NCBI RefSeq assembly: GCF_001874525.1
Contig: NZ_LKAQ01000004.1
Span: forward strand, 2,323,590 to 2,387,589
DNA: 64,000 bases
Source of the DNA: Pseudodesulfovibrio hydrargyri
GTDB lineage: Bacteria > Desulfobacterota > Desulfovibrionia > Desulfovibrionales > Desulfovibrionaceae
Reading direction: 5' to 3'
Shown here: positions 1 through 64,000 of the stretch, piece by piece
Numbering within the stretch: the stretch's first letter is position 1
How the letters are laid out: every line of letters begins with the position of its first letter
Position numbers and translations under genes: made by a program
Notes under the pieces: model-generated
What the model was told of the DNA's origin: nothing
The model's input: the letters and a program-made list of their open reading frames with translations, nothing else
Databases searched by the model: none

Positions 1-61
1 GGGGGAAGGCGAAACGGTTCATGATGGTTGCCGATTAGCAGAAATTCCAGTCCGGGACCAG

Positions 62-1210
62 TCAGCCGGACGCGGAGGCCAGGGCCTCAAGGTCGTCGAG
101 GATGATCCTCGCGGCCCGGCCCGGCGCGCCGGGATCGCCGACCATGGTGCGCAGGACCTTGAGCCCGTTTTTGATCTCGCCGTAGGCCTCGGGGTCGTCC
201 AGCCAGGACCGGGCGGTCCGGGCCAGGTTCTCGGGCGAGGCGTCCCGGCCGATGTATTCCGGGTATATCTCTCGGTCCAGGATGAGGTTGGGCAGGGAGA
301 CATACCGCACGTTGATGAGCATCCTGCCGATCATTTCGGACAGGGGCGAGACCTTGTAGGCCACCAGGACCGGGGTGCCGATGAGCGCGGTCTCCAGGGT
401 CACGGTGCCCGAGGCGGCCATGATGAGCTTGCATGTGCGGAAAACCTGGTAGCGCTCGGCCGGGGAGACGAAGGACACCGGGATGTCCTCGGGCCACAGG
501 GAGCGCAGCAGGGATTCGTCCATGCCCGGCGCGCGGACCAGGACGTATTCCAGGCCGGGATGGTCCACGGCCAGCCTCCGGGCCGCGCCCGCGAACACCG
601 GGAGCAGGGAGGTGACCTCCTTGGTCCGGCTGCCAGGCAGCAGCCCGATGCGGTTTTCCCGAACCGGGAGCCCGTCCAGCAGATCAAGGGGCAGCACATC
701 CATGAGCGGATGGCCCACATAGGCCACGTCCATGCCGTACTTGGCGTAGAAATCCTTTTCGAACGGCAGGATGCAGATGACCTTGCGGACGAAGTCGCGC
801 AGGAAATTGGCCCGGCCCGAGCGCCAGGCCCAGATCTGCGGGCTGATGTAGTAGTACACCGGGATGCCGAGCTTCTTGGCCATGCGCGCGATGCGGAAGT
901 TGAACTCCGGGCAGTCCACCAGGACGATGGCCCGGGGCCGGAGGGCCGCGAGTTCCTTCCTGATCACTCCGAGCAGCTTGAGGATGCGCGGCAGGCCGCC
1001 GAGGATTTCGGTGATGCCGACCAGGGATATCTCGCGCATGGAGTGGCGCGGCACCAGCCCCTCGGCCTCCATGGCCGGGCCGCCCATGCCGGTGAAGGGC
1101 ACGTCCGGGTCCACGGCCCGAAACGCCTTCATCAACTCCGCGCCGTGTAGATCGCCGGAGGCCTCGCCCACGCTGAACCAGATGGGACCGGATGGATTGC
1201 CTGTCTGCAT
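62..1210 (-). CDS. lpxB: Lipid-A-disaccharide synthase LpxB
   Basis: LpxB (382 aa) condenses UDP-2,3-diacylglucosamine with lipid X to give the lipid A disaccharide at the inner membrane. The sequence opens with the family's N-terminal signature (SVGEASGDLHGAEL, residues 13-26), followed by MGGPAMEAEG and a C-terminal nucleotide-sugar half with LPGSR (about residue 192) and ASGTVTLETAL (about 266-276). Length matches the usual 370-390 aa. The ATG at 1210 is the only start that keeps the whole N-terminal signature; its Shine-Dalgarno is weak. It is divergent from a Gfo/Idh oxidoreductase, a pairing I recall from lipid A gene clusters of this family. Assignment is secure. Confidence 0.96.
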   Translation of the reverse strand: MQTGNPSGPIWFSVGEASGDLHGAELMKAFRAVDPDVPFTGMGGPAMEAEGLVPRHSMREISLVGITEILGGLPRILKLLGVIRKELAALRPRAIVLVDCPEFNFRIARMAKKLGIPVYYYISPQIWAWRSGRANFLRDFVRKVICILPFEKDFYAKYGMDVAYVGHPLMDVLPLDLLDGLPVRENRIGLLPGSRTKEVTSLLPVFAGAARRLAVDHPGLEYVLVRAPGMDESLLRSLWPEDIPVSFVSPAERYQVFRTCKLIMAASGTVTLETALIGTPVLVAYKVSPLSEMIGRMLINVRYVSLPNLILDREIYPEYIGRDASPENLARTARSWLDDPEAYGEIKNGLKVLRTMVGDPGAPGRAARIILDDLEALASASG

Positions 1211-1341
1211 GCACAGTTAGTAGCCCATGTCCGGCCGGCCCGCAAGACGAACCGGGATATGCCGTTCTACGGGGGTTGCCATGGGAGGCGTAGGCCTGTA
1301 CTAGACACTCGCAACGCGAACTCTAGAACGAGGATACATAT

Positions 1342-2265
1342 ATGTTGAAAGTCGGAGTGGTCGGTCTGGGCCGGATGGGCGGCGTCCATCTGCGCAATTA
1401 CACCGAAATGCCCGATGTGGAAGTGGTCGGCGTGGTCGATGTGGACGCCAAGGCGCGCGAGGACGTCACCGCCCGGTTCGGCGTGCCGACCTTCGCCACC
1501 CTGGACGAACTGCTCGCTCAAAAGCCGGACGCCGTGTCCGTGTGCGTGCCCACCTTCCTGCATCACGAGGCGGGCATGCGCCTTCTGGAACAGGGCGTCT
1601 CCACGCTTATCGAAAAGCCCCTGGCCGCCACCGCAGCCGAGGGCGCGGAACTGGTCGCCAAGGCCAGGGAAAAGGGCGCCGTGCTCATGGTCGGCCACTC
1701 GGAACGCTTCAACCCGGCCATCGAGCGGGTCAAGTCCCTGCTCGAAGACGACGTCATCTCCGTGCACATCGAGCGGGTCAGCCCGTATCCGGTGCGCATC
1801 CAGGACGTGGGCGTGATCAAGGACCTCGGGTCCCACGACATCGACCTGATCCGCTACCTGACCGGCTCGGACTTCAAGAACGTGCACGTGGTCGCTTCCG
1901 CCACCTTCGGCGAGCATGAGGATTCCGCCGTGATCACCGCCGAGATGGAAAACGGCGTCCTGGCCCAGATTTCCACCAACTGGGTGAGCCCGTTCAGGGG
2001 CCGCAAGATCAACGTGGCCTGCAAGTCCCGATTCGTGGCCGCCGATCTGATCGCCCAGAGCGTCATGGAATATTCGCCCTTTTCCGAGGTAGAAAAGACC
2101 TACTCCGTGCGCGAATGGCCCGTGGTCGCCCGCGAACCCATCAAGGCCGAGCTGACCGCCTTTCTCGACGCCCTGCGCAACAACATCCCGGCGCCCATCA
2201 CCGGCGAGGACGGCCTCGAAGTCCTCAAAACCTTCGAACGCCTCTTCGACAGCCTCCACGGCTAG
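1342..2265 (+). CDS. Gfo/Idh/MocA family NAD(P)-dependent oxidoreductase
   Basis: A 307 aa sugar-type dehydrogenase. The N-terminal Rossmann fold starts with VGVVGLGRMGGVHLRN (residues 4-19); the family EKP motif is at about residues 91-93 (LIEKPLAAT), and SHDIDLIRYLTG near 164-175 carries the conserved His-Asp region of the substrate domain. ATG at 1342 follows an AGGA-type ribosome site (ACGAGGATACATAT). It is monocistronic, divergent from lpxB and closed by a strong terminator. Adjacency to lpxB suggests a role in modifying a UDP-sugar for lipid A or LPS, but the substrate cannot be read from the sequence. Confidence 0.9.
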   Translation: MLKVGVVGLGRMGGVHLRNYTEMPDVEVVGVVDVDAKAREDVTARFGVPTFATLDELLAQKPDAVSVCVPTFLHHEAGMRLLEQGVSTLIEKPLAATAAEGAELVAKAREKGAVLMVGHSERFNPAIERVKSLLEDDVISVHIERVSPYPVRIQDVGVIKDLGSHDIDLIRYLTGSDFKNVHVVASATFGEHEDSAVITAEMENGVLAQISTNWVSPFRGRKINVACKSRFVAADLIAQSVMEYSPFSEVEKTYSVREWPVVAREPIKAELTAFLDALRNNIPAPITGEDGLEVLKTFERLFDSLHG

Positions 2266-2283
2266 GCGTCATACCGTACCAAT

Positions 2284-2322
2284 AAAAAGGGGCCGCTCCA
2301 TTCGGAGCGGCCCCTTTTTTTT
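2284..2322 (+). terminator. Rho-independent terminator after the Gfo/Idh gene
   Basis: An 11-bp GC-rich stem (GGGGCCGCTCC / GGAGCGGCCCC) with an ATTC loop is followed by eight T residues and preceded by five A residues, so it could also work on the opposite strand. Confidence 0.95.
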
Positions 2323-2505
2323 CGCCTCCCCCGGACCCCCATCCTTCTCACCCTCCTAAACCTTATGTATCCGCTTCGCGGGGCAGGGACGAATAGAAAT
2401 GGCCTCCGACTCATCCCTGAGTCATGAGCTTCCATTTCTTCATTCTTTTGGAGCGATTCGGGTGCGCAGCACCCGACAGCGGCTCTTTCGGTCGCGCTGG
2501 CACAA

Positions 2506-2624
2506 GGCTTTCGAGAGTGGGGCCGCTGTGCATTTTCTTCCGGGGGCTTTCACCGCAGCGTAGCCTTCTACGCGAGGATGGAAGCCCCCGGAAAAAATGT
2601 GCGGATGGCCCGCTTTCGGAAGCC
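2506..2624. repeat. Long imperfect inverted repeat between converging genes
   Basis: Outer arms GGCTTTCGAGAGTGG (2506-2520) and CCGCTTTCGGAAGCC (2610-2624) are near-complementary. An inner pair around TTCCGGGGGCTT and AAGCCCCCGGAA follows, and a central GCGTAG-CCTT-CTACGC hairpin sits at 2558-2573. The whole 119 bp could fold as one long stem. It lies just downstream of the BON lipoprotein stop codon, so it may act as its 3' structure, or be a dispersed intergenic element. No coding sense was found in 2323-2627. Confidence 0.7.
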
Positions 2625-2627
2625 GCC

Positions 2628-3286
2628 TTACTTAACCGCTACCGAACCTTCCGTGACGGGGGCGGCTTCTGGGGCTTCCACCGAAATATAGTCGACCACA
2701 TCCGCCAAACCATTGACCTCCTCGGCAATAGCCAAGGCCGCTGTCTTCTGGCTGAAGTCCTTGGTCCGCCCGATGAGGATGGCGTGGCTGCGGAAGACCT
2801 CCACGCGGAGGTCCGTGCCGTTGAGCCGCTTGGTCCGGCCGAACCGTTCGGACAGTTCCTTGATGAGGAGTTCGTCGCGGGCCGCGTCGCGGGCGGCCTG
2901 TTTGGCCGGGGGGCCGGGAAGAATTTGCAGGTGATGGTCCGTATGCCCTCCACCGTGGCCGCCGTGCGGATGGCGTAGTCCGCCCTGCTGCGGCTCGCCA
3001 CCTGGCCCACCAGGTACGCCTTGGCGTCGATGACGTGGGCCGAGAGATGGAGGTCGTTGAGCGCGAGCCGTTCACGCAGCCGCCGCTGCAACTGGGCGTC
3101 GTGGACGACATCCAGGCAGCCGCCGTCCACGCTGTTGCGCGGCAGGAGCTTGTCGGCCGAGACCATGGCGTCGTAGCCGGTCATGGCCCCGCCCGCCACC
3201 TGGACGGCGGGATAGACCGCGCATCCGGCCAGGAGCGCGCAAAGGATGACGGCCAGGGCCGCCTTGGTCGCGTGTTCGGGCATCAT
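2628..3286 (-). pseudogene. BON-domain lipoprotein gene with a frameshift
   Basis: Reading from ATG at 3286 gives a lipoprotein signal (ALAVILCALLAGCAVY, lipobox Cys about residue 22) and a first BON domain (DAQLQRRLRERLAL through VEGIRTITCKFF, about residues 63-118). After a run of six C on the coding strand (near 2918-2923) this frame becomes low-complexity Pro/Arg/Ser. The other frame resumes sensible sequence, PAKQAARDAARDELLIKELS, then a second BON-like stretch (RVEVFRSHAILIGRTKDF ... LADVVDYISVEA) ending at the stop 2628-2630. One extra C would restore a 219-residue-class two-BON periplasmic lipoprotein of the OsmY/YraP type. It could be a true pseudogene, a phase-variable tract, or a sequencing error. 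Confidence 0.8.
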
Positions 3287-3338
3287 TGACGAGGAAGTAT
3301 AGTCGAAGGACTAGAAATTGTCTAACACTATCGGCCGG

Positions 3339-4958
3339 TCATCCCTTGACGGCCAGGACGTGGACCAGGCCCGCGATGGACTGCCGGTCGACCACGTGGA
3401 ACTCGGTCAGCCGGTCCCTGATGTCGTTCCAATGGCTTTCGCGGATGACCAGGACCGCCTTGTCGCGGGTCGCCATCTCCTCGATGAGCCGGTCGTAGTT
3501 GTCGAACTCGGGGTAATCGTGCCCGGCATAGAAGGTGTAGATGCCGGAATAGACCCGCGCGGCGAAGGGCGCGTAGCCGCGTTCGATGTAGTCCTTGAGG
3601 ATGAGGGCCTGCCGCCGGGGGCTCATGGCGTCGTCCAGGGACGGGGCGGCCAGCATGCCCACCGGATATATCCACAGGATCATGGCCAGGGCGCAGGTCA
3701 TTAGCGCGGCGCGGAACCCCTTGGCGCGCACCGAGACGATGGCCGCGCCGCCGAGGATGAGCACGGCCGCGCACAAGCCCATGCCGCGCACGGGTACCGG
3801 GACCGGGATGAGGTCGCCCGCCAGGAGCAGGGCCGCGCCGATCACGATCCACAACCCGCCCACCAGGGTCCACAGCCGCCGGGCGCGGGGGTCGCTCATG
3901 GTCCGCAGGGAGTCGGCGGTGAGCAGGGCCAGGGGCGGGAACATGGGCAGGACGTAGATGAAGACCTTGCCGGACAGGGAGGAGAGAAACAGGAAGGTGC
4001 CCAGGAACATGATCCAGAGCAGGGTCGTGGGCCCGGCATGGCGGCGTCCGGCCCACAGGGCGGACCAGAACGCCGGGGAGGCCAGCCGCTTCAGCGGGGC
4101 GGCGAACAGGGCCAGGGTCCAGGGCATCCAGGCCAGGGGGAAGGCCGCGAAATACCACCACCACGCCTCTTTGTGGTGGAAGGTGTGGGTGGCCCGCTCC
4201 AATATCTGCTTGCCGAGCACGGTGTTGATTAGAAAGCCCGGCCCCTCGGCCAGGATCACGCCCCCCACCCAGACGGCGAGCATGCCGAGCATGGCCAGCA
4301 GGCCCAAGCCCGTGCGCCGGGAGAGCAGCCGCTTGGCCTCGCCCTTGAAGAGCAGGAACAGGGCGATATTGACCAGCGGGAACAGGAAGCCCAGCGGTCC
4401 CTTGACCAGGGTGGCGGCCCCGGCCAGGACGAATCCCCAGACCGGCCACCAGCCCTCGGACGTTCCGGAGTAGGCGCGGAAGAAGGCGGCGTGGCTGAGG
4501 ATGATCAGGGCCGCGAACATCAGGTCCATGCGCGAGTAGTGCAGCAGGGCCGCGACCATGAAGGTGGACAGCAGGATCAATGTGGAGGCCAGGGAAGTGG
4601 TCCGGTCGAACCTGAGCGTGCGGGCCAGGGCGTAGGCCGCGACCAGGAAGAACAGGCCGGAAAGGGCGGCGCCCAGGAAGAAGACGGCGGGCTGGTGGAA
4701 CGGGGTCAGCTTGTCCAGGAGCCAAAGGAACCAGAAGTAGACCGGCGGCTTGTCCGGGTAGGGCTGGCCGTTCAGGGCCAGAACGACCCACTTTCCATTG
4801 GCCGCCAGGTTCTTGTAGGCGTCGGCGTAGCGGACCTCGTCCGAGAACCACAGGGCCCGGTTGCTCAGGGCGAACCAGGTCTGGGCCAGCACGGCCAGGG
4901 TCATGGTCAGCCAGGGGTGGTTTTCGAGCCGGGTCCAGATGGTGCGAAGGGCGCTCAT
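3339..4958 (-). CDS. GT39/ArnT-like membrane glycosyltransferase
   Basis: A 539 aa polytopic membrane protein of the PMT/ArnT (GT-C) superfamily, which transfers a sugar from a polyprenyl-phosphate donor on the outer face of the inner membrane. The first helix (about residues 16-33) is followed by the catalytic acidic pair in FSDEVRYADAY (Asp40-Glu41) and by DKPPVYFWFLW (about residues 69-79), both typical of the family; about ten further hydrophobic segments follow. The start at 4958 has an AGGAGA site located inside the end of the PAP2 gene one base upstream. Pairing with a PAP2 phosphatase suggests lipid A or other lipid-linked glycan modification; donor and acceptor are unknown. Confidence 0.85.
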   Translation of the reverse strand: MSALRTIWTRLENHPWLTMTLAVLAQTWFALSNRALWFSDEVRYADAYKNLAANGKWVVLALNGQPYPDKPPVYFWFLWLLDKLTPFHQPAVFFLGAALSGLFFLVAAYALARTLRFDRTTSLASTLILLSTFMVAALLHYSRMDLMFAALIILSHAAFFRAYSGTSEGWWPVWGFVLAGAATLVKGPLGFLFPLVNIALFLLFKGEAKRLLSRRTGLGLLAMLGMLAVWVGGVILAEGPGFLINTVLGKQILERATHTFHHKEAWWWYFAAFPLAWMPWTLALFAAPLKRLASPAFWSALWAGRRHAGPTTLLWIMFLGTFLFLSSLSGKVFIYVLPMFPPLALLTADSLRTMSDPRARRLWTLVGGLWIVIGAALLLAGDLIPVPVPVRGMGLCAAVLILGGAAIVSVRAKGFRAALMTCALAMILWIYPVGMLAAPSLDDAMSPRRQALILKDYIERGYAPFAARVYSGIYTFYAGHDYPEFDNYDRLIEEMATRDKAVLVIRESHWNDIRDRLTEFHVVDRQSIAGLVHVLAVKG

Positions 4959-4959
4959 G

Positions 4960-5580
4960 TCATGATCTCCTGAAAAGCGAGGAATCGGCGATGATCACGG
5001 CGGCGAAACCGCCCACGCTGCTGAGCAGCCAGCCGAAGAAGACGTCCGTTGGGTGGTGCCAGCCGAGGTAGATGCGCGAGAAGCCGACCAGTCCGAGGGA
5101 CAGTCCGAGCAGGACGGTCAGGGCCGCGCGCGACAGGCGCAGGGCCAGGGGCAGGGTCCAGCCGGTGTATTCGGCGGTATGCCCCGAGGGCAGGGCCTCC
5201 TGCGCGGCCCGGCCGGACAGGGGCTCGTACCAGTGCCCTTGGCCGGGGCGCGGCCTGCCGATGAGGTATTTGGTGAAGTGCACGGCCAGCCCGGCCACCA
5301 GTCCCTGGACCACGAGCACGACCAGGACGAAGCGCAGCCGCTCCCGGTTGCCGGTCCGCCAGGCGGTCAGGAGCATGCCCGCGTATACGAGATAGAACAG
5401 GGGGTTGCACCAGTCTGTGACGAATTTCATGAACATTGTCAGCCCGGCGTGGGCCGCGCGGAAGTCCTTGAAGAACAGGGCCGCGTCGCGCTCGGTGTCG
5501 AACCCGAGCCAGAGGGCGGCCAGGATGAGCAGCAGCGGCGCGGAGTAGAGCGCCCAATGTTTCAGGGAAGTGCAGCGCAT
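4960..5580 (-). CDS. PAP2-family membrane phosphatase
   Basis: A 206 aa membrane phosphatase with the full acid-phosphatase signature: K-x6-RP at Lys104-Pro112, PSGH at 131-134 and SR-x5-H-x3-D at 168-179. Such enzymes hydrolyse lipid phosphates, for example undecaprenyl pyrophosphate, phosphatidylglycerol phosphate or lipid A phosphate. Five or six hydrophobic helices are visible. The ATG at 5580 gives an N-terminus close to the first helix. The stop lies one base before the glycosyltransferase start, so the two are very likely co-translated and may recycle or modify the same polyprenyl or lipid A substrate. Confidence 0.88.
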   Translation of the reverse strand: MRCTSLKHWALYSAPLLLILAALWLGFDTERDAALFFKDFRAAHAGLTMFMKFVTDWCNPLFYLVYAGMLLTAWRTGNRERLRFVLVVLVVQGLVAGLAVHFTKYLIGRPRPGQGHWYEPLSGRAAQEALPSGHTAEYTGWTLPLALRLSRAALTVLLGLSLGLVGFSRIYLGWHHPTDVFFGWLLSSVGGFAAVIIADSSLFRRS

Positions 5581-5632
5581 GCGGGTTTATAAGCCATCGG
5601 GAGCGGCCAGGCAAGCCAGGCCCGGCGGGTGT

Positions 5633-5830
5633 CTAGGACTCGCCGTCTCCGTTCTGCGGGTAGGGTTCGTGGGTGTACCGGGCCCAGACCTCGGGGCTCG
5701 CCTTCAGGTCCTTGAGAATGTCGGTCAGAGACTTGCCTTCCTGTTTCCAGTACTTGTCGGCGTTGTCCGAGCATTCGAAGGGGATAACCAGGGTGCCGTC
5801 CTCGGTCAGGAAGGGTTTCTTCTCGTCCAT
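5633..5830 (-). CDS. Small conserved-looking hypothetical protein
   Basis: A 65 aa soluble, acidic protein (MDEKKPFLTEDGTLVIPFEC...) with a single Cys and many aromatic residues; no signal peptide or membrane segment. The reading is more natural than the competing frames, which are Arg/Pro-rich artefacts. It precedes the PAP2 gene on the same strand by 52 bp. I do not recognise a function; the composition fits a small cytoplasmic regulator or accessory protein. Confidence 0.6.
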   Translation of the reverse strand: MDEKKPFLTEDGTLVIPFECSDNADKYWKQEGKSLTDILKDLKASPEVWARYTHEPYPQNGDGES

Positions 5831-5928
5831 GGCCGGGGACTATTTCACGGAACCGGCGCAAAGACAAGCCTCCTGTTCCGGCAATGAATCGCCCGTGTCG
5901 GCGGGGGGTTGGCGGACCGCGTACCGAA

Positions 5929-7698
5929 TCAGGCCACGGCCTGGTCGTCGGCGGCCAGGCAGACCTTGCGGTCGATCTCGCGGACCTTCCTGAGCACGTT
6001 CTTGGCGATGCGCTTGAATTCGCCCAGGTCCTTGGACTCGTAGAGGTACTTGGCCTTGGTCAGACCGGCCATGTCCACGATCTCGTTGAACAGGTACGGG
6101 CAGTAGAGCGGGTCCTGCTTCATGAACAGCTCCACCCGGCTCAAGGCCTCGTGGACCTTTTGCTGGTTGTCCGCAAGGTCCCTGAACAGCTTGGTCAGGT
6201 GCTTTTCCGCGTTGCGCATGGAATTGGACCACATGGGCGAGCGCGGTTCCAGGCGCAGGGGCGGGACCGCGTGGCGGCAGTCGTTCAGGTTGCGCAAAAA
6301 GCTCTCCACCGCGCCCGGGGCCGAGGCCAGGATGCCCTTGGCGTAGGCCGTGTCCACGTCCACGACCTTGGTGCCCTCGATGACCACGCCGCCGCCGTAG
6401 AGGTTGAAGACCGGGAAGTCGGACTGCTTGAGGTCGTCCTCCAGCTCGCGCTTGGCGGTCATGTACTGCACCGTGGTCAGGATTTCCTCGCCGTCCATGT
6501 TGCGCGTGGTCTGGTGCCAGGAATACCGTTTGTCCGAGGTGGTGTGGTTGTGGTGGCCGCCCGAGTGGGACATGCCGTTGATCCAGGCGTAGTCCTGCCC
6601 GGCCAGGAGCAGGTGGGAGACGCCGCAGTAGCGCAGGAAGCGCGACAGGGTCACCGAGACGTTGCCGCCCGCGTCGAGCACCAGGTCCCGCTCCTCGAGC
6701 ACCTTGGTGCCCACGCCGCCCACGGTCCACAGGGGCAGGGTCGGTCCGGGATAGCGCTTGAGGATCATGGGGTCGATCTTGGTGGAGTAGACCAGGGGCA
6801 CGTCCTGGACGAAATCCGGGTCCAGCCGCTCGAAGACCTTGAGCATGGACTTGTCGTAGTCGATGGCCGCGCACAGGTGCGGCTTGATGCCGAGGTTCTG
6901 CAGGGACGGGATGGTCTGCAGGGCGCAGGTGTAGAGCACGTGGCCCATCTTTTCCTTGAGCAGCGGGGCCATGGTCTCCAGCGACGGGCCCGCGCCGAGG
7001 ATGACCGCGCCCACGCCCGCGCCCTTGCCCTCCATGGGCTTGAGGCTGCCGTCGCGCATGGCCTTGGCGAAGTTGTCGATCTCGTTGCCGACCATGACGT
7101 CCTGGCGGTGGCGCAGGGTGGACAGCTCCAGGGAGAAGTTTTCGAGCTTGTTCTTCAGCCAGGTCGCCCAGCGGGCGTATTCCGGCCCGAGTTGGCGGCT
7201 GGGGATGTCGCTCTTCAGGTGGATCTGGCCGTAGATGAACTGCAGGTCCAGGTTGCGGACCACCTCGGACAGGAACCGTTCGTCCGGGACCAGCAGGTGA
7301 AACTTTTTGTTCTCGAAGAACGGCCGGTAGTCGGTCTGGCCCAGGCAGGCCAGGAGCATCTCGGAGCGCGGCTCAAGGAGCATGACCTTGTGGGTGTCCG
7401 GGGTGTTGGTCAGCAGGTGGTTGACGCCGTAGCCCAGGTTGGAGCCGACCACGAAGGTGGCCGAGGTCCCGGCCTTTTCCGGGTGCAGCCAGTTGCCGTA
7501 CAGCCCCTGCGGGGGCAGGGATTCGAACATGCCCTTGCCGTTGTCCATGCGCCAGTCGTGCAGACCGAACTCGTTGCGGAACAGCCTGGTCTTGAGCATC
7601 TCCTCGTTGAACGGGCGGGTGGACAGCCACTGGAAGATGGGATTTCCGGTGCGTTGCAGGTATTCGATGTTGTCTTTCAGGAACGGGTACGGATTCAT
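5929..7698 (-). CDS. DUF115/Maf-like protein (motility-associated glycosyltransferase family)
   Basis: A 589 aa protein with the central domain also described as 6-hydroxymethylpterin pyrophosphokinase MptE-like (GAVILGAGPSLETMAPLL, about residues 228-245; then LGIKPHLCAAIDYDKSML). In flagellated bacteria, proteins of this architecture (Maf) transfer nonulosonic acids to flagellin. I chose ATG at 7698 (MNPYPFLKDN) because upstream in-frame sequence is not protein-like. No sugar-synthesis or flagellar cluster is adjacent, so the acceptor is unproven; the unusual flagellin at 49419 in this window is one conceivable partner. Confidence 0.8.
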   Translation of the reverse strand: MNPYPFLKDNIEYLQRTGNPIFQWLSTRPFNEEMLKTRLFRNEFGLHDWRMDNGKGMFESLPPQGLYGNWLHPEKAGTSATFVVGSNLGYGVNHLLTNTPDTHKVMLLEPRSEMLLACLGQTDYRPFFENKKFHLLVPDERFLSEVVRNLDLQFIYGQIHLKSDIPSRQLGPEYARWATWLKNKLENFSLELSTLRHRQDVMVGNEIDNFAKAMRDGSLKPMEGKGAGVGAVILGAGPSLETMAPLLKEKMGHVLYTCALQTIPSLQNLGIKPHLCAAIDYDKSMLKVFERLDPDFVQDVPLVYSTKIDPMILKRYPGPTLPLWTVGGVGTKVLEERDLVLDAGGNVSVTLSRFLRYCGVSHLLLAGQDYAWINGMSHSGGHHNHTTSDKRYSWHQTTRNMDGEEILTTVQYMTAKRELEDDLKQSDFPVFNLYGGGVVIEGTKVVDVDTAYAKGILASAPGAVESFLRNLNDCRHAVPPLRLEPRSPMWSNSMRNAEKHLTKLFRDLADNQQKVHEALSRVELFMKQDPLYCPYLFNEIVDMAGLTKAKYLYESKDLGEFKRIAKNVLRKVREIDRKVCLAADDQAVA

Positions 7699-7836
7699 GG
7701 TGCGGCCTCGCGTGCTCAAAAAATGACGGTTCGACCGGGAAAATGCACTTTGCATGCCAGTTGCGCCAAGCCTGTTTTTGCCCTACGGTGCGGGCATCCA
7801 TTTCGAACCCAACCCGCATGATTCCAGGGCGCTACG

Positions 7837-10116
7837 ATGAACAAGAACCTGCTTGAGCTGATCGGCGACACGCCGCTGGTGGAGATACGCCACCTCAACC
7901 CCAATCCGAACGTCAGGATTTTGGCCAAGATCGAGTGCCAGAATCCCGGCGGGTCCATCAAGGACCGGGTGGCGGCGGCCATGATCGCGGCCGCCGAGGA
8001 GTCGGGCGAGCTGACCAGGGACAAGATCATCATCGAGGCCACCTCGGGCAACACCGGCGTGGGTCTGGCCATGGTCGCGGCCATCAAGGGCTACCGCATC
8101 AAGCTGCTCATGCCCGAGACGGCCTCCGAGGAGCGCAAGATGATTATGGCCGCCTACGGCGCGGAGCTGGAGCTGACCCCGGGCCACCTGGCCACGGACG
8201 GGGCCATCGAGCAGGCCTACCGCTACGCCCGCGAGGAGCCGGACAAGTACGTGCTCATGGACCAGTACAACAACCCGGCCTCGGTCCTGGCGCACTACAT
8301 GGGCACCGGGCTCGAAATCTGGAATCAGACCGAGGGCAAGGTGACGCACTGCGTCATGACCCTGGGCACCTCGGGCACGGCCATGGGCATCGCGAAAAGG
8401 CTGCATGAGATGGGCCAGGTCTACGTGGCCGCGGTGGAGCCCTATGCGGGGCACAAGATACAGGGCCTCAAGAACATGCTCGAATCCTACCCGCCGGGCA
8501 TCTACGACAAGCACGCCCTGGACGAGATTCTGCACGTGGAGGACGAGGACGCCTTCGAGAACTGCCGCAGGCTGGCCCGGCACGAGGGCATTTTCGCGGG
8601 CATGAGCTCGGGCGCGGCCCTGGGCGGGGCGTTGCAGCTGGCCGAGCGGTTGGACCAAGGGCTCATCGTGGTCATCTTCCCGGATTCGGGCGAGCGCTAT
8701 CTGTCCACCCACCTCTACCGCCAGCGGTCCGGCAGCGGGGTGACGATCTTCGACATGGCCTCGGGCGCGGACAAGATGCTCAACACCGCGTCGGGCCTGG
8801 GCGCGTACACCATGGGCCCGAGCCTGGACAACCCGGACGGGTTGGACTCCTGGCGCAGGCTGGCCCTGCTCGACGTGTTCGTCCGCCACCTGGCCGGGCG
8901 CGGCGTCAAGGTCGAGGGCGTGGCCGGGCTGACCGACATGGACGACCGCACCCTGGCCGCGGCCCGCGAGGCGGGCACGGACCGGGCCTCGTTCGCCGCC
9001 GATCTTCGCGAGGCGATCCTGGCGCGCGGCCGGGCCATGGGGCTGTCCGAGTCCCTGAAATTTCCCCTGTCGTCCGCCGGTAACGAGACCGCGCTCACCC
9101 TCTGCCGCAAGCTGTTGGGCAAGGGGCTGGCCTACGAGAAGCTGCGCAGCGTCTACTTCGACGTGTTCCGCGACAAGCGGTACGGCGAGATCGGCACGGT
9201 GGACCTGGACAAGGTGTCCGGCGGCCGCACGGTGGACCTGGACGCCTACGTCAAGGACAACCCACTCGATTTCACGCTGTTGAAACGCGCCTCGCTCATG
9301 GACCTGAAGCGCGGCGAGGTCCTGGAGACCCAGTGGGGCAACGTGCGCCCGAGCTGGTTCTTGCAGCACGCGGCCATGGCCCTGGACGAATCGAACCGGA
9401 CCGACGTGATGATCGGCTCGGACAAGCACCGCTTCCCGCACCTGGAGAACCTGCGGGCCATCTGGTCCACGGCCGGGCGCGAGGCCCAGGCGTGGATGGT
9501 CTGCCAGCAGACCTCGGACGCCGAGGGCGAGACGCTGGCCACGGTGGCCGAAAAACTCGGCGGCTTTCGCGCGGCCCGCTTGTGGCTGCTGTCCGTGGCC
9601 ACCCGCAAGCCCCTGTGCGCGTCCGGCGAAAACCTGGCCATGTGGGCCCGCAACTGGCGGCGCATCCAGGAGGGCGCGGTGGCCCTGACCCTGGCGCTGG
9701 ACGCGCGCGGCGACGCCGTCCCCACCGACGTGGAGCAGGCGGTCTTCGACGTCAAGGCGGCCTTCAGGACCGCCCTGGACCAAGGCCTCAACCTCCACCA
9801 CTTCTGGCCCGCCCTGTTCAAGTTCATCAAACAGGTCAACCACTGGACCGCCGACAACCAGCTCACCGGCGCGGCCGCCAAGGCCTGCCTCGACGAACTC
9901 AAGGCCATCGACACCATCCTCGCCATCATCGACCCCGCCCAAATGCCCGTCCCCCTCGGCGACCTGCCCAAGGAAGTGCAAGGCATGGTCGCGGACAGAC
10001 AGAAGGCGCGGGAGGCCAAGGACTTTGGCTTATCGGATGAACTGCGGGACAAGATCGGGGGGGCCGGATTCAGAGTTGAGGATACGGGGGGTGTGCCGAG
10101 GGTGTTTAAGGCGTAG
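7837..10116 (+). CDS. Cysteine synthase fused to a degenerate cysteinyl-tRNA synthetase-like module
   Basis: A 759 aa two-part protein. Residues 1 to about 305 are a complete PLP-dependent O-acetylserine sulfhydrylase: NPGGSIKDR with the PLP lysine about residue 42, EATSGNTGVG (about 68-77), GTSGTAMGIA and FPDSGERYLST. Residues about 310-759 align by eye along a whole CysRS: AYTMGPSLDN...GVAGLTDMDDRTL resembles the nucleotide-fold start, VRPSWFLQHAAMAL resembles the PGWHIECSAM region, and the Lys/Glu-rich C-terminus DRQKAREAKDFGLSDELRD is typical of CysRS. The HIGH motif, the first zinc cysteine (Met here) and the KMSKS loop are all lost, so it should not aminoacylate. Start ATG 7837 gives the classic CysK beginning. 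The CysRS-like part may regulate or scaffold cysteine synthesis; this is inference. Confidence 0.9.
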   Translation: MNKNLLELIGDTPLVEIRHLNPNPNVRILAKIECQNPGGSIKDRVAAAMIAAAEESGELTRDKIIIEATSGNTGVGLAMVAAIKGYRIKLLMPETASEERKMIMAAYGAELELTPGHLATDGAIEQAYRYAREEPDKYVLMDQYNNPASVLAHYMGTGLEIWNQTEGKVTHCVMTLGTSGTAMGIAKRLHEMGQVYVAAVEPYAGHKIQGLKNMLESYPPGIYDKHALDEILHVEDEDAFENCRRLARHEGIFAGMSSGAALGGALQLAERLDQGLIVVIFPDSGERYLSTHLYRQRSGSGVTIFDMASGADKMLNTASGLGAYTMGPSLDNPDGLDSWRRLALLDVFVRHLAGRGVKVEGVAGLTDMDDRTLAAAREAGTDRASFAADLREAILARGRAMGLSESLKFPLSSAGNETALTLCRKLLGKGLAYEKLRSVYFDVFRDKRYGEIGTVDLDKVSGGRTVDLDAYVKDNPLDFTLLKRASLMDLKRGEVLETQWGNVRPSWFLQHAAMALDESNRTDVMIGSDKHRFPHLENLRAIWSTAGREAQAWMVCQQTSDAEGETLATVAEKLGGFRAARLWLLSVATRKPLCASGENLAMWARNWRRIQEGAVALTLALDARGDAVPTDVEQAVFDVKAAFRTALDQGLNLHHFWPALFKFIKQVNHWTADNQLTGAAAKACLDELKAIDTILAIIDPAQMPVPLGDLPKEVQGMVADRQKAREAKDFGLSDELRDKIGGAGFRVEDTGGVPRVFKA

Positions 10117-10137
10117 GTATTATTTAGATATGGAATG

Positions 10138-10172
10138 AAAGAGGGTCGCCCAGAAGGGCGACCCTCTTTATT
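10138..10172. terminator. Bidirectional terminator between the cysK fusion and the dnaB-like gene
   Basis: An 11-bp stem GAGGGTCGCCC / GGGCGACCCTC with loop AGAA is flanked by AAA on the left and TTTATT on the right. It serves the cysK fusion on the plus strand; the stop codon of the DnaB-like gene lies within its right flank. Confidence 0.88.
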
Positions 10173-11094
10173 CCTCTCCGGAGGCTGTATTCTCTGAAAG
10201 CTCTTGAGGAATAGGTGAACATTCCATGTTCTCAAACAGGCCATATTCTTTTTTAAAGAAAAGCTCCCCCCGTCCAGTTGTCCCATTGCGGTGTTTTGCT
10301 ATGATTATTTCTGCGTGGTTTTTCAGTGGATTGTCTTCACTTTTGTTGTAGAGCGCATCCCTGTAAAGGAATACAATATTATCAGCGTCATCTTCAATAG
10401 CTCCAGAATCACGTAAATCCGCAAGCATAGGGCGTTTGTCGAGCCGCTCTTCAACCTTACGATTTAATTGTGAAATTAGAATTATATGTACATTTAACTC
10501 CCTCGCCAATGTTTTCACCTCACGAGTAATGTCGGCTATTTCTTGGTCTCGTGGTGCACGAGGTGTAGTCGGGTGGATAAGTTGGAGGTAGTCAATAATA
10601 TATAGTTCAGCTTTGGTATCACTGTGGCTTTTAATCAGCTGTGTCGACAAAGTGTTGAGTGTGAGCCTTGGGGTATCGTGTATAAAAATGGGAGAGTTTT
10701 GAATGATATCGGTAGCGTCGTACAGTTTCTCCCAATCGGCATCATCTAACCACCCTTTTTGTAGGCGTGAATACTCAATTCTACTTTGGATAGCACACAT
10801 CCTGAGGGTTATTTGATCTATTGATTGTGAGGGTGCGAAGATAACTATTGGTATTTGCGATCTGATTGATGATCTTAAAGCAATGTTTAAGGCAAAATAC
10901 GTTTTCCCGACGCTTGGTCTTCCAGCTAATACAGTGACTTCTCCTGACTGTAATCCTTCCATTAGCATATCAAAGTCATGATAATGTGTTGGTATGCCAG
11001 TGTTTGCTTTTATGTTAAAATTCTGAACGATTGTCTCTAATGTTTTAACAATAGCTTGTGATGCTGTGTAAGTTTGTTCTTTAGTTATTGTCAT
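10168..11094 (-). CDS. DnaB-type helicase domain protein lacking the N-terminal domain
   Basis: A 308 aa RecA-like helicase matching only the C-terminal half of replicative DnaB. The linker pattern GIPTHYHDFDMLMEGLQSGE (33-52) leads into Walker A GRPSVGKT (59-66). LYIIDYLQLIHP is the Walker B region, SQLNRKVEERLDKRPMLADL motif H4, and RNGTTGRGELFF the C-terminal arginine-finger region. All catalytic motifs look intact, but the roughly 150-residue N-terminal collar that binds DnaG and helps form hexamers is absent. The gene is strikingly AT-rich between GC-rich neighbours, which signals transfer. It may be a phage or mobile-element helicase, or a Toprim-less replication accessory protein. Confidence 0.85.
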   Translation of the reverse strand: MTITKEQTYTASQAIVKTLETIVQNFNIKANTGIPTHYHDFDMLMEGLQSGEVTVLAGRPSVGKTYFALNIALRSSIRSQIPIVIFAPSQSIDQITLRMCAIQSRIEYSRLQKGWLDDADWEKLYDATDIIQNSPIFIHDTPRLTLNTLSTQLIKSHSDTKAELYIIDYLQLIHPTTPRAPRDQEIADITREVKTLARELNVHIILISQLNRKVEERLDKRPMLADLRDSGAIEDDADNIVFLYRDALYNKSEDNPLKNHAEIIIAKHRNGTTGRGELFFKKEYGLFENMECSPIPQELSENTASGEE

Positions 11095-11112
11095 GCGTTT
11101 ATCCAGTATTTA

Positions 11113-11142
11113 ATTGTAAAATGTGTGAGATGTGTTGTACAA
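11113..11142 (-). promoter_or_regulatory. Candidate sigma-70 promoter of the dnaB-like gene
   Basis: On the minus strand TTGTAC, 18 bases, then TACAAT lies about 20 bp before the ATG of the DnaB-like gene, inside the AT-rich islet. Confidence 0.45.
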
Positions 11143-11187
11143 AAGTGGTAGCATGATTTTAAGTTTACTAAACAGTAAGATTAAATA

Positions 11188-11649
11188 CTATATAAATAAG
11201 TACAACACCCACAACACCACGGGCATGCAAATGTCCGCGAAGAACACGGGCCCGGCGTTGCCGGGTTTTTGGGTGCCGCCCACGCGGAGGTCGGCGGCGT
11301 GGACGGTGAAGGCGCCGACCAGGAAGAAGGTGGCGAAGAGGATGGTGGCGAGCCAGAAGCCGTCGCGCAGGGGGGAGTGGCGCAGGCCGAAGGCGAGAAC
11401 GCCGCAGCCGCCGAGCGCCAGGTTGGCGAAGGCTATTTCCTTTTGGAACGGGCTGCCGGGCCGCCAGCCGATGTAGGCGGCGACCTGGTCCGATTTGTAG
11501 TAGTGGCCGAGGAAGGCCCACAGCGCGCCCAGGCCGACCTGGACGCCGAGGAGCCAGGCCAGGAGCGTGGCGAAGAAGGTCGCGTCGGTGAATATCCAGT
11601 TCAGGAAGGCGCAGACAACGGCGATAACGGCCAGGTAGACGACGTACAT
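11188..11649 (-). CDS. DUF6790-type four-helix membrane protein
   Basis: A 153 aa integral membrane protein with four hydrophobic segments (about residues 3-20, 24-48, 84-110 and 135-153). The motif IGWRPGSPFQKEIAFAN (about 60-76) between helices two and three is what I recognise as DUF6790. The start at 11649 has a strong GGAGGGG ribosome site seven bases upstream. No enzymatic residues stand out; function unknown. It is a GC-rich core gene on the far side of the DnaB islet. Confidence 0.75.
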   Translation of the reverse strand: MYVVYLAVIAVVCAFLNWIFTDATFFATLLAWLLGVQVGLGALWAFLGHYYKSDQVAAYIGWRPGSPFQKEIAFANLALGGCGVLAFGLRHSPLRDGFWLATILFATFFLVGAFTVHAADLRVGGTQKPGNAGPVFFADICMPVVLWVLYLFI

Positions 11650-11910
11650 AAACCCCTCCGGTGTTTCGGGTGGCGGACTGGCCGCACCGGGAGTTCGGCA
11701 CGGGCCTTACCGAACGCTATATCGTAAAAGTCGATCCGTCAAAAGCCGATCCGAAATAAAAGCTCCGATTCCCCTCGCGAAGCGATAAACCCCCCGCGCC
11801 GCAGGCGCAAAATGGGATGGAAGGGTGCGAACCCTTCCCCGCCGGAGGCGAAATCACCCGACAAACGCCGCGCAGCGGCTTTCAAGTCCTGGTTCTCATC
11901 TTAATCAAAC
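11650..11910. other. Intergenic stretch with short palindromes
   Basis: About 260 bp without a credible gene. It contains several small inverted repeats: TCGCGAAGCGA-like, GCGCCGCAGGCGC, and GGGTGCGAACCC. No tRNA-like fold or promoter pair could be assigned. The upstream part (11700-11760) carries AAAGTCGATCCGTCAAAAGC, which repeats the GTCGATCCG / GCCGATCCG unit. Confidence 0.4.
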
Positions 11911-11945
11911 AAAAAAAGGAGCCGCCCCTTTCGGAACGGCTCCCG
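11911..11945 (-). terminator. Terminator of msrAB
   Basis: Read on the minus strand, GGGAGCCGTTCC-GAAA-GGGGCGGCTCC (one small bulge or mismatch) is followed by seven T, 28 bp beyond the msrAB stop codon. Confidence 0.88.
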
Positions 11946-11972
11946 GTGTGGTCGCTGCGCGGTACGCCGCGG

Positions 11973-13106
11973 TTAGTCAAACAGATACAGGAATTCCCCG
12001 TAACCCTCCGCCCGCATCTTGTCCTTGGGCACGAACCGCAGGGCGGCGGAGTTCATGCAGTAGCGCAGGCCGGTGGGTTGCGGGCCGTCCGTAAAGACGT
12101 GGCCCAGGTGGTTGTCCCCGGCCTTGCTGCGGACCTCGGTGCGCACCGAGAAGAGGGAGCGGTCCTCCTTTTCCACGATGTTTTCCGGCACCAGGGGGGT
12201 GGTGAAGCTCGGCCAGCCCGTGCCGGATTCGTACTTGTCCGTGCTCGAGAAGAGCGGCTCGCCGCTGACGAGGTCCACGTAGATGCCCTCGGCGTGGTTG
12301 TCCCAGTACGTGTTGTCGAAGGGCGGTTCCGTGCCTTCCTCCTGGGTTACCTTGTACTGCAGCGGGGTGAGGTTCTTCTTCAGGGTGTCCTTGTCGGGCT
12401 TGACGAAATCGCCTCCGGCGGCGGTGACCAGGGCGTTGTCGCGCGCGGCCTCGATCACGTCGTCGGCCTCATCGCCCCAGTGGTTGTCCACGAACTTGTC
12501 GCGGCCCGAGAAGTAGCGGTAGGTCTTGTAGCGCACGGGATTGTGCTTGTAATAGTCCTGGTGGTAGCCCTCGGCCGGGTAGAAGGTGGTGAACGCGATG
12601 AGCGGGGTGATGACGGGCTTGTCGAAGCGGCCGGACTCGTCCAGAGCCTTCTTGGACGCCTCGGCGGTCTCGTGCTGCTTCTCATTGTGGTAGAAGATGG
12701 CCGAGGTGTACTGGAACCCCCGGTCGCCGAAGGAGCCGCCGGTGTCGGTGGGGTCGAAGTGCCGCCAGTAGTGGTCCAGGACCTGGGCGTAGCTGATCCG
12801 CGCGGGATCAAAGGTCACCTGCACCGACTCGCGGTGGCCGGTGGACCCGCTCGAAACCTGCTCGTAGGACGGATTGGGCTCGCTGCCGCCCGCGTAGCCG
12901 GACACGACCTTGATCACGCCGGGCAGCTTTTCCATATCCGATTCCACGCACCAGAAGCAGCCGCCCGCCAGGGTGGCGATCTCGTAGTTCGCATTGGTAG
13001 TGTCAGCCATTGCCGGTTCCTCCGATGACGATAGGATGGTCATGCCGAAGCCGAGCGCCAGGAGCAGGGCGCCGGTCAGGGTAAAATATGCAAGCTTGCG
13101 GATCAT
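11973..13106 (-). CDS. msrAB: Bifunctional peptide methionine sulfoxide reductase MsrAB, exported
   Basis: A 377 aa fusion repairing both stereoisomers of methionine sulfoxide. An N-terminal hydrophobic signal or anchor (about residues 5-27) predicts periplasmic action. The MsrA domain carries the catalytic GGCFWCVE (about 48-55) and ends near [13 protein letters not shown]. The MsrB domain follows, with GTGWPSF and the catalytic Cys in [11 protein letters not shown] close to the C-terminus. The usual MsrB zinc CxxC pairs are missing ([13 protein letters not shown]), as in the zinc-free subgroup. The ATG at 13106 has a GGAGGTGA site. A Fur-box-like palindrome 19 bp upstream suggests iron or oxidative-stress control. 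Confidence 0.95.
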
Positions 13107-13124
13107 GTGATCACCTCCATGGGT

Positions 13125-13143
13125 GACAATGATAGTCATTATT
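13125..13143. promoter_or_regulatory. Fur-box-like operator upstream of msrAB
   Basis: GACAATGATAGTCATTATT matches the classical 19-bp Fur consensus (GATAATGATAATCATTATC) at 16 of 19 positions and sits 19 bp upstream of the msrAB ATG. A Fur or PerR-family regulator is the likely binder. Confidence 0.65.
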
Positions 13144-13363
13144 ACATCAAGGTAGGCACGATCCCGAATATGTCAATGCGGGAGGGGGTGCGGGGCGGCC
13201 TGGCCGAAAATGCCCGAACCGTTATTTTTTACCGGAAAAGGGTGGATTTTTGGTTTGTTTTGGGGCAAGTGGCATTGCTTCGCGGCGGCTGGATGTGCAT
13301 AGTGGCCCTATCAGGCCGAGGGCCGCGACCGAATTTCGCATTGAATCACATCAAGGAGAGACC

Positions 13364-13912
13364 ATGCCCAACCAGAATTACACTCTTTTCAGCGGCGGCG
13401 CCCAGGGTGCCGAGAATCAGTTCGGCAAGCTCGCCGAATACCACGGCCTGTCCGAAGTGAACTACACCTTCGAGGGCCACCGCATCGAGCGCACCCGCGG
13501 CGTGCGCGTGCTGACCGACGAGGAACTGACCCAGAAGGACGTCAGCCTGACCTACGTATCCCGGCTGCTGAACCGCAAGTTCACCAACGCGGAAAAGATG
13601 CGCAAGGTCCTGCAGACCATCATGTGGCAGGTGGACGCCAGCCAGCAGATTTTCGTGGTCGGCACCATCCTGGACGACGGCACGGTCAAGGGCGGCACCG
13701 GCTGGGGCGCGGAATTCGCCAAGATCTGCAACAAGGACCTGTTCGTCTTCGACCAGGCCAAGGACGGTTGGTCCAAGTGGGAGCACGGCGCATGGGTGGC
13801 CGTGGACGCTCCGGCGGTCACCGCCGGACACTTCACCGGCACCGGCACCCGCTTTTTGGAGGACAACGGCAAGAAGGCGCTCGAAGAGCTGTTCTCCCGT
13901 TCCTTCAAATAG
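13364..13912 (+). CDS. Hypothetical protein with SLOG-like N-terminal motif
   Basis: A 182 aa soluble protein. The start FSGGAQGAENQFGKLAEYHG (residues 8-27) resembles the Gly-rich nucleotide-binding loop of SLOG/LOG-like Rossmann proteins, and a later GGTGWGAEFAKICNKDLFVFDQ (about 112-133) looks like the second half of such a fold. I chose ATG 13364 because an AAGGAGAG site precedes it by five bases. It is monocistronic and followed by a strong terminator. Function is unknown; SLOG proteins bind nucleotide-derived ligands, so a nucleotide-sensing or processing role is possible. Confidence 0.7.
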   Translation: MPNQNYTLFSGGAQGAENQFGKLAEYHGLSEVNYTFEGHRIERTRGVRVLTDEELTQKDVSLTYVSRLLNRKFTNAEKMRKVLQTIMWQVDASQQIFVVGTILDDGTVKGGTGWGAEFAKICNKDLFVFDQAKDGWSKWEHGAWVAVDAPAVTAGHFTGTGTRFLEDNGKKALEELFSRSFK

Positions 13913-13933
13913 CGCCACCGAAAGGCAAATGAA

Positions 13934-13974
13934 AAGGCGGCCCGGATATTCCGGGCCGCCTTTTTTTGTATCGT
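13934..13974. terminator. Convergent terminator
   Basis: AAGGCGGCCCGG-ATATT-CCGGGCCGCCTT is followed by a T run, lying between the SLOG-like gene and the oppositely oriented sigma-54 activator gene. Confidence 0.93.
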
Positions 13975-13986
13975 TGTCGCGCGAGG

Positions 13987-15570
13987 CTAGACCTCGAGCT
14001 TCTTCTTGGTCTTTTTCTTGGTCTGCGAGTACTTCTTCACGTCGATGTTGTACTTCTTCACCTTGTAGTTGACGATCCGGTAGGACACGCGCAGGTCGCG
14101 GGCTGATTGGAGCATGTTGCCGCCGGTCTTCTTGAGCGAGTCGATGAGCAGCTCCTGCTCGAACTTGGCCACGGCTTCTCCGAAGGACAGGTTGGTGCCC
14201 GTGGCCGAGCTCTCGGCCGACTGCAGGGTCGGCGGCAGGTGGTAGGTGCGGATGACCTGCTCCTCGCAGAGCAGGACCGCGCGCTCCATGCAGTTCTTCA
14301 GCTCGCGCACGTTTCCCGGCCAGTGGTACATGACCAGCAGTTCGATGGCGGGCGTGGAGATGCGCTTGACCTCCTTGCCGTATTCGTCGGTGAACTCGGC
14401 CAGGAAATGTTCGGCCAGGGGCAGGATGTCCTCGCGGCGCTCCTTGAGCGGCGGGATGAAGATCGGGAAGACGTTGATGCGGTAGTACAGGTCCTCGCGG
14501 AACAGCCCCTTTTCCAGCAGCTCCTCCAGCGGCTGGTGGGTGGCGCAGATGAGGCGCACGTCCACGGTGATGGTCTGCTCGGAGCCGACCCGCTGGATTT
14601 CCTTTTCCTGGATGGCGCGCAGGACCTTGGCCTGGGCGTCCATGGACAGTTCGCCGATCTCGTCCAGGAACAGGGTGCCCTGGTCCGCCACCTCGAACAG
14701 GCCGCGCTTGGTCTGGAACGCGCCGGTGAACGCTCCCTTCTGGTGGCCGAACAGTTCGGACTCGATGAGTTCGGACGGCAGGGCCGCGCAGTTGAGCTTG
14801 ATCAGGGGCTTGTCCGCGCGCGGGCTGGACTGGTGGATGGCCTCGGCCAGCAGTTCCTTGCCGGTGCCGGACTCGCCGCGCAAGAGCGCCGTGGCCCGGC
14901 TTGGGGCCACCTGGGTGGACTGGCGCAGGACCAGGCGCATGGCCTTGGAGGCGGCCACGAAGTCCTTGGGCGGGGCCGCATCCGCCCCCCCGGCCATGAG
15001 GCCCTGGGAGAGCAGGTGGTTCTGGGTGGCCATCTCCTCCTGGAGCTGGGCCACGTGCCCGGCGATGATGCCCGCCACCACCTCGAGGAAGTCGCGGTGG
15101 GCGGCCATGTCCTCGGCCGGGATGAGCGGCACGTCCACGGACAGCGCGCCGATGACCTCGGCTTCATCCGAACGCAGGTTGATGACCGGGACGCAGATGA
15201 AGCCGAGCTTGCGGAGTTCCTCCTCGCTTCGGCCGAACGCCTTGTTCAGGAACTCGGGGTCGTCGGACATGCGGGGCACGCTGATGGACCGGCCCGAGTC
15301 GAAGACCCGGCCGATGATGCCCCGGCCCGGCGAATAGGTCACGTCGTCGGACTGCGCCGGGCTGTAGGTCAGCGAGAGCTTCAGGTTCTCGGTCTTGGGG
15401 TCCATGATGACCATGAACGCCCGGACGTACTCCATGTCCAGGGCCAGGGTTTTCAGGAGCGCGTTGAGCGATTCCTCGAGGGTCGTCTCCTTCCTCAAGG
15501 TTTCCTGGATGGTCTTCAGCGTGAGCAGGTAGCTGAGATCATCGGAGTGGTCCTGTGTGTTGGTTGCCAT
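13987..15570 (-). CDS. Sigma-54-dependent transcriptional activator with GAF sensor
   Basis: A 527 aa NtrC/NifA-class activator. An N-terminal GAF domain (about residues 10-170) is followed by an AAA+ domain with Walker A GESGTGKE (about 232-239), the sigma-54 contact loop GAFTGA, Walker B GTLFLDEIGEL and the C-terminal GNVRELKN. A Fis-type helix-turn-helix lies near residues 470-505 (GGNMLQSARDLRVSYRIVNYKVKKYNI). I chose ATG 15570 because a GAGAAG site precedes it; an in-frame ATG seven codons upstream lacks one. It is the last gene of the iorAB operon, 24 bp after iorB, and probably regulates indolepyruvate or aromatic amino acid use. Confidence 0.93.
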   Translation of the reverse strand: MATNTQDHSDDLSYLLTLKTIQETLRKETTLEESLNALLKTLALDMEYVRAFMVIMDPKTENLKLSLTYSPAQSDDVTYSPGRGIIGRVFDSGRSISVPRMSDDPEFLNKAFGRSEEELRKLGFICVPVINLRSDEAEVIGALSVDVPLIPAEDMAAHRDFLEVVAGIIAGHVAQLQEEMATQNHLLSQGLMAGGADAAPPKDFVAASKAMRLVLRQSTQVAPSRATALLRGESGTGKELLAEAIHQSSPRADKPLIKLNCAALPSELIESELFGHQKGAFTGAFQTKRGLFEVADQGTLFLDEIGELSMDAQAKVLRAIQEKEIQRVGSEQTITVDVRLICATHQPLEELLEKGLFREDLYYRINVFPIFIPPLKERREDILPLAEHFLAEFTDEYGKEVKRISTPAIELLVMYHWPGNVRELKNCMERAVLLCEEQVIRTYHLPPTLQSAESSATGTNLSFGEAVAKFEQELLIDSLKKTGGNMLQSARDLRVSYRIVNYKVKKYNIDVKKYSQTKKKTKKKLEV

Positions 15571-15594
15571 TCTACTTCTCTGGGAGTTCAAGCT

Positions 15595-16191
15595 CTAGGA
15601 GTTCAGGGCCTTGACGCCGAGTTCCAGGGCTTTGAGGTTGACGGCCTGCAGCTTGGCCGGGAGATTCGCCTTGATGGCGGCTTCCAGGGCCTCGGGGCCG
15701 AAGGGCAGCTCGCCGGCCGCGCAGAGCGCGCCGAGCATGGCGATGTTGCCGGACTGCACGGCGCCCGCTTCCAGGCCGATGGACTGGTTGGCCATGAAGT
15801 ACACCTTGTCGGTGCAGGTGGACACGGCCTTCCTGATGTCGTCGATGGTCGGGCATTCCTGTTTGCCCATGGCCACGGACAGGGGCGGCATGTACTCGGT
15901 GGACGAGACCACCAGGCCGCCCTGGCGCAGGTAGGGCAGGGCGCGCATGGTCTCCATGGGTTCGAACCCGAGGAGGATGTCGGCCTCGCCGATGCCGATC
16001 TTGGGCGACTTGCACCCGATCAGCACCGTGGACTCGACCACGCCGCCGCGCTGGGCCATGCCGTGGATTTCGCCCGAGGTCACGGTCAGCCCCTGGCTGA
16101 GGGCGGTCTTGGCCAGCAGGGTGGTGGCGGTTAGGGTGCCCTGGCCGCCCACGCCGGTCATGAATATGCGGATTTTCTTGGTATCGGGCAT
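15595..16191 (-). CDS. iorB: Indolepyruvate ferredoxin oxidoreductase beta subunit
   Basis: A 198 aa gamma-type 2-oxoacid:ferredoxin oxidoreductase domain. FMTGVGGQGTLTATTLLAKT (residues 9-28) is the characteristic glycine-rich start, followed by GEIHGMAQRGGVVES, also invariant in this family. With IorA it oxidatively decarboxylates arylpyruvates, reducing ferredoxin and forming aryl-acetyl-CoA. ATG 16191 lies two bases after the iorA stop, so the two are translationally coupled. The regulator gene follows after 24 bp. Confidence 0.95.
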   Translation of the reverse strand: MPDTKKIRIFMTGVGGQGTLTATTLLAKTALSQGLTVTSGEIHGMAQRGGVVESTVLIGCKSPKIGIGEADILLGFEPMETMRALPYLRQGGLVVSSTEYMPPLSVAMGKQECPTIDDIRKAVSTCTDKVYFMANQSIGLEAGAVQSGNIAMLGALCAAGELPFGPEALEAAIKANLPAKLQAVNLKALELGVKALNS

Positions 16192-16193
16192 GG

Positions 16194-18029
16194 TTAGCTG
16201 CCTCTCTTCTTGGCTTTGATGTGCCCGCAGACCTGCAGGCAGAGCATGCAGCCGTTGCACAGGATCGGGTTGACCGCGGCCTTGCCGCCTTCCTTGTACA
16301 TGGCCGGGCAGGCCAGCTTGTCCAGGCAGTCGAACCGGCCGGTGCAGGACTCGGCGACGTAGGCCACCTGCGGGGCGATCTTCTTGTAGACCCTGCGGGT
16401 GTACAGCGGGCAGGGCTCCTTGGCGATGAGCACGCGCACGCCGCTCATCCCGCCGAGTTCCTCCAGGGCGGCCATGGTCTTCCTCTGGTTGAACGGGTTG
16501 ACCGTGCGCACCTCGGTGACGCCCAGGCCGCGCACGGCGGACTCGATGTCCAGCGGGTGGTCGTTGTCGCCGATGACCGTCTTGTCCACGCCCGGGTTGG
16601 GCTGGTGGCCGGTCATGGCCGTGGTCCGGTTGTCCAGGATGACGATGAGCACGTCATGGGCGTTGAAGACCGCGTTGGCCACGCCGGTCAGGCCGGAGTG
16701 GAAGAAGGTGGAGTCGCCGATGAAGGCGACCACTTTCTGGCCGGACGCCTTGGCCAGTCCGCCGCCCGCCGAGATGGAGGAGCCCATGCACAGCAAAAAG
16801 TCGGCGGTCTGCAGCGGGGGCAGCAGGCCCAGCGTGTAGCAGCCGATGTCCGAGGAGTAGACCGCGTCGTCGCCGAAGACCTTGCGGGCCGCGTAGTAGG
16901 TGCCGCGATGCGGGCACCCGGCGCACAGGTTCGGCGGACGGCCGGGCAGCTCGGGCAGGGAACATTCGCAGGTGGGCACCGGGGATTCGCCCAGACCCTC
17001 GCGGATGGCGTTCTCGACCATGGTCACGTCGAACTCGCCGTTGCGCGGCAGGACGTCCTTGCCCTTGATCTCGATGGAAAGCCCGTTCTTCTGGGCCAGG
17101 ACGCGCAGCTCGTTCTCCACGACCGGCTCCAGTTCCTCGACCACCAGGACCGTGTCCACGGACTTGAGGAAGTCCAGGCACTTGTTCTCGGGCAAGGGGT
17201 TGGAGAAGCCGAGCTCCAGGACCGTGACCTTGTCGGCCAGGCCCGCGTTGTCCAGAGCGTCGGCCACGTAGGCGCGGGAGATGCCGGAACAGACGATGCC
17301 GTATTCGCCGCTGCCGGTGACCTTGTTGTACGGGGAGTTCTCGGCCTCCTCGCGCAGGGCTTCCATGCGTTCCATGAGGCGGACGTGCATGGGCCGGGAA
17401 AAGGCCGGGATGGGCACGAAATGGGGCGGATTGCGCTTGAAGCCCTCGGGCTTGCCCGGGGCCGGGGCCGGGCCGAACTCGACCGGGCCGCGCAGGTGGT
17501 TGACGCGGGTGGTGGTCCGCAGGAGCAGGGGCGCGCCGTGCTTCTTGGACAGGAGCAGGCCGTCGCGGGCCATGTCCTTGGCCTCCTGGGCCGAGGACGG
17601 TTCGAGCACCGGCATGCCGCCCAGGCGGGCGTAGATGCGGTTGTCCTGCTCGTTCTGGCTGGAATGGCAGCCGGGGTCGTCGGCGGACAGGAGCATCAGC
17701 CCGCCGGGAGCGCCCACGTAGCAGAGGGTCATCAGCGGGTCGGCGGCCACGTTCACGCCCACGTGCTTCATGGTGCACATGGACATGGCGCCGGCCAGGG
17801 TCGCGCCTCCGGCCACTTCCAGGGCGACCTTCTCGTTGACCGAGTATTCGAAGTAGTATTTGCCGTCGGGCGAAATGCGGTAGAACGTGTCCGGCACTTC
17901 GCTTGAGGGGGTGCCGGGGTAACAGGTCACCACCTGGATGCCCGCTTCCACGGCGCCGCGCACGATGGCTTCGTTGCCGAGGAGCAGATGGGTGTCGCCG
18001 GGAGTGTCACCCAAGAGCGGATTTGCCAT
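16194..18029 (-). CDS. iorA: Indolepyruvate ferredoxin oxidoreductase alpha subunit
   Basis: A 611 aa subunit carrying thiamine diphosphate and iron-sulfur sites. The N-terminal pyrimidine-binding half begins with LLGNEAIVRGAVEAG (about 16-30). The TPP-binding region contains CAGCPHRGTYYA, GDSTFFHSG and DNRTTAMTGHQPNPG (about 475-489). The C-terminal end has a cysteine cluster (CTGRFDCLDKLACP and CNGCMLCLQVCGHIK) for Fe-S centres; cluster spacing is slightly shorter than two full ferredoxin motifs. It is the second gene of a TPR-iorA-iorB-regulator operon. Confidence 0.96.
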   Translation of the reverse strand: MANPLLGDTPGDTHLLLGNEAIVRGAVEAGIQVVTCYPGTPSSEVPDTFYRISPDGKYYFEYSVNEKVALEVAGGATLAGAMSMCTMKHVGVNVAADPLMTLCYVGAPGGLMLLSADDPGCHSSQNEQDNRIYARLGGMPVLEPSSAQEAKDMARDGLLLSKKHGAPLLLRTTTRVNHLRGPVEFGPAPAPGKPEGFKRNPPHFVPIPAFSRPMHVRLMERMEALREEAENSPYNKVTGSGEYGIVCSGISRAYVADALDNAGLADKVTVLELGFSNPLPENKCLDFLKSVDTVLVVEELEPVVENELRVLAQKNGLSIEIKGKDVLPRNGEFDVTMVENAIREGLGESPVPTCECSLPELPGRPPNLCAGCPHRGTYYAARKVFGDDAVYSSDIGCYTLGLLPPLQTADFLLCMGSSISAGGGLAKASGQKVVAFIGDSTFFHSGLTGVANAVFNAHDVLIVILDNRTTAMTGHQPNPGVDKTVIGDNDHPLDIESAVRGLGVTEVRTVNPFNQRKTMAALEELGGMSGVRVLIAKEPCPLYTRRVYKKIAPQVAYVAESCTGRFDCLDKLACPAMYKEGGKAAVNPILCNGCMLCLQVCGHIKAKKRGS

Positions 18030-18088
18030 TTTGCCTCTCCTGCGGCCGGATGCCTTCGCGTCCGGCCTCTTTGAACTAGATGATTCGA

Positions 18089-18742
18089 TTATTTGTTTTC
18101 CAACTGGGAGATCTTGTACTCGATGAACGGCTTGTCGCCGACGTTCTCACCGTCCAGCTTCTTGTAGGCGGCCAGGGCTTCGGCCTTGTCGCCCGCGGCC
18201 TCGGCGGCCAGGGCGAGCTGGCGGTAGACCGGGATGGTGTAGGCGGCGGAGGCCAGGCCGACCAGTTCCTTCATCTCCTTGAGAGCGTCCGCGCCGTTTC
18301 CGGCCAGGGCCATGGCCTTGGCGCGGCCCAGGCGGGCGACGAACTGCATCTCGCCCTCGGTCAGGCCGACCAGGGCTTCCCAATAGCCCTGGGCCTTGGC
18401 GTAGTCGCCCAGGCTCATGGCGGTCTGGGCGGCCTCCAGGGTCACTGCGGGCCGGACGGAATCCGTGACGTCCCCGAGCATGGCGTCGAGCTTGGCCAGC
18501 CGGTCGGCCCCGGTGGAGGAAACCATGATCTCGCCCAGGGCGGCCTGGGCGCTGGACTCGGCCCTGGCGCTGTAGGCCTTGTAGCCCGCGTAGGCCACGG
18601 TCACGGCCAGGATGACGCAGACCGCGGAGATCAGCTGCTTGCGGTAGGCGAACGCGGCTTCGAGGATCGGGTGCAGGGAATCGGGAGTGCGGGCCTCGAT
18701 GTCGGTCAGCACGTCGGGTTGATCGGGATTGGTTGCAGCCAT
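18089..18742 (-). CDS. Single-pass membrane TPR protein (YfgM-like)
   Basis: A 217 aa protein with a cytoplasmic N-terminus, one transmembrane helix (about residues 32-52, QLISAVCVILAVTVAYAGYK) and an Ala-rich helical-repeat C-terminal domain typical of TPR_21/YfgM proteins. YfgM-type proteins assist periplasmic folding or the Sec translocon. ATG 18742 is the only in-frame start near the conserved region; a GGAGG lies 12 bases upstream, a rather long spacing. It lies 59 bp upstream of iorA on the same strand and may be co-transcribed with it. Confidence 0.75.
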   Translation of the reverse strand: MAATNPDQPDVLTDIEARTPDSLHPILEAAFAYRKQLISAVCVILAVTVAYAGYKAYSARAESSAQAALGEIMVSSTGADRLAKLDAMLGDVTDSVRPAVTLEAAQTAMSLGDYAKAQGYWEALVGLTEGEMQFVARLGRAKAMALAGNGADALKEMKELVGLASAAYTIPVYRQLALAAEAAGDKAEALAAYKKLDGENVGDKPFIEYKISQLENK

Positions 18743-19074
18743 GGGATTTTCATGCCTCCATGAGGGTGATTTTTGTGGTAAACGGGCCGGGAAGCGAGGC
18801 CCGGCAACGCAGAGGGCTTGATAAGCAAAATTGTAAAAAAGGTCAAAGCCTATTTTGGCGGGAAGACGTAAAATAGCCAAAAACAGCGCCTGTAATCAAG
18901 CTGTTGTCTAAGTAAATAACAAAAAATGTAAATCGATCGGCGCCCGTCAATCCAAAGTGTATTCGGTCTGCAAAGACGGGAATTGACTTTATCCCCCGGA
19001 GGAGGTTAGCAAATTGGCTCGCCCAGGCAGAATTTCGTTCGGCTTCGGCGGCGACAATTTCAAGGAGAATCTTC
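18743..19074. other. AT-richer intergenic region, divergent TPR gene and proA
   Basis: About 330 bp separates two divergent operons. The middle is AT-rich. TTGACT at 18981-18986 could be a -35 for proA but has no good -10 at the right distance. No small RNA or tRNA fold could be recognised. Confidence 0.4.
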
Positions 19075-20334
19075 ATGGATTTACGCGAACAGATGGTGGA
19101 GATGGGCAAGCGCGCCAAGGCGGCTTCGCGCAGGCTTTCAGCGGCCTCGGGCAAGGCCAAGCGGGACGCCCTGCTGATCCTGGCCCAACTGCTGGAGTCC
19201 GAGGCCCCGGCCATCCGGGAGGCCAACCGGCTCGACCTGGACACGGCCGCCGAAAACGGCCTGGACAAGGCCCGGGTGCAGCGTCTGACCATCAGCGACA
19301 AGGTCCTGAACTCCATGATCCAGGGGTGCCGCGAGGTGGCGGCCATGGCCGACCCCGTGGGCGAGATCGAGTCCATGACCAAGCGCCCCAACGGCATGCT
19401 CGTGGGCCGCATGCGCGTGCCGCTCGGCGTGGTGGCCATGATCTACGAGTCCCGGCCCAACGCCACGGTGGACGCGGGCATCCTCTGCCTCAAGGCGGGC
19501 AACGCGGTCATCCTGCGCGGCGGCAGCGAGGCCTTCCATTCCAACAGGTGTCTGGCGGAGCTGATGCACAAGGCCCTGGAAAAGGCGGGCCTGCCCAGCG
19601 ACGCGGTCCAGGTGCCGCCGACCACGGACCGCGAGGCCGTGGCCGAGATGCTCAAGCTCGAGGAGTACATCGACGTTGTCATCCCGCGCGGCGGCGAGGG
19701 GCTCATCCGGGCCGTTACCAGCCAGGCGACCATGCCGGTGCTCAAGCACTACAAGGGCGTGTGCCAGATTTTCGCCGACGCCTCCTGCGACATCGACAAG
19801 GCCGTTCCGATCATAGAGAACGCCAAGACGCAGTACCCCAGCGGCTGCAACGCGGTGGAGTGCCTGCTGGTCCACCGGGACGCGGCAAAGGCGCTGCTGC
19901 CCAGGGTGGCCGAGGCCATCGGGCCCAAGGGCGTGAGGTTCAAGGCCTGCCCCAAATCCCTGCCCCTGCTCGGCACGTACGCCGAGCCCGCCGTGGACGA
20001 AGACTGGGGCTACGAGTTCCTGGACCTGATCCTGGCGGTCAAAGTGGTCGCGGACCTGGACGAGGCCCTGGACTACATCGCGGAGCACGGCTCCAACCAT
20101 ACCGAGGCCATCCTGTCCGAGGACTACGCCAACTGCATGCGCTTCGTGCGCGAGGTGGACGCCTCCCTGGTGGTGGCCAACTCCTCCACACGGTTCAACG
20201 ACGGCGCGCAGCTCGGCCTGGGCGCGGAGATCGGCATCTCCACCTCCAAGCTCCACGCCTACGGCCCCATGGGCATCAAGGAGTTGACCAGCGCCAAGTT
20301 CGTCCTGCTGGGCGAAGGGCAGATCAGGGAATAG
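19075..20334 (+). CDS. proA: Gamma-glutamyl phosphate reductase
   Basis: ProA (419 aa) reduces gamma-glutamyl phosphate to glutamate semialdehyde with NADPH in proline synthesis. The aldehyde dehydrogenase fold is clear: PLGVVAMIYESRPN (about residues 117-130), ILRGGSEAFHSN (about 146-157), and the catalytic cysteine in YPSGCNAVECLL (about 257-268). ATG 19075 follows an AAGGAGA site. The partner proB is not in this window. A terminator closes the gene before nadD. Confidence 0.97.
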   Translation: MDLREQMVEMGKRAKAASRRLSAASGKAKRDALLILAQLLESEAPAIREANRLDLDTAAENGLDKARVQRLTISDKVLNSMIQGCREVAAMADPVGEIESMTKRPNGMLVGRMRVPLGVVAMIYESRPNATVDAGILCLKAGNAVILRGGSEAFHSNRCLAELMHKALEKAGLPSDAVQVPPTTDREAVAEMLKLEEYIDVVIPRGGEGLIRAVTSQATMPVLKHYKGVCQIFADASCDIDKAVPIIENAKTQYPSGCNAVECLLVHRDAAKALLPRVAEAIGPKGVRFKACPKSLPLLGTYAEPAVDEDWGYEFLDLILAVKVVADLDEALDYIAEHGSNHTEAILSEDYANCMRFVREVDASLVVANSSTRFNDGAQLGLGAEIGISTSKLHAYGPMGIKELTSAKFVLLGEGQIRE

Positions 20335-20365
20335 TCGTTCCCCGATCCTACATAATGAATTGAAC

Positions 20366-20390
20366 GGGCCGTCCGCAAGGGCGGCCCTTT
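20366..20390 (+). terminator. Terminator after proA
   Basis: GGGCCGTCC-GCAA-GGGCGGCCC (one mismatch) is followed by TTTGATT, 30 bp after the proA stop codon. Confidence 0.75.
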
Positions 20391-20479
20391 GATTAGCCTC
20401 TGTCGGCCCGCCCCGGCCTATCCCGGGTTGCGTGCGGGCATCAGGGAAGCTATTGTCGGGACAATATAGGAGATCGGCA

Positions 20480-21142
20480 ATGAAGATAGGCATATTGGGC
20501 GGCAGCTTCAATCCGGTGCATACCGGCCATGTGCGCATGGCCGTGGAGGTTCTGGAACAGCTCGGCCTGGACCGGGTGGAGCTGGTCCCGGCGAGCGAGC
20601 CGCCGCACAAGCGGGGGGCGGACATCCTGCCCTTCGACCTGCGCATGGAGCTGGTCCACCGGGCCATCGCGGACATCCCCGGCCTGGGGGCCAACCCTCT
20701 GGAGGCCGAGCGGCCCGGGCCGTCGTTCACCTGCGACACCCTGACCTGCTACCGCACCAAGACGCCGGAGACCGAACTGTATTTCATCGTGGGCGCGTCC
20801 ACCTTTCTGGAAATGCACCGTTGGCATCGCGGGCTGGAGATTCCGGCCCTGGCCTCCCTGGTGGTGGTCAACCGCTGGGAGGCGGCCGACGACGTGGCCG
20901 GGTTCGTGACCGAACACTGGCCCGACGCGGTCATGGAGTCCGTGGGCGCGTGGCGGTTGCCCGAGGGCAACTCCATCCGGCTGCTGGACACCCCCCGCCT
21001 GGACATCAAGGGCGGGCACATCCGCCGCCGCTGGCTGGATCGCCGCAACCTGAGCCTGCTGGTCCCGGACGGGGTCCGCGACCTGCTCGAAGAGCGCGCG
21101 GGTGAGATCGAAAGCCATTGGGGCGAACGGAAGCGGGCGTAG
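20480..21142 (+). CDS. nadD: Nicotinate-nucleotide adenylyltransferase
   Basis: NadD (220 aa) adenylates nicotinate mononucleotide in NAD synthesis. Residues 3-18 (IGILGGSFNPVHTGHV) contain the GxFxPxHxGH nucleotidyltransferase motif. FIVGASTFLEMHRWH in mid-protein matches the family's LGADS-type segment. The C-terminal ISSTxIR motif is modified to DIKGGHIRRR, a moderate departure. ATG 20480 has a TAGGAG site nine bases upstream. Monocistronic, convergent with the following glycosyltransferase. Confidence 0.9.
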   Translation: MKIGILGGSFNPVHTGHVRMAVEVLEQLGLDRVELVPASEPPHKRGADILPFDLRMELVHRAIADIPGLGANPLEAERPGPSFTCDTLTCYRTKTPETELYFIVGASTFLEMHRWHRGLEIPALASLVVVNRWEAADDVAGFVTEHWPDAVMESVGAWRLPEGNSIRLLDTPRLDIKGGHIRRRWLDRRNLSLLVPDGVRDLLEERAGEIESHWGERKRA

Positions 21143-21179
21143 CCGTGCAACGGCCGGGGACGGGCGCAGGCCGGGGAAA

Positions 21180-22190
21180 TCAGGCCAGGGAGGCCCGGAC
21201 CGCGTCCATGACCGTTTCGGGCGTGGTCTCGGTCATGCATTCAAAGCCGCGAACGCACTGTCTGGCCCCGTGCAGGGAGCAGGGGCGGCAGGGCAGGTCC
21301 CGTTCCAGGACCACGTCCTTCTTGCCCGCCGGATAGAATCCCCAGGCGCGGGCCGTGGGTCCGAACAGTGCGACCACCGGGGTGCCCACGCCGCAGGCCA
21401 GGTGCATGGGGCCGGAATCGCCGGTGACCAGCAGGTCGGCCCGCCCGAGCAGTCCGCAGGTCTCGCGCAGGTCGGTCTTGTTGGTCAGGTCGTGCTCGTG
21501 GCCGCTGGTCAGCGGCGTCTCGTTTCTTCCCACCACGAACCAGTTGACACCCTCGGCGTCGAGCAGGGCGGCCAGCCGGATCCAGTTCTCGGCGGGCCAC
21601 TGCTTGGACGGGTGGGTGGCGTAGGGGTGCAGGGCCACGCGCGGCCCCTGGCAGGAGATCGGGGACAGGTGCCGTTCGGCGGCCCGCGTTTCGTCTTCGG
21701 TCAGAAAGATGCGCGGCAGCACGGCCTCGCGTTCGGGTGCGCTCCGGTCCAGGGCCAGGGCGTACCGTTGGGGCACGTTCAGGGCCTCGAGCCTGATGCG
21801 GAAACGGTCCGAGCGGGTACGCTCGAACAGGCGGCGGGTCAGGCCGAACTTTGGGTAGCGGCGGACACGCCCCTTCCAGCGCAGGGCCAGGATACGCGAG
21901 CGCAGAGTGCCGTGCAGGTCCACGAGCGTGCTCCCGGCGTATTGTCGGGCCAGTTCGCCGGTCCTGCGCAGCCAGCCCGCGTCGGTCAGGTCGGCCTTGG
22001 CCAGGCCGATGGTCCCGGCCAAGGCCGGGTGGTTGGCGAGCAGGGGCAGGTTGGCCTCCCTGGTAGCGAAGACGAAGGTCCGCCCGGTCCGCTCGTGCCA
22101 GTGGGACAGGACGCCGGTGGCCAGGACCACGTCGCCCATGTGCCCCAGGCGGAAGACCACGGCGGGCTGTTCGGCTGCACTCGAATTCAT
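21180..22190 (-). CDS. Glycosyltransferase family 9 (heptosyltransferase-like)
   Basis: A 336 aa GT9 enzyme of the ADP-heptose:LPS heptosyltransferase type, acting at the cytoplasmic face of the inner membrane in LPS core assembly. VVFRLGHMGDVVLATGVLS (residues 11-29) is the family N-terminal signature; LLVTGDSGPMHLACGVGTP followed by ALFGPT (about 242-267) is the donor-binding motif. I prefer ATG 22190 (MNSSAAEQP), twelve codons inside the longest frame, because it places the signature near the N-terminus. The acceptor is not deducible. Confidence 0.88.
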   Translation of the reverse strand: MNSSAAEQPAVVFRLGHMGDVVLATGVLSHWHERTGRTFVFATREANLPLLANHPALAGTIGLAKADLTDAGWLRRTGELARQYAGSTLVDLHGTLRSRILALRWKGRVRRYPKFGLTRRLFERTRSDRFRIRLEALNVPQRYALALDRSAPEREAVLPRIFLTEDETRAAERHLSPISCQGPRVALHPYATHPSKQWPAENWIRLAALLDAEGVNWFVVGRNETPLTSGHEHDLTNKTDLRETCGLLGRADLLVTGDSGPMHLACGVGTPVVALFGPTARAWGFYPAGKKDVVLERDLPCRPCSLHGARQCVRGFECMTETTPETVMDAVRASLA

Positions 22191-22321
22191 GCCCGTCCTG
22201 TTCGCCTCAATCGCCTTGGAAGTCAAGCCTGTTGCGTGTTGCGCAGGTCCGTGGCATCTGCTACATCCAACAGAAATGCATCGTGTTCGTTCCTCTCGTT
22301 TCCAGGAAGTGAAAAGAACCC

Positions 22322-23383
22322 ATGGTTGAACTCATACTCGCCGTCGGCGTGGCCGTCTTTGTGTCCGCATTCTGCTCCGTGGCCGAAGCTGCGCTCTATT
22401 CCATGAGCTGGGCCGACATCCAGAAGCTCAAGGACAGCGGCCGCAAGTCCGCGGTTCTGCTCCACAAGCTGCGCTCCAAGATCGACGAGCCCATCACCGC
22501 CATCCTGACCCTGAACACCTGCGCGCACACCGCCGGAGCCGCCGTGGCGGGCTGGGCCTGGGCCAAGCTCTACGGCGAAGACACGCTTTGGCTCTTTACA
22601 GTGGGCTTTACAGTAATTATTCTCATCTTCACGGAGATCATGCCCAAGACCCTGGGCGTGCTCTATTCGGACGTGATCGCGCCGCCCCTGTCCCGGCCGC
22701 TCAAGGGCATGGTCTGGCTGTTCAAGCCGGTCATCGCCATCATGGGCGTGCTGTCCAGGGCGGTCAGTCACAGGGAGTCTAAGCCGGACCACACCGAGGA
22801 CGACATCCGGGCCATCGTCAGCCTGACCCGCCGTTCCGGGGTGATCAAGCAGTACGAGGAGACCTCCATCCGGAACATCCTCTCCCTGGACTCCAAGACA
22901 GCGGAGCAGATCATGACCCCGAGGACCGTGGTCTTTTCGCTGCCCGCGGACATGACCGTGGCCCAGGCCAGGGAGGAGCATCCCAACTGGCCGCACAGCC
23001 GCATCCCGGTGTACGAGGAGGATACCGAGGACATCGTGGGCGTGGTCTACCGGCGGTTGGTGCTCGAGGCCCTGGCCGACGACCGGGACGAGCTCAAGCT
23101 GTCGGACATCATGCGCCCGGTGCGTTTCGTCCTGGAGTCCGTCACCCTGGACAAGCTGCTGGTGCAGTTCCTGGGCAGCCGCATGCACCTGGCCGTGGTC
23201 CTGGACGAGTACGGCGGAGTGGCCGGGGTGGTCACCCTGGAGGACGTGCTCGAGGAAATTTTGGGCAGTGAAATAGTTGACGAGACCGATCAGGTGGTCG
23301 ATATGCGGGAACTCGCCCGCACCCAGCGGGACGAATTGACCCGCGCCCGCAACGGGTCCACCGGCGGGGACGAGAAAGAATAG
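22322..23383 (+). CDS. CNNM (DUF21) and CBS-pair membrane protein
   Basis: A 353 aa protein with an N-terminal DUF21/CNNM membrane domain (residues about 1-150, three to four helices, including FTEIMPKTLGVLYSD) and a CBS pair (about 200-320, IMTPRTVVFSLPADMTV and VVLDEYGGVAGVVTLEDVLEEILG). Relatives (CorB/C, YtfL, YhdP) are implicated in Mg2+ export or ion homeostasis. The C-terminal CorC_HlyC domain found in many homologues is absent; the protein ends about 35 residues after the CBS pair. It lies 20 bp before ccmE and may share transcription with the ccm genes. Confidence 0.88.
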   Translation: MVELILAVGVAVFVSAFCSVAEAALYSMSWADIQKLKDSGRKSAVLLHKLRSKIDEPITAILTLNTCAHTAGAAVAGWAWAKLYGEDTLWLFTVGFTVIILIFTEIMPKTLGVLYSDVIAPPLSRPLKGMVWLFKPVIAIMGVLSRAVSHRESKPDHTEDDIRAIVSLTRRSGVIKQYEETSIRNILSLDSKTAEQIMTPRTVVFSLPADMTVAQAREEHPNWPHSRIPVYEEDTEDIVGVVYRRLVLEALADDRDELKLSDIMRPVRFVLESVTLDKLLVQFLGSRMHLAVVLDEYGGVAGVVTLEDVLEEILGSEIVDETDQVVDMRELARTQRDELTRARNGSTGGDEKE

Positions 23384-23403
23384 CGCTCGGCGCAAGGAAC
23401 CAT

Positions 23404-23844
23404 ATGGCCAAGAAGTCCAACAAAACCGTGTACGCCGTCGCCCTGGTGCTCTTCCTGGGCGGCCTTTCCTACCTCATCTTTTCCGGCCTGACCCAGGATT
23501 CGGTCTACTTCCTGAACGTGACCGAGGCCCTGGCCCAGGACCGGGCCGAAATCGGCAACGCCCGGCTGTTCGGCAAGGTCTCGCCCGCGCGGCTGGCCAT
23601 CGCCGACGGCAAGCTCGGCGCCGACTTCGACCTGGTGGACAAGATGCGGCACGACAAGACCCTGCGGGTGGAATACAAGGGTGCGCTGCCGGACACCTTC
23701 AAGGCGGACGTCGAGGTCATCGTGGAGGGGAAGTTCTCCCCGGACGGGCAGGTCTTTCTGGCCCGGACCCTGGTGACCAAGTGTCCCTCCAAGTACGAGG
23801 AGAAGAGCAAGCAGATGGACATGCAGCAGGGGCAGGCCGGTTAG
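23404..23844 (+). CDS. ccmE: Cytochrome c maturation heme chaperone CcmE, Cys-type
   Basis: CcmE (146 aa) carries heme covalently in the periplasm before transfer to apocytochromes. It has an N-terminal anchor (about residues 9-27), a beta-barrel OB fold (NARLFGKVSPARL, RVEYKGALPDTFKADVEVIVEGKF), and the heme attachment site near residue 128. The site reads TKCPSKYEEK, CxxxY, where most bacteria have HxxxY. I recall the cysteine form as described for Desulfovibrio and archaea, usually in genomes without CcmH. ATG 23404 has an AAGGA site. First of the ccm run. Confidence 0.95.
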   Translation: MAKKSNKTVYAVALVLFLGGLSYLIFSGLTQDSVYFLNVTEALAQDRAEIGNARLFGKVSPARLAIADGKLGADFDLVDKMRHDKTLRVEYKGALPDTFKADVEVIVEGKFSPDGQVFLARTLVTKCPSKYEEKSKQMDMQQGQAG

Positions 23845-23974
23845 TGAATTTTTTTTCACATCATTGCGCCCCGGTCCTTTCCCCTCTATCGCCGTTGAAC
23901 CCGCCGGACACGATCGCGGGCCAGGGGGCGACGACCCCTTTCCCCGCTCGTCGAATTTGTCGTAAGGAGCCTGT

Positions 23975-25872
<1,898 letters not shown>

Positions 25873-25873
<1 letters not shown>

Positions 25874-26538
25874 TGGCGGGACCGGGCAAACCCCTGCTGA
25901 CCGTCAGGCGGGCGGCCAAGTTCTTCGGCAGCAAGCTCGTCTTCAAGGAGATCTCCTGCGAGGTCCGTTCCGGCGAGATTCTGCTGGTGGCCGGTCCCAA
26001 CGGCGCGGGCAAGTCCACGCTCATGCGCATCATGGCCGGACTGAGCAAGCCGTCGGCGGGCGAGGTCCTGCGCGGGCTCGAGCCCGAGGAGACGGCCTAT
26101 CTGGGTCACGCCACCTTCATCTATCCCGGGTTGACCGCCCTGGAGAACCTGCGCTTCTGGGCGTCCATGTACGGCCTGTCGCCGACCCGGGACGAGCTCA
26201 TGGCCCTGCTCAAGCGGGTGGGGCTGGAGCGGGCGGCCGAGGAAAAGGCCGGAGCGTTCTCGCGCGGCATGGCCCAGCGGCTGAACCTGGCGCGCGTCTA
26301 CCAGGCGGACCCCAAGCTCATCTTTCTCGACGAACCCGGCACCGGCCTGGACCCGGCCTCGCTGAAGCGGCTGCGCGCAGAGATCGCCGGGCTGCGCGAC
26401 CACGGCACGGCCATCGTCTGGATCAGCCACCATGTGGCCGAGGACGCGGCCCTGGCCGACACGGTCCTGGCACTGGGGGGACGCAGGGTGGAATATTTCG
26501 GCCCGGCCTCGGACTTCACCCCGGAGGGCGCATGCTGA
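25873..26538 (+). CDS. ccmA: Heme exporter ATP-binding protein CcmA
   Basis: A 221 aa ABC ATPase. Walker A is GPNGAGKS (about residues 41-48), the signature is FSRGMAQRL, Walker B LIFLDEPGTGLD and the switch His sits in WISHHVAED. With CcmB and CcmC it drives release of holo-CcmE. ATG 25873 shares its A with the ccmF stop codon, and the 3' end overlaps ccmB by seven bases, so translation is coupled. Confidence 0.94.
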
Positions 26539-27209
26539 AGCGCACCCTGGTCATGGCCAAAAAGGACCTCAAGCTTTCCCTGTCCGGGGGCCAGGGACTG
26601 GTTCAGGCGGTCCTGCTCGGCCTGTTGCTGATCTTCCTGTTTTCGCTGTCCAAGCCACTGGGCGGGGCCATCTCGCCCCAGGCTGCGGGCGCCATCTTCT
26701 GGCTGGCCTCGGCCTTCGGCCTGGTCCTTGTCTTCAACGACCTGTTCGCCATCGAGGAGATGAACGGCGCGCGCATCGGCATCCTGTCCTCGCCCGCCCC
26801 GGTGCACGCGGTCTGGCTGGGCAAGGGGCTGGCCGGGTTCGGCCTGCTGTTCGTCTCGCAACTGGTGTTTCTGCCCGCCACGGCGGCCTTTCTGGGCCAG
26901 TCGGTCCACGGCCCGTGGTGGCTGCTCTGGGTCACGCTGTTGGGCGCGGACCTCGGGCTGGTCATCATCGGCGCGTTGCTTGGGGCGCTCTCCCAGGGCC
27001 AGGCGGCCCGCGAGTCGCTGCTCTCGGTCATCGTGTTCCCCTTGCTGCTGCCCGTGCTCCTGTCCGGCATCACCCTGTTCGGCCTGTGCTTCTCGCCGGA
27101 GCACACCATGGGCTACGGCCAGTGGCTGGGCCTGATTTTCGCCTTCGACTGTCTGTTCGGCGGGGCCGGGCTGTTCCTGTTCCCGTTCGTCTATAGTGGG
27201 GAAGAGTAG
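26532..27209 (+). CDS. ccmB: Heme exporter membrane protein CcmB
   Basis: A 225 aa six-helix membrane protein of the CcmB family (MLKRTLVMAKKDLKLSL at the N-terminus, then LVFNDLFAIEEMNG about residues 72-85 and SVIVFPLLLPVLLSGI). It is the permease of the CcmAB complex. It overlaps ccmA by seven bases and is two bases from ccmC. Confidence 0.93.
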   Translation: MLKRTLVMAKKDLKLSLSGGQGLVQAVLLGLLLIFLFSLSKPLGGAISPQAAGAIFWLASAFGLVLVFNDLFAIEEMNGARIGILSSPAPVHAVWLGKGLAGFGLLFVSQLVFLPATAAFLGQSVHGPWWLLWVTLLGADLGLVIIGALLGALSQGQAARESLLSVIVFPLLLPVLLSGITLFGLCFSPEHTMGYGQWLGLIFAFDCLFGGAGLFLFPFVYSGEE

Positions 27210-27211
27210 TT

Positions 27212-27874
27212 ATGAAAGTTTCCATCCTGGCCATCCTGGCGGGCATCGCGCTGGTGGCGCATCAGGCCATGATCTGGTTCTACGCGCCCATCGCCCAGTC
27301 CGGGCCCGTGCAGAAAATCTTCTACATGCACCTGCCGTGCTCCTGGTGGGCCCTGGTCTCCTTTTTCGTGGTCTTCGTGGCCTCCATCCTCTACCTGTTC
27401 TCGCGCGACGACCGGTACGACAGGGTGGCGGCCGGAGCCGGGGAGCTGGGCGTGCTCTTCGCGACCATGACCCTGATCTCCGGATCCACCTGGGCCCGGG
27501 CCGAGTGGGGCCACTGGTGGCTGTGGGACCCGAAGCTGACCACCGCCCTGATCATGTGGTACGTCTACGCCGGATATCTGGTCCTGCGCGGCACCCCCAT
27601 GGGCCGCGACCGCAAGGCCCTGGTCTGCGCCGTGCTCGGCATTGTCGCCTTCCTGGACGTGCCGCTGGTCTTCTTCGCGGCCAAGCTCTGGGGCAGCGCC
27701 CATCCCGACGGCCTGGCCCGCCAGGGCTCGGGCATGGAGGCGCGCATGTGGCATACGGTTTTCGCCGGGCTCTTCGCCTTCGGGCTGCTTTGGGGCGCCA
27801 TGCTCCTGACGCGCATCCGCCAGCTCGGTCAGAAGGCCCGGCTCGAGGCCATGCTCGTCTGGGACGAGGAATAA
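27212..27874 (+). CDS. ccmC: Heme handling protein CcmC
   Basis: A 220 aa six-helix membrane protein that loads heme onto CcmE. The WWD-type motif is clear (WGHWWLWDPKLTTALI, about residues 97-112), and KIFYMHLPCSWWAL (about 34-47) carries the first conserved heme-ligand histidine region. ATG 27212 lies two bases after ccmB; ccmD follows after 28 bp. Confidence 0.95.
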   Translation: MKVSILAILAGIALVAHQAMIWFYAPIAQSGPVQKIFYMHLPCSWWALVSFFVVFVASILYLFSRDDRYDRVAAGAGELGVLFATMTLISGSTWARAEWGHWWLWDPKLTTALIMWYVYAGYLVLRGTPMGRDRKALVCAVLGIVAFLDVPLVFFAAKLWGSAHPDGLARQGSGMEARMWHTVFAGLFAFGLLWGAMLLTRIRQLGQKARLEAMLVWDEE

Positions 27875-27902
27875 CATCGTAAGCAAAACGAGAGGATACA
27901 CC

Positions 27903-28049
27903 ATGTCCGCAACCGTCTATATTTTCATAGCCAACGTGGCTGTCTGGCTCGGCGTGGCCGGATATCTCGCCTTCCTGGCCTCGCGCTCCGCCGGTCTGGA
28001 AAAGCGCATCCGCCAACTGGAACTGCTGGGGGACGACCATGACGGATAG
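27903..28049 (+). CDS. ccmD: CcmD-like small membrane protein
   Basis: A 48 aa protein starting at ATG 27903 after a GAGAGGA site: MSATVYIFIANVAVWLGVAG, a single helix (about residues 5-27), then a basic, helical tail (LEKRIRQLELLGDD). Size, topology and position directly after ccmC match CcmD, which helps release holo-CcmE from CcmABC. Its end overlaps the following TPR gene by 11 bases. It is easily missed because of its length. Confidence 0.85.
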   Translation: MSATVYIFIANVAVWLGVAGYLAFLASRSAGLEKRIRQLELLGDDHDG

Positions 28050-28650
28050 CCGCGTCCCGTTCGGCCGCAAGGCCGTCGTCCTGGCCGTGTTCCTGGCCCT
28101 GGCGGCCATGTTCGCGACCAGCTTCCTGTACCGCATGAACAACCCCAATCTGTTCGTGAAGTCCCAGGCCCCGCGCAGCTTCGCCGAGGAAGGCGGAGAG
28201 CGGGGCGGCCAGGGCGCGCCCGCCATGGGCGGAGCCATGAACGGGGCCATGTCCCGGGTCAAGGAGTACATGGAGCGGGTCAAGGGGAATCCCGAGGATG
28301 TGGAGGCCCTGGTCGGGCTGGGCAACTCGTTTTTGATGATGCGCGCCTGGGACCGCGCCCTGGAGCCCCTGGAAAAGGCCCGCAGCCTCAGGCCGGATGA
28401 CGCCACGGTGCTCAAGGCCGTGGGCATCGCCTATTTCAACAAGGAGGAGTACGCCAAGGCGAGCGAGGCGTACGAGACCATCCTCAAGGTCGACCCGCAG
28501 GACACCCTCGCGCTTTTCAATTTGGGCGTGATTAACAAGCATTATTTCAAAAAACCGGACATTGCCCAAACATACTTCGAAAAGGTCCTGGCTTTGGAAA
28601 AACAAGATGCGGAAATGCTCAAGCTGGCCCGCGAGGAGTTGGGGAAATAA
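28039..28650 (+). CDS. Membrane-anchored TPR protein, CcmI/NrfG-like
   Basis: A 203 aa protein with an N-terminal anchor (about residues 13-30) and at least three TPR repeats (about 85-185: PEDVEALVGLGNSFLMMRAW, then DDATVLKAVGIAYFNKEEYA, then DTLALFNLGVINKHYF). Proteins like this (CcmI, NrfG, the TPR part of CcmH) present apocytochrome to the heme lyase. It is the last gene of the ccm run and overlaps ccmD. No CcmG or thiol-redox CcmH is present in the cluster. Confidence 0.8.
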   Translation: MTDSRVPFGRKAVVLAVFLALAAMFATSFLYRMNNPNLFVKSQAPRSFAEEGGERGGQGAPAMGGAMNGAMSRVKEYMERVKGNPEDVEALVGLGNSFLMMRAWDRALEPLEKARSLRPDDATVLKAVGIAYFNKEEYAKASEAYETILKVDPQDTLALFNLGVINKHYFKKPDIAQTYFEKVLALEKQDAEMLKLAREELGK

Positions 28651-28702
28651 GATCGTCAATCATTCAAGACTGTTGAGTTCCGCAACACAGCCCCGGATAT
28701 GA

Positions 28703-28730
28703 TTGACAAGAACCTGAAAATAACTACAAT
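28703..28730 (+). promoter_or_regulatory. Strong sigma-70-type promoter for livK
   Basis: TTGACA (28703-28708), a 16-bp spacer and TACAAT (28725-28730) give a near-consensus promoter about 100 bp upstream of the livK start. Confidence 0.75.
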
Positions 28731-28750
28731 GTCACATTCCGTGGCTTTAT

Positions 28751-28775
28751 CCGCCGGAGACGGTATTTCCGGCGG
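28751..28775 (+). promoter_or_regulatory. Hairpin in the livK leader
   Basis: CCGCCGGA and TCCGGCGG pair across a nine-base loop in the predicted untranslated leader. No U tract follows, so it is more likely a stability or regulatory structure than a terminator. Confidence 0.45.
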
Positions 28776-28832
28776 CCTGCTGGTAAACACATTGAGTGGT
28801 ACGAACCCTTATACATTTCGAGGAGAGGTAGC

Positions 28833-30008
28833 ATGAGAGTCAAACTGAGTCTGATTGCTCTGTGTCTCGTCATGGCGGCCATGCTGGCGGCCTGCGGCGG
28901 CGAAGCGAAAAAGGATGAGAAGAACGACAAGAAGGCCGACGTGGAGACCGGCGAGGTCGCCGCTCCGGCCAAACTCGTCCTCGGCGTTGCCGGCGCCCAC
29001 TCCGGCGACCTGGCCTCCTATGGCCTGCCCACGGTCAACGCCGCCAAGCTGGTGGCCGAGAAGATCAACGCCGCCGGCGGCGTGAACGGCGCCATGGTCG
29101 AGGTCGTGCCCCAGGACGACCAGTGCAAGCCCGAACTGGCCACCAACGTCGCCACCAAGCTGCTCTCCGACGACGTGAAGATCGTGCTCGGCCACATCTG
29201 CTCCGGCGCCACCAAGGCCGCGCTGCCCATCTACCTGTCCGGCAAGATCGTGCTCATGTCCCCGTCCGCCACCAACCCGCCGCTGACCCAGTCCGGCGAG
29301 TACCCCAACTTTTTCCGGACCATCGCTCCGGACGACGCCCAGGCCGCCCTGGAAGTCGCCTTCGCCAAGTCGCTGGGCCTGAAGAAGGTCGCCATCATCC
29401 ACGACAAGGGTGACTACGGCAAGGGCTTCGCCTCCTTCTGCAAGCAGTTCATCGATGCCGACCCGGACATCGAGCAGGTCCTGTTCGAGGGCGTGACCCC
29501 CGGCGCCGTGGACTACTCCGCCGTGGTCCAGAAGATCAAGAGCTCCGGCGCCGAGGGCGTCATCTTCGGCGGCTACCATCCGGAGGCCTCCAAGATCGTC
29601 ACCGGCATGCGCAAGAAGGACATGGACATTCCTTTCATGTCGGATGACGGCGTGAAGGACGACACCTTCATCAAGGTCGCCGGCAAGTACGCCGAGGGCG
29701 TCTACGCCACCGGTCCCATGGATTTCTCCGCCAATCCCCTGTACCAGGAGGCCGTGGCCGCCCACAAGGCCAAGTTCGGCACCGATCCCGGCCCGTTCTT
29801 CCCCGAGGCCTACTCCGCGGCCCTGGCCCTGCTGAACGCGGTCAAGGTCGCCGGCGGCACCGATTACGACAAGATGATCGATGCCCTGCACACCTCCTAT
29901 GTCGAGACTCCGGTCGGCAAGATCAAGTTCGACGCCAAGGGCGACGCCGAGGGCGTCGGTTTCGCCGTCTACCAGGTGAAAGACGGCAAGTACGCGGAAG
30001 TCAAGTAG
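28833..30008 (+). CDS. livK: Branched-chain amino acid ABC transporter substrate-binding lipoprotein
   Basis: A 391 aa periplasmic binding protein of the Leu/Ile/Val-binding family. A lipoprotein signal ends in LAAC (Cys21), so it is membrane-tethered. The mature part opens with LVLGVAGAHSGDLASYGL and continues with the family's GVNGAMVEVVPQDDQC and HICSGATKAALPIY. ATG 28833 has a GAGGAGAGG site. A hairpin with attenuator features separates it from livH, a common way to make excess binding protein relative to the membrane parts. Confidence 0.95.
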   Translation: MRVKLSLIALCLVMAAMLAACGGEAKKDEKNDKKADVETGEVAAPAKLVLGVAGAHSGDLASYGLPTVNAAKLVAEKINAAGGVNGAMVEVVPQDDQCKPELATNVATKLLSDDVKIVLGHICSGATKAALPIYLSGKIVLMSPSATNPPLTQSGEYPNFFRTIAPDDAQAALEVAFAKSLGLKKVAIIHDKGDYGKGFASFCKQFIDADPDIEQVLFEGVTPGAVDYSAVVQKIKSSGAEGVIFGGYHPEASKIVTGMRKKDMDIPFMSDDGVKDDTFIKVAGKYAEGVYATGPMDFSANPLYQEAVAAHKAKFGTDPGPFFPEAYSAALALLNAVKVAGGTDYDKMIDALHTSYVETPVGKIKFDAKGDAEGVGFAVYQVKDGKYAEVK

Positions 30009-30032
30009 ATATAGGCTTCCGAACGGATTAGA

Positions 30033-30070
30033 CCAGGGGACGGGCCAAAGCCCGTCCCCTGGATTTATTT
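30033..30070 (+). terminator. Partial terminator or attenuator between livK and livH
   Basis: A perfect 13-bp stem CCAGGGGACGGGC / GCCCGTCCCCTGG with a CAAA loop is followed by ATTTATTT, an imperfect U tract. It probably trims or protects the livK message while allowing some read-through. Confidence 0.85.
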
Positions 30071-30090
30071 AATGAACAGGGATCACGACA

Positions 30091-30993
30091 ATGGAATATT
30101 TCCTTGAGCTGTTCATGGGTGGGCTCACCCGAGGCAGCATCTACGCTCTGATCGCGCTGGGCTACACCATGGTCTACGGCATCATTGAGCTGATCAACTT
30201 CGCCCACGGCGAGATCTACATGATCGGGGCCTTCACCGGGCTCATCGTGGCCGGGCTGCTGACCATGCTGGGCTTCCCGGGGTACGCCATCCTGGTCATC
30301 GCCATCGTGTGCGCGGTCATCTGGGCCGCGGCCTACGGGTTCACCATCGAGAAGATGGCCTACAAGCCGCTGCGCAACGCCCCCAGGCTGTCCCCGCTCA
30401 TCTCCGCCATCGGCATGTCGATCTTCCTGCAGAACTACGTCATGCTCGCCCAGACCTCGGACTTCCTGCCCTTTCCCGAACTCATCCCGCATTTCGCCTT
30501 CATGGAAAAGATGGGCTCGATCATGAGCTCGGCCGAGCTGGTCATCATCCTGGCCACCGTCGCCTCCTGCGTGGGACTGACCCTGTTCATCAAGTTCACC
30601 AAGCTGGGCAAGGCCATGCGGGCCACGGCCCAGAACCGCAAGATGGCCATGCTGGTGGGCATCAACGTGGACATGGTCATCTCCGCCACCTTCGTCATCG
30701 GCTCCAGCCTGGCGGCCGTGGGCGGCGTGCTCATCGCCTCGCACATCGGCCAGATCAACTACTACATAGGCTTCATCGCGGGCATCAAGGCGTTCACCGC
30801 CGCGGTGCTCGGCGGCATCGGCTCCCTGCCCGGGGCCATGCTCGGGGGCCTGGTCCTCGGCCTGACCGAGGCGTTCGCCACCGGCTACGTCTCCTCGGAC
30901 TACGAGGACGTTTTCGCCTTCCTGCTGCTCGTCCTCATCCTGATCTTCAGGCCGTCGGGCATCATGGGCAAGGAAAAGACCCAGAAGGTCTAA
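30091..30993 (+). CDS. livH: Branched-chain amino acid ABC transporter permease LivH
   Basis: A 300 aa permease with eight or so membrane segments. GSIYALIALGYTMVYGIIELINFAHGE (in the first 45 residues) and AVLGGIGSLPGAMLGGLVLG near 235 are hallmark LivH segments; the latter includes the EAA-like loop. Start ATG 30091 gives a standard N-terminus. Confidence 0.95.
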   Translation: MEYFLELFMGGLTRGSIYALIALGYTMVYGIIELINFAHGEIYMIGAFTGLIVAGLLTMLGFPGYAILVIAIVCAVIWAAAYGFTIEKMAYKPLRNAPRLSPLISAIGMSIFLQNYVMLAQTSDFLPFPELIPHFAFMEKMGSIMSSAELVIILATVASCVGLTLFIKFTKLGKAMRATAQNRKMAMLVGINVDMVISATFVIGSSLAAVGGVLIASHIGQINYYIGFIAGIKAFTAAVLGGIGSLPGAMLGGLVLGLTEAFATGYVSSDYEDVFAFLLLVLILIFRPSGIMGKEKTQKV

Positions 30994-31041
30994 CCGGGAT
31001 CATCGCGGCCCTCGCGGCCGCTCACCGTGAAGGAATATACA

Positions 31042-32328
31042 GTGAGCATCGATAGCAAAACCATGAACCAGAGCTTCATCAGGTTCTTTTTGACCGCAGG
31101 GTGCGACGGCTACGCCCACGCGGTCAGAAAGTCGCTGCTGGTGGCCCTGTGGTTCGTCTTCCTGACCTTCCCGATCATGGTCATCCGGGTGAACACCATC
31201 GAGAACACGGTGGTCTGGCACTGGAGCAGGATCGGGTACGTGGCCCTGGCCATCTTTTTCGGCTCCTTTGTCTGGCGCTGGCTGCTGGCGCGCAAGGAAC
31301 TCAAGAAGGACGACACCCGCAACGAGACCAGGGTGGAGTCCCTGCTGACCCAACTGCAGTCGCACCCGATCTTCAAATTCACCGCCCTGGGCCTGCTGGC
31401 CCTGGCCGCCGCGGTCTATCCCTGGGTCTTCGACCTCTACCAGACCAACATCATGATCTCCTGCCTGGTCTACATCGTGCTCGGACTGGGACTGAACATC
31501 GTGGTCGGCCTGGCCGGTCTGCTCGACCTGGGCTACGTGGCCTTCTACGCCGTGGGCGCCTACGCCTACGCCCTGTGCAACATGCACTGGAACATCGGCT
31601 TCTGGTACATGCTCCCGGTGGGCGCGGTGCTCGGGGCGATCCTCGGCATCCTCCTCGGCTTCCCGGTCCTGCGGCTGCGCGGCGACTATCTGGCCATCGT
31701 CACCCTGGGCTTCGGCGAGATCATCCGGCTGGTGCTCGAGAACTGGGGCGACGTGACCATGGGTCCCTCGGGCATCTCCTCCATCGCCAGGCCGGGGCTG
31801 TTCGGCGTCAAGCTCGGCGTGGTCGGGTCCACCCAGTACATGTTCTACATCATGGTCGCCCTGATGGTCCTGACCATCTTCTGCGTCAACCGGTTGCAGA
31901 ACTCCCGCATCGGGCGCGCCTGGCTCGCCCTGCGCGAGGACGAGATCGCCTGCCAGGCCATGGGTATCGACAAGATGAAGACCAAGCTCATGGCCTTTGC
32001 CCTGGGCGCCACCTGGGCCGGCATGGCCGGGGTGGTCTTCGCGGCCAAGACGACCTTCATCAATCCGGCCTCGTTCACCTTCTGGGAATCGGCCATCATC
32101 CTGTCCATCGTGGTCATTGGCGGCATGGGCTCCATCCGGGGCGTCATCGCCGGGGCCGTCATCCTCATCCTGGTGCCCGAGTACCTGCGCGAGTTCGCCC
32201 AGTTCCGCATGCTCCTGTTCGGGTCCATTATGGTCCTGGTCATGGTTTTCCGGCCTCAGGGACTGATCAGCGCCAAGCGCAAGGTCTACGAGTACAAGGC
32301 CGCAGAGGCGGAGGCCGTCCATGAGTAA
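31042..32328 (+). CDS. livM: Branched-chain amino acid ABC transporter permease LivM
   Basis: A permease of about 428 aa. It has an unusually long N-terminal part (about 120 residues with two or three helices) before the conserved LivM core, which begins around YIVLGLGLNIVVGLAGLLDLGYVAFYAVGAY and includes LRLRGDYLAIVTLGFGEI and GGMGSIRGVIAGA. I chose GTG 31042 because GAAGGA lies seven bases upstream; a GTG at 31027 and an ATG at 31063 remain possible. The 3' end overlaps livG by eight bases. Confidence 0.93.
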   Translation: MSIDSKTMNQSFIRFFLTAGCDGYAHAVRKSLLVALWFVFLTFPIMVIRVNTIENTVVWHWSRIGYVALAIFFGSFVWRWLLARKELKKDDTRNETRVESLLTQLQSHPIFKFTALGLLALAAAVYPWVFDLYQTNIMISCLVYIVLGLGLNIVVGLAGLLDLGYVAFYAVGAYAYALCNMHWNIGFWYMLPVGAVLGAILGILLGFPVLRLRGDYLAIVTLGFGEIIRLVLENWGDVTMGPSGISSIARPGLFGVKLGVVGSTQYMFYIMVALMVLTIFCVNRLQNSRIGRAWLALREDEIACQAMGIDKMKTKLMAFALGATWAGMAGVVFAAKTTFINPASFTFWESAIILSIVVIGGMGSIRGVIAGAVILILVPEYLREFAQFRMLLFGSIMVLVMVFRPQGLISAKRKVYEYKAAEAEAVHE

Positions 32329-33107
32329 TCCTGTCCTGAACGTCAACGCCGTGAGCAAGGACTTCGGCGGCATCCGCGCCCTGGACGAGGTCGATCTGGT
32401 GGTCAACGACAAGGAGATCGTCGCCCTCATCGGCCCCAACGGGGCGGGCAAGACCACCTTCTTCAACTGCATCACCGGCATCTACACGCCGACCAGCGGC
32501 GACGTGATCATCGATCCCGAGGCCAAAGGCAAGACCCGGCGCATCAACGGCAAAAAGCCCAACATCGTGACCGAACTGGGCATGGCCCGGACCTTCCAGA
32601 ACATCCGCCTGTTCCCGTCCATGACCGCGCTGGAAAACGTCATGATCGGCACCCACTGCCGGACGAAGTCCTCCATCTGGGGAGCCATCTCCCGCAACGG
32701 GGCCACCCGCCGCGAAGAGCAGGCGGTCATCCGGAAGGCCTACGACCTGCTGGAGCTGGTCGGGCTCAAGGAGTTCGTCAACGAGCTGGCCATGAACATG
32801 CCCTACGGCAAGCAGCGCCGGCTCGAGATCGCCCGCGCCCTGGCCACGGACCCGTTCCTCCTGCTCCTGGACGAGCCCGCCGCGGGCATGAATCCCCAGG
32901 AGACCCGGGACCTGGAGGAACTGATCGTCAGCATCCGCGAAAAGTACGGCATCTCGATCATGCTCATCGAGCATGACATGAAGATGGTCATGTCCATGTC
33001 CGACCGCATCTACGTCCTGGACTACGGACGCATGATCGCGGACGGCACGCCCGAGGAGATCGCGGCGAATCCGGAGGTCATCAAGGCCTACCTCGGGGAG
33101 GAACACG

Positions 33108-33115
<8 letters not shown>
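32321..33115 (+). CDS. livG: Branched-chain amino acid ABC transporter ATPase LivG
   Basis: A 264 aa ABC ATPase. Walker A GPNGAGKTT (about residues 38-46), signature MPYGKQRRLEIARAL, Walker B LLLLDEPAAGMNP and switch EHDMKMV are all present, with the LivG-typical TFQNIRLFPSMTALENVMIG. It overlaps livM upstream and livF downstream by eight bases each. Confidence 0.95.
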
Positions 33116-35353
<2,238 letters not shown>

Positions 35354-35423
35354 CCGCCGGTGCCGGGCTCGGGAATGGTAATTCGCCTTTTCATTTCTCC
35401 CATTGTGAATTAGAGAGAAACGC

Positions 35424-36968
35424 ATGCAAGACAACAGAGTTCTCATCCTTGATTTTGGCAGTCAGTTCACCCAGCTGATCGCGCGCCGAGTGCGCGAGGC
35501 CGGGGTATATTCCGAGATCCACCCCTGCAACGTCGACCCCGAACGGGTCAAGGCGTTCAAGCCCTCGGCCCTGATCCTGTCCGGCGGCCCGTCCAGCGTG
35601 CTGGAAGGCGGCTGCCCCGAATTGAACATGGAATACCTCGAGATGGGCATTCCCGTGCTGGGCATCTGCTACGGCATGCAGCTGCTGGCCCACAATCTCG
35701 GCGGCCGGGTGGTGGCTTCCACCGACCGCGAATACGGCCGGGCCCAGTTCTACGCCCAGAACGACTCCATCCTGTTCGACGGGGTTGAGGACAAGGACGA
35801 CCTGACCGTGTGGATGTCCCATGGCGACCGCGTCGAGGCCCTGCCCGACGGGTTCGTGCCCATGGGCAAGTCCGACTCCATCGAGTTCGCGGCCATGGGC
35901 AACGTCGAGAAAAAGATCTACGCCCTGCAGTTCCACCCCGAGGTGGCCCACACCACGGACGGCTCCCTGATCATCCAGAACTTCCTGTTCAAGGTGGCCG
36001 GACTGAAGGCGACCTGGTCCATGTCCTCCTTCGTGGACACGACCATCGAGGCCCTCAAGGAGCAGGTCGGCGACGCCAAGGTCGTGCTCGGCCTGTCCGG
36101 CGGCATCGACTCCACCGTGGCCGCGGTCATGCTGCACAAGGCCATCGGCAAGAACCTGCACTGCATCTTCGTGGACAACGGGCTGCTGCGCATGGGCGAG
36201 CGCGAGGAGGTCGTCGGTTTCCTGGCCGAGCACTTCGACCTCAACGTCAAGATGGTCGACGCGTCGCAGGAGTTCCTGGCCGACCTCAAGGGGGTCGAGG
36301 ACCCGGAGAGGAAGCGCAAGCTCATCGGCTACAAGTTCATCGAGGTCTTCGACCGCGAGGCCAAGGCCATCGAGGGCGTGAAATTCCTGGGGCAGGGCAC
36401 CCTGTACCCGGACGTCATCGAATCCGAATCCTTCAAGGGCCCCTCGGCCGTGATCAAGTCCCACCACAACGTGGGCGGCCTGCCCGAAAAGATGAACCTC
36501 AAGCTGGTGGAACCCCTGCGCGAGCTGTTCAAGGACGAGGTGCGCCGCGCGGCCTACGAGCTCGGCCTGCCCGAGCACATCATCTGGCGCCAGCCGTTCC
36601 CGGGCCCGGGCCTGTCCATCCGCGTTATCGGCGAGGTGACCGAGGAGCGGCTCCAGATTCTCCGCCTGGCCGACAGGATCGTCCAGAACGAGATGCTGGC
36701 CTCGGACTGGTACCGCAAGGTCTGGCAGGGCTTCGCCGTGCTCCTGCCGCTCAAGACCGTGGGCGTCATGGGCGACGACCGCACCTACGAAAACGTCATC
36801 GCCCTGCGCATCGTCGATTCCCTGGACGCCATGACCGCGGACTGGTCCCGGCTCCCCTCGGAGCTGCTGGCCCGCATGTCCAACCGGATCATCCGCGAGG
36901 TCAAGGGCGTCAACCGGGTGGTTCTGGACATCTCCTCCAAGCCGCCGAGCACCATCGAGTGGGAATAG
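35424..36968 (+). CDS. guaA: GMP synthase (glutamine-hydrolysing)
   Basis: GuaA (514 aa) aminates XMP to GMP. The class I glutaminase domain has the catalytic Cys in [16 protein letters not shown] (about residues 76-91) and the His/Glu pair in [10 protein letters not shown]. The ATP pyrophosphatase domain starts at [12 protein letters not shown] (about 223-234), and the C-terminal dimer domain ends in [13 protein letters not shown], the canonical terminus. Co-oriented with guaB. Confidence 0.97.
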
Positions 36969-37001
36969 CCCGAGAGATTAACCGATTACCCAGGTGAGCA
37001 T

Positions 37002-37346
37002 ATGTTTGGAATAGGCGGACCCGAATTATTGATTATCTGCGTGGTGGCGCTCATCGTCATCGGCCCTCAGAAGCTGCCCGAACTGCTCCGTTCCCTGGGC
37101 AAGGGCGTGGCTGAGTTCAAGCGCGTCGGCAACGAGGTCAAATCCACCCTGGACGACGAGGTCACCAAGGCCGAGGCCGCTGCCCGCAAGAAGGAAGTGG
37201 ACGCCGAGCTGGCCCGCCGCAAGGCTGAAAAGGCCAAGCAGGAGGAGGCCGCCGAATCCGCCGCCGAGGCCCCGGCTGCCGAATCCGCTGCCGAGGCCCA
37301 GGCCGAAACGGCGGGTGAAGCTGAGCCCGAAGAGAAAAAGGCCTAG
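37002..37346 (+). CDS. tatB: Sec-independent translocase protein TatA/TatB family
   Basis: A 114 aa TatA/B-type protein: a short N-terminal helix beginning [19 protein letters not shown], the [13 protein letters not shown] hinge and amphipathic helix, then a long Ala/Glu-rich tail with repeats of ESAAEA. The position directly upstream of tatC and the MFGIGxPELL start make TatB more likely than TatA. It forms the Tat receptor with TatC. A TatA may be elsewhere. Confidence 0.9.
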
Positions 37347-37352
37347 GTTTCA

Positions 37353-38669
37353 ATGAGTTCCGAGAAAGACGACGTCAAAGGGCCCGAAGAGGAGCCCGTC
37401 TCCAGCCAGGCCGTCGAGCCGGAGGAAGACCCGACCCTGATGGACGTGGAGCCGTCCGAATCCGCCGGGGCCGAGACCTGCGACGCCCCTGAAGAGGAGA
37501 CTTCCTCCGGGAGCGATGAGGGCGGCGACGAGGTTGCCGCGCCCGAACCGCCCGAGGTGTACGCCGCCACGGCCGTCCCGGCCGAGGGCGGCGACGGGGG
37601 AGGTTCGGACACCGGTGCGGCTTCCGCCGTATCCGACGACGAGCCGGAAGATGAGGACGACGAAGACGACGAGGACGCGGATCCCGAGGACGGCGAAGGG
37701 GCCCAGATGTCCCTGCTCGACCATCTCGGCGAACTGCGCTCCCGCCTGACCCGCGCGGCCCTGGCCGTGTGCGTGGGCATGGTCGCCTGTTATTCCTTTG
37801 CCTCGCAGATGTTCGACATCCTCATGCAGCCCATGGTGGACGTCTTTCAGAAGCAGGCCGCGGCCACCGGCCCGCTGCTCACCCCGGAGTTCTACCAGCA
37901 GTTCGGCGCTGTCTTCGAGAAGATGCTGGCCGCCAACGGGTTCAACCACCCCGAGCAGATGCAGATATTCATGGGCGCCCTGCAAAAGGCGCTCATGGCC
38001 GTGGCCAGGGAGGGGCATTTCCAGTACACCTATCCGGCCGAGGCCTTTTTCGCGCACATAAAAATATCCATCGTGGCCGGTCTATTCCTGGTCAGCCCGT
38101 ACGTGTTCGCCCAGATATGGGGGTTCATCGCCCCGGGCCTGTACGCCCACGAGCGCAAATGGATGGTGCCCATGGCCCTGTTCTCGGGCATGTTCTTCAC
38201 CGGCGGCGCGCTGTTCGGCTATTTCCAGGTCTTCCCCTACGCCTTCGACTTTTTCGCAGGGTTCTCCAACGAGGGCATTCAGTTCGTTCCCAAGCTCAAC
38301 GAATATCTAAGTTTCTGTCTGAAGCTCCTGTTCGCCTTCGGCCTTGTATTCGAGCTGCCCCTGTTCATCTTCTTCCTGGCACGGCTGGGCATGGTCTCGT
38401 CCACGGGGCTGCGCAAGAAGCGCAAGTATGCCATCCTGTTCGCCTTTGTCCTGTCGGCCATCCTGACCCCGCCGGACCCCTTCACCCAGTGCCTCATGGC
38501 CGGGCCCCTGATCGTCCTTTATGAGGTCGGCATCTGGGTGGCCTTCTTCTTCGGCAAGAGGGAGAAACGCCATCTGCAGAAGCAGGCCCAGGCCGAGGCA
38601 AAGGCCCAGGCCGAACTGGACGCCGTGGCCGAAAAGGGCGGCGACGAGGACGGAGAAGAGACCCCCTAG
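37353..38669 (+). CDS. tatC: Twin-arginine translocase TatC with long acidic N-terminal extension
   Basis: TatC is usually 240-260 aa; this one is 438 aa. Residues 1 to about 118 are an acidic, Ser/Glu/Asp-rich tail with a run around [17 protein letters not shown]. The core starts at [14 protein letters not shown] (about 119-132). Between helices one and two there is an added stretch of roughly 60 residues (about 155-215, [13 protein letters not shown] through [14 protein letters not shown]) in the periplasmic loop. Later helices and the [15 protein letters not shown] motif are normal. The C-terminus is charged and helical. ATG 37353 lies six bases after tatB. Confidence 0.92.
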
Positions 38670-38782
38670 CGACCGCATCCTGGGCGGGCATCGCAAAAGT
38701 CGGTGCCTGCCCTGTTTATTTTTCTAGTCTTTTCCTCTATGTATGGGGACGACGCTCAAGTTCTACAGGAAAGGAGTGCGCC

Positions 38783-39364
38783 ATGCGCCAGGCCACAGTG
38801 GCTCGGACCACCAAGGAAACGGACATATCCCTGACCCTGAATCTCGACGGTGAGGGGAAGGTCGCGGTCGACACCGGCATCGGGTTCGCCGACCACATGC
38901 TCACCCTGTGCGCCTTCTGGGCCGGGTTCGACCTGGACCTGACCTGCAAGGGGGACCTGGAGATCGACACCCACCACAGCCTGGAGGACGTCGGGCTCTG
39001 CCTGGGCCAGGCCCTTGCCGAGGCCCTGGGCGACAAGCGGGGCATCAACCGCGTGGCTTCGGCCAAGGTCCCCATGGACGAGGCGTTGGCCGAAGTGGTC
39101 GTGGACCTCTCGGGCCGCCCCTACATCGTCTACGACGACGCCCTGTTGCCCGACCTCATCGCGGGCGACGAGAAGGACGTCTGGCGCGAATTTTTGAAGT
39201 CCCTGGCGTACAAGGCGGGCATGAACCTGCACGTCAAATTCGAGTACGGCCAAAACGGCCATCATCTGCTGGAAGCGGCCTTCAAGGCCCTGGGCCTGGC
39301 CCTGTCCAAGGCGGCCACCGTCGGGCGCAAGGGGGTCTCCAGCACCAAAGGGAGTCTCGACTGA
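38783..39364 (+). CDS. hisB: Imidazoleglycerol-phosphate dehydratase
   Basis: HisB (193 aa) dehydrates imidazoleglycerol phosphate in histidine synthesis. Manganese-binding motifs are visible: [12 protein letters not shown] (about residues 35-46), [14 protein letters not shown] (about 62-75) and [14 protein letters not shown] (about 156-169). Start ATG 38783 has an AAGGAG site. Its stop overlaps the next ATG (TGATG). Confidence 0.96.
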
Positions 39365-40017
39365 TGAAACGTTCCGCTGTCTTTACCGTCCTGGCCCTGT
39401 CGTGTCTGGTCCTGCTGGCCGTGGCCGGTTGCGGCAAGTCCACCCGGACGGCCGCCGTGCCGCGTCCCGAGGGCAAGCTGGCCGTGGCCGGGTTCTCCAA
39501 TCCCACCTTCAACTGGGAACTTCTGGCGGGCTATCTCGACGAAGAGGGCAAGCCCGCGCCCGCAGGGACCGTCGAGACCCTGAACATGATTCTGGCCGAC
39601 ACCCTGCAGCAGCACCAGGTCTTCGATTACATCACCCCGGACGCCGTGCGCCAGTGCGAGGACGTGGTTGTGTTCGAGGACTCGGGCAAGCCCCGGGTGT
39701 CCGCGTGGAAGTACTGGCTCGGCGTGGGCAAGTGCATCCAGGCCGATTTTCTGCTCGTCCCGCAGCTGACCACCTGGCGCGAGCGCGTGGGCAGCGACGC
39801 GGGCGTGGAGACCCCGGCCTCGGTGGCCATCGACTTCTACCTGATCGATGTCAAGAACGAGCGGATGCTCCGCTCCCGCTACGAGGAGACCCAGCAGTCG
39901 CTGCTGGAGAACCTCTATAACGCCAAAAAGTTCGCCGCCCGCGGCGGCAAGTGGGTGACCGCCACCCGCCTGGCCCGCGACGGCATGGACGAGAAACTCA
40001 CGGAACTCGGATTATGA
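39364..40017 (+). CDS. Hypothetical lipoprotein with CsgG/penicillin-binding-activator-like character
   Basis: A 217 aa lipoprotein: signal [20 protein letters not shown] then VAGC (Cys23). The mature region (KLAVAGFSNPTFNWELLAG, NMILADTLQQHQVFDYIT, FLLVPQLTTWRERVG, SVAIDFYLIDVKNERMLR) follows the alternating strand-helix pattern of CsgG/FlgO/LpoB-like lipoproteins, where small helices and strands read as 'LL...L..g.fdvi'. This is by pattern only. It is translationally coupled to hisB and followed by a terminator, marking the end of the core region. Confidence 0.75.
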   Translation: MKRSAVFTVLALSCLVLLAVAGCGKSTRTAAVPRPEGKLAVAGFSNPTFNWELLAGYLDEEGKPAPAGTVETLNMILADTLQQHQVFDYITPDAVRQCEDVVVFEDSGKPRVSAWKYWLGVGKCIQADFLLVPQLTTWRERVGSDAGVETPASVAIDFYLIDVKNERMLRSRYEETQQSLLENLYNAKKFAARGGKWVTATRLARDGMDEKLTELGL

Positions 40018-40070
40018 TTCCGATGCGCGTAGAATAATACTCGCCAAACACTCGGATTGAATAAAATCAA

Positions 40071-40104
40071 GGGGTTAGCTGTATGTTTCAGCTAGCCCCT
40101 TTTT
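40071..40104 (+). terminator. Terminator of the tatBC-hisB-lipoprotein run
   Basis: GGGGTTAGCTG and CAGCTAGCCCC pair across TATGTTT, followed by five T. It is the last GC-rich-side feature before the AT-richer accessory region. Confidence 0.9.
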
Positions 40105-40383
40105 CGTGTTTTCTGACTGTCTGCCAACCAGAAATGCCAGCCTGCGTGGTTGGCAGCGTTAGGCTGATTTGGTTTGAGGTGATTCTTTCAGCTAATACCA
40201 GCTGGTTTTTGCTGACGAGTTCAGTGAAAACTGGATGGTTTTTTGTGGCGTGTTGAGCTGTGACTGGAAAGCCGGTTTACCGGCTATTTAGTTTTGCTTC
40301 TATCTCTACTACGTGGCTTTTCAAAGAAAAGATTGATAGAATATAGAAGTTTTGAAAACTGTTAACTAGGAAGCCGTCACTGT
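40105..40383. other. Junction between core and accessory region
   Basis: About 280 bp without a gene. It contains an inverted repeat TGCCAACCA / TGGTTGGCA (40122-40156) and one copy of the AGCCGG-TTTA-CCGGCT hairpin. No tRNA gene or clear attachment-site duplication could be seen. Confidence 0.45.
40266..40289 (+). repeat. Dispersed AGCCGG hairpin, copy 1
   Basis: GGAAAGCCGGTTTACCGGCTATTT. It shares GGAAAGCCGGTTTACCGGCT with copy 2 at 52436 and differs by one base from copy 3 at 55923. It lies upstream of the HNH gene. Confidence 0.8.
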
Positions 40384-41178
40384 ATGAAAGGTATCTCAAT
40401 TCTGACGATCAAAAAGCTCTATGCAATGTCAGGCAATGAATGTGCAATGCCCGCTTGTGATACAAAATTATTTTCCAAGGCAGGAGTTTTTCTTGGGGAG
40501 ATTTGCCATATCAATGCTAAAAATAGAAATGGTTCAAGGTTCGATCCAAACCAATCAGACGAAGAGCGAAACGGTTATGACAACCTTCTAATTCTTTGTC
40601 CTAACTGCCACACGATTATTGACAGTCGGGAAGATTGGTATCCCGCCGAAGCCCTGAGAGAGATTAAGAAAATTCATGAAAGTAATCGTGGACGAAAAGA
40701 AAATGATGAAGACATGTTTAAAGCACAGCAGATTTTAAATACCTCAGCGGCTGTGAATGTCAGCAATTCAAGTAATGTGGTGGTAAATAGTCCTGGAGCT
40801 AAGCAGACTACCATTTTACAATTCAAGACACCCAAGAAGGCATCTCCATCGATCATTCCTCCTTCTGATAGTGTCGCAAATGATCGTTTATCTCGTTCAT
40901 ATATAAAACATTTGATTGATCGTTATAACGACTTTGCAAGCAAGAATAAGAACCGAAGGGCAAAATTTAGCTATGCTGTTATTTACAGTAGCATCCAGAA
41001 GCAGTTTGGAACGAAGTGGGATTTATTGAGTGTAAATGATGTCGAAGCATGTGCTGAGTTTGTTCAAAAGAAAATTGATAATACGATTCTAGGAAAACTC
41101 AATAAGTCAAAGGGGCGCAAGAATTATTCAAGCTTTAGTGAGTGGAGTGAAATGTATCCAAATTTGAAGCAATCTTAA
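40384..41178 (+). CDS. HNH nuclease-like protein
   Basis: A 264 aa protein. The N-terminal 80 residues form an HNH/zinc-finger nuclease: Cys20 and Cys25 (ECAMPAC), GEICHINA with His42, then NLLILCPNCHTIID with Asn67, Cys72, Cys75 and His76. A central stretch (about 115-140, AAVNVSNSSNVVVNSPGAKQ) is Asn/Ser/Val-rich like a short beta segment. The C-terminal 100 residues are basic and helical and unrecognised. ATG 40384 has only a weak ribosome site. It precedes a coiled-coil membrane protein by 32 bp and the two may work as a nuclease-plus-membrane pair in defence. Confidence 0.75.
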   Translation: MKGISILTIKKLYAMSGNECAMPACDTKLFSKAGVFLGEICHINAKNRNGSRFDPNQSDEERNGYDNLLILCPNCHTIIDSREDWYPAEALREIKKIHESNRGRKENDEDMFKAQQILNTSAAVNVSNSSNVVVNSPGAKQTTILQFKTPKKASPSIIPPSDSVANDRLSRSYIKHLIDRYNDFASKNKNRRAKFSYAVIYSSIQKQFGTKWDLLSVNDVEACAEFVQKKIDNTILGKLNKSKGRKNYSSFSEWSEMYPNLKQS

Positions 41179-41210
41179 GAAGCCTGTGTTGTTTAATCGG
41201 AGGAGTTTGT

Positions 41211-41750
41211 ATGAATATGCCATCGCTGCCAGCCAATAATGTGTATGCCTACCTTACTACAATTGGAATAGCTCTAATATTGTTTGCAATGGTTGTTCCT
41301 CAAAAGAAAGAAAGTGAATATCTATTGCTGATAAGCTCAACAGAAGAAGAACTGAAAATTGCAGAGCTAGAAATGGCCGAAGCAAACAGGCAACTTAATA
41401 ATCTTAATGAACTGTATGAACTCTCTCAGAGAATTGAGAGCAAGATGTTTTTTAACTACGAGAAAGACACTCCTGGGATGACTGGTGAACAGCTAGTGAA
41501 ATTTATTAATGAACGATTTCGTGATTATAAACGATCTATGTTTGACAAAGAAGACGCAATCGCAAAAGTTCAAGCTAAAAGGGTGTCTTTAATGGCATCT
41601 GTTGATCAAAAGAGCAAAATGATTGAAGCACGCGGAGCAGTCGTTGAAAGATATTGGATGCTCGGAAAAGTGTGTGTCTCATTAGGCTGTGGATTGCTTA
41701 TAGCAATTATTCCGTGGTGGAAAGAGCAGAGGAATATAAGCGCTATTTGA
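41211..41750 (+). CDS. Two-helix membrane protein with coiled coil
   Basis: A 179 aa protein with a helix near the N-terminus (about residues 14-28), a long heptad-rich helical segment (about 40-75, EEELKIAELEMAEANRQLNN) and a second helix near the C-terminus (about 155-172). The soluble middle would face one side of the membrane as a coiled coil. ATG 41211 follows a CGGAGGAG site. No family recognised. It is convergent with the DUF3883 operon. Confidence 0.7.
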   Translation: MNMPSLPANNVYAYLTTIGIALILFAMVVPQKKESEYLLLISSTEEELKIAELEMAEANRQLNNLNELYELSQRIESKMFFNYEKDTPGMTGEQLVKFINERFRDYKRSMFDKEDAIAKVQAKRVSLMASVDQKSKMIEARGAVVERYWMLGKVCVSLGCGLLIAIIPWWKEQRNISAI

Positions 41751-41811
41751 ATAGTTAAGGGGCATCTGAGGCAGGCATACGCTGGTGATGCTTGATGGTA
41801 GACTAGTATAT

Positions 41812-42648
41812 TTAGTGGTTTGCCCCTAAAGGGATTAGCACACTGGACCACGCTCCTTTTCCATTGTCTGAAGGGATATGAGGAAGAATTTGATCAACTG
41901 TGCGAATATGCAATTCGGGGGATTCTTTAGCCATGTCCCATATGTGAAACGAATACGCTTCGCCTATTTTACTAGCCTGATTCCATTCATTTCTTGTTAG
42001 ATAAAATCTAAGAGGGGAGGCTATTGTTGACTTGACTTCAACCATGATTGATATGATTTCTTCATCTTTGTAGTCGTAAGACAGTACATCGTACCCTGCA
42101 TAGTTATCATCAAGTCCTGTCCAGATAGGGGGCTTGGCAATCCCAAGACGTTCCAGTCTATCATTTTCGTAGCCAATGCTTAGTAATTCCGCCTCTCTTG
42201 CTTGTTCCATCTTTTCAATGTCGTTTTTCAGACGGGCATGTCCAGCAACATCGTCCCACCACCTGACTACATCCATGGGTGGCGGATCAATCATCAATCC
42301 CGCAGCACTAAATACATCTTGGTCATCCTGATTGAGTGTTTTTACAAAACGTTTTCGACCTGCTTTCATCATCTTTGACCAGATCGGCTGGTGTCGAATT
42401 ACAACAGCTTTTATACACTCTTGGTAGAACGGCAAGCCATTCATAGGGCAATCATCTGCTACCAATGTGTGGAGATAAGAGGAGGCTTGTAAGTCTAGAC
42501 TCAATCCGTCTGAATCGATCTTCTCAATCAGCTCAACGAGTTGTGAAACTCCTAGAGTTGGTTGCTGTTCAGCATATTTTCGAATGAGCTTCAAGCCTTC
42601 AAAAGAAGGGAGTGAAAACAAGCGCTCGGTAGGCACTCTCGAAATCAT
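41812..42648 (-). CDS. DUF3883-like PD-(D/E)xK protein
   Basis: A 278 aa protein. The C-terminal half matches the DUF3883 nuclease-like pattern: GYDVLSYDYKDEEII (Asp187), then VEVKSTIASPLRFYLTRNEW with Glu204 and Lys206, and a following Tyr/His/Trp segment YSFHIWDM. DUF3883 domains occur in helicase-linked restriction and DNA-repair proteins. The N-terminal 140 residues are helical and unrecognised. The start overlaps the SNF2 helicase stop by four bases, so it is coupled to it; it is the last gene of the five-gene operon. Confidence 0.8.
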   Translation of the reverse strand: MISRVPTERLFSLPSFEGLKLIRKYAEQQPTLGVSQLVELIEKIDSDGLSLDLQASSYLHTLVADDCPMNGLPFYQECIKAVVIRHQPIWSKMMKAGRKRFVKTLNQDDQDVFSAAGLMIDPPPMDVVRWWDDVAGHARLKNDIEKMEQAREAELLSIGYENDRLERLGIAKPPIWTGLDDNYAGYDVLSYDYKDEEIISIMVEVKSTIASPLRFYLTRNEWNQASKIGEAYSFHIWDMAKESPELHIRTVDQILPHIPSDNGKGAWSSVLIPLGANH

Positions 42649-44552
42649 AAGCCATCCGCCGGATCGATTGCCTTTCCCTCTAGTTCAGAGATTAAATCGA
42701 TGATGTCTTGGAGGCGAATATCGTAATCAATCGGATCTACGGCTTCTTCTTCATCAAGTGCTAATTCATGCAAATCTGGATCATCTAGGAGCACCTGCAT
42801 ATTCCTAATCTTCTCTGTTAATCTTCGGCTAACAGATAGATCAATGCTTCCTATTTGTGCAGGAGCTTTGGACCGATAAACGTAGATATTTGTCTCTTGG
42901 TCAGGAGGTAATCCTAGGCGATGAATTCGATCAATTGATTGAAGGTAGTGTGTAGAGACATAGCTTCTGTCTGCATAAATTGCATTATGACAAACAGTAT
43001 GAAGGCTAATCCCTTCGCCTGCTGCGGCAGGATTGGCGATTAAGACTCGACAATTTTTGTCTTCATGGAATTTTTTAATTCTACCTTCACGAGTCTCTGG
43101 GTCGCTTGTTGACCCAGAAGGCACACCGCCGTGTATATAGACTGGATTTAGATCAGCCAATGAAGACGCAAAGCTGTGTATGCTGTCGGTAAAGATTGTC
43201 CAAATGACACTCTTTTTGCCCTCGCTCGCGAGTAGTCTCACATGGTCCATGACAGCTTTCATTTTAGCTGAATGACCTTCTTCTAGGACTGTGTCTGCAA
43301 TTTTTGATTCTATTGAATAATCTTCGTTTGCCATAGCACTCAATGCCAGCACAGGATTCACAGAGAGTTGCAAGAGGCGCATTACTGATCTTCTTGCTTT
43401 TAGAATTTGGGTACTGGGCATATTCCTGCTGACTGTTCTCGAAAATTCCCTCAGGAATTCATTTCTCACGATTGAATATAGCGCAAGTTGCCCTGGCTCC
43501 ATGTCCACATCAATAAAAAATCTTTTTGCAGGCGGAAGACCAAGTTCTGTTTTAGTTGTCCTAACATAAAGGTTGCCGAGAACTTCCCTAGGGGTTTTCC
43601 CATATACAACCTCTAGCCCTAATCCGTGTCCTGGCCATAAAAAATCGAGCTGCGATTCAATATCAGATGCAGCTTGTGGCATAGGAGTACCGGTGAGGAT
43701 GTCTCTTCGTACTGGAAGTGTTGCTACACTGAGCAGGAAGGCTCCTCGCTGTGATGCCCATCCTGCTTTCATCCTATGAGACTCATCAAGAACAAGGTGG
43801 GTCGGTATTTTACTAATATGAGTGGACAGTGTCGATTGCTGACGGATCATTAAGTCGTAGGATATAATGAACCTTGTAGAGCCTGAGTTTAAAGCTGTTA
43901 TGATGTCTATTTCCTGGCCCTCTAGGAGTGTGAAAGGTTCATTCCCATTATTGGGAGAATCCTCTTCCATGCATTCATCAACAATATCTTTCCAGGCTTG
44001 TGTCGCCGCTTTAGGACATACCACAATAAAATGTTGACCCGCTGCGCGAGTCAATGTGTGAAGGGCAAAGGTAACGGTAGTTTTTCCAGCCCCAGGAACA
44101 GAGAAGTTGGCTCCATTCGAAAGAGAAAGTAGATGGCTTAAGTCTCTCAGTTGGAACTCTTTCAAATGTCGTTTGGTGAAGCCAAGATGTTGAAGTCTCG
44201 ATTCAAGTTCTGATGGTGGTATTTCTTCCACCAAGGTTTGCCTCTGCTCCCTTGCTTTTTTGATTTGTGCAGAGAAAGCCTTCAATTTATCAAGAGCATC
44301 ACCTTCAGGTCGGAAACGAAAGTTTAATGAAACCTGGCTGTTTTTTGACCCCAGTTCACGGACCAGTCCCAATACATCCGCCCAAGAAGCTTGGATTGTA
44401 TTGTTTGACGAAAGAAACTCGGTATTATTTGCTCTTACTGCTAGCTTAATCCTAGACCAAATAGGAGAGTCCGTTTCATTGGGGGGGACGGAAATAATGC
44501 CAGATTGATTGTGATGTGTCTGAATCGTCACAATTGTAGGAGTATTGCTCAT
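42645..44552 (-). CDS. SNF2-family DNA helicase/translocase
   Basis: A 635 aa superfamily 2 ATPase. Walker A VPGAGKTT (residues 152-159) is followed by IVVCPKAATQAW (Ia), DESHRMKAGW (Walker B, 256-265) and LTGTPMPQAASDIESQLDFLWPG, typical of SNF2 proteins. The second RecA domain has VIWTIFTDSIHSF, HGGVPSG and the motif VI region THYLQSIDRIHRLG (Gln-x-x-Asp-Arg-x-His-Arg). The first 140 residues are extra and acidic. Such enzymes translocate on double-stranded DNA in DISARM-like and other restriction systems. It sits between the ParB-fold gene (14 bp) and the DUF3883 gene. Confidence 0.92.
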   Translation of the reverse strand: MSNTPTIVTIQTHHNQSGIISVPPNETDSPIWSRIKLAVRANNTEFLSSNNTIQASWADVLGLVRELGSKNSQVSLNFRFRPEGDALDKLKAFSAQIKKAREQRQTLVEEIPPSELESRLQHLGFTKRHLKEFQLRDLSHLLSLSNGANFSVPGAGKTTVTFALHTLTRAAGQHFIVVCPKAATQAWKDIVDECMEEDSPNNGNEPFTLLEGQEIDIITALNSGSTRFIISYDLMIRQQSTLSTHISKIPTHLVLDESHRMKAGWASQRGAFLLSVATLPVRRDILTGTPMPQAASDIESQLDFLWPGHGLGLEVVYGKTPREVLGNLYVRTTKTELGLPPAKRFFIDVDMEPGQLALYSIVRNEFLREFSRTVSRNMPSTQILKARRSVMRLLQLSVNPVLALSAMANEDYSIESKIADTVLEEGHSAKMKAVMDHVRLLASEGKKSVIWTIFTDSIHSFASSLADLNPVYIHGGVPSGSTSDPETREGRIKKFHEDKNCRVLIANPAAAGEGISLHTVCHNAIYADRSYVSTHYLQSIDRIHRLGLPPDQETNIYVYRSKAPAQIGSIDLSVSRRLTEKIRNMQVLLDDPDLHELALDEEEAVDPIDYDIRLQDIIDLISELEGKAIDPADGL

Positions 44553-44566
44553 CGCGTTCTTCCTAC

Positions 44567-45895
44567 CTACATGCTATCGTTTTCAGTTCCGACCATACGT
44601 TTATCAACAGCTTCATTCATTTTGATCAAGAGAGCCTGAATTGATTCAATTTGCTTTTTCATGCCAGGCAAAGTGTGTTCGCCGGCAGATAGGACATCTA
44701 TGCCTGTAAGCTTTGCATTTACCTGAGATAATGCTTTGAGTGCAGCCTTTTCTGATTTTTTTCCCTTCTCTCGTTCAAGAGCTGTCTGACAAGCATCAAT
44801 CAGTGCGACAACAGCCTCTTCTTTTGATTCCTCATTTTTGAGAGCATCAATTATTAGGGAGTAGTCATTAACACCGTTGTCTTCTTCAATATCAATGAGA
44901 AAATCATCGTCTTCTGAGTCCAGGTCATCGCCAGTGGCATCATCTAAGTCCAACTGGTCATTAAGGATGTCGAGTACTTGTGGTGCAAGGTTTCCGAATG
45001 CAGCATTATAGGAGTATACACGACCAGGCACTTGATCTCTGTTTTCGTAGAGAGACCAAGCGATAACACGGCTAGCGTTCTGGAGCCCGCTTTCTTTTCT
45101 TGCAATTTTCTTAGGTATATCTCCGAATATTTGTTCGCCATCGCCACTTACTAAGTCGTACTGTCCTGGCTTACCTATCCATTCGTTCAAATAGAGGTCA
45201 GCTTCTTCTAATGACTGTAAGACGTTTTTAATGTCAGCCTCACTTCTACGCAGCCTGTCTCCAACTTCTTTCGGAGTTCTACCTTTATTTATCTGTCTCC
45301 TGACCAGTTGGGCATCACCAACCCAATCATATTCTAGTTTAGTCTCGGGCCGTGCTTGGAGGTCCGCTTCAATATCATCAATTTCATCAGCGGTAGTGTC
45401 AGGAGGTAATACAGCACATTCAACATGGCTAAACCGATTATCAACTGAGCCATCATCCCTTCGATAGAGCTCTCGCATGGCTGCCAGTCTGCGGTTGCCA
45501 TTAACCACAACTCCTGTGCTTGTAATAAGGATAGGCTCTCTTTGACCGTCCCTGCTCAGAACTTCTATAATAGGTGTGACATTTGTAGTTTTTCTTTCTG
45601 CAAGTTTTACTAACAGTGTGTGTTGTTCTGTTTGTACAGAGCTTTTCTCTTGGCCTTTTGAAAAATGATCTTTTTCTAAACCTTGTTTTGCAATTGCGCT
45701 TTGTTGTGCAGAGAAGACCCTACAATTACCCATTCTATATACAGGTAGGTTGATGCCTACAGATATGACTTTGGGAGTATACTCGCCGCCTCTAAATTCA
45801 TAGATTGGAGTTCCTGTTTTGTCTGAATTGTCAACTCGCTGAGCAATAAGTGTCTCTCGCTCAGATCTGGGTACGATGTTTATTTCATATTTCAC
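44567..45895 (-). CDS. ParB/sulfiredoxin-fold protein
   Basis: A 442 aa protein starting at GTG 45895, chosen because GGAGG lies five bases upstream. The N-terminal third has the ParB-like strand REPILITSTGVVVNGNRRLAAMRELYR with GNRR at 133-136, the nucleotide-contacting box. A helix-turn-helix-like segment (KGRTPKEVGDRLRRSEADIKNVLQ, around residues 205-228) follows. The C-terminal half is acidic (DLDSEDDDFLIDIEED) then helical. ParB folds bind CTP or act as nucleases or DNA sensors; DndB and DpdB are distant functional parallels in modification systems. Its job here is probably DNA recognition or switching. Confidence 0.82.
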   Translation of the reverse strand: MKYEINIVPRSERETLIAQRVDNSDKTGTPIYEFRGGEYTPKVISVGINLPVYRMGNCRVFSAQQSAIAKQGLEKDHFSKGQEKSSVQTEQHTLLVKLAERKTTNVTPIIEVLSRDGQREPILITSTGVVVNGNRRLAAMRELYRRDDGSVDNRFSHVECAVLPPDTTADEIDDIEADLQARPETKLEYDWVGDAQLVRRQINKGRTPKEVGDRLRRSEADIKNVLQSLEEADLYLNEWIGKPGQYDLVSGDGEQIFGDIPKKIARKESGLQNASRVIAWSLYENRDQVPGRVYSYNAAFGNLAPQVLDILNDQLDLDDATGDDLDSEDDDFLIDIEEDNGVNDYSLIIDALKNEESKEEAVVALIDACQTALEREKGKKSEKAALKALSQVNAKLTGIDVLSAGEHTLPGMKKQIESIQALLIKMNEAVDKRMVGTENDSM

Positions 45896-45917
45896 TTGGT
45901 CCTCCAGGAATTCAGAG

Positions 45918-46382
45918 CTATTCGAAAGCAACGATGAGAATAGGTACAGTTACTACTCGATCAAAAAGTTTTAATTCTCTACAAACTCTTTCGGCGTGAG
46001 CGATATTGTCGCCAATGATTCGTCCAGCTTCTTGTGTTGGAAGAGCAATCGCTGCGCCTTCTATTTTTCCAGCTTGAAATAAATACTGTAATTTTAACAA
46101 ATCATATGGAGCACGACTCATATTGCCTGTTTGAAGTTGAAACGCGAGATCATCCTTCAGAGAAAATACTTTTAATCCGAAATCGGGGTCTAGCTTTACA
46201 TTTAGGCCCCATCCCTCGTTTAAAAATTCCAACTCGACATGCTCGCGAATAGCAGAGGTGCATCTTGGTTCGATTTTGATAGCAGGTGCTTCGAATACGT
46301 CAGTAAGCCAGTCCTTCAAATCTCGGTTTTCCCAGACTGAGCCTGCATTGTGATGGTCATCGTATGTGTAAGCAAGTTTCAT
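45918..46382 (-). CDS. BglII-like type II restriction endonuclease
   Basis: A 154 aa protein of about the length of BglII-family enzymes. The core reads SLKDDLAFQLQTGNMSRAPYDLLKLQYLFQAGKIEGAAIALP; the FQLQTGN segment (residues 81-87) and the following conserved 'D-L-K-Q' helix resemble BglII's E-x-Q-x-GN active-site strand. If that alignment holds, the catalytic Glu is Gln82 here, which would be unusual. I chose ATG 46382 because AAGGGATGAT precedes it and it lies one base from the methyltransferase stop. BglII-type enzymes cut AGATCT; the target here is unknown. Confidence 0.7.
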   Translation of the reverse strand: MKLAYTYDDHHNAGSVWENRDLKDWLTDVFEAPAIKIEPRCTSAIREHVELEFLNEGWGLNVKLDPDFGLKVFSLKDDLAFQLQTGNMSRAPYDLLKLQYLFQAGKIEGAAIALPTQEAGRIIGDNIAHAERVCRELKLFDRVVTVPILIVAFE

Positions 46383-46383
46383 A

Positions 46384-47253
46384 TCATCCCTTTTGAGTTG
46401 GGTCATAAACCGGTTTATTCATTGGTCGTGTTCTTAGGGAGCCAGCCCTTAATTGATGGATTCGATCCCAAGCTATGTTGATGTATTTTTTGTCAACATC
46501 GCAGCCGTAGGCATTTCTGTTATGCTTTAAAGCTGCAATGGCTGATGAGCCAACCCCAAGGTAAGGATCAAGGACATTATCCCCCTCGTTAGTCAAAGAC
46601 AGGACTAGCCGTTCAACAAGTCCAACAGGAAACTGGCAAGGGTGCTCTGTTTTTTCGACATGATTTGCTTTGACATTAGGAATATCCCATACATCTGTGG
46701 GATTTTTACCTAGTGGGTTGCCAGATAGTTTGCCTTTGTTAGGACCTTTAAAGTGCTTTTTCTTTGGGTATTTGGAGGGAACTCTGATGGGATCAAGGTT
46801 AAAGGTGTAGTTATCTGACTTGGTGAACCATAATATAGTCTCATGCCTTCCTGAGAGGCGCTTCTGACAATGGAGTCCATGACCGAATATCCATATGATC
46901 CTATTCCGTAGAATCATCCCATGTTGTTTGAAGAGGTCATATAAAATAATATCTAGAGGGAATACCTCTCCATCACTTACATGATTGCCGACCTGCCAGC
47001 ATATAGACCCTTCTTCGTGAACTAATCGAACTGCCTCCGCAATACATGCTGCTTGCTCTTCGATATATTTATCTTGTGACTTTTTGCTCTCATATTCCTT
47101 TCCGATATTATACGGAGGAGATGTCGCAATTAGTTTCATAGATTCATTTGGGAATTTACGCATGTAGCTAAGATTGTCTTCTATAGCGATGTCAGCATTA
47201 ACATCGTTTTGTAATCTAATAACATTCCCATTTTTTACTTCTTTTTTACTCAT
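46384..47253 (-). CDS. DNA methyltransferase, beta class (N4-cytosine type)
   Basis: A 289 aa DNA methyltransferase. The catalytic motif IV TSPPYN (44-49) comes before the AdoMet-binding motif I region DNVLDPYLGVGSSAIAALKHN near the C-terminus (about 240-260), the beta-class order; TSPPY favours N4-cytosine methylation, as I recall for M.BglII. A target-recognition segment (about 130-215) separates the two. Start ATG 47253 is preferred over a TTG frame extension. It is the first gene of the operon and probably protects host DNA from the adjacent endonuclease. Confidence 0.9.
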   Translation of the reverse strand: MSKKEVKNGNVIRLQNDVNADIAIEDNLSYMRKFPNESMKLIATSPPYNIGKEYESKKSQDKYIEEQAACIAEAVRLVHEEGSICWQVGNHVSDGEVFPLDIILYDLFKQHGMILRNRIIWIFGHGLHCQKRLSGRHETILWFTKSDNYTFNLDPIRVPSKYPKKKHFKGPNKGKLSGNPLGKNPTDVWDIPNVKANHVEKTEHPCQFPVGLVERLVLSLTNEGDNVLDPYLGVGSSAIAALKHNRNAYGCDVDKKYINIAWDRIHQLRAGSLRTRPMNKPVYDPTQKG

Positions 47254-47574
47254 AGTATTTTTGCCTAGAGTTTTTGAAAAACATATGCGCTTACGCTTAT
47301 CAGACTGTCGAACTTCAAACAAGCGTTATAGTTCACATAAACAACGGATGTCCTTCACGTGACTGACCAGAGTTTGTCAGGTCCAAGTTGATAGCAAAAG
47401 ACCTAGTGGGGTCACAAGTCCAGCAGCCTCAGCTTTCGATTTTAATTTTCATTGTTTCAAAACTCACGTGACCTTGCTCCTAATTCAGACACGATTCTGG
47501 GGCCAGTCCTGCAGCGCAAGTCCGGCTTGTAAGTAAAGCTCCTTTGCGCTTTGAGCACTATGTGCCTGTATGCT
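47254..47574. other. Intergenic region upstream of the methyltransferase operon
   Basis: About 320 bp without a credible gene. It should hold the promoter of the five-gene operon on the minus strand and the terminator of the HEPN-like gene; CACGTGA occurs twice (47358-47364 and 47465-47471). No strong hairpin-T tract could be seen. Confidence 0.45.
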
Positions 47575-48396
47575 TCAATCGGATAGATCGTCTAACACGC
47601 GATCACATGCTGCTAGGAAGTCTTCTTTGGTTTCCGATGAAACAGAGTCTGGTCCTTCGTGTACCAGTTTGTTTCTGATCGAAGCTATGAAGCGAATTGC
47701 TTTTACTGAACCATTGGGGATCATCGTTTCAACACTTGATACTTTTTCGTGCAGCCCTCGACCAATAGCACCGTTGCTTTCAAGTAGTCCTTCAATCTGA
47801 GCGGATGATTTGATGAGATTGTCGAGTGAAGTATCATCTAAATCCACGGGATTTACTTCATAAGATTTGTAATCCCATTTTGAATCTATTGTGTCGGAGT
47901 TTTTTGCAAAGAAGTCTGACACATAGTTTTCAATGTGTTGATTATTGACAGAGTCTTGTGTTTCCCAGTTGCTTCTTAAAGATGAGTTGGCAGTCTCAGA
48001 AGGGTTAGAGGGCCAGTTGCCATAATCCATTTCATAGTTTCTTGTGTCTGCAACTGATTGATATGCAGAGTCGTTTTGGGGATGAGAGTCATCCCAAGTG
48101 TTTCTGTTTTCGGTGTCATCTGAACTGAGATAATCTTTAGTCTTATCGTATCCCTTTTTCGCTAAATAGAGTGTCGCTAAAGCGGCGGCTGCTTTTCCTG
48201 TAGTTTTAACCCATTTCTTTGCAACCCGTTTTGTCTCTTGTGGTTTTGCTAAGTCCAGTTCGTTATCTGAAATATTCTCGGTGTCTGAATTATCAATGGG
48301 GTCTGAGTGTTTTACGGGAACTTCTTCTGTCGTAATCTCAATGGCGACATCCTTCAGCTTTTGTGCTCCGTCCAATATCTTATCAAAAAGCCCCAT
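47575..48396 (-). CDS. Protein with HEPN-like RNxxxH C-terminal domain
   Basis: A 273 aa protein. Its N-terminal third (acidic, then a modestly hydrophobic Ala-rich segment at about 66-80) and its Asn/Asp/Ser-rich middle (about 90-175) are low-complexity. The C-terminal 85 residues look like a helical HEPN or DUF4145-type domain with RNKLVHEG (Arg241, His246), the R-x4-H signature of HEPN ribonucleases. A toxin or RNase role in defence is possible but the match is one motif only. Confidence 0.6.
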   Translation of the reverse strand: MGLFDKILDGAQKLKDVAIEITTEEVPVKHSDPIDNSDTENISDNELDLAKPQETKRVAKKWVKTTGKAAAALATLYLAKKGYDKTKDYLSSDDTENRNTWDDSHPQNDSAYQSVADTRNYEMDYGNWPSNPSETANSSLRSNWETQDSVNNQHIENYVSDFFAKNSDTIDSKWDYKSYEVNPVDLDDTSLDNLIKSSAQIEGLLESNGAIGRGLHEKVSSVETMIPNGSVKAIRFIASIRNKLVHEGPDSVSSETKEDFLAACDRVLDDLSD

Positions 48397-48523
48397 CGCT
48401 TCGTCTCCTTCCTTCGAATCAAAATCTAACTAGCCAAATTTTATTTTAAATTTAGCGTGAGGAGGTCCAATTTCGAGGATATTTTCCCACACATTCAGAA
48501 AATCCAAAATCAAGGAGAGTCGA

Positions 48524-48904
48524 ATGTGTCCAAATAGTTTCTCAATTATTTACTCTTATAGTCGGAAACAAGCAATTGCGGATGGGGTTTTGATCGACGT
48601 GTCGGACCAAGCGCGGGAAGCTGGATTCAAGCTCCCGGTTTGCGTCAGCGGTCATCTCTATCATGGGTATGTTGTTCCACCCGATGGAATGGATGGTGAG
48701 GGGCAGTCTGTCGAAGGGCGGCTGCATGATCTTTTCACCATGACCAAGGCTGCCATGGCTACCCGGTGGGAAGACAACCGAGTGTACTATCAAGTACTAT
48801 TCAAGATGCCGAGGTCCCTTGACCTAGTGAAGTGTCTCGCGATGGTCGGGCCAGGAGATGACATGGAACCTGTCATCACTCTCATGCTGCCTGAGGATGA
48901 ATGA
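48524..48904 (+). CDS. DUF6573-like protein
   Basis: A 126 aa protein. The N-terminal segment YSRKQAIADGVLIDVSDQAREAG (residues 12-34) is the recurrent core I recognise as DUF6573, common on plasmids and integrative elements. The rest is mixed alpha/beta with an acidic C-terminus (VITLMLPEDE). ATG 48524 has an AAGGAGAG site. Function unknown; useful as a mobile-element marker. Confidence 0.75.
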   Translation: MCPNSFSIIYSYSRKQAIADGVLIDVSDQAREAGFKLPVCVSGHLYHGYVVPPDGMDGEGQSVEGRLHDLFTMTKAAMATRWEDNRVYYQVLFKMPRSLDLVKCLAMVGPGDDMEPVITLMLPEDE

Positions 48905-48909
48905 GGTTG

Positions 48910-49233
48910 TTATCCGAGAACAGCCCTAGAGATGGCGAAGTAGAGGTGAAGGCTCTCATCATCAGCCCGATTGATTTGGTCAATGAGCTTTGCCTTCATT
49001 TCTTCGTTGCTGATCTGAAACTCTTCAAGGTCAAAGAGGGCTGCTACGGACATGCCCAGCGCGGTTGCCAGCGTCTCGATGCTCGTCAATGATGGGTTTC
49101 GTTTCCCTCTTTCGATCTCGCCAATGTACTGGATGGACAGGCCAGACAGATCAGCAAGCTTCTCCTGGGTCATATCTTTTCTTCGGCGAATATCCCGAAG
49201 TCGTTTTCCAAATGCATCCTGAACTTTAGCCAT
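48910..49233 (-). CDS. XRE-family transcriptional regulator
   Basis: A 107 aa protein with a Cro/C1 helix-turn-helix (residues about 7-62): LRDIRRRKDMTQEKLADLSG, then YIGEIERGKRNPSLTSIETLA. The C-terminal tail is helical. I chose ATG 49233 (MAKVQDAF) because GGAGGTG lies just upstream. It is divergent from the flagellin gene and could regulate it or other island genes; dimer operators were not identified. Confidence 0.9.
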   Translation of the reverse strand: MAKVQDAFGKRLRDIRRRKDMTQEKLADLSGLSIQYIGEIERGKRNPSLTSIETLATALGMSVAALFDLEEFQISNEEMKAKLIDQINRADDESLHLYFAISRAVLG

Positions 49234-49285
49234 TGGCACCTCCACCACAATGGTAGTGGAGTTTCAGAAGCTTAATAAGCAACGA

Positions 49286-49301
49286 TGGTCTAATATTTGC
49301 T
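49286..49301 (+). promoter_or_regulatory. Weak sigma-54-type promoter candidate for the flagellin gene
   Basis: TGG-N9-TTGCT (TGGTCTAATATTTGCT) has the GG-N10-GC spacing of a -24/-12 element, but the CACG part of the consensus is missing. It lies about 120 bp upstream of the flagellin start. Confidence 0.35.
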
Positions 49302-49338
49302 ACCGATATTTAAACAACTGTTGAAAAAAGTTCTATGC

Positions 49339-49354
49339 CCGTTGTTTTCAACGG
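49339..49354 (+). other. Small hairpin in the flagellin leader
   Basis: CCGTTG-TTTT-CAACGG, a six-bp stem, lies between the candidate promoter and the flagellin start codon. Confidence 0.5.
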
Positions 49355-49418
49355 ATTGAGTGGATTCCTGTTCGAGTGAGTGAGGAATATATTTCCTGTT
49401 GATCGGAGCCTGTAGCTG

Positions 49419-50945
49419 ATGTCCCTGACGATAAATCACAATTTGATGGCAATGAATTCCGCCAGGAACCTTGATGCCCATTATGGAGCATTGAGCGTTT
49501 CGACGAGGCGGCTGTCATCTGGTCTGAGAATTGGGACCTCGGCTGATGATGCAGCAGGACTAGCCATACGAGAGTTAATGCGTTCCGAAGTCAAGTCACT
49601 TCATCAAGGTATCAGGAACGCCAATGATGCGATTTCGATGATCCAGACAGCGGATGGTGCCTTACAGGTGATCGACGAAAAGTTGATCCGCATGAAAGAG
49701 CTTGCCATTCAAGCCTCAACTGGAACCTATAACTCGGATCAGCGATTGATTATTGATTCAGAATTTCAAGCGATGAAATCTGAAATTGAAAGGATTGCCC
49801 AATCGACAGAATTCAATGGGATTCATCTTCTCAATGGGAGCATCAGTACATCGACTAGTTCGCCAGCGTATCTTGAGAATATGTCTGTCCACTATACGTT
49901 CGATAACACTTACGCGGACGAGGAAGGTGGGGCCAATGCGATTGCGTATAACAATGTCACTCTCAATGGCACCAATGCGAGGATAGAAGGTCAATCGGGA
50001 GATTTCGTACTCCCGGCAACCCCCACAGGGGGATATGTTGAAGTGCCTCAGATTGACTGGTCAACCTACTCCGAGATGACTCTATCCATGAACATCAATG
50101 AGGATACAATCGCCAGTCCTGGGCAGGTTGCGTATATCACCTATTCCAACCTGCATGTCGGGATTCACAGGAGCGGGACTAATATCCAGTTCCGCGCGGG
50201 AAGCAATGTCCTCAATGTCCCGTTCGATAATGTAGCAGATCGAGATACCTACATTCGGTGGACCATGAGTCTCACAGGTGACAGCTTCAGCGTATATAAA
50301 AATGATACGCTCGTTGCCCAAGACACCACGCCAGCAGCGATAGGAGCAGCTGATCCGGCATACGCGGATGAACACAATATCGGGATGAACTACTGGACCG
50401 ATGGCGGGCGCAGAAACGCGGCTCGTTTTATCGGGAATGTGGAAGACTTCAGAATCTACTCAACCGGACTGACCGAGGATGAAGTTGTCGATTTGTATAA
50501 TCAATCTTCCACAAGCTCGACATCGACGCAGCTTGAAGAGCAAGACGTATTGGTTCACTTCGGGACAGGGAACGACAGCGCAGAGGATTACTATGATGTC
50601 GCTATTGGTTCGGTGACCACGGAGGCTCTTGGAGTTGAAAACACGAGAGTTCAGACTCAAAGCAACGCACAGGAGGCTCTTGGACAAATTGATGAAGCCA
50701 TAGTCTACAAGGATGGTGTTCGTGCCCATCTTGGTGCCATGCAAAATCGTTTGGAAAACACCATTTCAAATCTGGAAATCCAAGCTGAGAACTTACAAGC
50801 CTCAGAATCCCGTATTTCAGACGTAGATGTGGCCCAGGAAATGACCGAATTCGTGCGCCGACAGATACTCACCCAATCCGCAGTAGCGATGCTGGCCCAG
50901 GCGAACAGCTTACCCCGTATGGCTATGCAGCTTATTGGTGGCTAA
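49419..50945 (+). CDS. Flagellin with a LamG-like domain in the variable region
   Basis: A 508 aa flagellin. Conserved D0/D1 N-terminal helices span residues 1 to about 145 (SLTINHNLMAMNSARNLDA, then STEFNGIHLLNG) and C-terminal helices about 405-508 (ASESRISDVDVAQEMTEF through ANSLPRMAMQLIGG). Between them (about 155-365) lies an insert that reads as a LamG/concanavalin jelly roll: SVHYTFDNTYADEEGG, VEVPQIDWSTYSEMTLSMNI, and the closing FIGNVEDFRIYSTGLTEDE. That closing motif is typical of LamG domains. ATG 49419 has a GGAGCC site. No flagellar genes are nearby. The insert would be displayed on the filament surface and might bind glycans. Confidence 0.9.
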   Translation: MSLTINHNLMAMNSARNLDAHYGALSVSTRRLSSGLRIGTSADDAAGLAIRELMRSEVKSLHQGIRNANDAISMIQTADGALQVIDEKLIRMKELAIQASTGTYNSDQRLIIDSEFQAMKSEIERIAQSTEFNGIHLLNGSISTSTSSPAYLENMSVHYTFDNTYADEEGGANAIAYNNVTLNGTNARIEGQSGDFVLPATPTGGYVEVPQIDWSTYSEMTLSMNINEDTIASPGQVAYITYSNLHVGIHRSGTNIQFRAGSNVLNVPFDNVADRDTYIRWTMSLTGDSFSVYKNDTLVAQDTTPAAIGAADPAYADEHNIGMNYWTDGGRRNAARFIGNVEDFRIYSTGLTEDEVVDLYNQSSTSSTSTQLEEQDVLVHFGTGNDSAEDYYDVAIGSVTTEALGVENTRVQTQSNAQEALGQIDEAIVYKDGVRAHLGAMQNRLENTISNLEIQAENLQASESRISDVDVAQEMTEFVRRQILTQSAVAMLAQANSLPRMAMQLIGG

Positions 50946-50996
50946 TTTCATAATGAATCGATTTGCATAGATATATCCTAGTAAAAGGAGTGTCTT

Positions 50997-51167
50997 ATGC
51001 AAACGAAGAAGTGCCACAAGTGTGGAGTTGAGAACCTTCTGAAAGCTGACAAGTGTTTCAATTGTGGAGCCAAGCTTTCTGCCAAAGCGGGGATTCTCTA
51101 CCTTTTCAAAATCGCTTTGGTTATCGGAGTGGCTTTCATCATTGGACAGTGTGCTTTTGGACACTAG
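50997..51167 (+). CDS. Small zinc-ribbon membrane protein
   Basis: A 56 aa protein starting at ATG 50997 behind AAAAGGAG. Two Cys pairs (CHKCG and CFNCGAK, Cys6, Cys9, Cys20, Cys23) make a zinc ribbon, followed by one transmembrane helix (about residues 32-52). This is the common architecture of small zinc-ribbon membrane proteins of unknown role. It follows the flagellin by 51 bp on the same strand and may be co-transcribed. Confidence 0.75.
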   Translation: MQTKKCHKCGVENLLKADKCFNCGAKLSAKAGILYLFKIALVIGVAFIIGQCAFGH

Positions 51168-51323
51168 AACAGGCTTCTTCCGGGACCTCGACGTTTCGGA
51201 AGAAGTTTTTATTTGCTTTATTGAACGGCGGGATTGCTTGATTGCCATTCGGCGATTGATTCTTTCCTTACATCGCAGTAAACATTCGGCATTTGATTTC
51301 TTCTAGCCTTCTGGAGTCGTGAA

Positions 51324-52172
51324 GTGAACAAGTGGGAATTTGCAACAACCGCCATGCGGAATAATCCTGAGCTGTGCATTGAGGTTCTGAAAGGTGCGAC
51401 TAACTTGGGTAAAGGCATTTTTAATGCAATCAACGCCATTAAAAATGAGTTCTCTTCTCCCCCTCCCCCAGCTTCTATCGAGAAAACCATTGAGCAAATC
51501 GCACTTCCTTCGACAGACTCTCGGTACCTCCTGAACAGCTTGCGCTTTCAATTCAAAAACCTTCGGCAAGGAACTCTCACTGGAGAATTGGATTGGGAGT
51601 ATTTTGAAGAAGACTTCTTTGTCGCCAAAACGGAGGATGCCGTTGGCGAGGCCCAATATGCACTCTATCTCAGAGAGGACGGTGAAGTTCAGTTCGAGGT
51701 CTTGTGGATCAAAGATGATAAACCCCTTATGGCTATGCACGTACCTCATGGCAGCGACTCCATTAACTCTGAGATTCAGGACGCAATGAAGGAAGTGTTT
51801 GAGCTGGTCCAGATCGTTGTGCTGGATGATGTTGCACTCCCGCTTGTCACCAAGAAGGATCAGCAAACCATATCACTTCTGGACAAGATAATTGCGCTCA
51901 CCAAAGAGAAGTCCATCTCATGGAAATTCAAAGAAGCTGCCGAACAGACATTCATCTCCCAAATCAACAAGACTGATGGGTCCAAAGTGATTGTTGCGCT
52001 GATTGGTCACAGTGATGGCTTTATCGAAGCGAGAGCGGCGCATAAGGCGAATGGTTCCTTGAAGCGGGTGTTCCTTATCAATGATGCTGATAAGATTGCT
52101 CACAAGGAAATGCAGCCACAAATCGGAAGCCTGTTTGAACTTGCTGCGAATGGGACCTCTCAGACTTCGTAG
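51324..52172 (+). CDS. Hypothetical protein, unrecognised
   Basis: A 282 aa soluble protein starting at GTG 51324 with GGAG ten bases upstream. It mixes helix and strand: DWEYFEEDFFVAK, YALYLREDGEVQFEVLWIKDD, and a C-terminal part with KVIVALIGHSDGFIEARAA. No signal peptide, no transmembrane helix and no catalytic motif I can name. It lies after the flagellin and zinc-ribbon genes on the same strand. Confidence 0.6.
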   Translation: MNKWEFATTAMRNNPELCIEVLKGATNLGKGIFNAINAIKNEFSSPPPPASIEKTIEQIALPSTDSRYLLNSLRFQFKNLRQGTLTGELDWEYFEEDFFVAKTEDAVGEAQYALYLREDGEVQFEVLWIKDDKPLMAMHVPHGSDSINSEIQDAMKEVFELVQIVVLDDVALPLVTKKDQQTISLLDKIIALTKEKSISWKFKEAAEQTFISQINKTDGSKVIVALIGHSDGFIEARAAHKANGSLKRVFLINDADKIAHKEMQPQIGSLFELAANGTSQTS

Positions 52173-52435
52173 AAAAGATCGGGGCGGAGATCAATTCCCC
52201 CATAAACTGTTCTTTCTTGATTCGCATTGAATCCGACTTCCCCGGTCAAATCTGGGCCTTCCAATAGTTCGAACCTCCCAAAATGAGTTGCAGGGTGGTC
52301 TTCCCTTCGCGCAAAATGGGACCTCCCTGCAATTTGAATTTGAAATCTGATGGCTGGTCAAGCTCCACAGGCAAAATCGCAGGAGGGGGCCAGGAAATCC
52401 CAATGTCCGTTTTGGTGAGGCGTTCACCTAATTCT
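52160..52435 (-). pseudogene. Decayed gene remnant
   Basis: On the minus strand a sensible, protein-like frame reads FPELGERLTKTDIGISWPPP, then LQGGPILREGKTTLQLILGG, and stops at KAQI. A second frame, shifted by -1, continues PDLTGEVGFNANQERTVYGG and ends LRPDLFYEV at the stop 52160-52162. There is no start codon upstream; the frame meets the hairpin copy 2. This fits a truncated and frameshifted gene, overlapping the 3' end of the preceding gene by a few bases. Confidence 0.4.
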
Positions 52436-52459
52436 GGAAAGCCGGTTTACCGGCTTTTT
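52436..52459 (+). repeat. Dispersed AGCCGG hairpin, copy 2
   Basis: GGAAAGCCGGTTTACCGGCTTTTT. Its stem-loop core is identical to copy 1; the T tract would allow it to act as a terminator on the plus strand. It lies 137 bp upstream of the next gene. Confidence 0.85.
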
Positions 52460-52596
52460 GATTTTTGATGAGACTTGTAGCGAATACCAGTGTTGCTCTT
52501 CATGGTTTAGCTGGATACTTAGTAGCTGTTTCTCCACTTTTTGCGTGGCTGAACCGAATACTGAGTGTCCCTATGATCAAACTGAGGAGCATGTGA

Positions 52597-53565
52597 ATGG
52601 CACAATCCATACCCAAGGACGGATATGACCGGCTGAGGAATGTCGCTTTCTGGCATTGGGAATACCAGCGAAGAAACCCGGAGTATCGACGCTGGTGTGA
52701 AGTGATTGAGCGTTACATCCTTTACTTCGATGACATTGGAGAATGGGAATATCTGTGTTCCGAAGAATTCGCCCATAAGCTCAAAGAGTATTACTCAGAC
52801 CCGCAATATGATGATGCGATCATGGACAACCCGTATTGCCGACATCTTGAAGATGAGCATGGCAAGGAGGCAAGGCGAGCTTTCATAAAGTGGTCGCTTC
52901 TCGGATTTCAGTTTGACCGGAAGTTCAAGCGAATCTTTCGTGACCCATCCATAGGTATGGATACAGAAGAATACTTCTCTAAGACTCTAGAAAATTTGTC
53001 TAAATCTCTTACCGAAGAGCCAGTCTCCTTTGAGGTGGAAAGCCTTGCGGATATGACAGCCATGCTCAAGATGCACCATGACTGGATCGTCCAGATAGAT
53101 GGTAATGCTCCCTCTCATGTCCTAGTGTTTGGAGAGGCTGATGCAACCGTTCCCATCAACCCCAATGTTTCGTTGGATAGGTTGGCGAAGATCGGACATG
53201 AGGTCCAAGTTTTGAATATGCTTCACAAGGCTCTCTTTGAGGAGCATGGGGAACAGGTCTTGGACGAGGCGACTCCCAACGCTGCCTACCAGCTCAGCAT
53301 CGCCGGAAAGCATATCAACAACTCCGATCTGGTTCGGCTGGCAGTGCTTTGGATGTGGGACCGAGCATTTGAAGCAAACCCCGATGATCTGGATGCGGGG
53401 TTCATGGACGCTTATGAGCAAGTCACAGCGAAGATCGAAGAGGCTGGAATGGGTGGCGAAAAACCATTCAGCCAGTTCTTGTCACGCCGAAAGCGTATTC
53501 AAGGGTATTTTTCCGCAACAGATAGATGTATAAAAGATATGTACGTATTCAACCTGAATGATTAA
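52597..53565 (+). CDS. Hypothetical protein with DUF6499-like start
   Basis: A 322 aa protein. Its N-terminal segment FWHWEYQRRNPEYRRW (residues 18-33) matches the AWEFLRRNPDYR pattern of DUF6499-type proteins, which occur as regulators on integrative elements. The remainder (DIGEWEYLCSEEF, LLGFQFDRKFKRIF, and a C-terminal helical part ending YVFNLND) is unrecognised. ATG 52597 has a GAGGAG site. Possible role in element regulation. Confidence 0.6.
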   Translation: MAQSIPKDGYDRLRNVAFWHWEYQRRNPEYRRWCEVIERYILYFDDIGEWEYLCSEEFAHKLKEYYSDPQYDDAIMDNPYCRHLEDEHGKEARRAFIKWSLLGFQFDRKFKRIFRDPSIGMDTEEYFSKTLENLSKSLTEEPVSFEVESLADMTAMLKMHHDWIVQIDGNAPSHVLVFGEADATVPINPNVSLDRLAKIGHEVQVLNMLHKALFEEHGEQVLDEATPNAAYQLSIAGKHINNSDLVRLAVLWMWDRAFEANPDDLDAGFMDAYEQVTAKIEEAGMGGEKPFSQFLSRRKRIQGYFSATDRCIKDMYVFNLND

Positions 53566-53719
53566 AACTTTCTAGATTTTCATCTTCTGCCAAATTGTTT
53601 CTCAGAGTTTGGCGAGAGTTCTGAACCTCCTTTCCATAGCTTGCAATCAACGGCGGCGGTGAAGTGAACGGCACTTCATCCAAGTCGGGAAAGCAAACTA
53701 TGAAATGGAGGTTTTTTTC

Positions 53720-54847
53720 ATGTCGAAAAATAACAACCAGAACGTGTCTCAGGCTCAGAACAACAACCATGAAAACAAGAAGGAAATGAAGATGGAAAAG
53801 CAGAACATGAATCAGCGCGGCGGCGAGGAATACACTTCCGGTACTGGCGGTCCCGGACTGCCCGGTGGATACAGCGATCAGCCTCTTGGTTTTGATGCAG
53901 TGCTTCAGGAAGAGAACAAGAAGACCCTTGCTGGAGGCACTGGAGGACTTGGCGGTGTTCCTGAAGATTCTGAAGAGGTAATCAAGGATTATTCCTACGA
54001 TGACCTTTTGGCGAAGCTCAAGGAAGAGGTGCCTAATATCACTGATAAAAAGTTCTTGATTACCAAGGTGCGAGAGTCTGACGCTGATTACAAGGACGTC
54101 TTTGCGAAAGCCAGTAAGATTGTATCTGCAAAGGCATATGTTGCTGGAGTTTATCTCAATCAGCTTAAGTTTCTTCGTAGCCGCGAAGGTGGTTGGATGA
54201 AGTGGGCAGATGAGACTTTCCCCGAAATCAATAAAACTGCTCGTGAAAATCGGATGCGTATTGCGAGCCTTCCTGGAGTGGAAAACTACTTTGATTTAGG
54301 TGTGGAACGACTGTCTGAGTTTGGTCGGTACTACAATAAGTTGACAGTAAAGCAGCAGACCACTCTTTCAGATGACCCGATTGGAATGATGCTTAGGGAG
54401 CACGGTGTCACTATGGGACAGCCTTTCGAAAACAATCGTACAAAGATTGATTCTATCATGGCTCACTATGACCTCGCACAGAAGAAGATCAACGTGTCTC
54501 CCGATGTTATTGAGAAGTTCTTTAAGGCAAAGCTCAAGATCACTGGCGCGGATCGAAAGTACATGGCTCTCATCGCCCAGAAGGATGAGAAGGCTCCTGG
54601 TAAATACTTGGATGCGGTCAGGGCTGCCGGTGGAGAACGTGAAGGGCTGCTTCTCGAAGCTACTCCCGATGCTTCCATCGTCGATAGGAAGATCAAGAAT
54701 ATTGACACGCAGGTTTCAAAGCTTGGTTCTTCTCTGAAGGAAGCCTTTAGAAAGGAAGAGTTCGAAGGCTCTGTTGATCTCGAAGCCATAGATGAACTGA
54801 TCGAAAGTCTTCAGAAGCTGCGCTCCACCCTCCGTAGTCACGCTTAA
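53720..54847 (+). CDS. DUF3102-like plasmid-type protein
   Basis: A 375 aa protein. A Gly- and Asn-rich N-terminus (about 1-95) precedes a segment GGWMKWADETFPEINKTARENRMRIA (about residues 160-185) that resembles DUF3102-type domains of plasmid proteins. The C-terminal third is Lys/Glu-rich and helical (about 240-375). I chose ATG 53720 (MSKNNN) because GGAGG lies eight bases upstream. It may bind DNA in plasmid-like maintenance, by analogy. A hairpin follows. Confidence 0.55.
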   Translation: MSKNNNQNVSQAQNNNHENKKEMKMEKQNMNQRGGEEYTSGTGGPGLPGGYSDQPLGFDAVLQEENKKTLAGGTGGLGGVPEDSEEVIKDYSYDDLLAKLKEEVPNITDKKFLITKVRESDADYKDVFAKASKIVSAKAYVAGVYLNQLKFLRSREGGWMKWADETFPEINKTARENRMRIASLPGVENYFDLGVERLSEFGRYYNKLTVKQQTTLSDDPIGMMLREHGVTMGQPFENNRTKIDSIMAHYDLAQKKINVSPDVIEKFFKAKLKITGADRKYMALIAQKDEKAPGKYLDAVRAAGGEREGLLLEATPDASIVDRKIKNIDTQVSKLGSSLKEAFRKEEFEGSVDLEAIDELIESLQKLRSTLRSHA

Positions 54848-54860
54848 CCCAACTAGTAAA

Positions 54861-54892
54861 CACCCCCGGCTGTCGTGAGGCGGTCGGGGGTG
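54861..54892 (+). terminator. Hairpin after the DUF3102-like gene
   Basis: CACCCCCG and CGGGGGTG pair across a 16-base loop just after the stop codon; there is no T tract, so it may be a partial terminator or processing site before the TGT-like gene. Confidence 0.55.
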
Positions 54893-54908
54893 AAGGAAGG
54901 AATCTAGA

Positions 54909-55841
54909 ATGAATTCGAACATCAAGATATTTATCTCGTCACCGTTAATCCGACTGGTTCAGGAGTTTGCCAAGAGGGTGACTGTATACAAGCCCAACGT
55001 GCTTATAACCTACTATGACATCTACCCGCTCAGCCGGGGAGACCTGAAGCCCACCCGATATACGATTAAGAACCGGGAGCGCATTGGAGAGCTTATGCTG
55101 GATTGTGGTGCGTTCAGCTTACAGCAGGAGTACAGGAATCGCTCAGAGGACGAAAGGGAGCGAGCTTCTGATGAACTGTTCGAGGCGTATAAGGCGTACA
55201 CCGAGCTGGCCCATGAACAGTATGATCATATCATCAGCATGGATGATCGTTTTGATCTCGACAGCATGGAGCACAATCTTGGGCGGCTGCATGAAATGGA
55301 AGACATTGGCGTTAACGCGATTCCTGTTATCCATAATATCTACGATCCCAACGAGATCAGCTACTTTATCGACAATGAATACGATATGGTTGCCATTGGG
55401 CAGTGCAAAGGGCGGGATGATCTGCGTGTGCTCTATCCCGTAGTGGATCGGCTTTACCAAGCAGGTATCAAGGTCCATCTCTTTGGCAAGACCACTCCGA
55501 AGATTATCAATCATGTGCCGCTGTATTCATGCGATTCCAAGACGTTTCTTGACTACGGAACTCGTGGCAAGGTCCTGTATTGGAATCCTGAAAACAAGGG
55601 GCTGGATAAGACTGATGTAATCTATTTCCCGAAGTACCAGGAAAAGCCGGATGAAGGTAAGGGTTACTACTACCACGAATATAAGTACCTGGACGACTTC
55701 AAGCGGTACATCGCTCACAATCTGGACCTGGATTTCGAAGCATTCAAAACCGATGATGGTGACTTCTACCGGGAGTTGGTGAACATGCTGTATTTCGCCA
55801 ACCTTGAATACGAAGTGAACAACTCGCCGTTACTTCCATAG
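54909..55841 (+). CDS. Putative TGT/DpdA-like TIM-barrel protein
   Basis: A 310 aa protein. Its landmarks resemble the tRNA-guanine transglycosylase superfamily as found in phage and island DpdA proteins: LMLDCGAFSLQQ (Asp65), DHIISMDDRFDLDS (Asp112-113), IPVIHNIYDPNEISYFI, AIGQCKGRDDLR, KVHLFGKTTPKII and YSCDSKTFLDYGTRG (Asp209, where TGT has its nucleophile region). DpdA inserts 7-deazaguanine bases in DNA. ATG 54909 follows a GGAAGGAA site. No preQ0 or queC-like genes are visible here. Assignment rests on spaced motifs only. Confidence 0.5.
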   Translation: MNSNIKIFISSPLIRLVQEFAKRVTVYKPNVLITYYDIYPLSRGDLKPTRYTIKNRERIGELMLDCGAFSLQQEYRNRSEDERERASDELFEAYKAYTELAHEQYDHIISMDDRFDLDSMEHNLGRLHEMEDIGVNAIPVIHNIYDPNEISYFIDNEYDMVAIGQCKGRDDLRVLYPVVDRLYQAGIKVHLFGKTTPKIINHVPLYSCDSKTFLDYGTRGKVLYWNPENKGLDKTDVIYFPKYQEKPDEGKGYYYHEYKYLDDFKRYIAHNLDLDFEAFKTDDGDFYRELVNMLYFANLEYEVNNSPLLP

Positions 55842-55860
55842 AATGACATCCCAATGGGTA

Positions 55861-55900
55861 AAAAAAGGCTGACCAGGAGCGTATCTTGGTCAGCCTTTTT
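55861..55900. terminator. Terminator after the TGT-like gene
   Basis: A-rich left flank, GGCTGACCA / TGGTCAGCC stem (nine bp) and five T on the right, 20 bp after the stop; symmetric enough to work both ways. Confidence 0.88.
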
Positions 55901-55922
55901 GCTGTTTATTTCAGCTCAAACC

Positions 55923-55946
55923 GGAAAGCCGGTATACCGGCTTTTT
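55923..55946 (+). repeat. Dispersed AGCCGG hairpin, copy 3
   Basis: GGAAAGCCGGTATACCGGCTTTTT. One base differs from copies 1 and 2 (TATA in place of TTTA), making the stem a perfect palindrome AAAGCCGGTATACCGGCTTT. It lies 126 bp upstream of the next gene, as in the other copies. Confidence 0.85.
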
Positions 55947-56071
55947 GGAATTAGTTTAACGAGTCAACTTTGTCTTTATCACTCCTTCAATGGATGAATT
56001 CCTAATAAACCACCAGCCCGTGATTTTCTCCTGAAATGTATAGATATTATGAAATAAAACCAGGAGGAACT

Positions 56072-56494
56072 ATGGCTAAGAAGAAAACTCAGGAATCCAA
56101 GATGCATTTCGAGAGTAAGTATGATCCGGCGACTCTTCGGACGTTGGTTACCGAGGGGAAGACTGCGGATGAAATTCAAAGTGCTTTGGGTATTGTGTCC
56201 AAGCAGTCTCTGCGGCAGCACGTACTCAAGCTTATCAACCAGGACCGCCAGTTCTATGACGTGCCGGGGCTGTATGTGCGAAATCTTCGCCGCCCCATGA
56301 TCAACTTCAAAAACGAGTTGCGTCTGACGAAGCGGATGCTGGATTTTCCGGGATCGACCTACCAGCATAACGATCAGTTCGAAATCGAAATCGACAACGA
56401 AAAGATCGTGCTGACTCGTATCGTCGATCAGGTGGAAGACCCCATTGAATCTGTCGAGTTCTCGGAACCTTCGGAAGACGGGATTGAGGACTAA
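56072..56494 (+). CDS. Small regulator-like protein
   Basis: A 140 aa protein. DPATLRTLVTEGKTADEIQSALG then SKQSLRQHVLKLINQD (residues 18-57) suggests a helix-turn-helix; the C-terminal part QFEIEIDNEKIVLTRIVDQV (about 103-122) reads as paired beta strands, as in AbrB-like switches. I chose ATG 56072 (MAKKKTQ) behind AGGAGG. No name can be given. It is followed by a terminator. Confidence 0.55.
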   Translation: MAKKKTQESKMHFESKYDPATLRTLVTEGKTADEIQSALGIVSKQSLRQHVLKLINQDRQFYDVPGLYVRNLRRPMINFKNELRLTKRMLDFPGSTYQHNDQFEIEIDNEKIVLTRIVDQVEDPIESVEFSEPSEDGIED

Positions 56495-56499
56495 AAAGA

Positions 56500-56543
56500 G
56501 GAAGCCGTAGCGGGATGAACACTGCGGCTTCCAGTCTTTTTTT
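56500..56543 (+). terminator. Terminator after the small regulator-like gene
   Basis: GGAAGCCGTAG and CTGCGGCTTCC pair (one G-T), followed by AGTC and seven T. Confidence 0.82.
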
Positions 56544-56775
56544 GAAGGTGATGCACCCTGGAGCAATGAGGGACAGAGTGCGTTCACTGTATGAGTCGGG
56601 AATGAGTCCCCCATTCCCATTGTCGCCCGTACCTTTCGGGCTTTCAGTGTACTACAGACAAAATGTTGTACGCATTGAAGGCGAGAACATGGCGAAGTCA
56701 ATAACCTCTTTAGGGTTAACCTCCCATGGCGTTGTTCTCCGTTCTTCTATCCCTTGGACTATGCCTTGTTTTTCA
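56544..56775. other. Intergenic region between regulator-like and Rep-like genes
   Basis: About 230 bp with no credible gene. It contains CCCGTACCTTTCGGG, a short hairpin. Nothing else could be assigned. Confidence 0.4.
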
Positions 56776-57723
56776 TTAGTCAGTTACCGCTCCTGAAGGA
56801 ACGAACGTCATGTTTTTGATTGCACTATGAAATGCGTCCTGAAATGGGTGTGTCTTAAAGTAATATGCAGGATTTGGCTTGAAAGCTTCAGCCATCTTCT
56901 TCACTGCCGTAAGCCCTCCGCAGTTCGCGTTACCGTTCATGGCTCCCATGATGTCTTGTTCAAAGTCTTGGTATTCGTATCCTTGGATACCCAGGTTCTT
57001 CAGGAAGTTCTCGAAATCAAACGCTTGAATTTGCAACTTGCGAAAGACTTCATCTGCCGTGACCTGAGTGGCACCGAACAAGCTGTCAATTCCCAATACG
57101 CGAAACTGTCTCTGCTTGATGGACACTTCGAGGCGCACGAAGACCAGGGCTTCTTTTTCTTTGATGTAGACTTTGCAGCCGACTTGATTGGTGTCACGGA
57201 CGTTGTTGAAGTATTGCGTGGGAGGGTAGTCGTATTCATCCACAGTGAAGAGGTTGCCGGGCTTCTTGAGATTGCCGTGAGAGGCGAGAAAGCTGAACAT
57301 TTCGCCGTTATCACAACCATGAAAATCAAGTGAATACTCAACCTCGGACAACACGTAAGGATAATACATCATTCCAAACATATGGTTGAAAAAATTCTTG
57401 TCTGGATCAACCATTCTGAAAGTCGTCCTGAAGCATTTCGGAACCACTTTGCAGAAAAGCCCGTACCATTTACCCCCGATACTGATCTGCGCCTGAATGT
57501 TGGTGATGGTTGCATCTCCACCATCGGGATAGCTTCTTGTTATTTCAAAGCCATTTTCCTTCAGATAGTCAGAAACGTTTCTTGATGGAAGGTCTATGAA
57601 GCTGATCGAGAACTTTAGGTAGTCGATGCTCGGTTTGATTTCGATGGAGCTGAATTCGAAGTCCATGAATGAATCGGACAGCTCTTGATACTCGGCAAAT
57701 GAATCAGGTTTGTATTTTTTCAT
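56776..57723 (-). CDS. Candidate plasmid-type replication initiator
   Basis: A 315 aa protein. The pattern VLSEVEYSLDFHGCDNGE (about residues 121-138) followed by TNQVGCKVYIKEKEALVFVRLEVSIKQRQF (about 179-208) recalls the Rep_trans/RepSA-type initiators found on rolling-circle plasmids and integrative elements, where a 'RLE' strand and a Tyr-containing catalytic segment occur. I cannot pick the catalytic Tyr with confidence. An unusually AT-rich stretch lies directly upstream. A transposase or relaxase-like alternative is possible. Confidence 0.45.
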   Translation of the reverse strand: MKKYKPDSFAEYQELSDSFMDFEFSSIEIKPSIDYLKFSISFIDLPSRNVSDYLKENGFEITRSYPDGGDATITNIQAQISIGGKWYGLFCKVVPKCFRTTFRMVDPDKNFFNHMFGMMYYPYVLSEVEYSLDFHGCDNGEMFSFLASHGNLKKPGNLFTVDEYDYPPTQYFNNVRDTNQVGCKVYIKEKEALVFVRLEVSIKQRQFRVLGIDSLFGATQVTADEVFRKLQIQAFDFENFLKNLGIQGYEYQDFEQDIMGAMNGNANCGGLTAVKKMAEAFKPNPAYYFKTHPFQDAFHSAIKNMTFVPSGAVTD

Positions 57724-58264
57724 AAGTAAATCCTGTTGAAGTGAAAGATGAATTCGAATTGTTGCTGCTGGATCGGTTTGTCGCGTGACGTAGAAGAACC
57801 AGGAGACACAAATAGAAAAGCTCCCATGGAGCGGGAGCTTTGAGGACCGTTGACGGTGGCGGGAAGATTTGACGGAGTGACTGTTACTAATAAAGACCGC
57901 AGTAACAGATGAAGTGTTGTATATTAGTCAACAATCATAATATTAATAACATTTTTAATGATGAATGATGATAATATTATTTATTATGACTGAATTAGAT
58001 AATGAGTATACCATTTAATGAATTATTAATATTTTAAAATAGTAATTATAATAATATATTGTTTTGAAATTCATCATTTTTTCATTCCGCAAATCACTCC
58101 TCTCAATCAAATGCAACTCGAATGAGGTGTTTCTGAATTCTATTATATCTGTAAATAATTTACTCTTTCTCAAAGAGCCATCAAAGCCAGAAGAATGTCA
58201 TTAAGGATCAATAGATAGAGATATTAAGGGGTAATGGTTCAACCCTTTTGCAGAAGGAGGACGA
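57724..58264. other. Very AT-rich non-coding region, candidate replication origin
   Basis: About 540 bp upstream of the Rep-like gene. From 57895 to about 58110 it is almost entirely A and T with many TAATATTA-like palindromes and short repeats (AATAATATTATTTATTAT and TAATATTTTAAAATA). The left part has CTCCCATGGAGCGGGAG (57820-57836), a nucleation-site-like hairpin. No ORF is credible. It could be an origin or an unstable duplex element. Confidence 0.55.
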
Positions 58265-58402
58265 ATGGTTCGAAGTGTGGTTGCTCATAGAGCGATCATC
58301 ATTAAGATTCTCAAGTCCAAGACAGCCGTTAAAATACTCAAACATTCTGTGAAGACCATAGCGATCATCCTCATCGATGAAGCATTCAGGAAAAAGCGAT
58401 GA
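58265..58402 (+). CDS. Small basic peptide, 45 aa
   Basis: ATG 58265 follows a strong AGAAGGAGGACGA site. The product (MVRSVVAHRAIIIKILKSKT ... DEAFRKKR) is strongly basic with alternating Ile/Lys and no Cys. A second, shorter frame starts at 58399 (overlapping the stop) and contains a hydrophobic LLMGISFFLFLGFL end. They may be a real small gene pair, for example a toxin-like peptide, or chance frames with good ribosome sites. Confidence 0.4.
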   Translation: MVRSVVAHRAIIIKILKSKTAVKILKHSVKTIAIILIDEAFRKKR

Positions 58403-58705
58403 AAGAGTATTTGGAGAAGGAGGTGCTCTTAATGGGCATTTCCTTCTTTTTGTTTCTCGGATTTCTTTAACGGCAAATCCTGCATCATCTGCCTGTGCTT
58501 TTTCGTACCTTCAAATAGATATTAAATCCTAGGTGGTTGAATGCACGTTTTCATAAAAGAAACGTACATTCGAAAGCTGTCCTCAGATTTGGCGAAGGAT
58601 GACAACGGGTTACCCAAGCCAAACAAAAGCTCAGCTCCATCGTGCCGTTTTGAATGGAACAATCTACCATTATTCCAATAAATTCGAACATTCAGGAGGG
58701 AACAA

Positions 58706-59260
58706 ATGAAGGTGCAGCCTTTTACCAATTTGAAGGACATCAGAAACATCAAGAAGCTGCTCAGATCAAAGCCCAGGGATTTGTTGCTTTTCACAATGGG
58801 AATCAACGCGGGCCTGAGAAGCATCGATCTATTGCGGCTCCGTGTGAGTGATCTGGAAGGCAAGAAGATCGGTGATCGCATCACAGTTCGCGAATCAAAG
58901 ACCAACAAGGAAAATGTGGTCATAGTGAACAAAGAGATCGCCGACTGTTTCAAGTTCTACATGGATGAACTTGAACCGGAAACAGATCAGTATCTTTTCC
59001 CAAGTCGAAAGGGTTTTAACCCGATCACAACTTACCGAGTGACTGGCTTAGTGAAAGAATGGGCTTCATCGCTCAATATCTCAGGTAATTTTGGGGCGCA
59101 TAGCCTCAGGAAGACGTTCTGCTATGTCCAGAGGATCCACTATGGCACCCCATGGGAGGTGTTGTGCCAGCGGCTCAACCATGCAACGCCCTCAATAACA
59201 AGGCGATACTTGGGAATCCAGGCCGAGGAGGTCGAGGAAATCCTACTCAATACGATCTAG
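58706..59260 (+). CDS. Tyrosine recombinase catalytic domain, N-terminal domain missing
   Basis: A 184 aa XerC/D-like catalytic domain. Catalytic residues are visible: Arg in INAGLRSIDLLRL (about residue 38), Lys in ESKTNKEN, HSLRKTF (about 132-138, the H-x-x-R box), His in LNHATPSITRRYLG and the nucleophile Tyr in that segment. It starts almost directly with the catalytic domain and lacks the arm- or core-binding N-terminal domain of integrases. ATG 58706 has an AGGAGG site. A terminator separates it from the next recombinase. Standalone domains of this size occur in integron-like or XerH-like small recombinases. Confidence 0.85.
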   Translation: MKVQPFTNLKDIRNIKKLLRSKPRDLLLFTMGINAGLRSIDLLRLRVSDLEGKKIGDRITVRESKTNKENVVIVNKEIADCFKFYMDELEPETDQYLFPSRKGFNPITTYRVTGLVKEWASSLNISGNFGAHSLRKTFCYVQRIHYGTPWEVLCQRLNHATPSITRRYLGIQAEEVEEILLNTI

Positions 59261-59276
59261 ATTGCTGAACCCTGAC

Positions 59277-59320
59277 GGGACCTTGGCGAAGCTCTATGCC
59301 GAGGTCCCTTTCCTTTTTTT
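59277..59320 (+). terminator. Terminator after the small recombinase
   Basis: GGGACCTTGGC and GCCGAGGTCCC pair across a loop of 10 bases, followed by TTTCC and seven T. Confidence 0.9.
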
Positions 59321-59333
59321 ACACTGTTATATA

Positions 59334-59364
59334 GACTCACCGACAATGCTCGGTGATGGGAGTC
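59334..59364 (+). promoter_or_regulatory. Inverted repeat before the integrase
   Basis: GACTC ... GAGTC enclosing CACCGA ... TCGGTG forms a nested palindrome immediately upstream of the integrase ATG. It could be an operator or an attachment-site core. Confidence 0.45.
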
Positions 59365-59368
59365 GAGC

Positions 59369-60508
59369 ATGAGCGTACACAAGCGTGGAAACAGTTATTT
59401 TGTCCGCTATCGGGATGCGGCTGGAAAGCAGCGGAACAAGCACTTCGGGGTAGGGCTGCGCGGTAAGGATAAGGCAGAGGTGTTTGACCTTGAAGTCAAG
59501 CTTGCCAAAAAGAAAAGAAAATCAGCTATTCTTATTTCGGGATCAGCGATGTACTTAGAAGAATTATTTGAATTATATATCAAAGATTATGTCCTGCGTG
59601 GTCAAAGTAAGAAGCAGGCAGAATCTTTAAAATCTCATTTTAAGAAGAAAGTCTTTTTGCATCTTCCAAGTAAGCCTGTCGATGAACTGACATATAAGCA
59701 TGTGATGGATTTTATTGAGCGCTATCCGAATAAATCACAGTCAACAATAAACAATTGGCTGGCGTATCTAAGCTCCGTGTTCAATTTTGGAATTCGTCAT
59801 GGGTATATGGAAGTAAATCCATTACAGCATTGGAAAAAGAAAAAAGTCCCTCCCAGGAGGTTTGAGATAAACCTTGATGAGCTTGGTAAGCTTCTCAAGC
59901 ATTCGCCACCACACCTCAAGCTGGCAATCCTGGTTACGTATTATACAGGTGTTAGACCTGGAGTAACTGAATTGTTTGCAATGAAGTGGGATGATGTCGA
60001 TTTCGAGCGGGATGAAATACGGATATTTCGCAGTAAGACAAACAACTACGGGGTAATCCCGATCTCCCAAGCTTTGCGTCCAATCCTCAAAAGGGCAAAG
60101 AGGAAAGCTAAGACTGATCATGTCATTGAACGTAATGGGAAGCCCATTAACCGAGTTACTACTTCCTTGCAGAATGCTTTAAAGAAAGCTGGGATCACTA
60201 AGCCGTTTCGGATGTATGATCTTCGACACATGCATGCGACTTACTCTGGCGCATCGGGAGGTGATCCAGCGGCGATAGCATCAATTCTTGGGCACAGTGA
60301 TATTTCAACGACAACAAGAGTTTATTTTCAGCCTCTTGAGGAAGCGAAGCGAAAATCTGTTGAGGCTGTCCCTAGGGTTCGTGAGGATGGTGATACTGTT
60401 AGTAAACATCAGGAACGTAAAGCGAAGATGGCTGGGGCCTCTCAGCGTAAGAAGAAAAAGAAGAAGTTTAAGATTAAAGATATCGGCTATATAGGCGGTG
60501 ATGGGTAG
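59369..60508 (+). CDS. Phage-type tyrosine integrase
   Basis: A 379 aa full-length integrase. An N-terminal arm-binding region (MSVHKRGNSYFVRYRDAAGK) and core-binding SAM-like domain (about 60-160, ELFELYIKDYVLRGQSKKQAE) precede the catalytic domain, with Arg in YYTGVRPGVTELFAM, LRHMHATYSG (H-x-x-A-T variant of HxxR) and LGHSDISTTTRVY carrying the nucleophile Tyr. The C-terminus is a Lys-rich tail (RKKKKKKFKIKD). ATG 59369 with GGAG upstream. Likely the integration enzyme of this element. Confidence 0.92.
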   Translation: MSVHKRGNSYFVRYRDAAGKQRNKHFGVGLRGKDKAEVFDLEVKLAKKKRKSAILISGSAMYLEELFELYIKDYVLRGQSKKQAESLKSHFKKKVFLHLPSKPVDELTYKHVMDFIERYPNKSQSTINNWLAYLSSVFNFGIRHGYMEVNPLQHWKKKKVPPRRFEINLDELGKLLKHSPPHLKLAILVTYYTGVRPGVTELFAMKWDDVDFERDEIRIFRSKTNNYGVIPISQALRPILKRAKRKAKTDHVIERNGKPINRVTTSLQNALKKAGITKPFRMYDLRHMHATYSGASGGDPAAIASILGHSDISTTTRVYFQPLEEAKRKSVEAVPRVREDGDTVSKHQERKAKMAGASQRKKKKKKFKIKDIGYIGGDG

Positions 60509-60538
60509 CGCTATAATATTTAACAGGTTGGAGTTGTT

Positions 60539-60808
60539 ATGGCATTTTTCCTTCCGTGGCTTGCTGTTGGAGTTGGTGGTTCTCTCTTTGGTTGGGGTTT
60601 ACATCAACTGATCACTAAGAACGATTCTGCTGATGAAGTCTTTTCCAAAGTAATTTCGGTCTTGCCTGAAAAGTTGGCTGAATATGTTGAGTCTGTCGAA
60701 GAGTTGCCTGATGGGACTCGGCGTATTGTTTTTAGAAAGGATACTCCTGAAGAGGTGCAAAAGGAGATCGAGGATAACTTGAGCTTTGAAGAGGACCAAA
60801 GCGAGTAG
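60539..60808 (+). CDS. Small membrane protein upstream of the nuclease/cyclase pair
   Basis: An 89 aa protein with one N-terminal membrane helix (about residues 3-25, FFLPWLAVGVGGSLFGWGLH) and an acidic tail (about 60-89, PDGTRRIVFRKDTPEEVQKE). ATG 60539 has a TTGGAG site. It lies six bases from the next gene and 30 bp after the integrase, so it may belong to a three-gene unit with the nuclease-like and cyclase-like genes. No family known. Confidence 0.65.
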   Translation: MAFFLPWLAVGVGGSLFGWGLHQLITKNDSADEVFSKVISVLPEKLAEYVESVEELPDGTRRIVFRKDTPEEVQKEIEDNLSFEEDQSE

Positions 60809-60814
60809 CCTGGG

Positions 60815-61519
60815 ATGAGTATGAAAAAGCTCTCCTCATTCTATGTACCAAGCAAAGGCCCCGACGATTGGCGGCAGTTTCTTGCTGATCCTGTCAAACA
60901 ATGGAAGACGGGCTACTCCGCTAAAGAACTGGCTTATAGCTGGGAAATGTCAAAAGGCTTTCCGGCTGAAATTCAAGCTGTTTTGAATACACAGTCGGTA
61001 TTTCAGAATCTTGAAATACTGTTTGCCGTTCCAGAATACCAAGTTTCCTTGCCGGGTGGGAGCAGGCCCTCTCAGAATGACCTTTTCGTGATGGCTAGAA
61101 ATGATGATGAGCTTGTCGTCATTATGATTGAAGGGAAAGCATATGAGTCATTTGGTCCAACTCTCGGAGAGTGGAGAGCCAATGGATCAGAGGGCAAGCT
61201 GAGGCGGTTGGCATACCTACAGGAAGTGTTGCAACTAGACGGAGTTCTTGCTGACGAAGTTCGGTATCAGCTCCTACATCGGACCGCTTCGCCTCTTATC
61301 GTGGCAGAGCAATTTCATGCGACCAGTGCGATCATGTTGGTCCATTCGTTTTCAGAGGAAAATGAATGGTTCAATGACTACTCGGCGTTCTTGGATTTGT
61401 ATGGAGTTCAAGCGCAGATGGGCGTTCTTCAAGAAGCCTTCCGAGGTTCAAACGTGAAGCTATATTGTGGTTGGGCCAAGGGAGTTTCAAAGGTGATGAG
61501 TATTGAAGGTGAAAAGTGA
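60815..61519 (+). CDS. PD-(D/E)xK-like nuclease-fold protein
   Basis: A 234 aa protein. PSQNDLFVMARNDDELVVIMIEGKAYESFG (start about residue 85) holds Asp89, then Glu106-Gly-Lys108, a PD-(D/E)xK arrangement. The preceding KELAYSWEMSKGFPAEIQ segment and the following AEQFHATSAIMLVHSFSEEN are conserved-looking. The gene is coupled to the next one by a GTGA overlap. In immunity modules such a nuclease fold could be the effector activated by a nucleotide signal, but no cyclic-nucleotide-binding domain is seen. ATG 60815. Confidence 0.7.
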   Translation: MSMKKLSSFYVPSKGPDDWRQFLADPVKQWKTGYSAKELAYSWEMSKGFPAEIQAVLNTQSVFQNLEILFAVPEYQVSLPGGSRPSQNDLFVMARNDDELVVIMIEGKAYESFGPTLGEWRANGSEGKLRRLAYLQEVLQLDGVLADEVRYQLLHRTASPLIVAEQFHATSAIMLVHSFSEENEWFNDYSAFLDLYGVQAQMGVLQEAFRGSNVKLYCGWAKGVSKVMSIEGEK

Positions 61520-62430
61520 AAAATCGAGCTGTAGCTTATCTAGATATTATTGGGTTTGGTGCTTTGACAAACAAAAGTGTCCAAGTCGAAGAACATCCGT
61601 TTCTCCGTGGTAAATGCGACAATAAAAATCTGATGCTTTCAATCGAACTGGTCAAAAAATATCGCAAGATAGTTCAAGAAGTTTCTCGCAAATATCGTTT
61701 GGGCTACTCGCTTTTGTCAGACTCCGCGTTTCTGTGGACACAAAAAGCAGATGACATGCTTTATGCCCTGCCGGATTTAATGTGGCGATTACTATCTGTA
61801 GGCATTTTGTGTCGTGGCGGATTATCCTATGGTGAGACTGTATGTGAGAATAAAAAGAGTCAAAGCAGTAAGTTTTTAGTTGGTGATGCTGTAACGCGAG
61901 CTGTTAAGTTAGAAGCAAGTGGAAAGGGCGCGCGGATATTTATGGATACCGACTTTCCTTCAGAGATTACAGGGTACTGCTTTGGAAGGAAGAAAGTCTT
62001 TTGCCCATTAACTCTGTGCACCGACTTTAGCGTTATCGATGAGTTTAAGTGGTATCGGTTGGCTGGCAGGCGAGGGATGGATTGTAGTGATGGTTGCGGA
62101 GAGTGTGCACGATCCCTTACTGCAAAATTGTCTCTGGCGGTTATTCGATTACGTTGGTCACCTCTTTTTGCATGGAATGCAGTATCAAAAGAAGGACGTG
62201 TTCAACTTGGCGCGACTACACATGTTTTGTCCGAAACTTTGGACAATTTCCTTCAAGGAGAATCGTTTAGTGTTAGCTCCGATTGTTTTCAAGCAATGAG
62301 TCCTGATCGGAGAAGAGGGATGGTAAAACGAGTTTATAGTATTTATAAAAAGCACGTACCTGATTTTACCGCTTTTGTAGATTTTCCCGATTATACGGAG
62401 AGAAGTATGATGAGTTTAGTAGAAGGCTAG
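61516..62430 (+). CDS. Class III nucleotide cyclase-like protein (Pycsar PycC-like)
   Basis: A 304 aa protein. The N-terminal 150 residues carry landmarks of class III cyclase domains: AVAYLDIIGFGAL (metal-binding Asp10), YSLLSDSAFLWTQ (second Asp69), CRGGLSYGETV (Arg100 region) and FLVGDAVTRAVKLEASGKGARIFMD (about 120-144). These features fit PycC uridylate/cytidylate cyclases of Pycsar. The C-terminal half is unrecognised and contains a Cys-rich patch (GMDCSDGCGECARS). It starts at GTG 61516 overlapping the stop of the nuclease-like gene. The typical Pycsar effectors (TIR or TM with a cNMP domain) are not adjacent, so the partner would be new. Confidence 0.65.
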   Translation: MKNRAVAYLDIIGFGALTNKSVQVEEHPFLRGKCDNKNLMLSIELVKKYRKIVQEVSRKYRLGYSLLSDSAFLWTQKADDMLYALPDLMWRLLSVGILCRGGLSYGETVCENKKSQSSKFLVGDAVTRAVKLEASGKGARIFMDTDFPSEITGYCFGRKKVFCPLTLCTDFSVIDEFKWYRLAGRRGMDCSDGCGECARSLTAKLSLAVIRLRWSPLFAWNAVSKEGRVQLGATTHVLSETLDNFLQGESFSVSSDCFQAMSPDRRRGMVKRVYSIYKKHVPDFTAFVDFPDYTERSMMSLVEG

Positions 62431-62497
62431 TTTAAGGATATGCATAATGGTAGAGCGTATGGCTCAATGATAAGCGGTTTGTTTATTTAAGTTTTTT

Positions 62498-63580
62498 ATG
62501 ACGAACAAAGTCCTTACCCGTGAAGAGTTATACGAGTTGGTATGGGAGAAGCCTACCAGCCAGTTAGCAAAGGACTTCAACATATCGGACAGTGCTATTG
62601 CTAAATGGTGCCGTAAGATGGAGGTCCCAAAGCCACCGAGAGGGTATTGGGCCAAGAAGAAGTCTTACGCAAAAGTTAAGAAGACACCTTTGAAGCCTCT
62701 TTCGCTGAAAGGAGTTTCTTTAGTTCAATACAATCCAGCCCCGCCTGTTCCTAAAAAAGAAAAGTTTCATGTTGAGGTCCCAGACGATATCAAGATCGTG
62801 AAAGGTTCTCTTCGTTCTCAGCACCCTCTTGTTCGTGAAGCGAAGGCGATGTTTAAAAAGGCAAAGCCTGATCGTCTGCGTAATGTGTATGATCTTAGGT
62901 ATAAAGAGGTTTTGGATATTCAAGTCTCACCAGCGTCCCTGGATCGTGCGTTACTGTTTTTTGATTCTTTGTTGAAAACGGTAGAGCGTATGGGAGCTGA
63001 AGTGAGATTTGTAAAAGATTACCAATGGGTCAAGACTGTTATCTCTTTTAAAGAGTCAGCTATCCAGGTTGGTATTTATGAGACAGGAAAAAGGTCCCAA
63101 ACTCCAGAGCCAGTTCATGGAGAGAATTCGTTTCTAGGCTATGATCGGTATCAGTTTACACCAACGGGTTACTTCTCATTTAGAATTCACAATGCTTATT
63201 ACAGAGTAAAAGGCGAGTGGAAAGAAAATGCAAAGACCAAATTAGATGGTCATTTTAAATCAATATTGCAGGAGTTTTATCGTTTCAATGAGGCCATAAA
63301 ACAGGAAGCAATAAAGGCTAGAGAAGAAGCTAGGCTGCGAGAAATTCGGAGACAAGAAGAACAGCGCAGGCTTGCTGAGATTGAAAAGGAGAAGCGTTTA
63401 CTGAAAACTGCCGAGGAGTGGGATGTTTTTGCAAAACTTGAGGCTTTCCTCGATGCGGTTGAAAGTACATATCCCGACAACCCAAAGGCAAAAGAGTATG
63501 TGCAATGGGGGAGAGGAGTCGCAGAGAAGGTTGACCCGATCAAGAAATTGAAAAAGCAATTTGATGACGAATCAGAATAG
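62498..63580 (+). CDS. Protein with N-terminal HTH-like motif and coiled coil
   Basis: A 360 aa protein. The N-terminus (LTREELYELVWEKPTSQLAKDF, then SDSAIAKWCRKMEVPKPPRGYWAKKK) is a helix-turn-helix followed by a Pro/Arg segment that I have seen in regulator-like proteins of mobile elements; function of those is unknown. The middle is mixed, and about 255-300 is a strongly charged coiled coil (REEARLREIRRQEEQRRLAE). ATG 62498 has no obvious ribosome site. It lies next to the cyclase cluster, 67 bp downstream. Confidence 0.6.
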   Translation: MTNKVLTREELYELVWEKPTSQLAKDFNISDSAIAKWCRKMEVPKPPRGYWAKKKSYAKVKKTPLKPLSLKGVSLVQYNPAPPVPKKEKFHVEVPDDIKIVKGSLRSQHPLVREAKAMFKKAKPDRLRNVYDLRYKEVLDIQVSPASLDRALLFFDSLLKTVERMGAEVRFVKDYQWVKTVISFKESAIQVGIYETGKRSQTPEPVHGENSFLGYDRYQFTPTGYFSFRIHNAYYRVKGEWKENAKTKLDGHFKSILQEFYRFNEAIKQEAIKAREEARLREIRRQEEQRRLAEIEKEKRLLKTAEEWDVFAKLEAFLDAVESTYPDNPKAKEYVQWGRGVAEKVDPIKKLKKQFDDESE

Positions 63581-63582
63581 CA

Positions 63583-64000
63583 CTAGGAAATATCCTGTAA
63601 AGCCTGAATAACACTCGCCCCCAATTGGCGGGTGTTTTTCGTATTGCCATTTATATTGGTCAGATCAACTCCTATCTCTTTGGCGATCTTTCTCATCGTT
63701 GGTTTTACCGGCGAGATGCTTTCAGAACCTTTTAGTATTTCAAATGAGCCGGTTTCTGCTTCTCGTACAGTGTATTCACCATGCTGAACTTCGTTGACGT
63801 ATTTGATGGGCTTTGAGCTGTCAGGCGTTGGTGCCAGCTTACTCATCGGGAGAGTGTAATGACCTTTTGATTCCCGCATGAGTTCGAGAGCTTCTTCTTT
63901 TTTCGCATCCAAGAGGAGCTGAATTTCCATCTCGTCAGTGTCGATCTTTAGAGCAATAATCCAGTCTACTTGATCTAACGTATTGGGGTTGAAACTGAAG
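63583..64000 (-). CDS. Partial hypothetical protein running off the right edge
   Basis: The frame from the stop at 63583 stays open to base 64000, so the start is outside the window; the ATG at 63930 need not be the start. Residues before that ATG (FSFNPNTLDQVDWIIALKID) are protein-like. The C-terminal part (PVKPTMRKIAKEIGVDLTN, GNTKNTRQLGASVIQALQD) resembles the tail of small regulator-like proteins with a basic helix. It is convergent with the preceding gene; no family is recognised. Confidence 0.6.
   Translation of the reverse strand, partial: FSFNPNTLDQVDWIIALKIDTDEMEIQLLLDAKKEEALELMRESKGHYTLPMSKLAPTPDSSKPIKYVNEVQHGEYTVREAETGSFEILKGSESISPVKPTMRKIAKEIGVDLTNINGNTKNTRQLGASVIQALQDIS

Follow-up and report, generated by a model that had tools for sequence, protein, structure and literature searches.

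Five adjoining genes of Pseudodesulfovibrio hydrargyri form a conserved, co-inherited operon, which probably encodes a mobile, ATP-dependent defence system akin to restriction-modification (R-M), with a disarmed BglII-like protein as reader, a ParB clamp, an SNF2 motor and a DUF3883 protein as cutter. The defence reading is drawn from the conserved gene order, the co-inheritance and folds of the proteins, the intact SNF2 and DUF3883 motifs and the loss of a catalytic glutamate from the BglII-like protein. The operon spans positions 41812-47253 of the window (the whole stretch of 64,000 nucleotides analysed), and its five ORFs all lie on the minus strand. Transcription would begin with a beta-class DNA methyltransferase, presumed to mark self DNA (46384-47253; PF01555, E 2.5e-52), followed by a protein of BglII/BstYI/BamHI fold without the catalytic Glu, presumed to be a non-cutting site reader (45918-46406; PF09195, 22 bits). 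Next come a ParB/KorB/Noc-like protein with a nucleotide domain, a helix-turn-helix (HTH) domain and C-terminal helices (44567-45895), a compact SNF2 motor of 635 aa (42645-44552; PF00176, 1.4e-10; PF00271, 1.3e-7) and a DUF3883 (NOV_C) protein with a PD-(D/E)XK-type core, the presumed nuclease (41812-42648; PF13020, 9.3e-12). ORF coordinates and family matches bear out the initial annotation of this DNA, which had placed the five genes on one strand in this order. From the coordinates, the methyltransferase and BglII-like ORFs overlap by 23 bases; the ParB and SNF2 genes are 14 bases apart, and the SNF2 and DUF3883 genes overlap by 4 bases. The longest ParB ORF begins with a TTG at 45931, but the likeliest start codon of the gene is the GTG at 45895, which has a GGAGG upstream of it. 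With this start, the gap between the BglII-like and ParB genes is 22 bases, which reproduces the value named in the initial annotation.

A ten-member ParB alignment searched against the genomes of about 85,000 species retrieved 106 stretches, 100 of which were confirmed as relatives. The best 80 of these 100, seven plasmid loci and the window made up a set of 88 loci (L002, L003, L091 and L092, duplicates of L057 and L058, were left out), in which the five families were labelled by iterated HMMs. The strict order methyltransferase, BglII-like, ParB, SNF2, DUF3883 on one strand was found in 41 of the 88, window included (two of the 41, L004 and L014, are one species), with median gaps of -4, 11, 6 and -4 bases. 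This recurrence rules out chance adjacency and answers the concern, voiced in the initial annotation, that the genes might never be found together elsewhere. Judged from record titles, several of which denote metagenome bins, the strict-order loci fall into seven phyla: Pseudomonadota, Bacteroidota, Verrucomicrobiota, Spirochaetota, Nitrospinota, Bacillota and Desulfobacterota, the last of which we take to be the phylum of the window's genus. Pairwise distances of the five proteins in 39 loci correlated with r values of 0.80-0.97, and for none of the ten pairs was so high a value reached in 999 permutations; the highest correlation (r 0.971) was that between ParB and DUF3883. An SNF2 gene lies within 1 kb of the ParB gene in 69 of the 88 loci (68 by script, plus L080 from raw hits), and 65 of these 69 have a DUF3883 gene within 4 kb. 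The window proteins share 64-78% identity with their closest relatives, most of which are alphaproteobacterial; this suggests that the operon has moved between phyla. The ParB protein is present in 3 of 98 relatives of the host, the host itself counted.

The operon belongs to a low-GC part of the window (40-48%, from near 40 kb onward), while the adjoining DNA is mostly 62-68% GC apart from a 50% stretch at 10-12 kb. Two recombinase-like ORFs are found in the low-GC stretch (58706-59260 and 59369-60508, the second matching PF00589 at 3.5e-23), so that the region looks like a genomic island. The same stretch contains a flagellin-like protein, its middle occupied by a long insertion, recognized by eye only (49419-50945, plus strand). 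On the other side of the operon, an HNH-type protein (40384-41178, plus strand) strongly matches the PADLOC candidate PDC-M68A (1.2e-28) as well as endonuclease effectors of the CBASS/SAVED type; it is followed by a small protein of no clear family (41211-41750, plus strand), and the two are perhaps a second defence pair. Across the operon loci, named defence proteins (Qat, Lamassu, type I R-M) and mobile-element proteins occur nearby but sparsely, and the control gave some defence matches as well, which counts against the defence reading. A search of 399 ORFs around the loci gave no conserved sixth gene: no group of related ORFs recurs at more than 6 loci, and the recurring groups resemble, by their first residues, recombinases, an ATPase, ParA, replication proteins and LysR.

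The second gene of the operon matched PF09195 below the 26-bit cut-off. Its assignment was secured by the family profile, which matched BstYI (1sdo) over the full length (E 1.8e-17), and by a structure prediction (pLDDT 95) in which the BglII/BstYI/BamHI fold is complete; of the folds in the structure lists, this one and ParB/KorB/Noc were used. The catalytic Glu at the position of BstYI E128 is absent from all 51 ParB-linked members, where four different residues replace it. The main clade moreover lacks the TDF stretch, and with it the Asp. The residue partnering BstYI Q130 (Q92) is constant. In 48 of 49 ParB-linked proteins an Asn occupies the position of BamHI N116, a residue that presumably contacts DNA bases, the exception (L067) having a Lys as in BstYI; retention of this Asn fits site reading without cutting.

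All 19 two-gene relatives that were aligned keep the Glu. This count omits 11 of 30 control loci that fell below the BglII-like profile, eight of which have a different motif, ALE-[IL]-E, and so keep acids (L096, L098 and L107 show no clear motif); also left out were 21 further matches without a locus, G000 among them. No match to ParB, SNF2 or DUF3883 was seen in about 3.5 kb near the 30 control loci. In a test independent of ParB, the BglII-like profile was searched in 385, 390 and 291 genomes. In all 28 loci from these searches, Glu was absent if and only if ParB adjoined: nine loci lacked it, all nine with ParB adjoining, and 19 had it, none of them with ParB in the flanking DNA retrieved (roughly 1.5 kb per side). 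Redundancy weakens this test: among the nine ParB-linked loci, six repeat BglII-like sequences already in the set (in whole or over the last 100 residues), which leaves three new ones, and among the 19 loci with Glu, four are copies from a single genome. Genome G797 carries four BglII-type R-M loci (L132, L137, L138 and L139) with the same scores and the same motif stretch. At L144, which has Gly in the Glu column and ParB adjoining, no PF01555-type methyltransferase occurs within about 1.5 kb.

The operon resembles two-gene R-M systems of the BglII/BstYI type in having a methyltransferase of the same family next to a protein of the same fold, but differs from them in the lost Glu and the three added genes. 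The initial annotation had taken the two proteins for a type II system, to which DUF3883 would add a second cleavage activity. This explanation would have the BglII-like nuclease cut through an unusual active site, with ParB, SNF2 and DUF3883 as accessories. The complete fold, the constant Q92 and the shared methyltransferase family (see below) speak for it; we nevertheless consider it improbable, given the replacement of Glu by four residues, the disappearance of the TDF stretch and its Asp from the main clade and the tracking of Glu loss with ParB in every locus of the ParB-independent test. An active BglII-like nuclease is accordingly held unlikely, and the protein is presumed to be a disarmed, non-cutting restriction enzyme. 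Disarming may have occurred more than once. On a tree of 33 operon and 28 two-gene rows, the operon label requires two changes, and a single clade of operon proteins is rejected (p-AU 0.0195). L067, a BstYI-like form with N at both acid positions, sits on a long branch inside the BstYI-type clade. The placement of L067 and the rejection of a single clade make two losses of Glu likely, a reading tempered by the long branch.

In the methyltransferase, a TSPPY motif precedes a DPxLGxG motif, and S68, P69, P70, Y71, D252, P253 and G256 (numbering of the 312-aa ORF) are constant in 57 of 57 aligned members. The N4-cytosine specificity claimed in the initial annotation is plausible from the TSPPY motif, which we take to point to N4C methylation; against it, the nearest solved structure is M.RsrI (1nw8, 2.3e-33), presumably an adenine methyltransferase. 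The family is common to the operon and to two-gene BglII-type loci, where 15 of the 30 controls match at E below 1e-130. Because the operon label needs three changes on the methyltransferase tree, the enzymes have been swapped between two-gene and operon systems.

The ParB-fold protein of the window gave weak sequence matches (Pfam ddrB-ParB, 0.055; phrog_1033, 1.5e-7). A structure model made the assignment firm, every one of its best matches being a ParB, KorB or Noc structure, and the GxRR motif of these clamps is present. The protein shares with the ParB/KorB/Noc CTPase clamps the nucleotide and HTH domains as well as this motif; unlike them, it is partnered with a methyltransferase, an SNF2 protein and a nuclease rather than with ParA, and its use of CTP is putative. 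The SNF2 motifs (Walker A GxGKT, DExH, GTP and QxxDRxHRLG) vary little or not at all across 63 members, with K157, D256, E257, R542 and R545 invariant. The DUF3883 residues E154, D187, E204 and K206, which we take to be a PD-(D/E)XK nuclease pattern, are found in 35 of 35 members of A4 and, among 62 members, in 62, 62, 61 and 61, respectively, the exception (L049) being without the E204/K206 stretch. The 63- and 62-member counts cover SNF2 proteins longer than 450 aa and DUF3883 proteins longer than 190 aa, respectively.

DUF3883 alone among the five proteins has an intact nuclease core and, since the catalytic Glu is gone from the ParB-linked BglII-like proteins, is the likely cutter. This could also accommodate a composite nuclease, in which the BglII-like protein binds DNA and DUF3883 directly supplies the active site, ParB and SNF2 serving only to sense phage activity or remove blocks, as in abortive or conditional restriction. 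The top-ranking correlation of ParB with DUF3883 distances (see above) has been counted in its favour. We find the arrangement hard to credit, however, in light of variants that retain ParB, SNF2 and DUF3883 without a BglII-like protein, which argues that ParB and SNF2 are core partners. Three such loci (L069, L079 and L084) have the order methyltransferase-ParB-SNF2-DUF3883; in six others (L051-L056) no BglII-like gene was found, and the methyltransferase lies downstream in L052-L056. Conversely, L057 keeps the BglII-like gene and has a methyltransferase of C5 type (PF00145, 1.5e-39). In plasmid loci L005, L006, L007 and L010, ParB-SNF2-DUF3883 stands behind an uncharacterised protein (280-319 aa), and three of these four loci also have Dcm or Vsr genes nearby. 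Of nine upstream partners scanned in variant loci, six were without a Pfam match above cut-off, the others being AAA_25 (L056), PDDEXK_1 (L078) and the C5 methylase of L057; PDB sequence searches with two upstream partners gave no match. ParB-SNF2-DUF3883 is thus the constant module, with modification and reader parts exchanged around it.

Among the 88 loci, 18 hold solo ParB relatives without SNF2 or DUF3883 (L058, L060-L063, L065, L066, L068, L070-L075, L077, L085, L087 and L088). In L065 and L066, the adjoining genes resemble, by eye, sugar-nucleotide enzymes. The nearest PHROGs of two operon proteins are phage families, phrog_62 (2e-50), a giant phage helicase, for SNF2 and phrog_67 (1.6e-58) for the methyltransferase; phrog_498 matches both ParB and methyltransferase proteins, in different parts. 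The phrog_62 and phrog_498 matches hint at exchange with multi-domain phage proteins. It is conceivable that the operon cuts nothing, its methyltransferase, reader, ParB and SNF2 proteins marking, shielding or partitioning the DNA of a mobile element, in the manner of P1 Dar/Ddr anti-restriction or of plasmid maintenance, with a processing role for DUF3883. The phage helicase and methyltransferase families, the solo relatives, the plasmid location of some loci and the proximity of loci to recombinases and ParA would suit such a protective or regulatory function. Yet DUF3883 keeps its nuclease core, the methyltransferase and BglII-like protein come from restriction families, and a tblastn search of phage records with ParB gave no match, and so this function seems unlikely. 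A single-sequence query of viral contigs likewise returned no relative.

The initial annotation had also set the operon apart from Dnd, Dpd, BREX and DISARM, and family searches with the five proteins uphold this, for Zorya as well. DUF1998 (DrmB) and PLD (DrmC) of DISARM were unmatched at Pfam E values up to 1, and the DrmD match to SNF2 is partial (26 bits against a 610-bit cut-off). PglZ, which a BREX set would include, matched none of the five. For Zorya and Dpd, ZorD scored 21 bits of 1500 and DpdE 20.8 bits of 500, with no partner family among the five proteins. The operon has in common with DISARM, Zorya and Dpd an SNF2-type helicase partially matching DrmD, ZorD and DpdE, but its SNF2 protein is compact and far below the family cut-offs. 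PADLOC 2023 and NCBIfam gave no match to the window ParB protein and partial matches to the window SNF2 and DUF3883 proteins; among the 51 ParB members, PADLOC gave only stray weak matches, to one or two members per model at most. ATP-dependent R-M systems of the CglI/NgoAVII type likewise combine a methyltransferase, a separate nuclease and a helicase-type motor.

In the defence system that we favour, the methyltransferase would mark host sites as self, and the disarmed BglII-like protein would bind the same site, when unmodified, without cutting it. The ParB-like protein would then be loaded at the site as a nucleotide-gated sliding clamp, with CTP as the putative nucleotide by analogy, and would recruit or license the SNF2 motor; this would translocate on DNA and deliver or activate DUF3883, which would cleave the unmodified DNA of phages or plasmids. 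Where a lineage has no BglII-like protein, the site would be read by the HTH domain of ParB or by another partner. More tentatively, the operon could stand for restriction of a new type, with a ParB clamp as the link between recognition of the site and cleavage. A type II enzyme would then have become a non-cutting reader, perhaps twice, on joining the ParB-SNF2-DUF3883 module, leaving the decision to cleave to the nucleotide-gated clamp and the motor. If so, this widespread system would show how a two-gene R-M pair can turn into a multi-subunit ATP-dependent one that retains the old restriction enzyme as its reader, and would add DNA defence to the roles of the ParB clamp, a protein familiar from the partition of chromosomes and plasmids.
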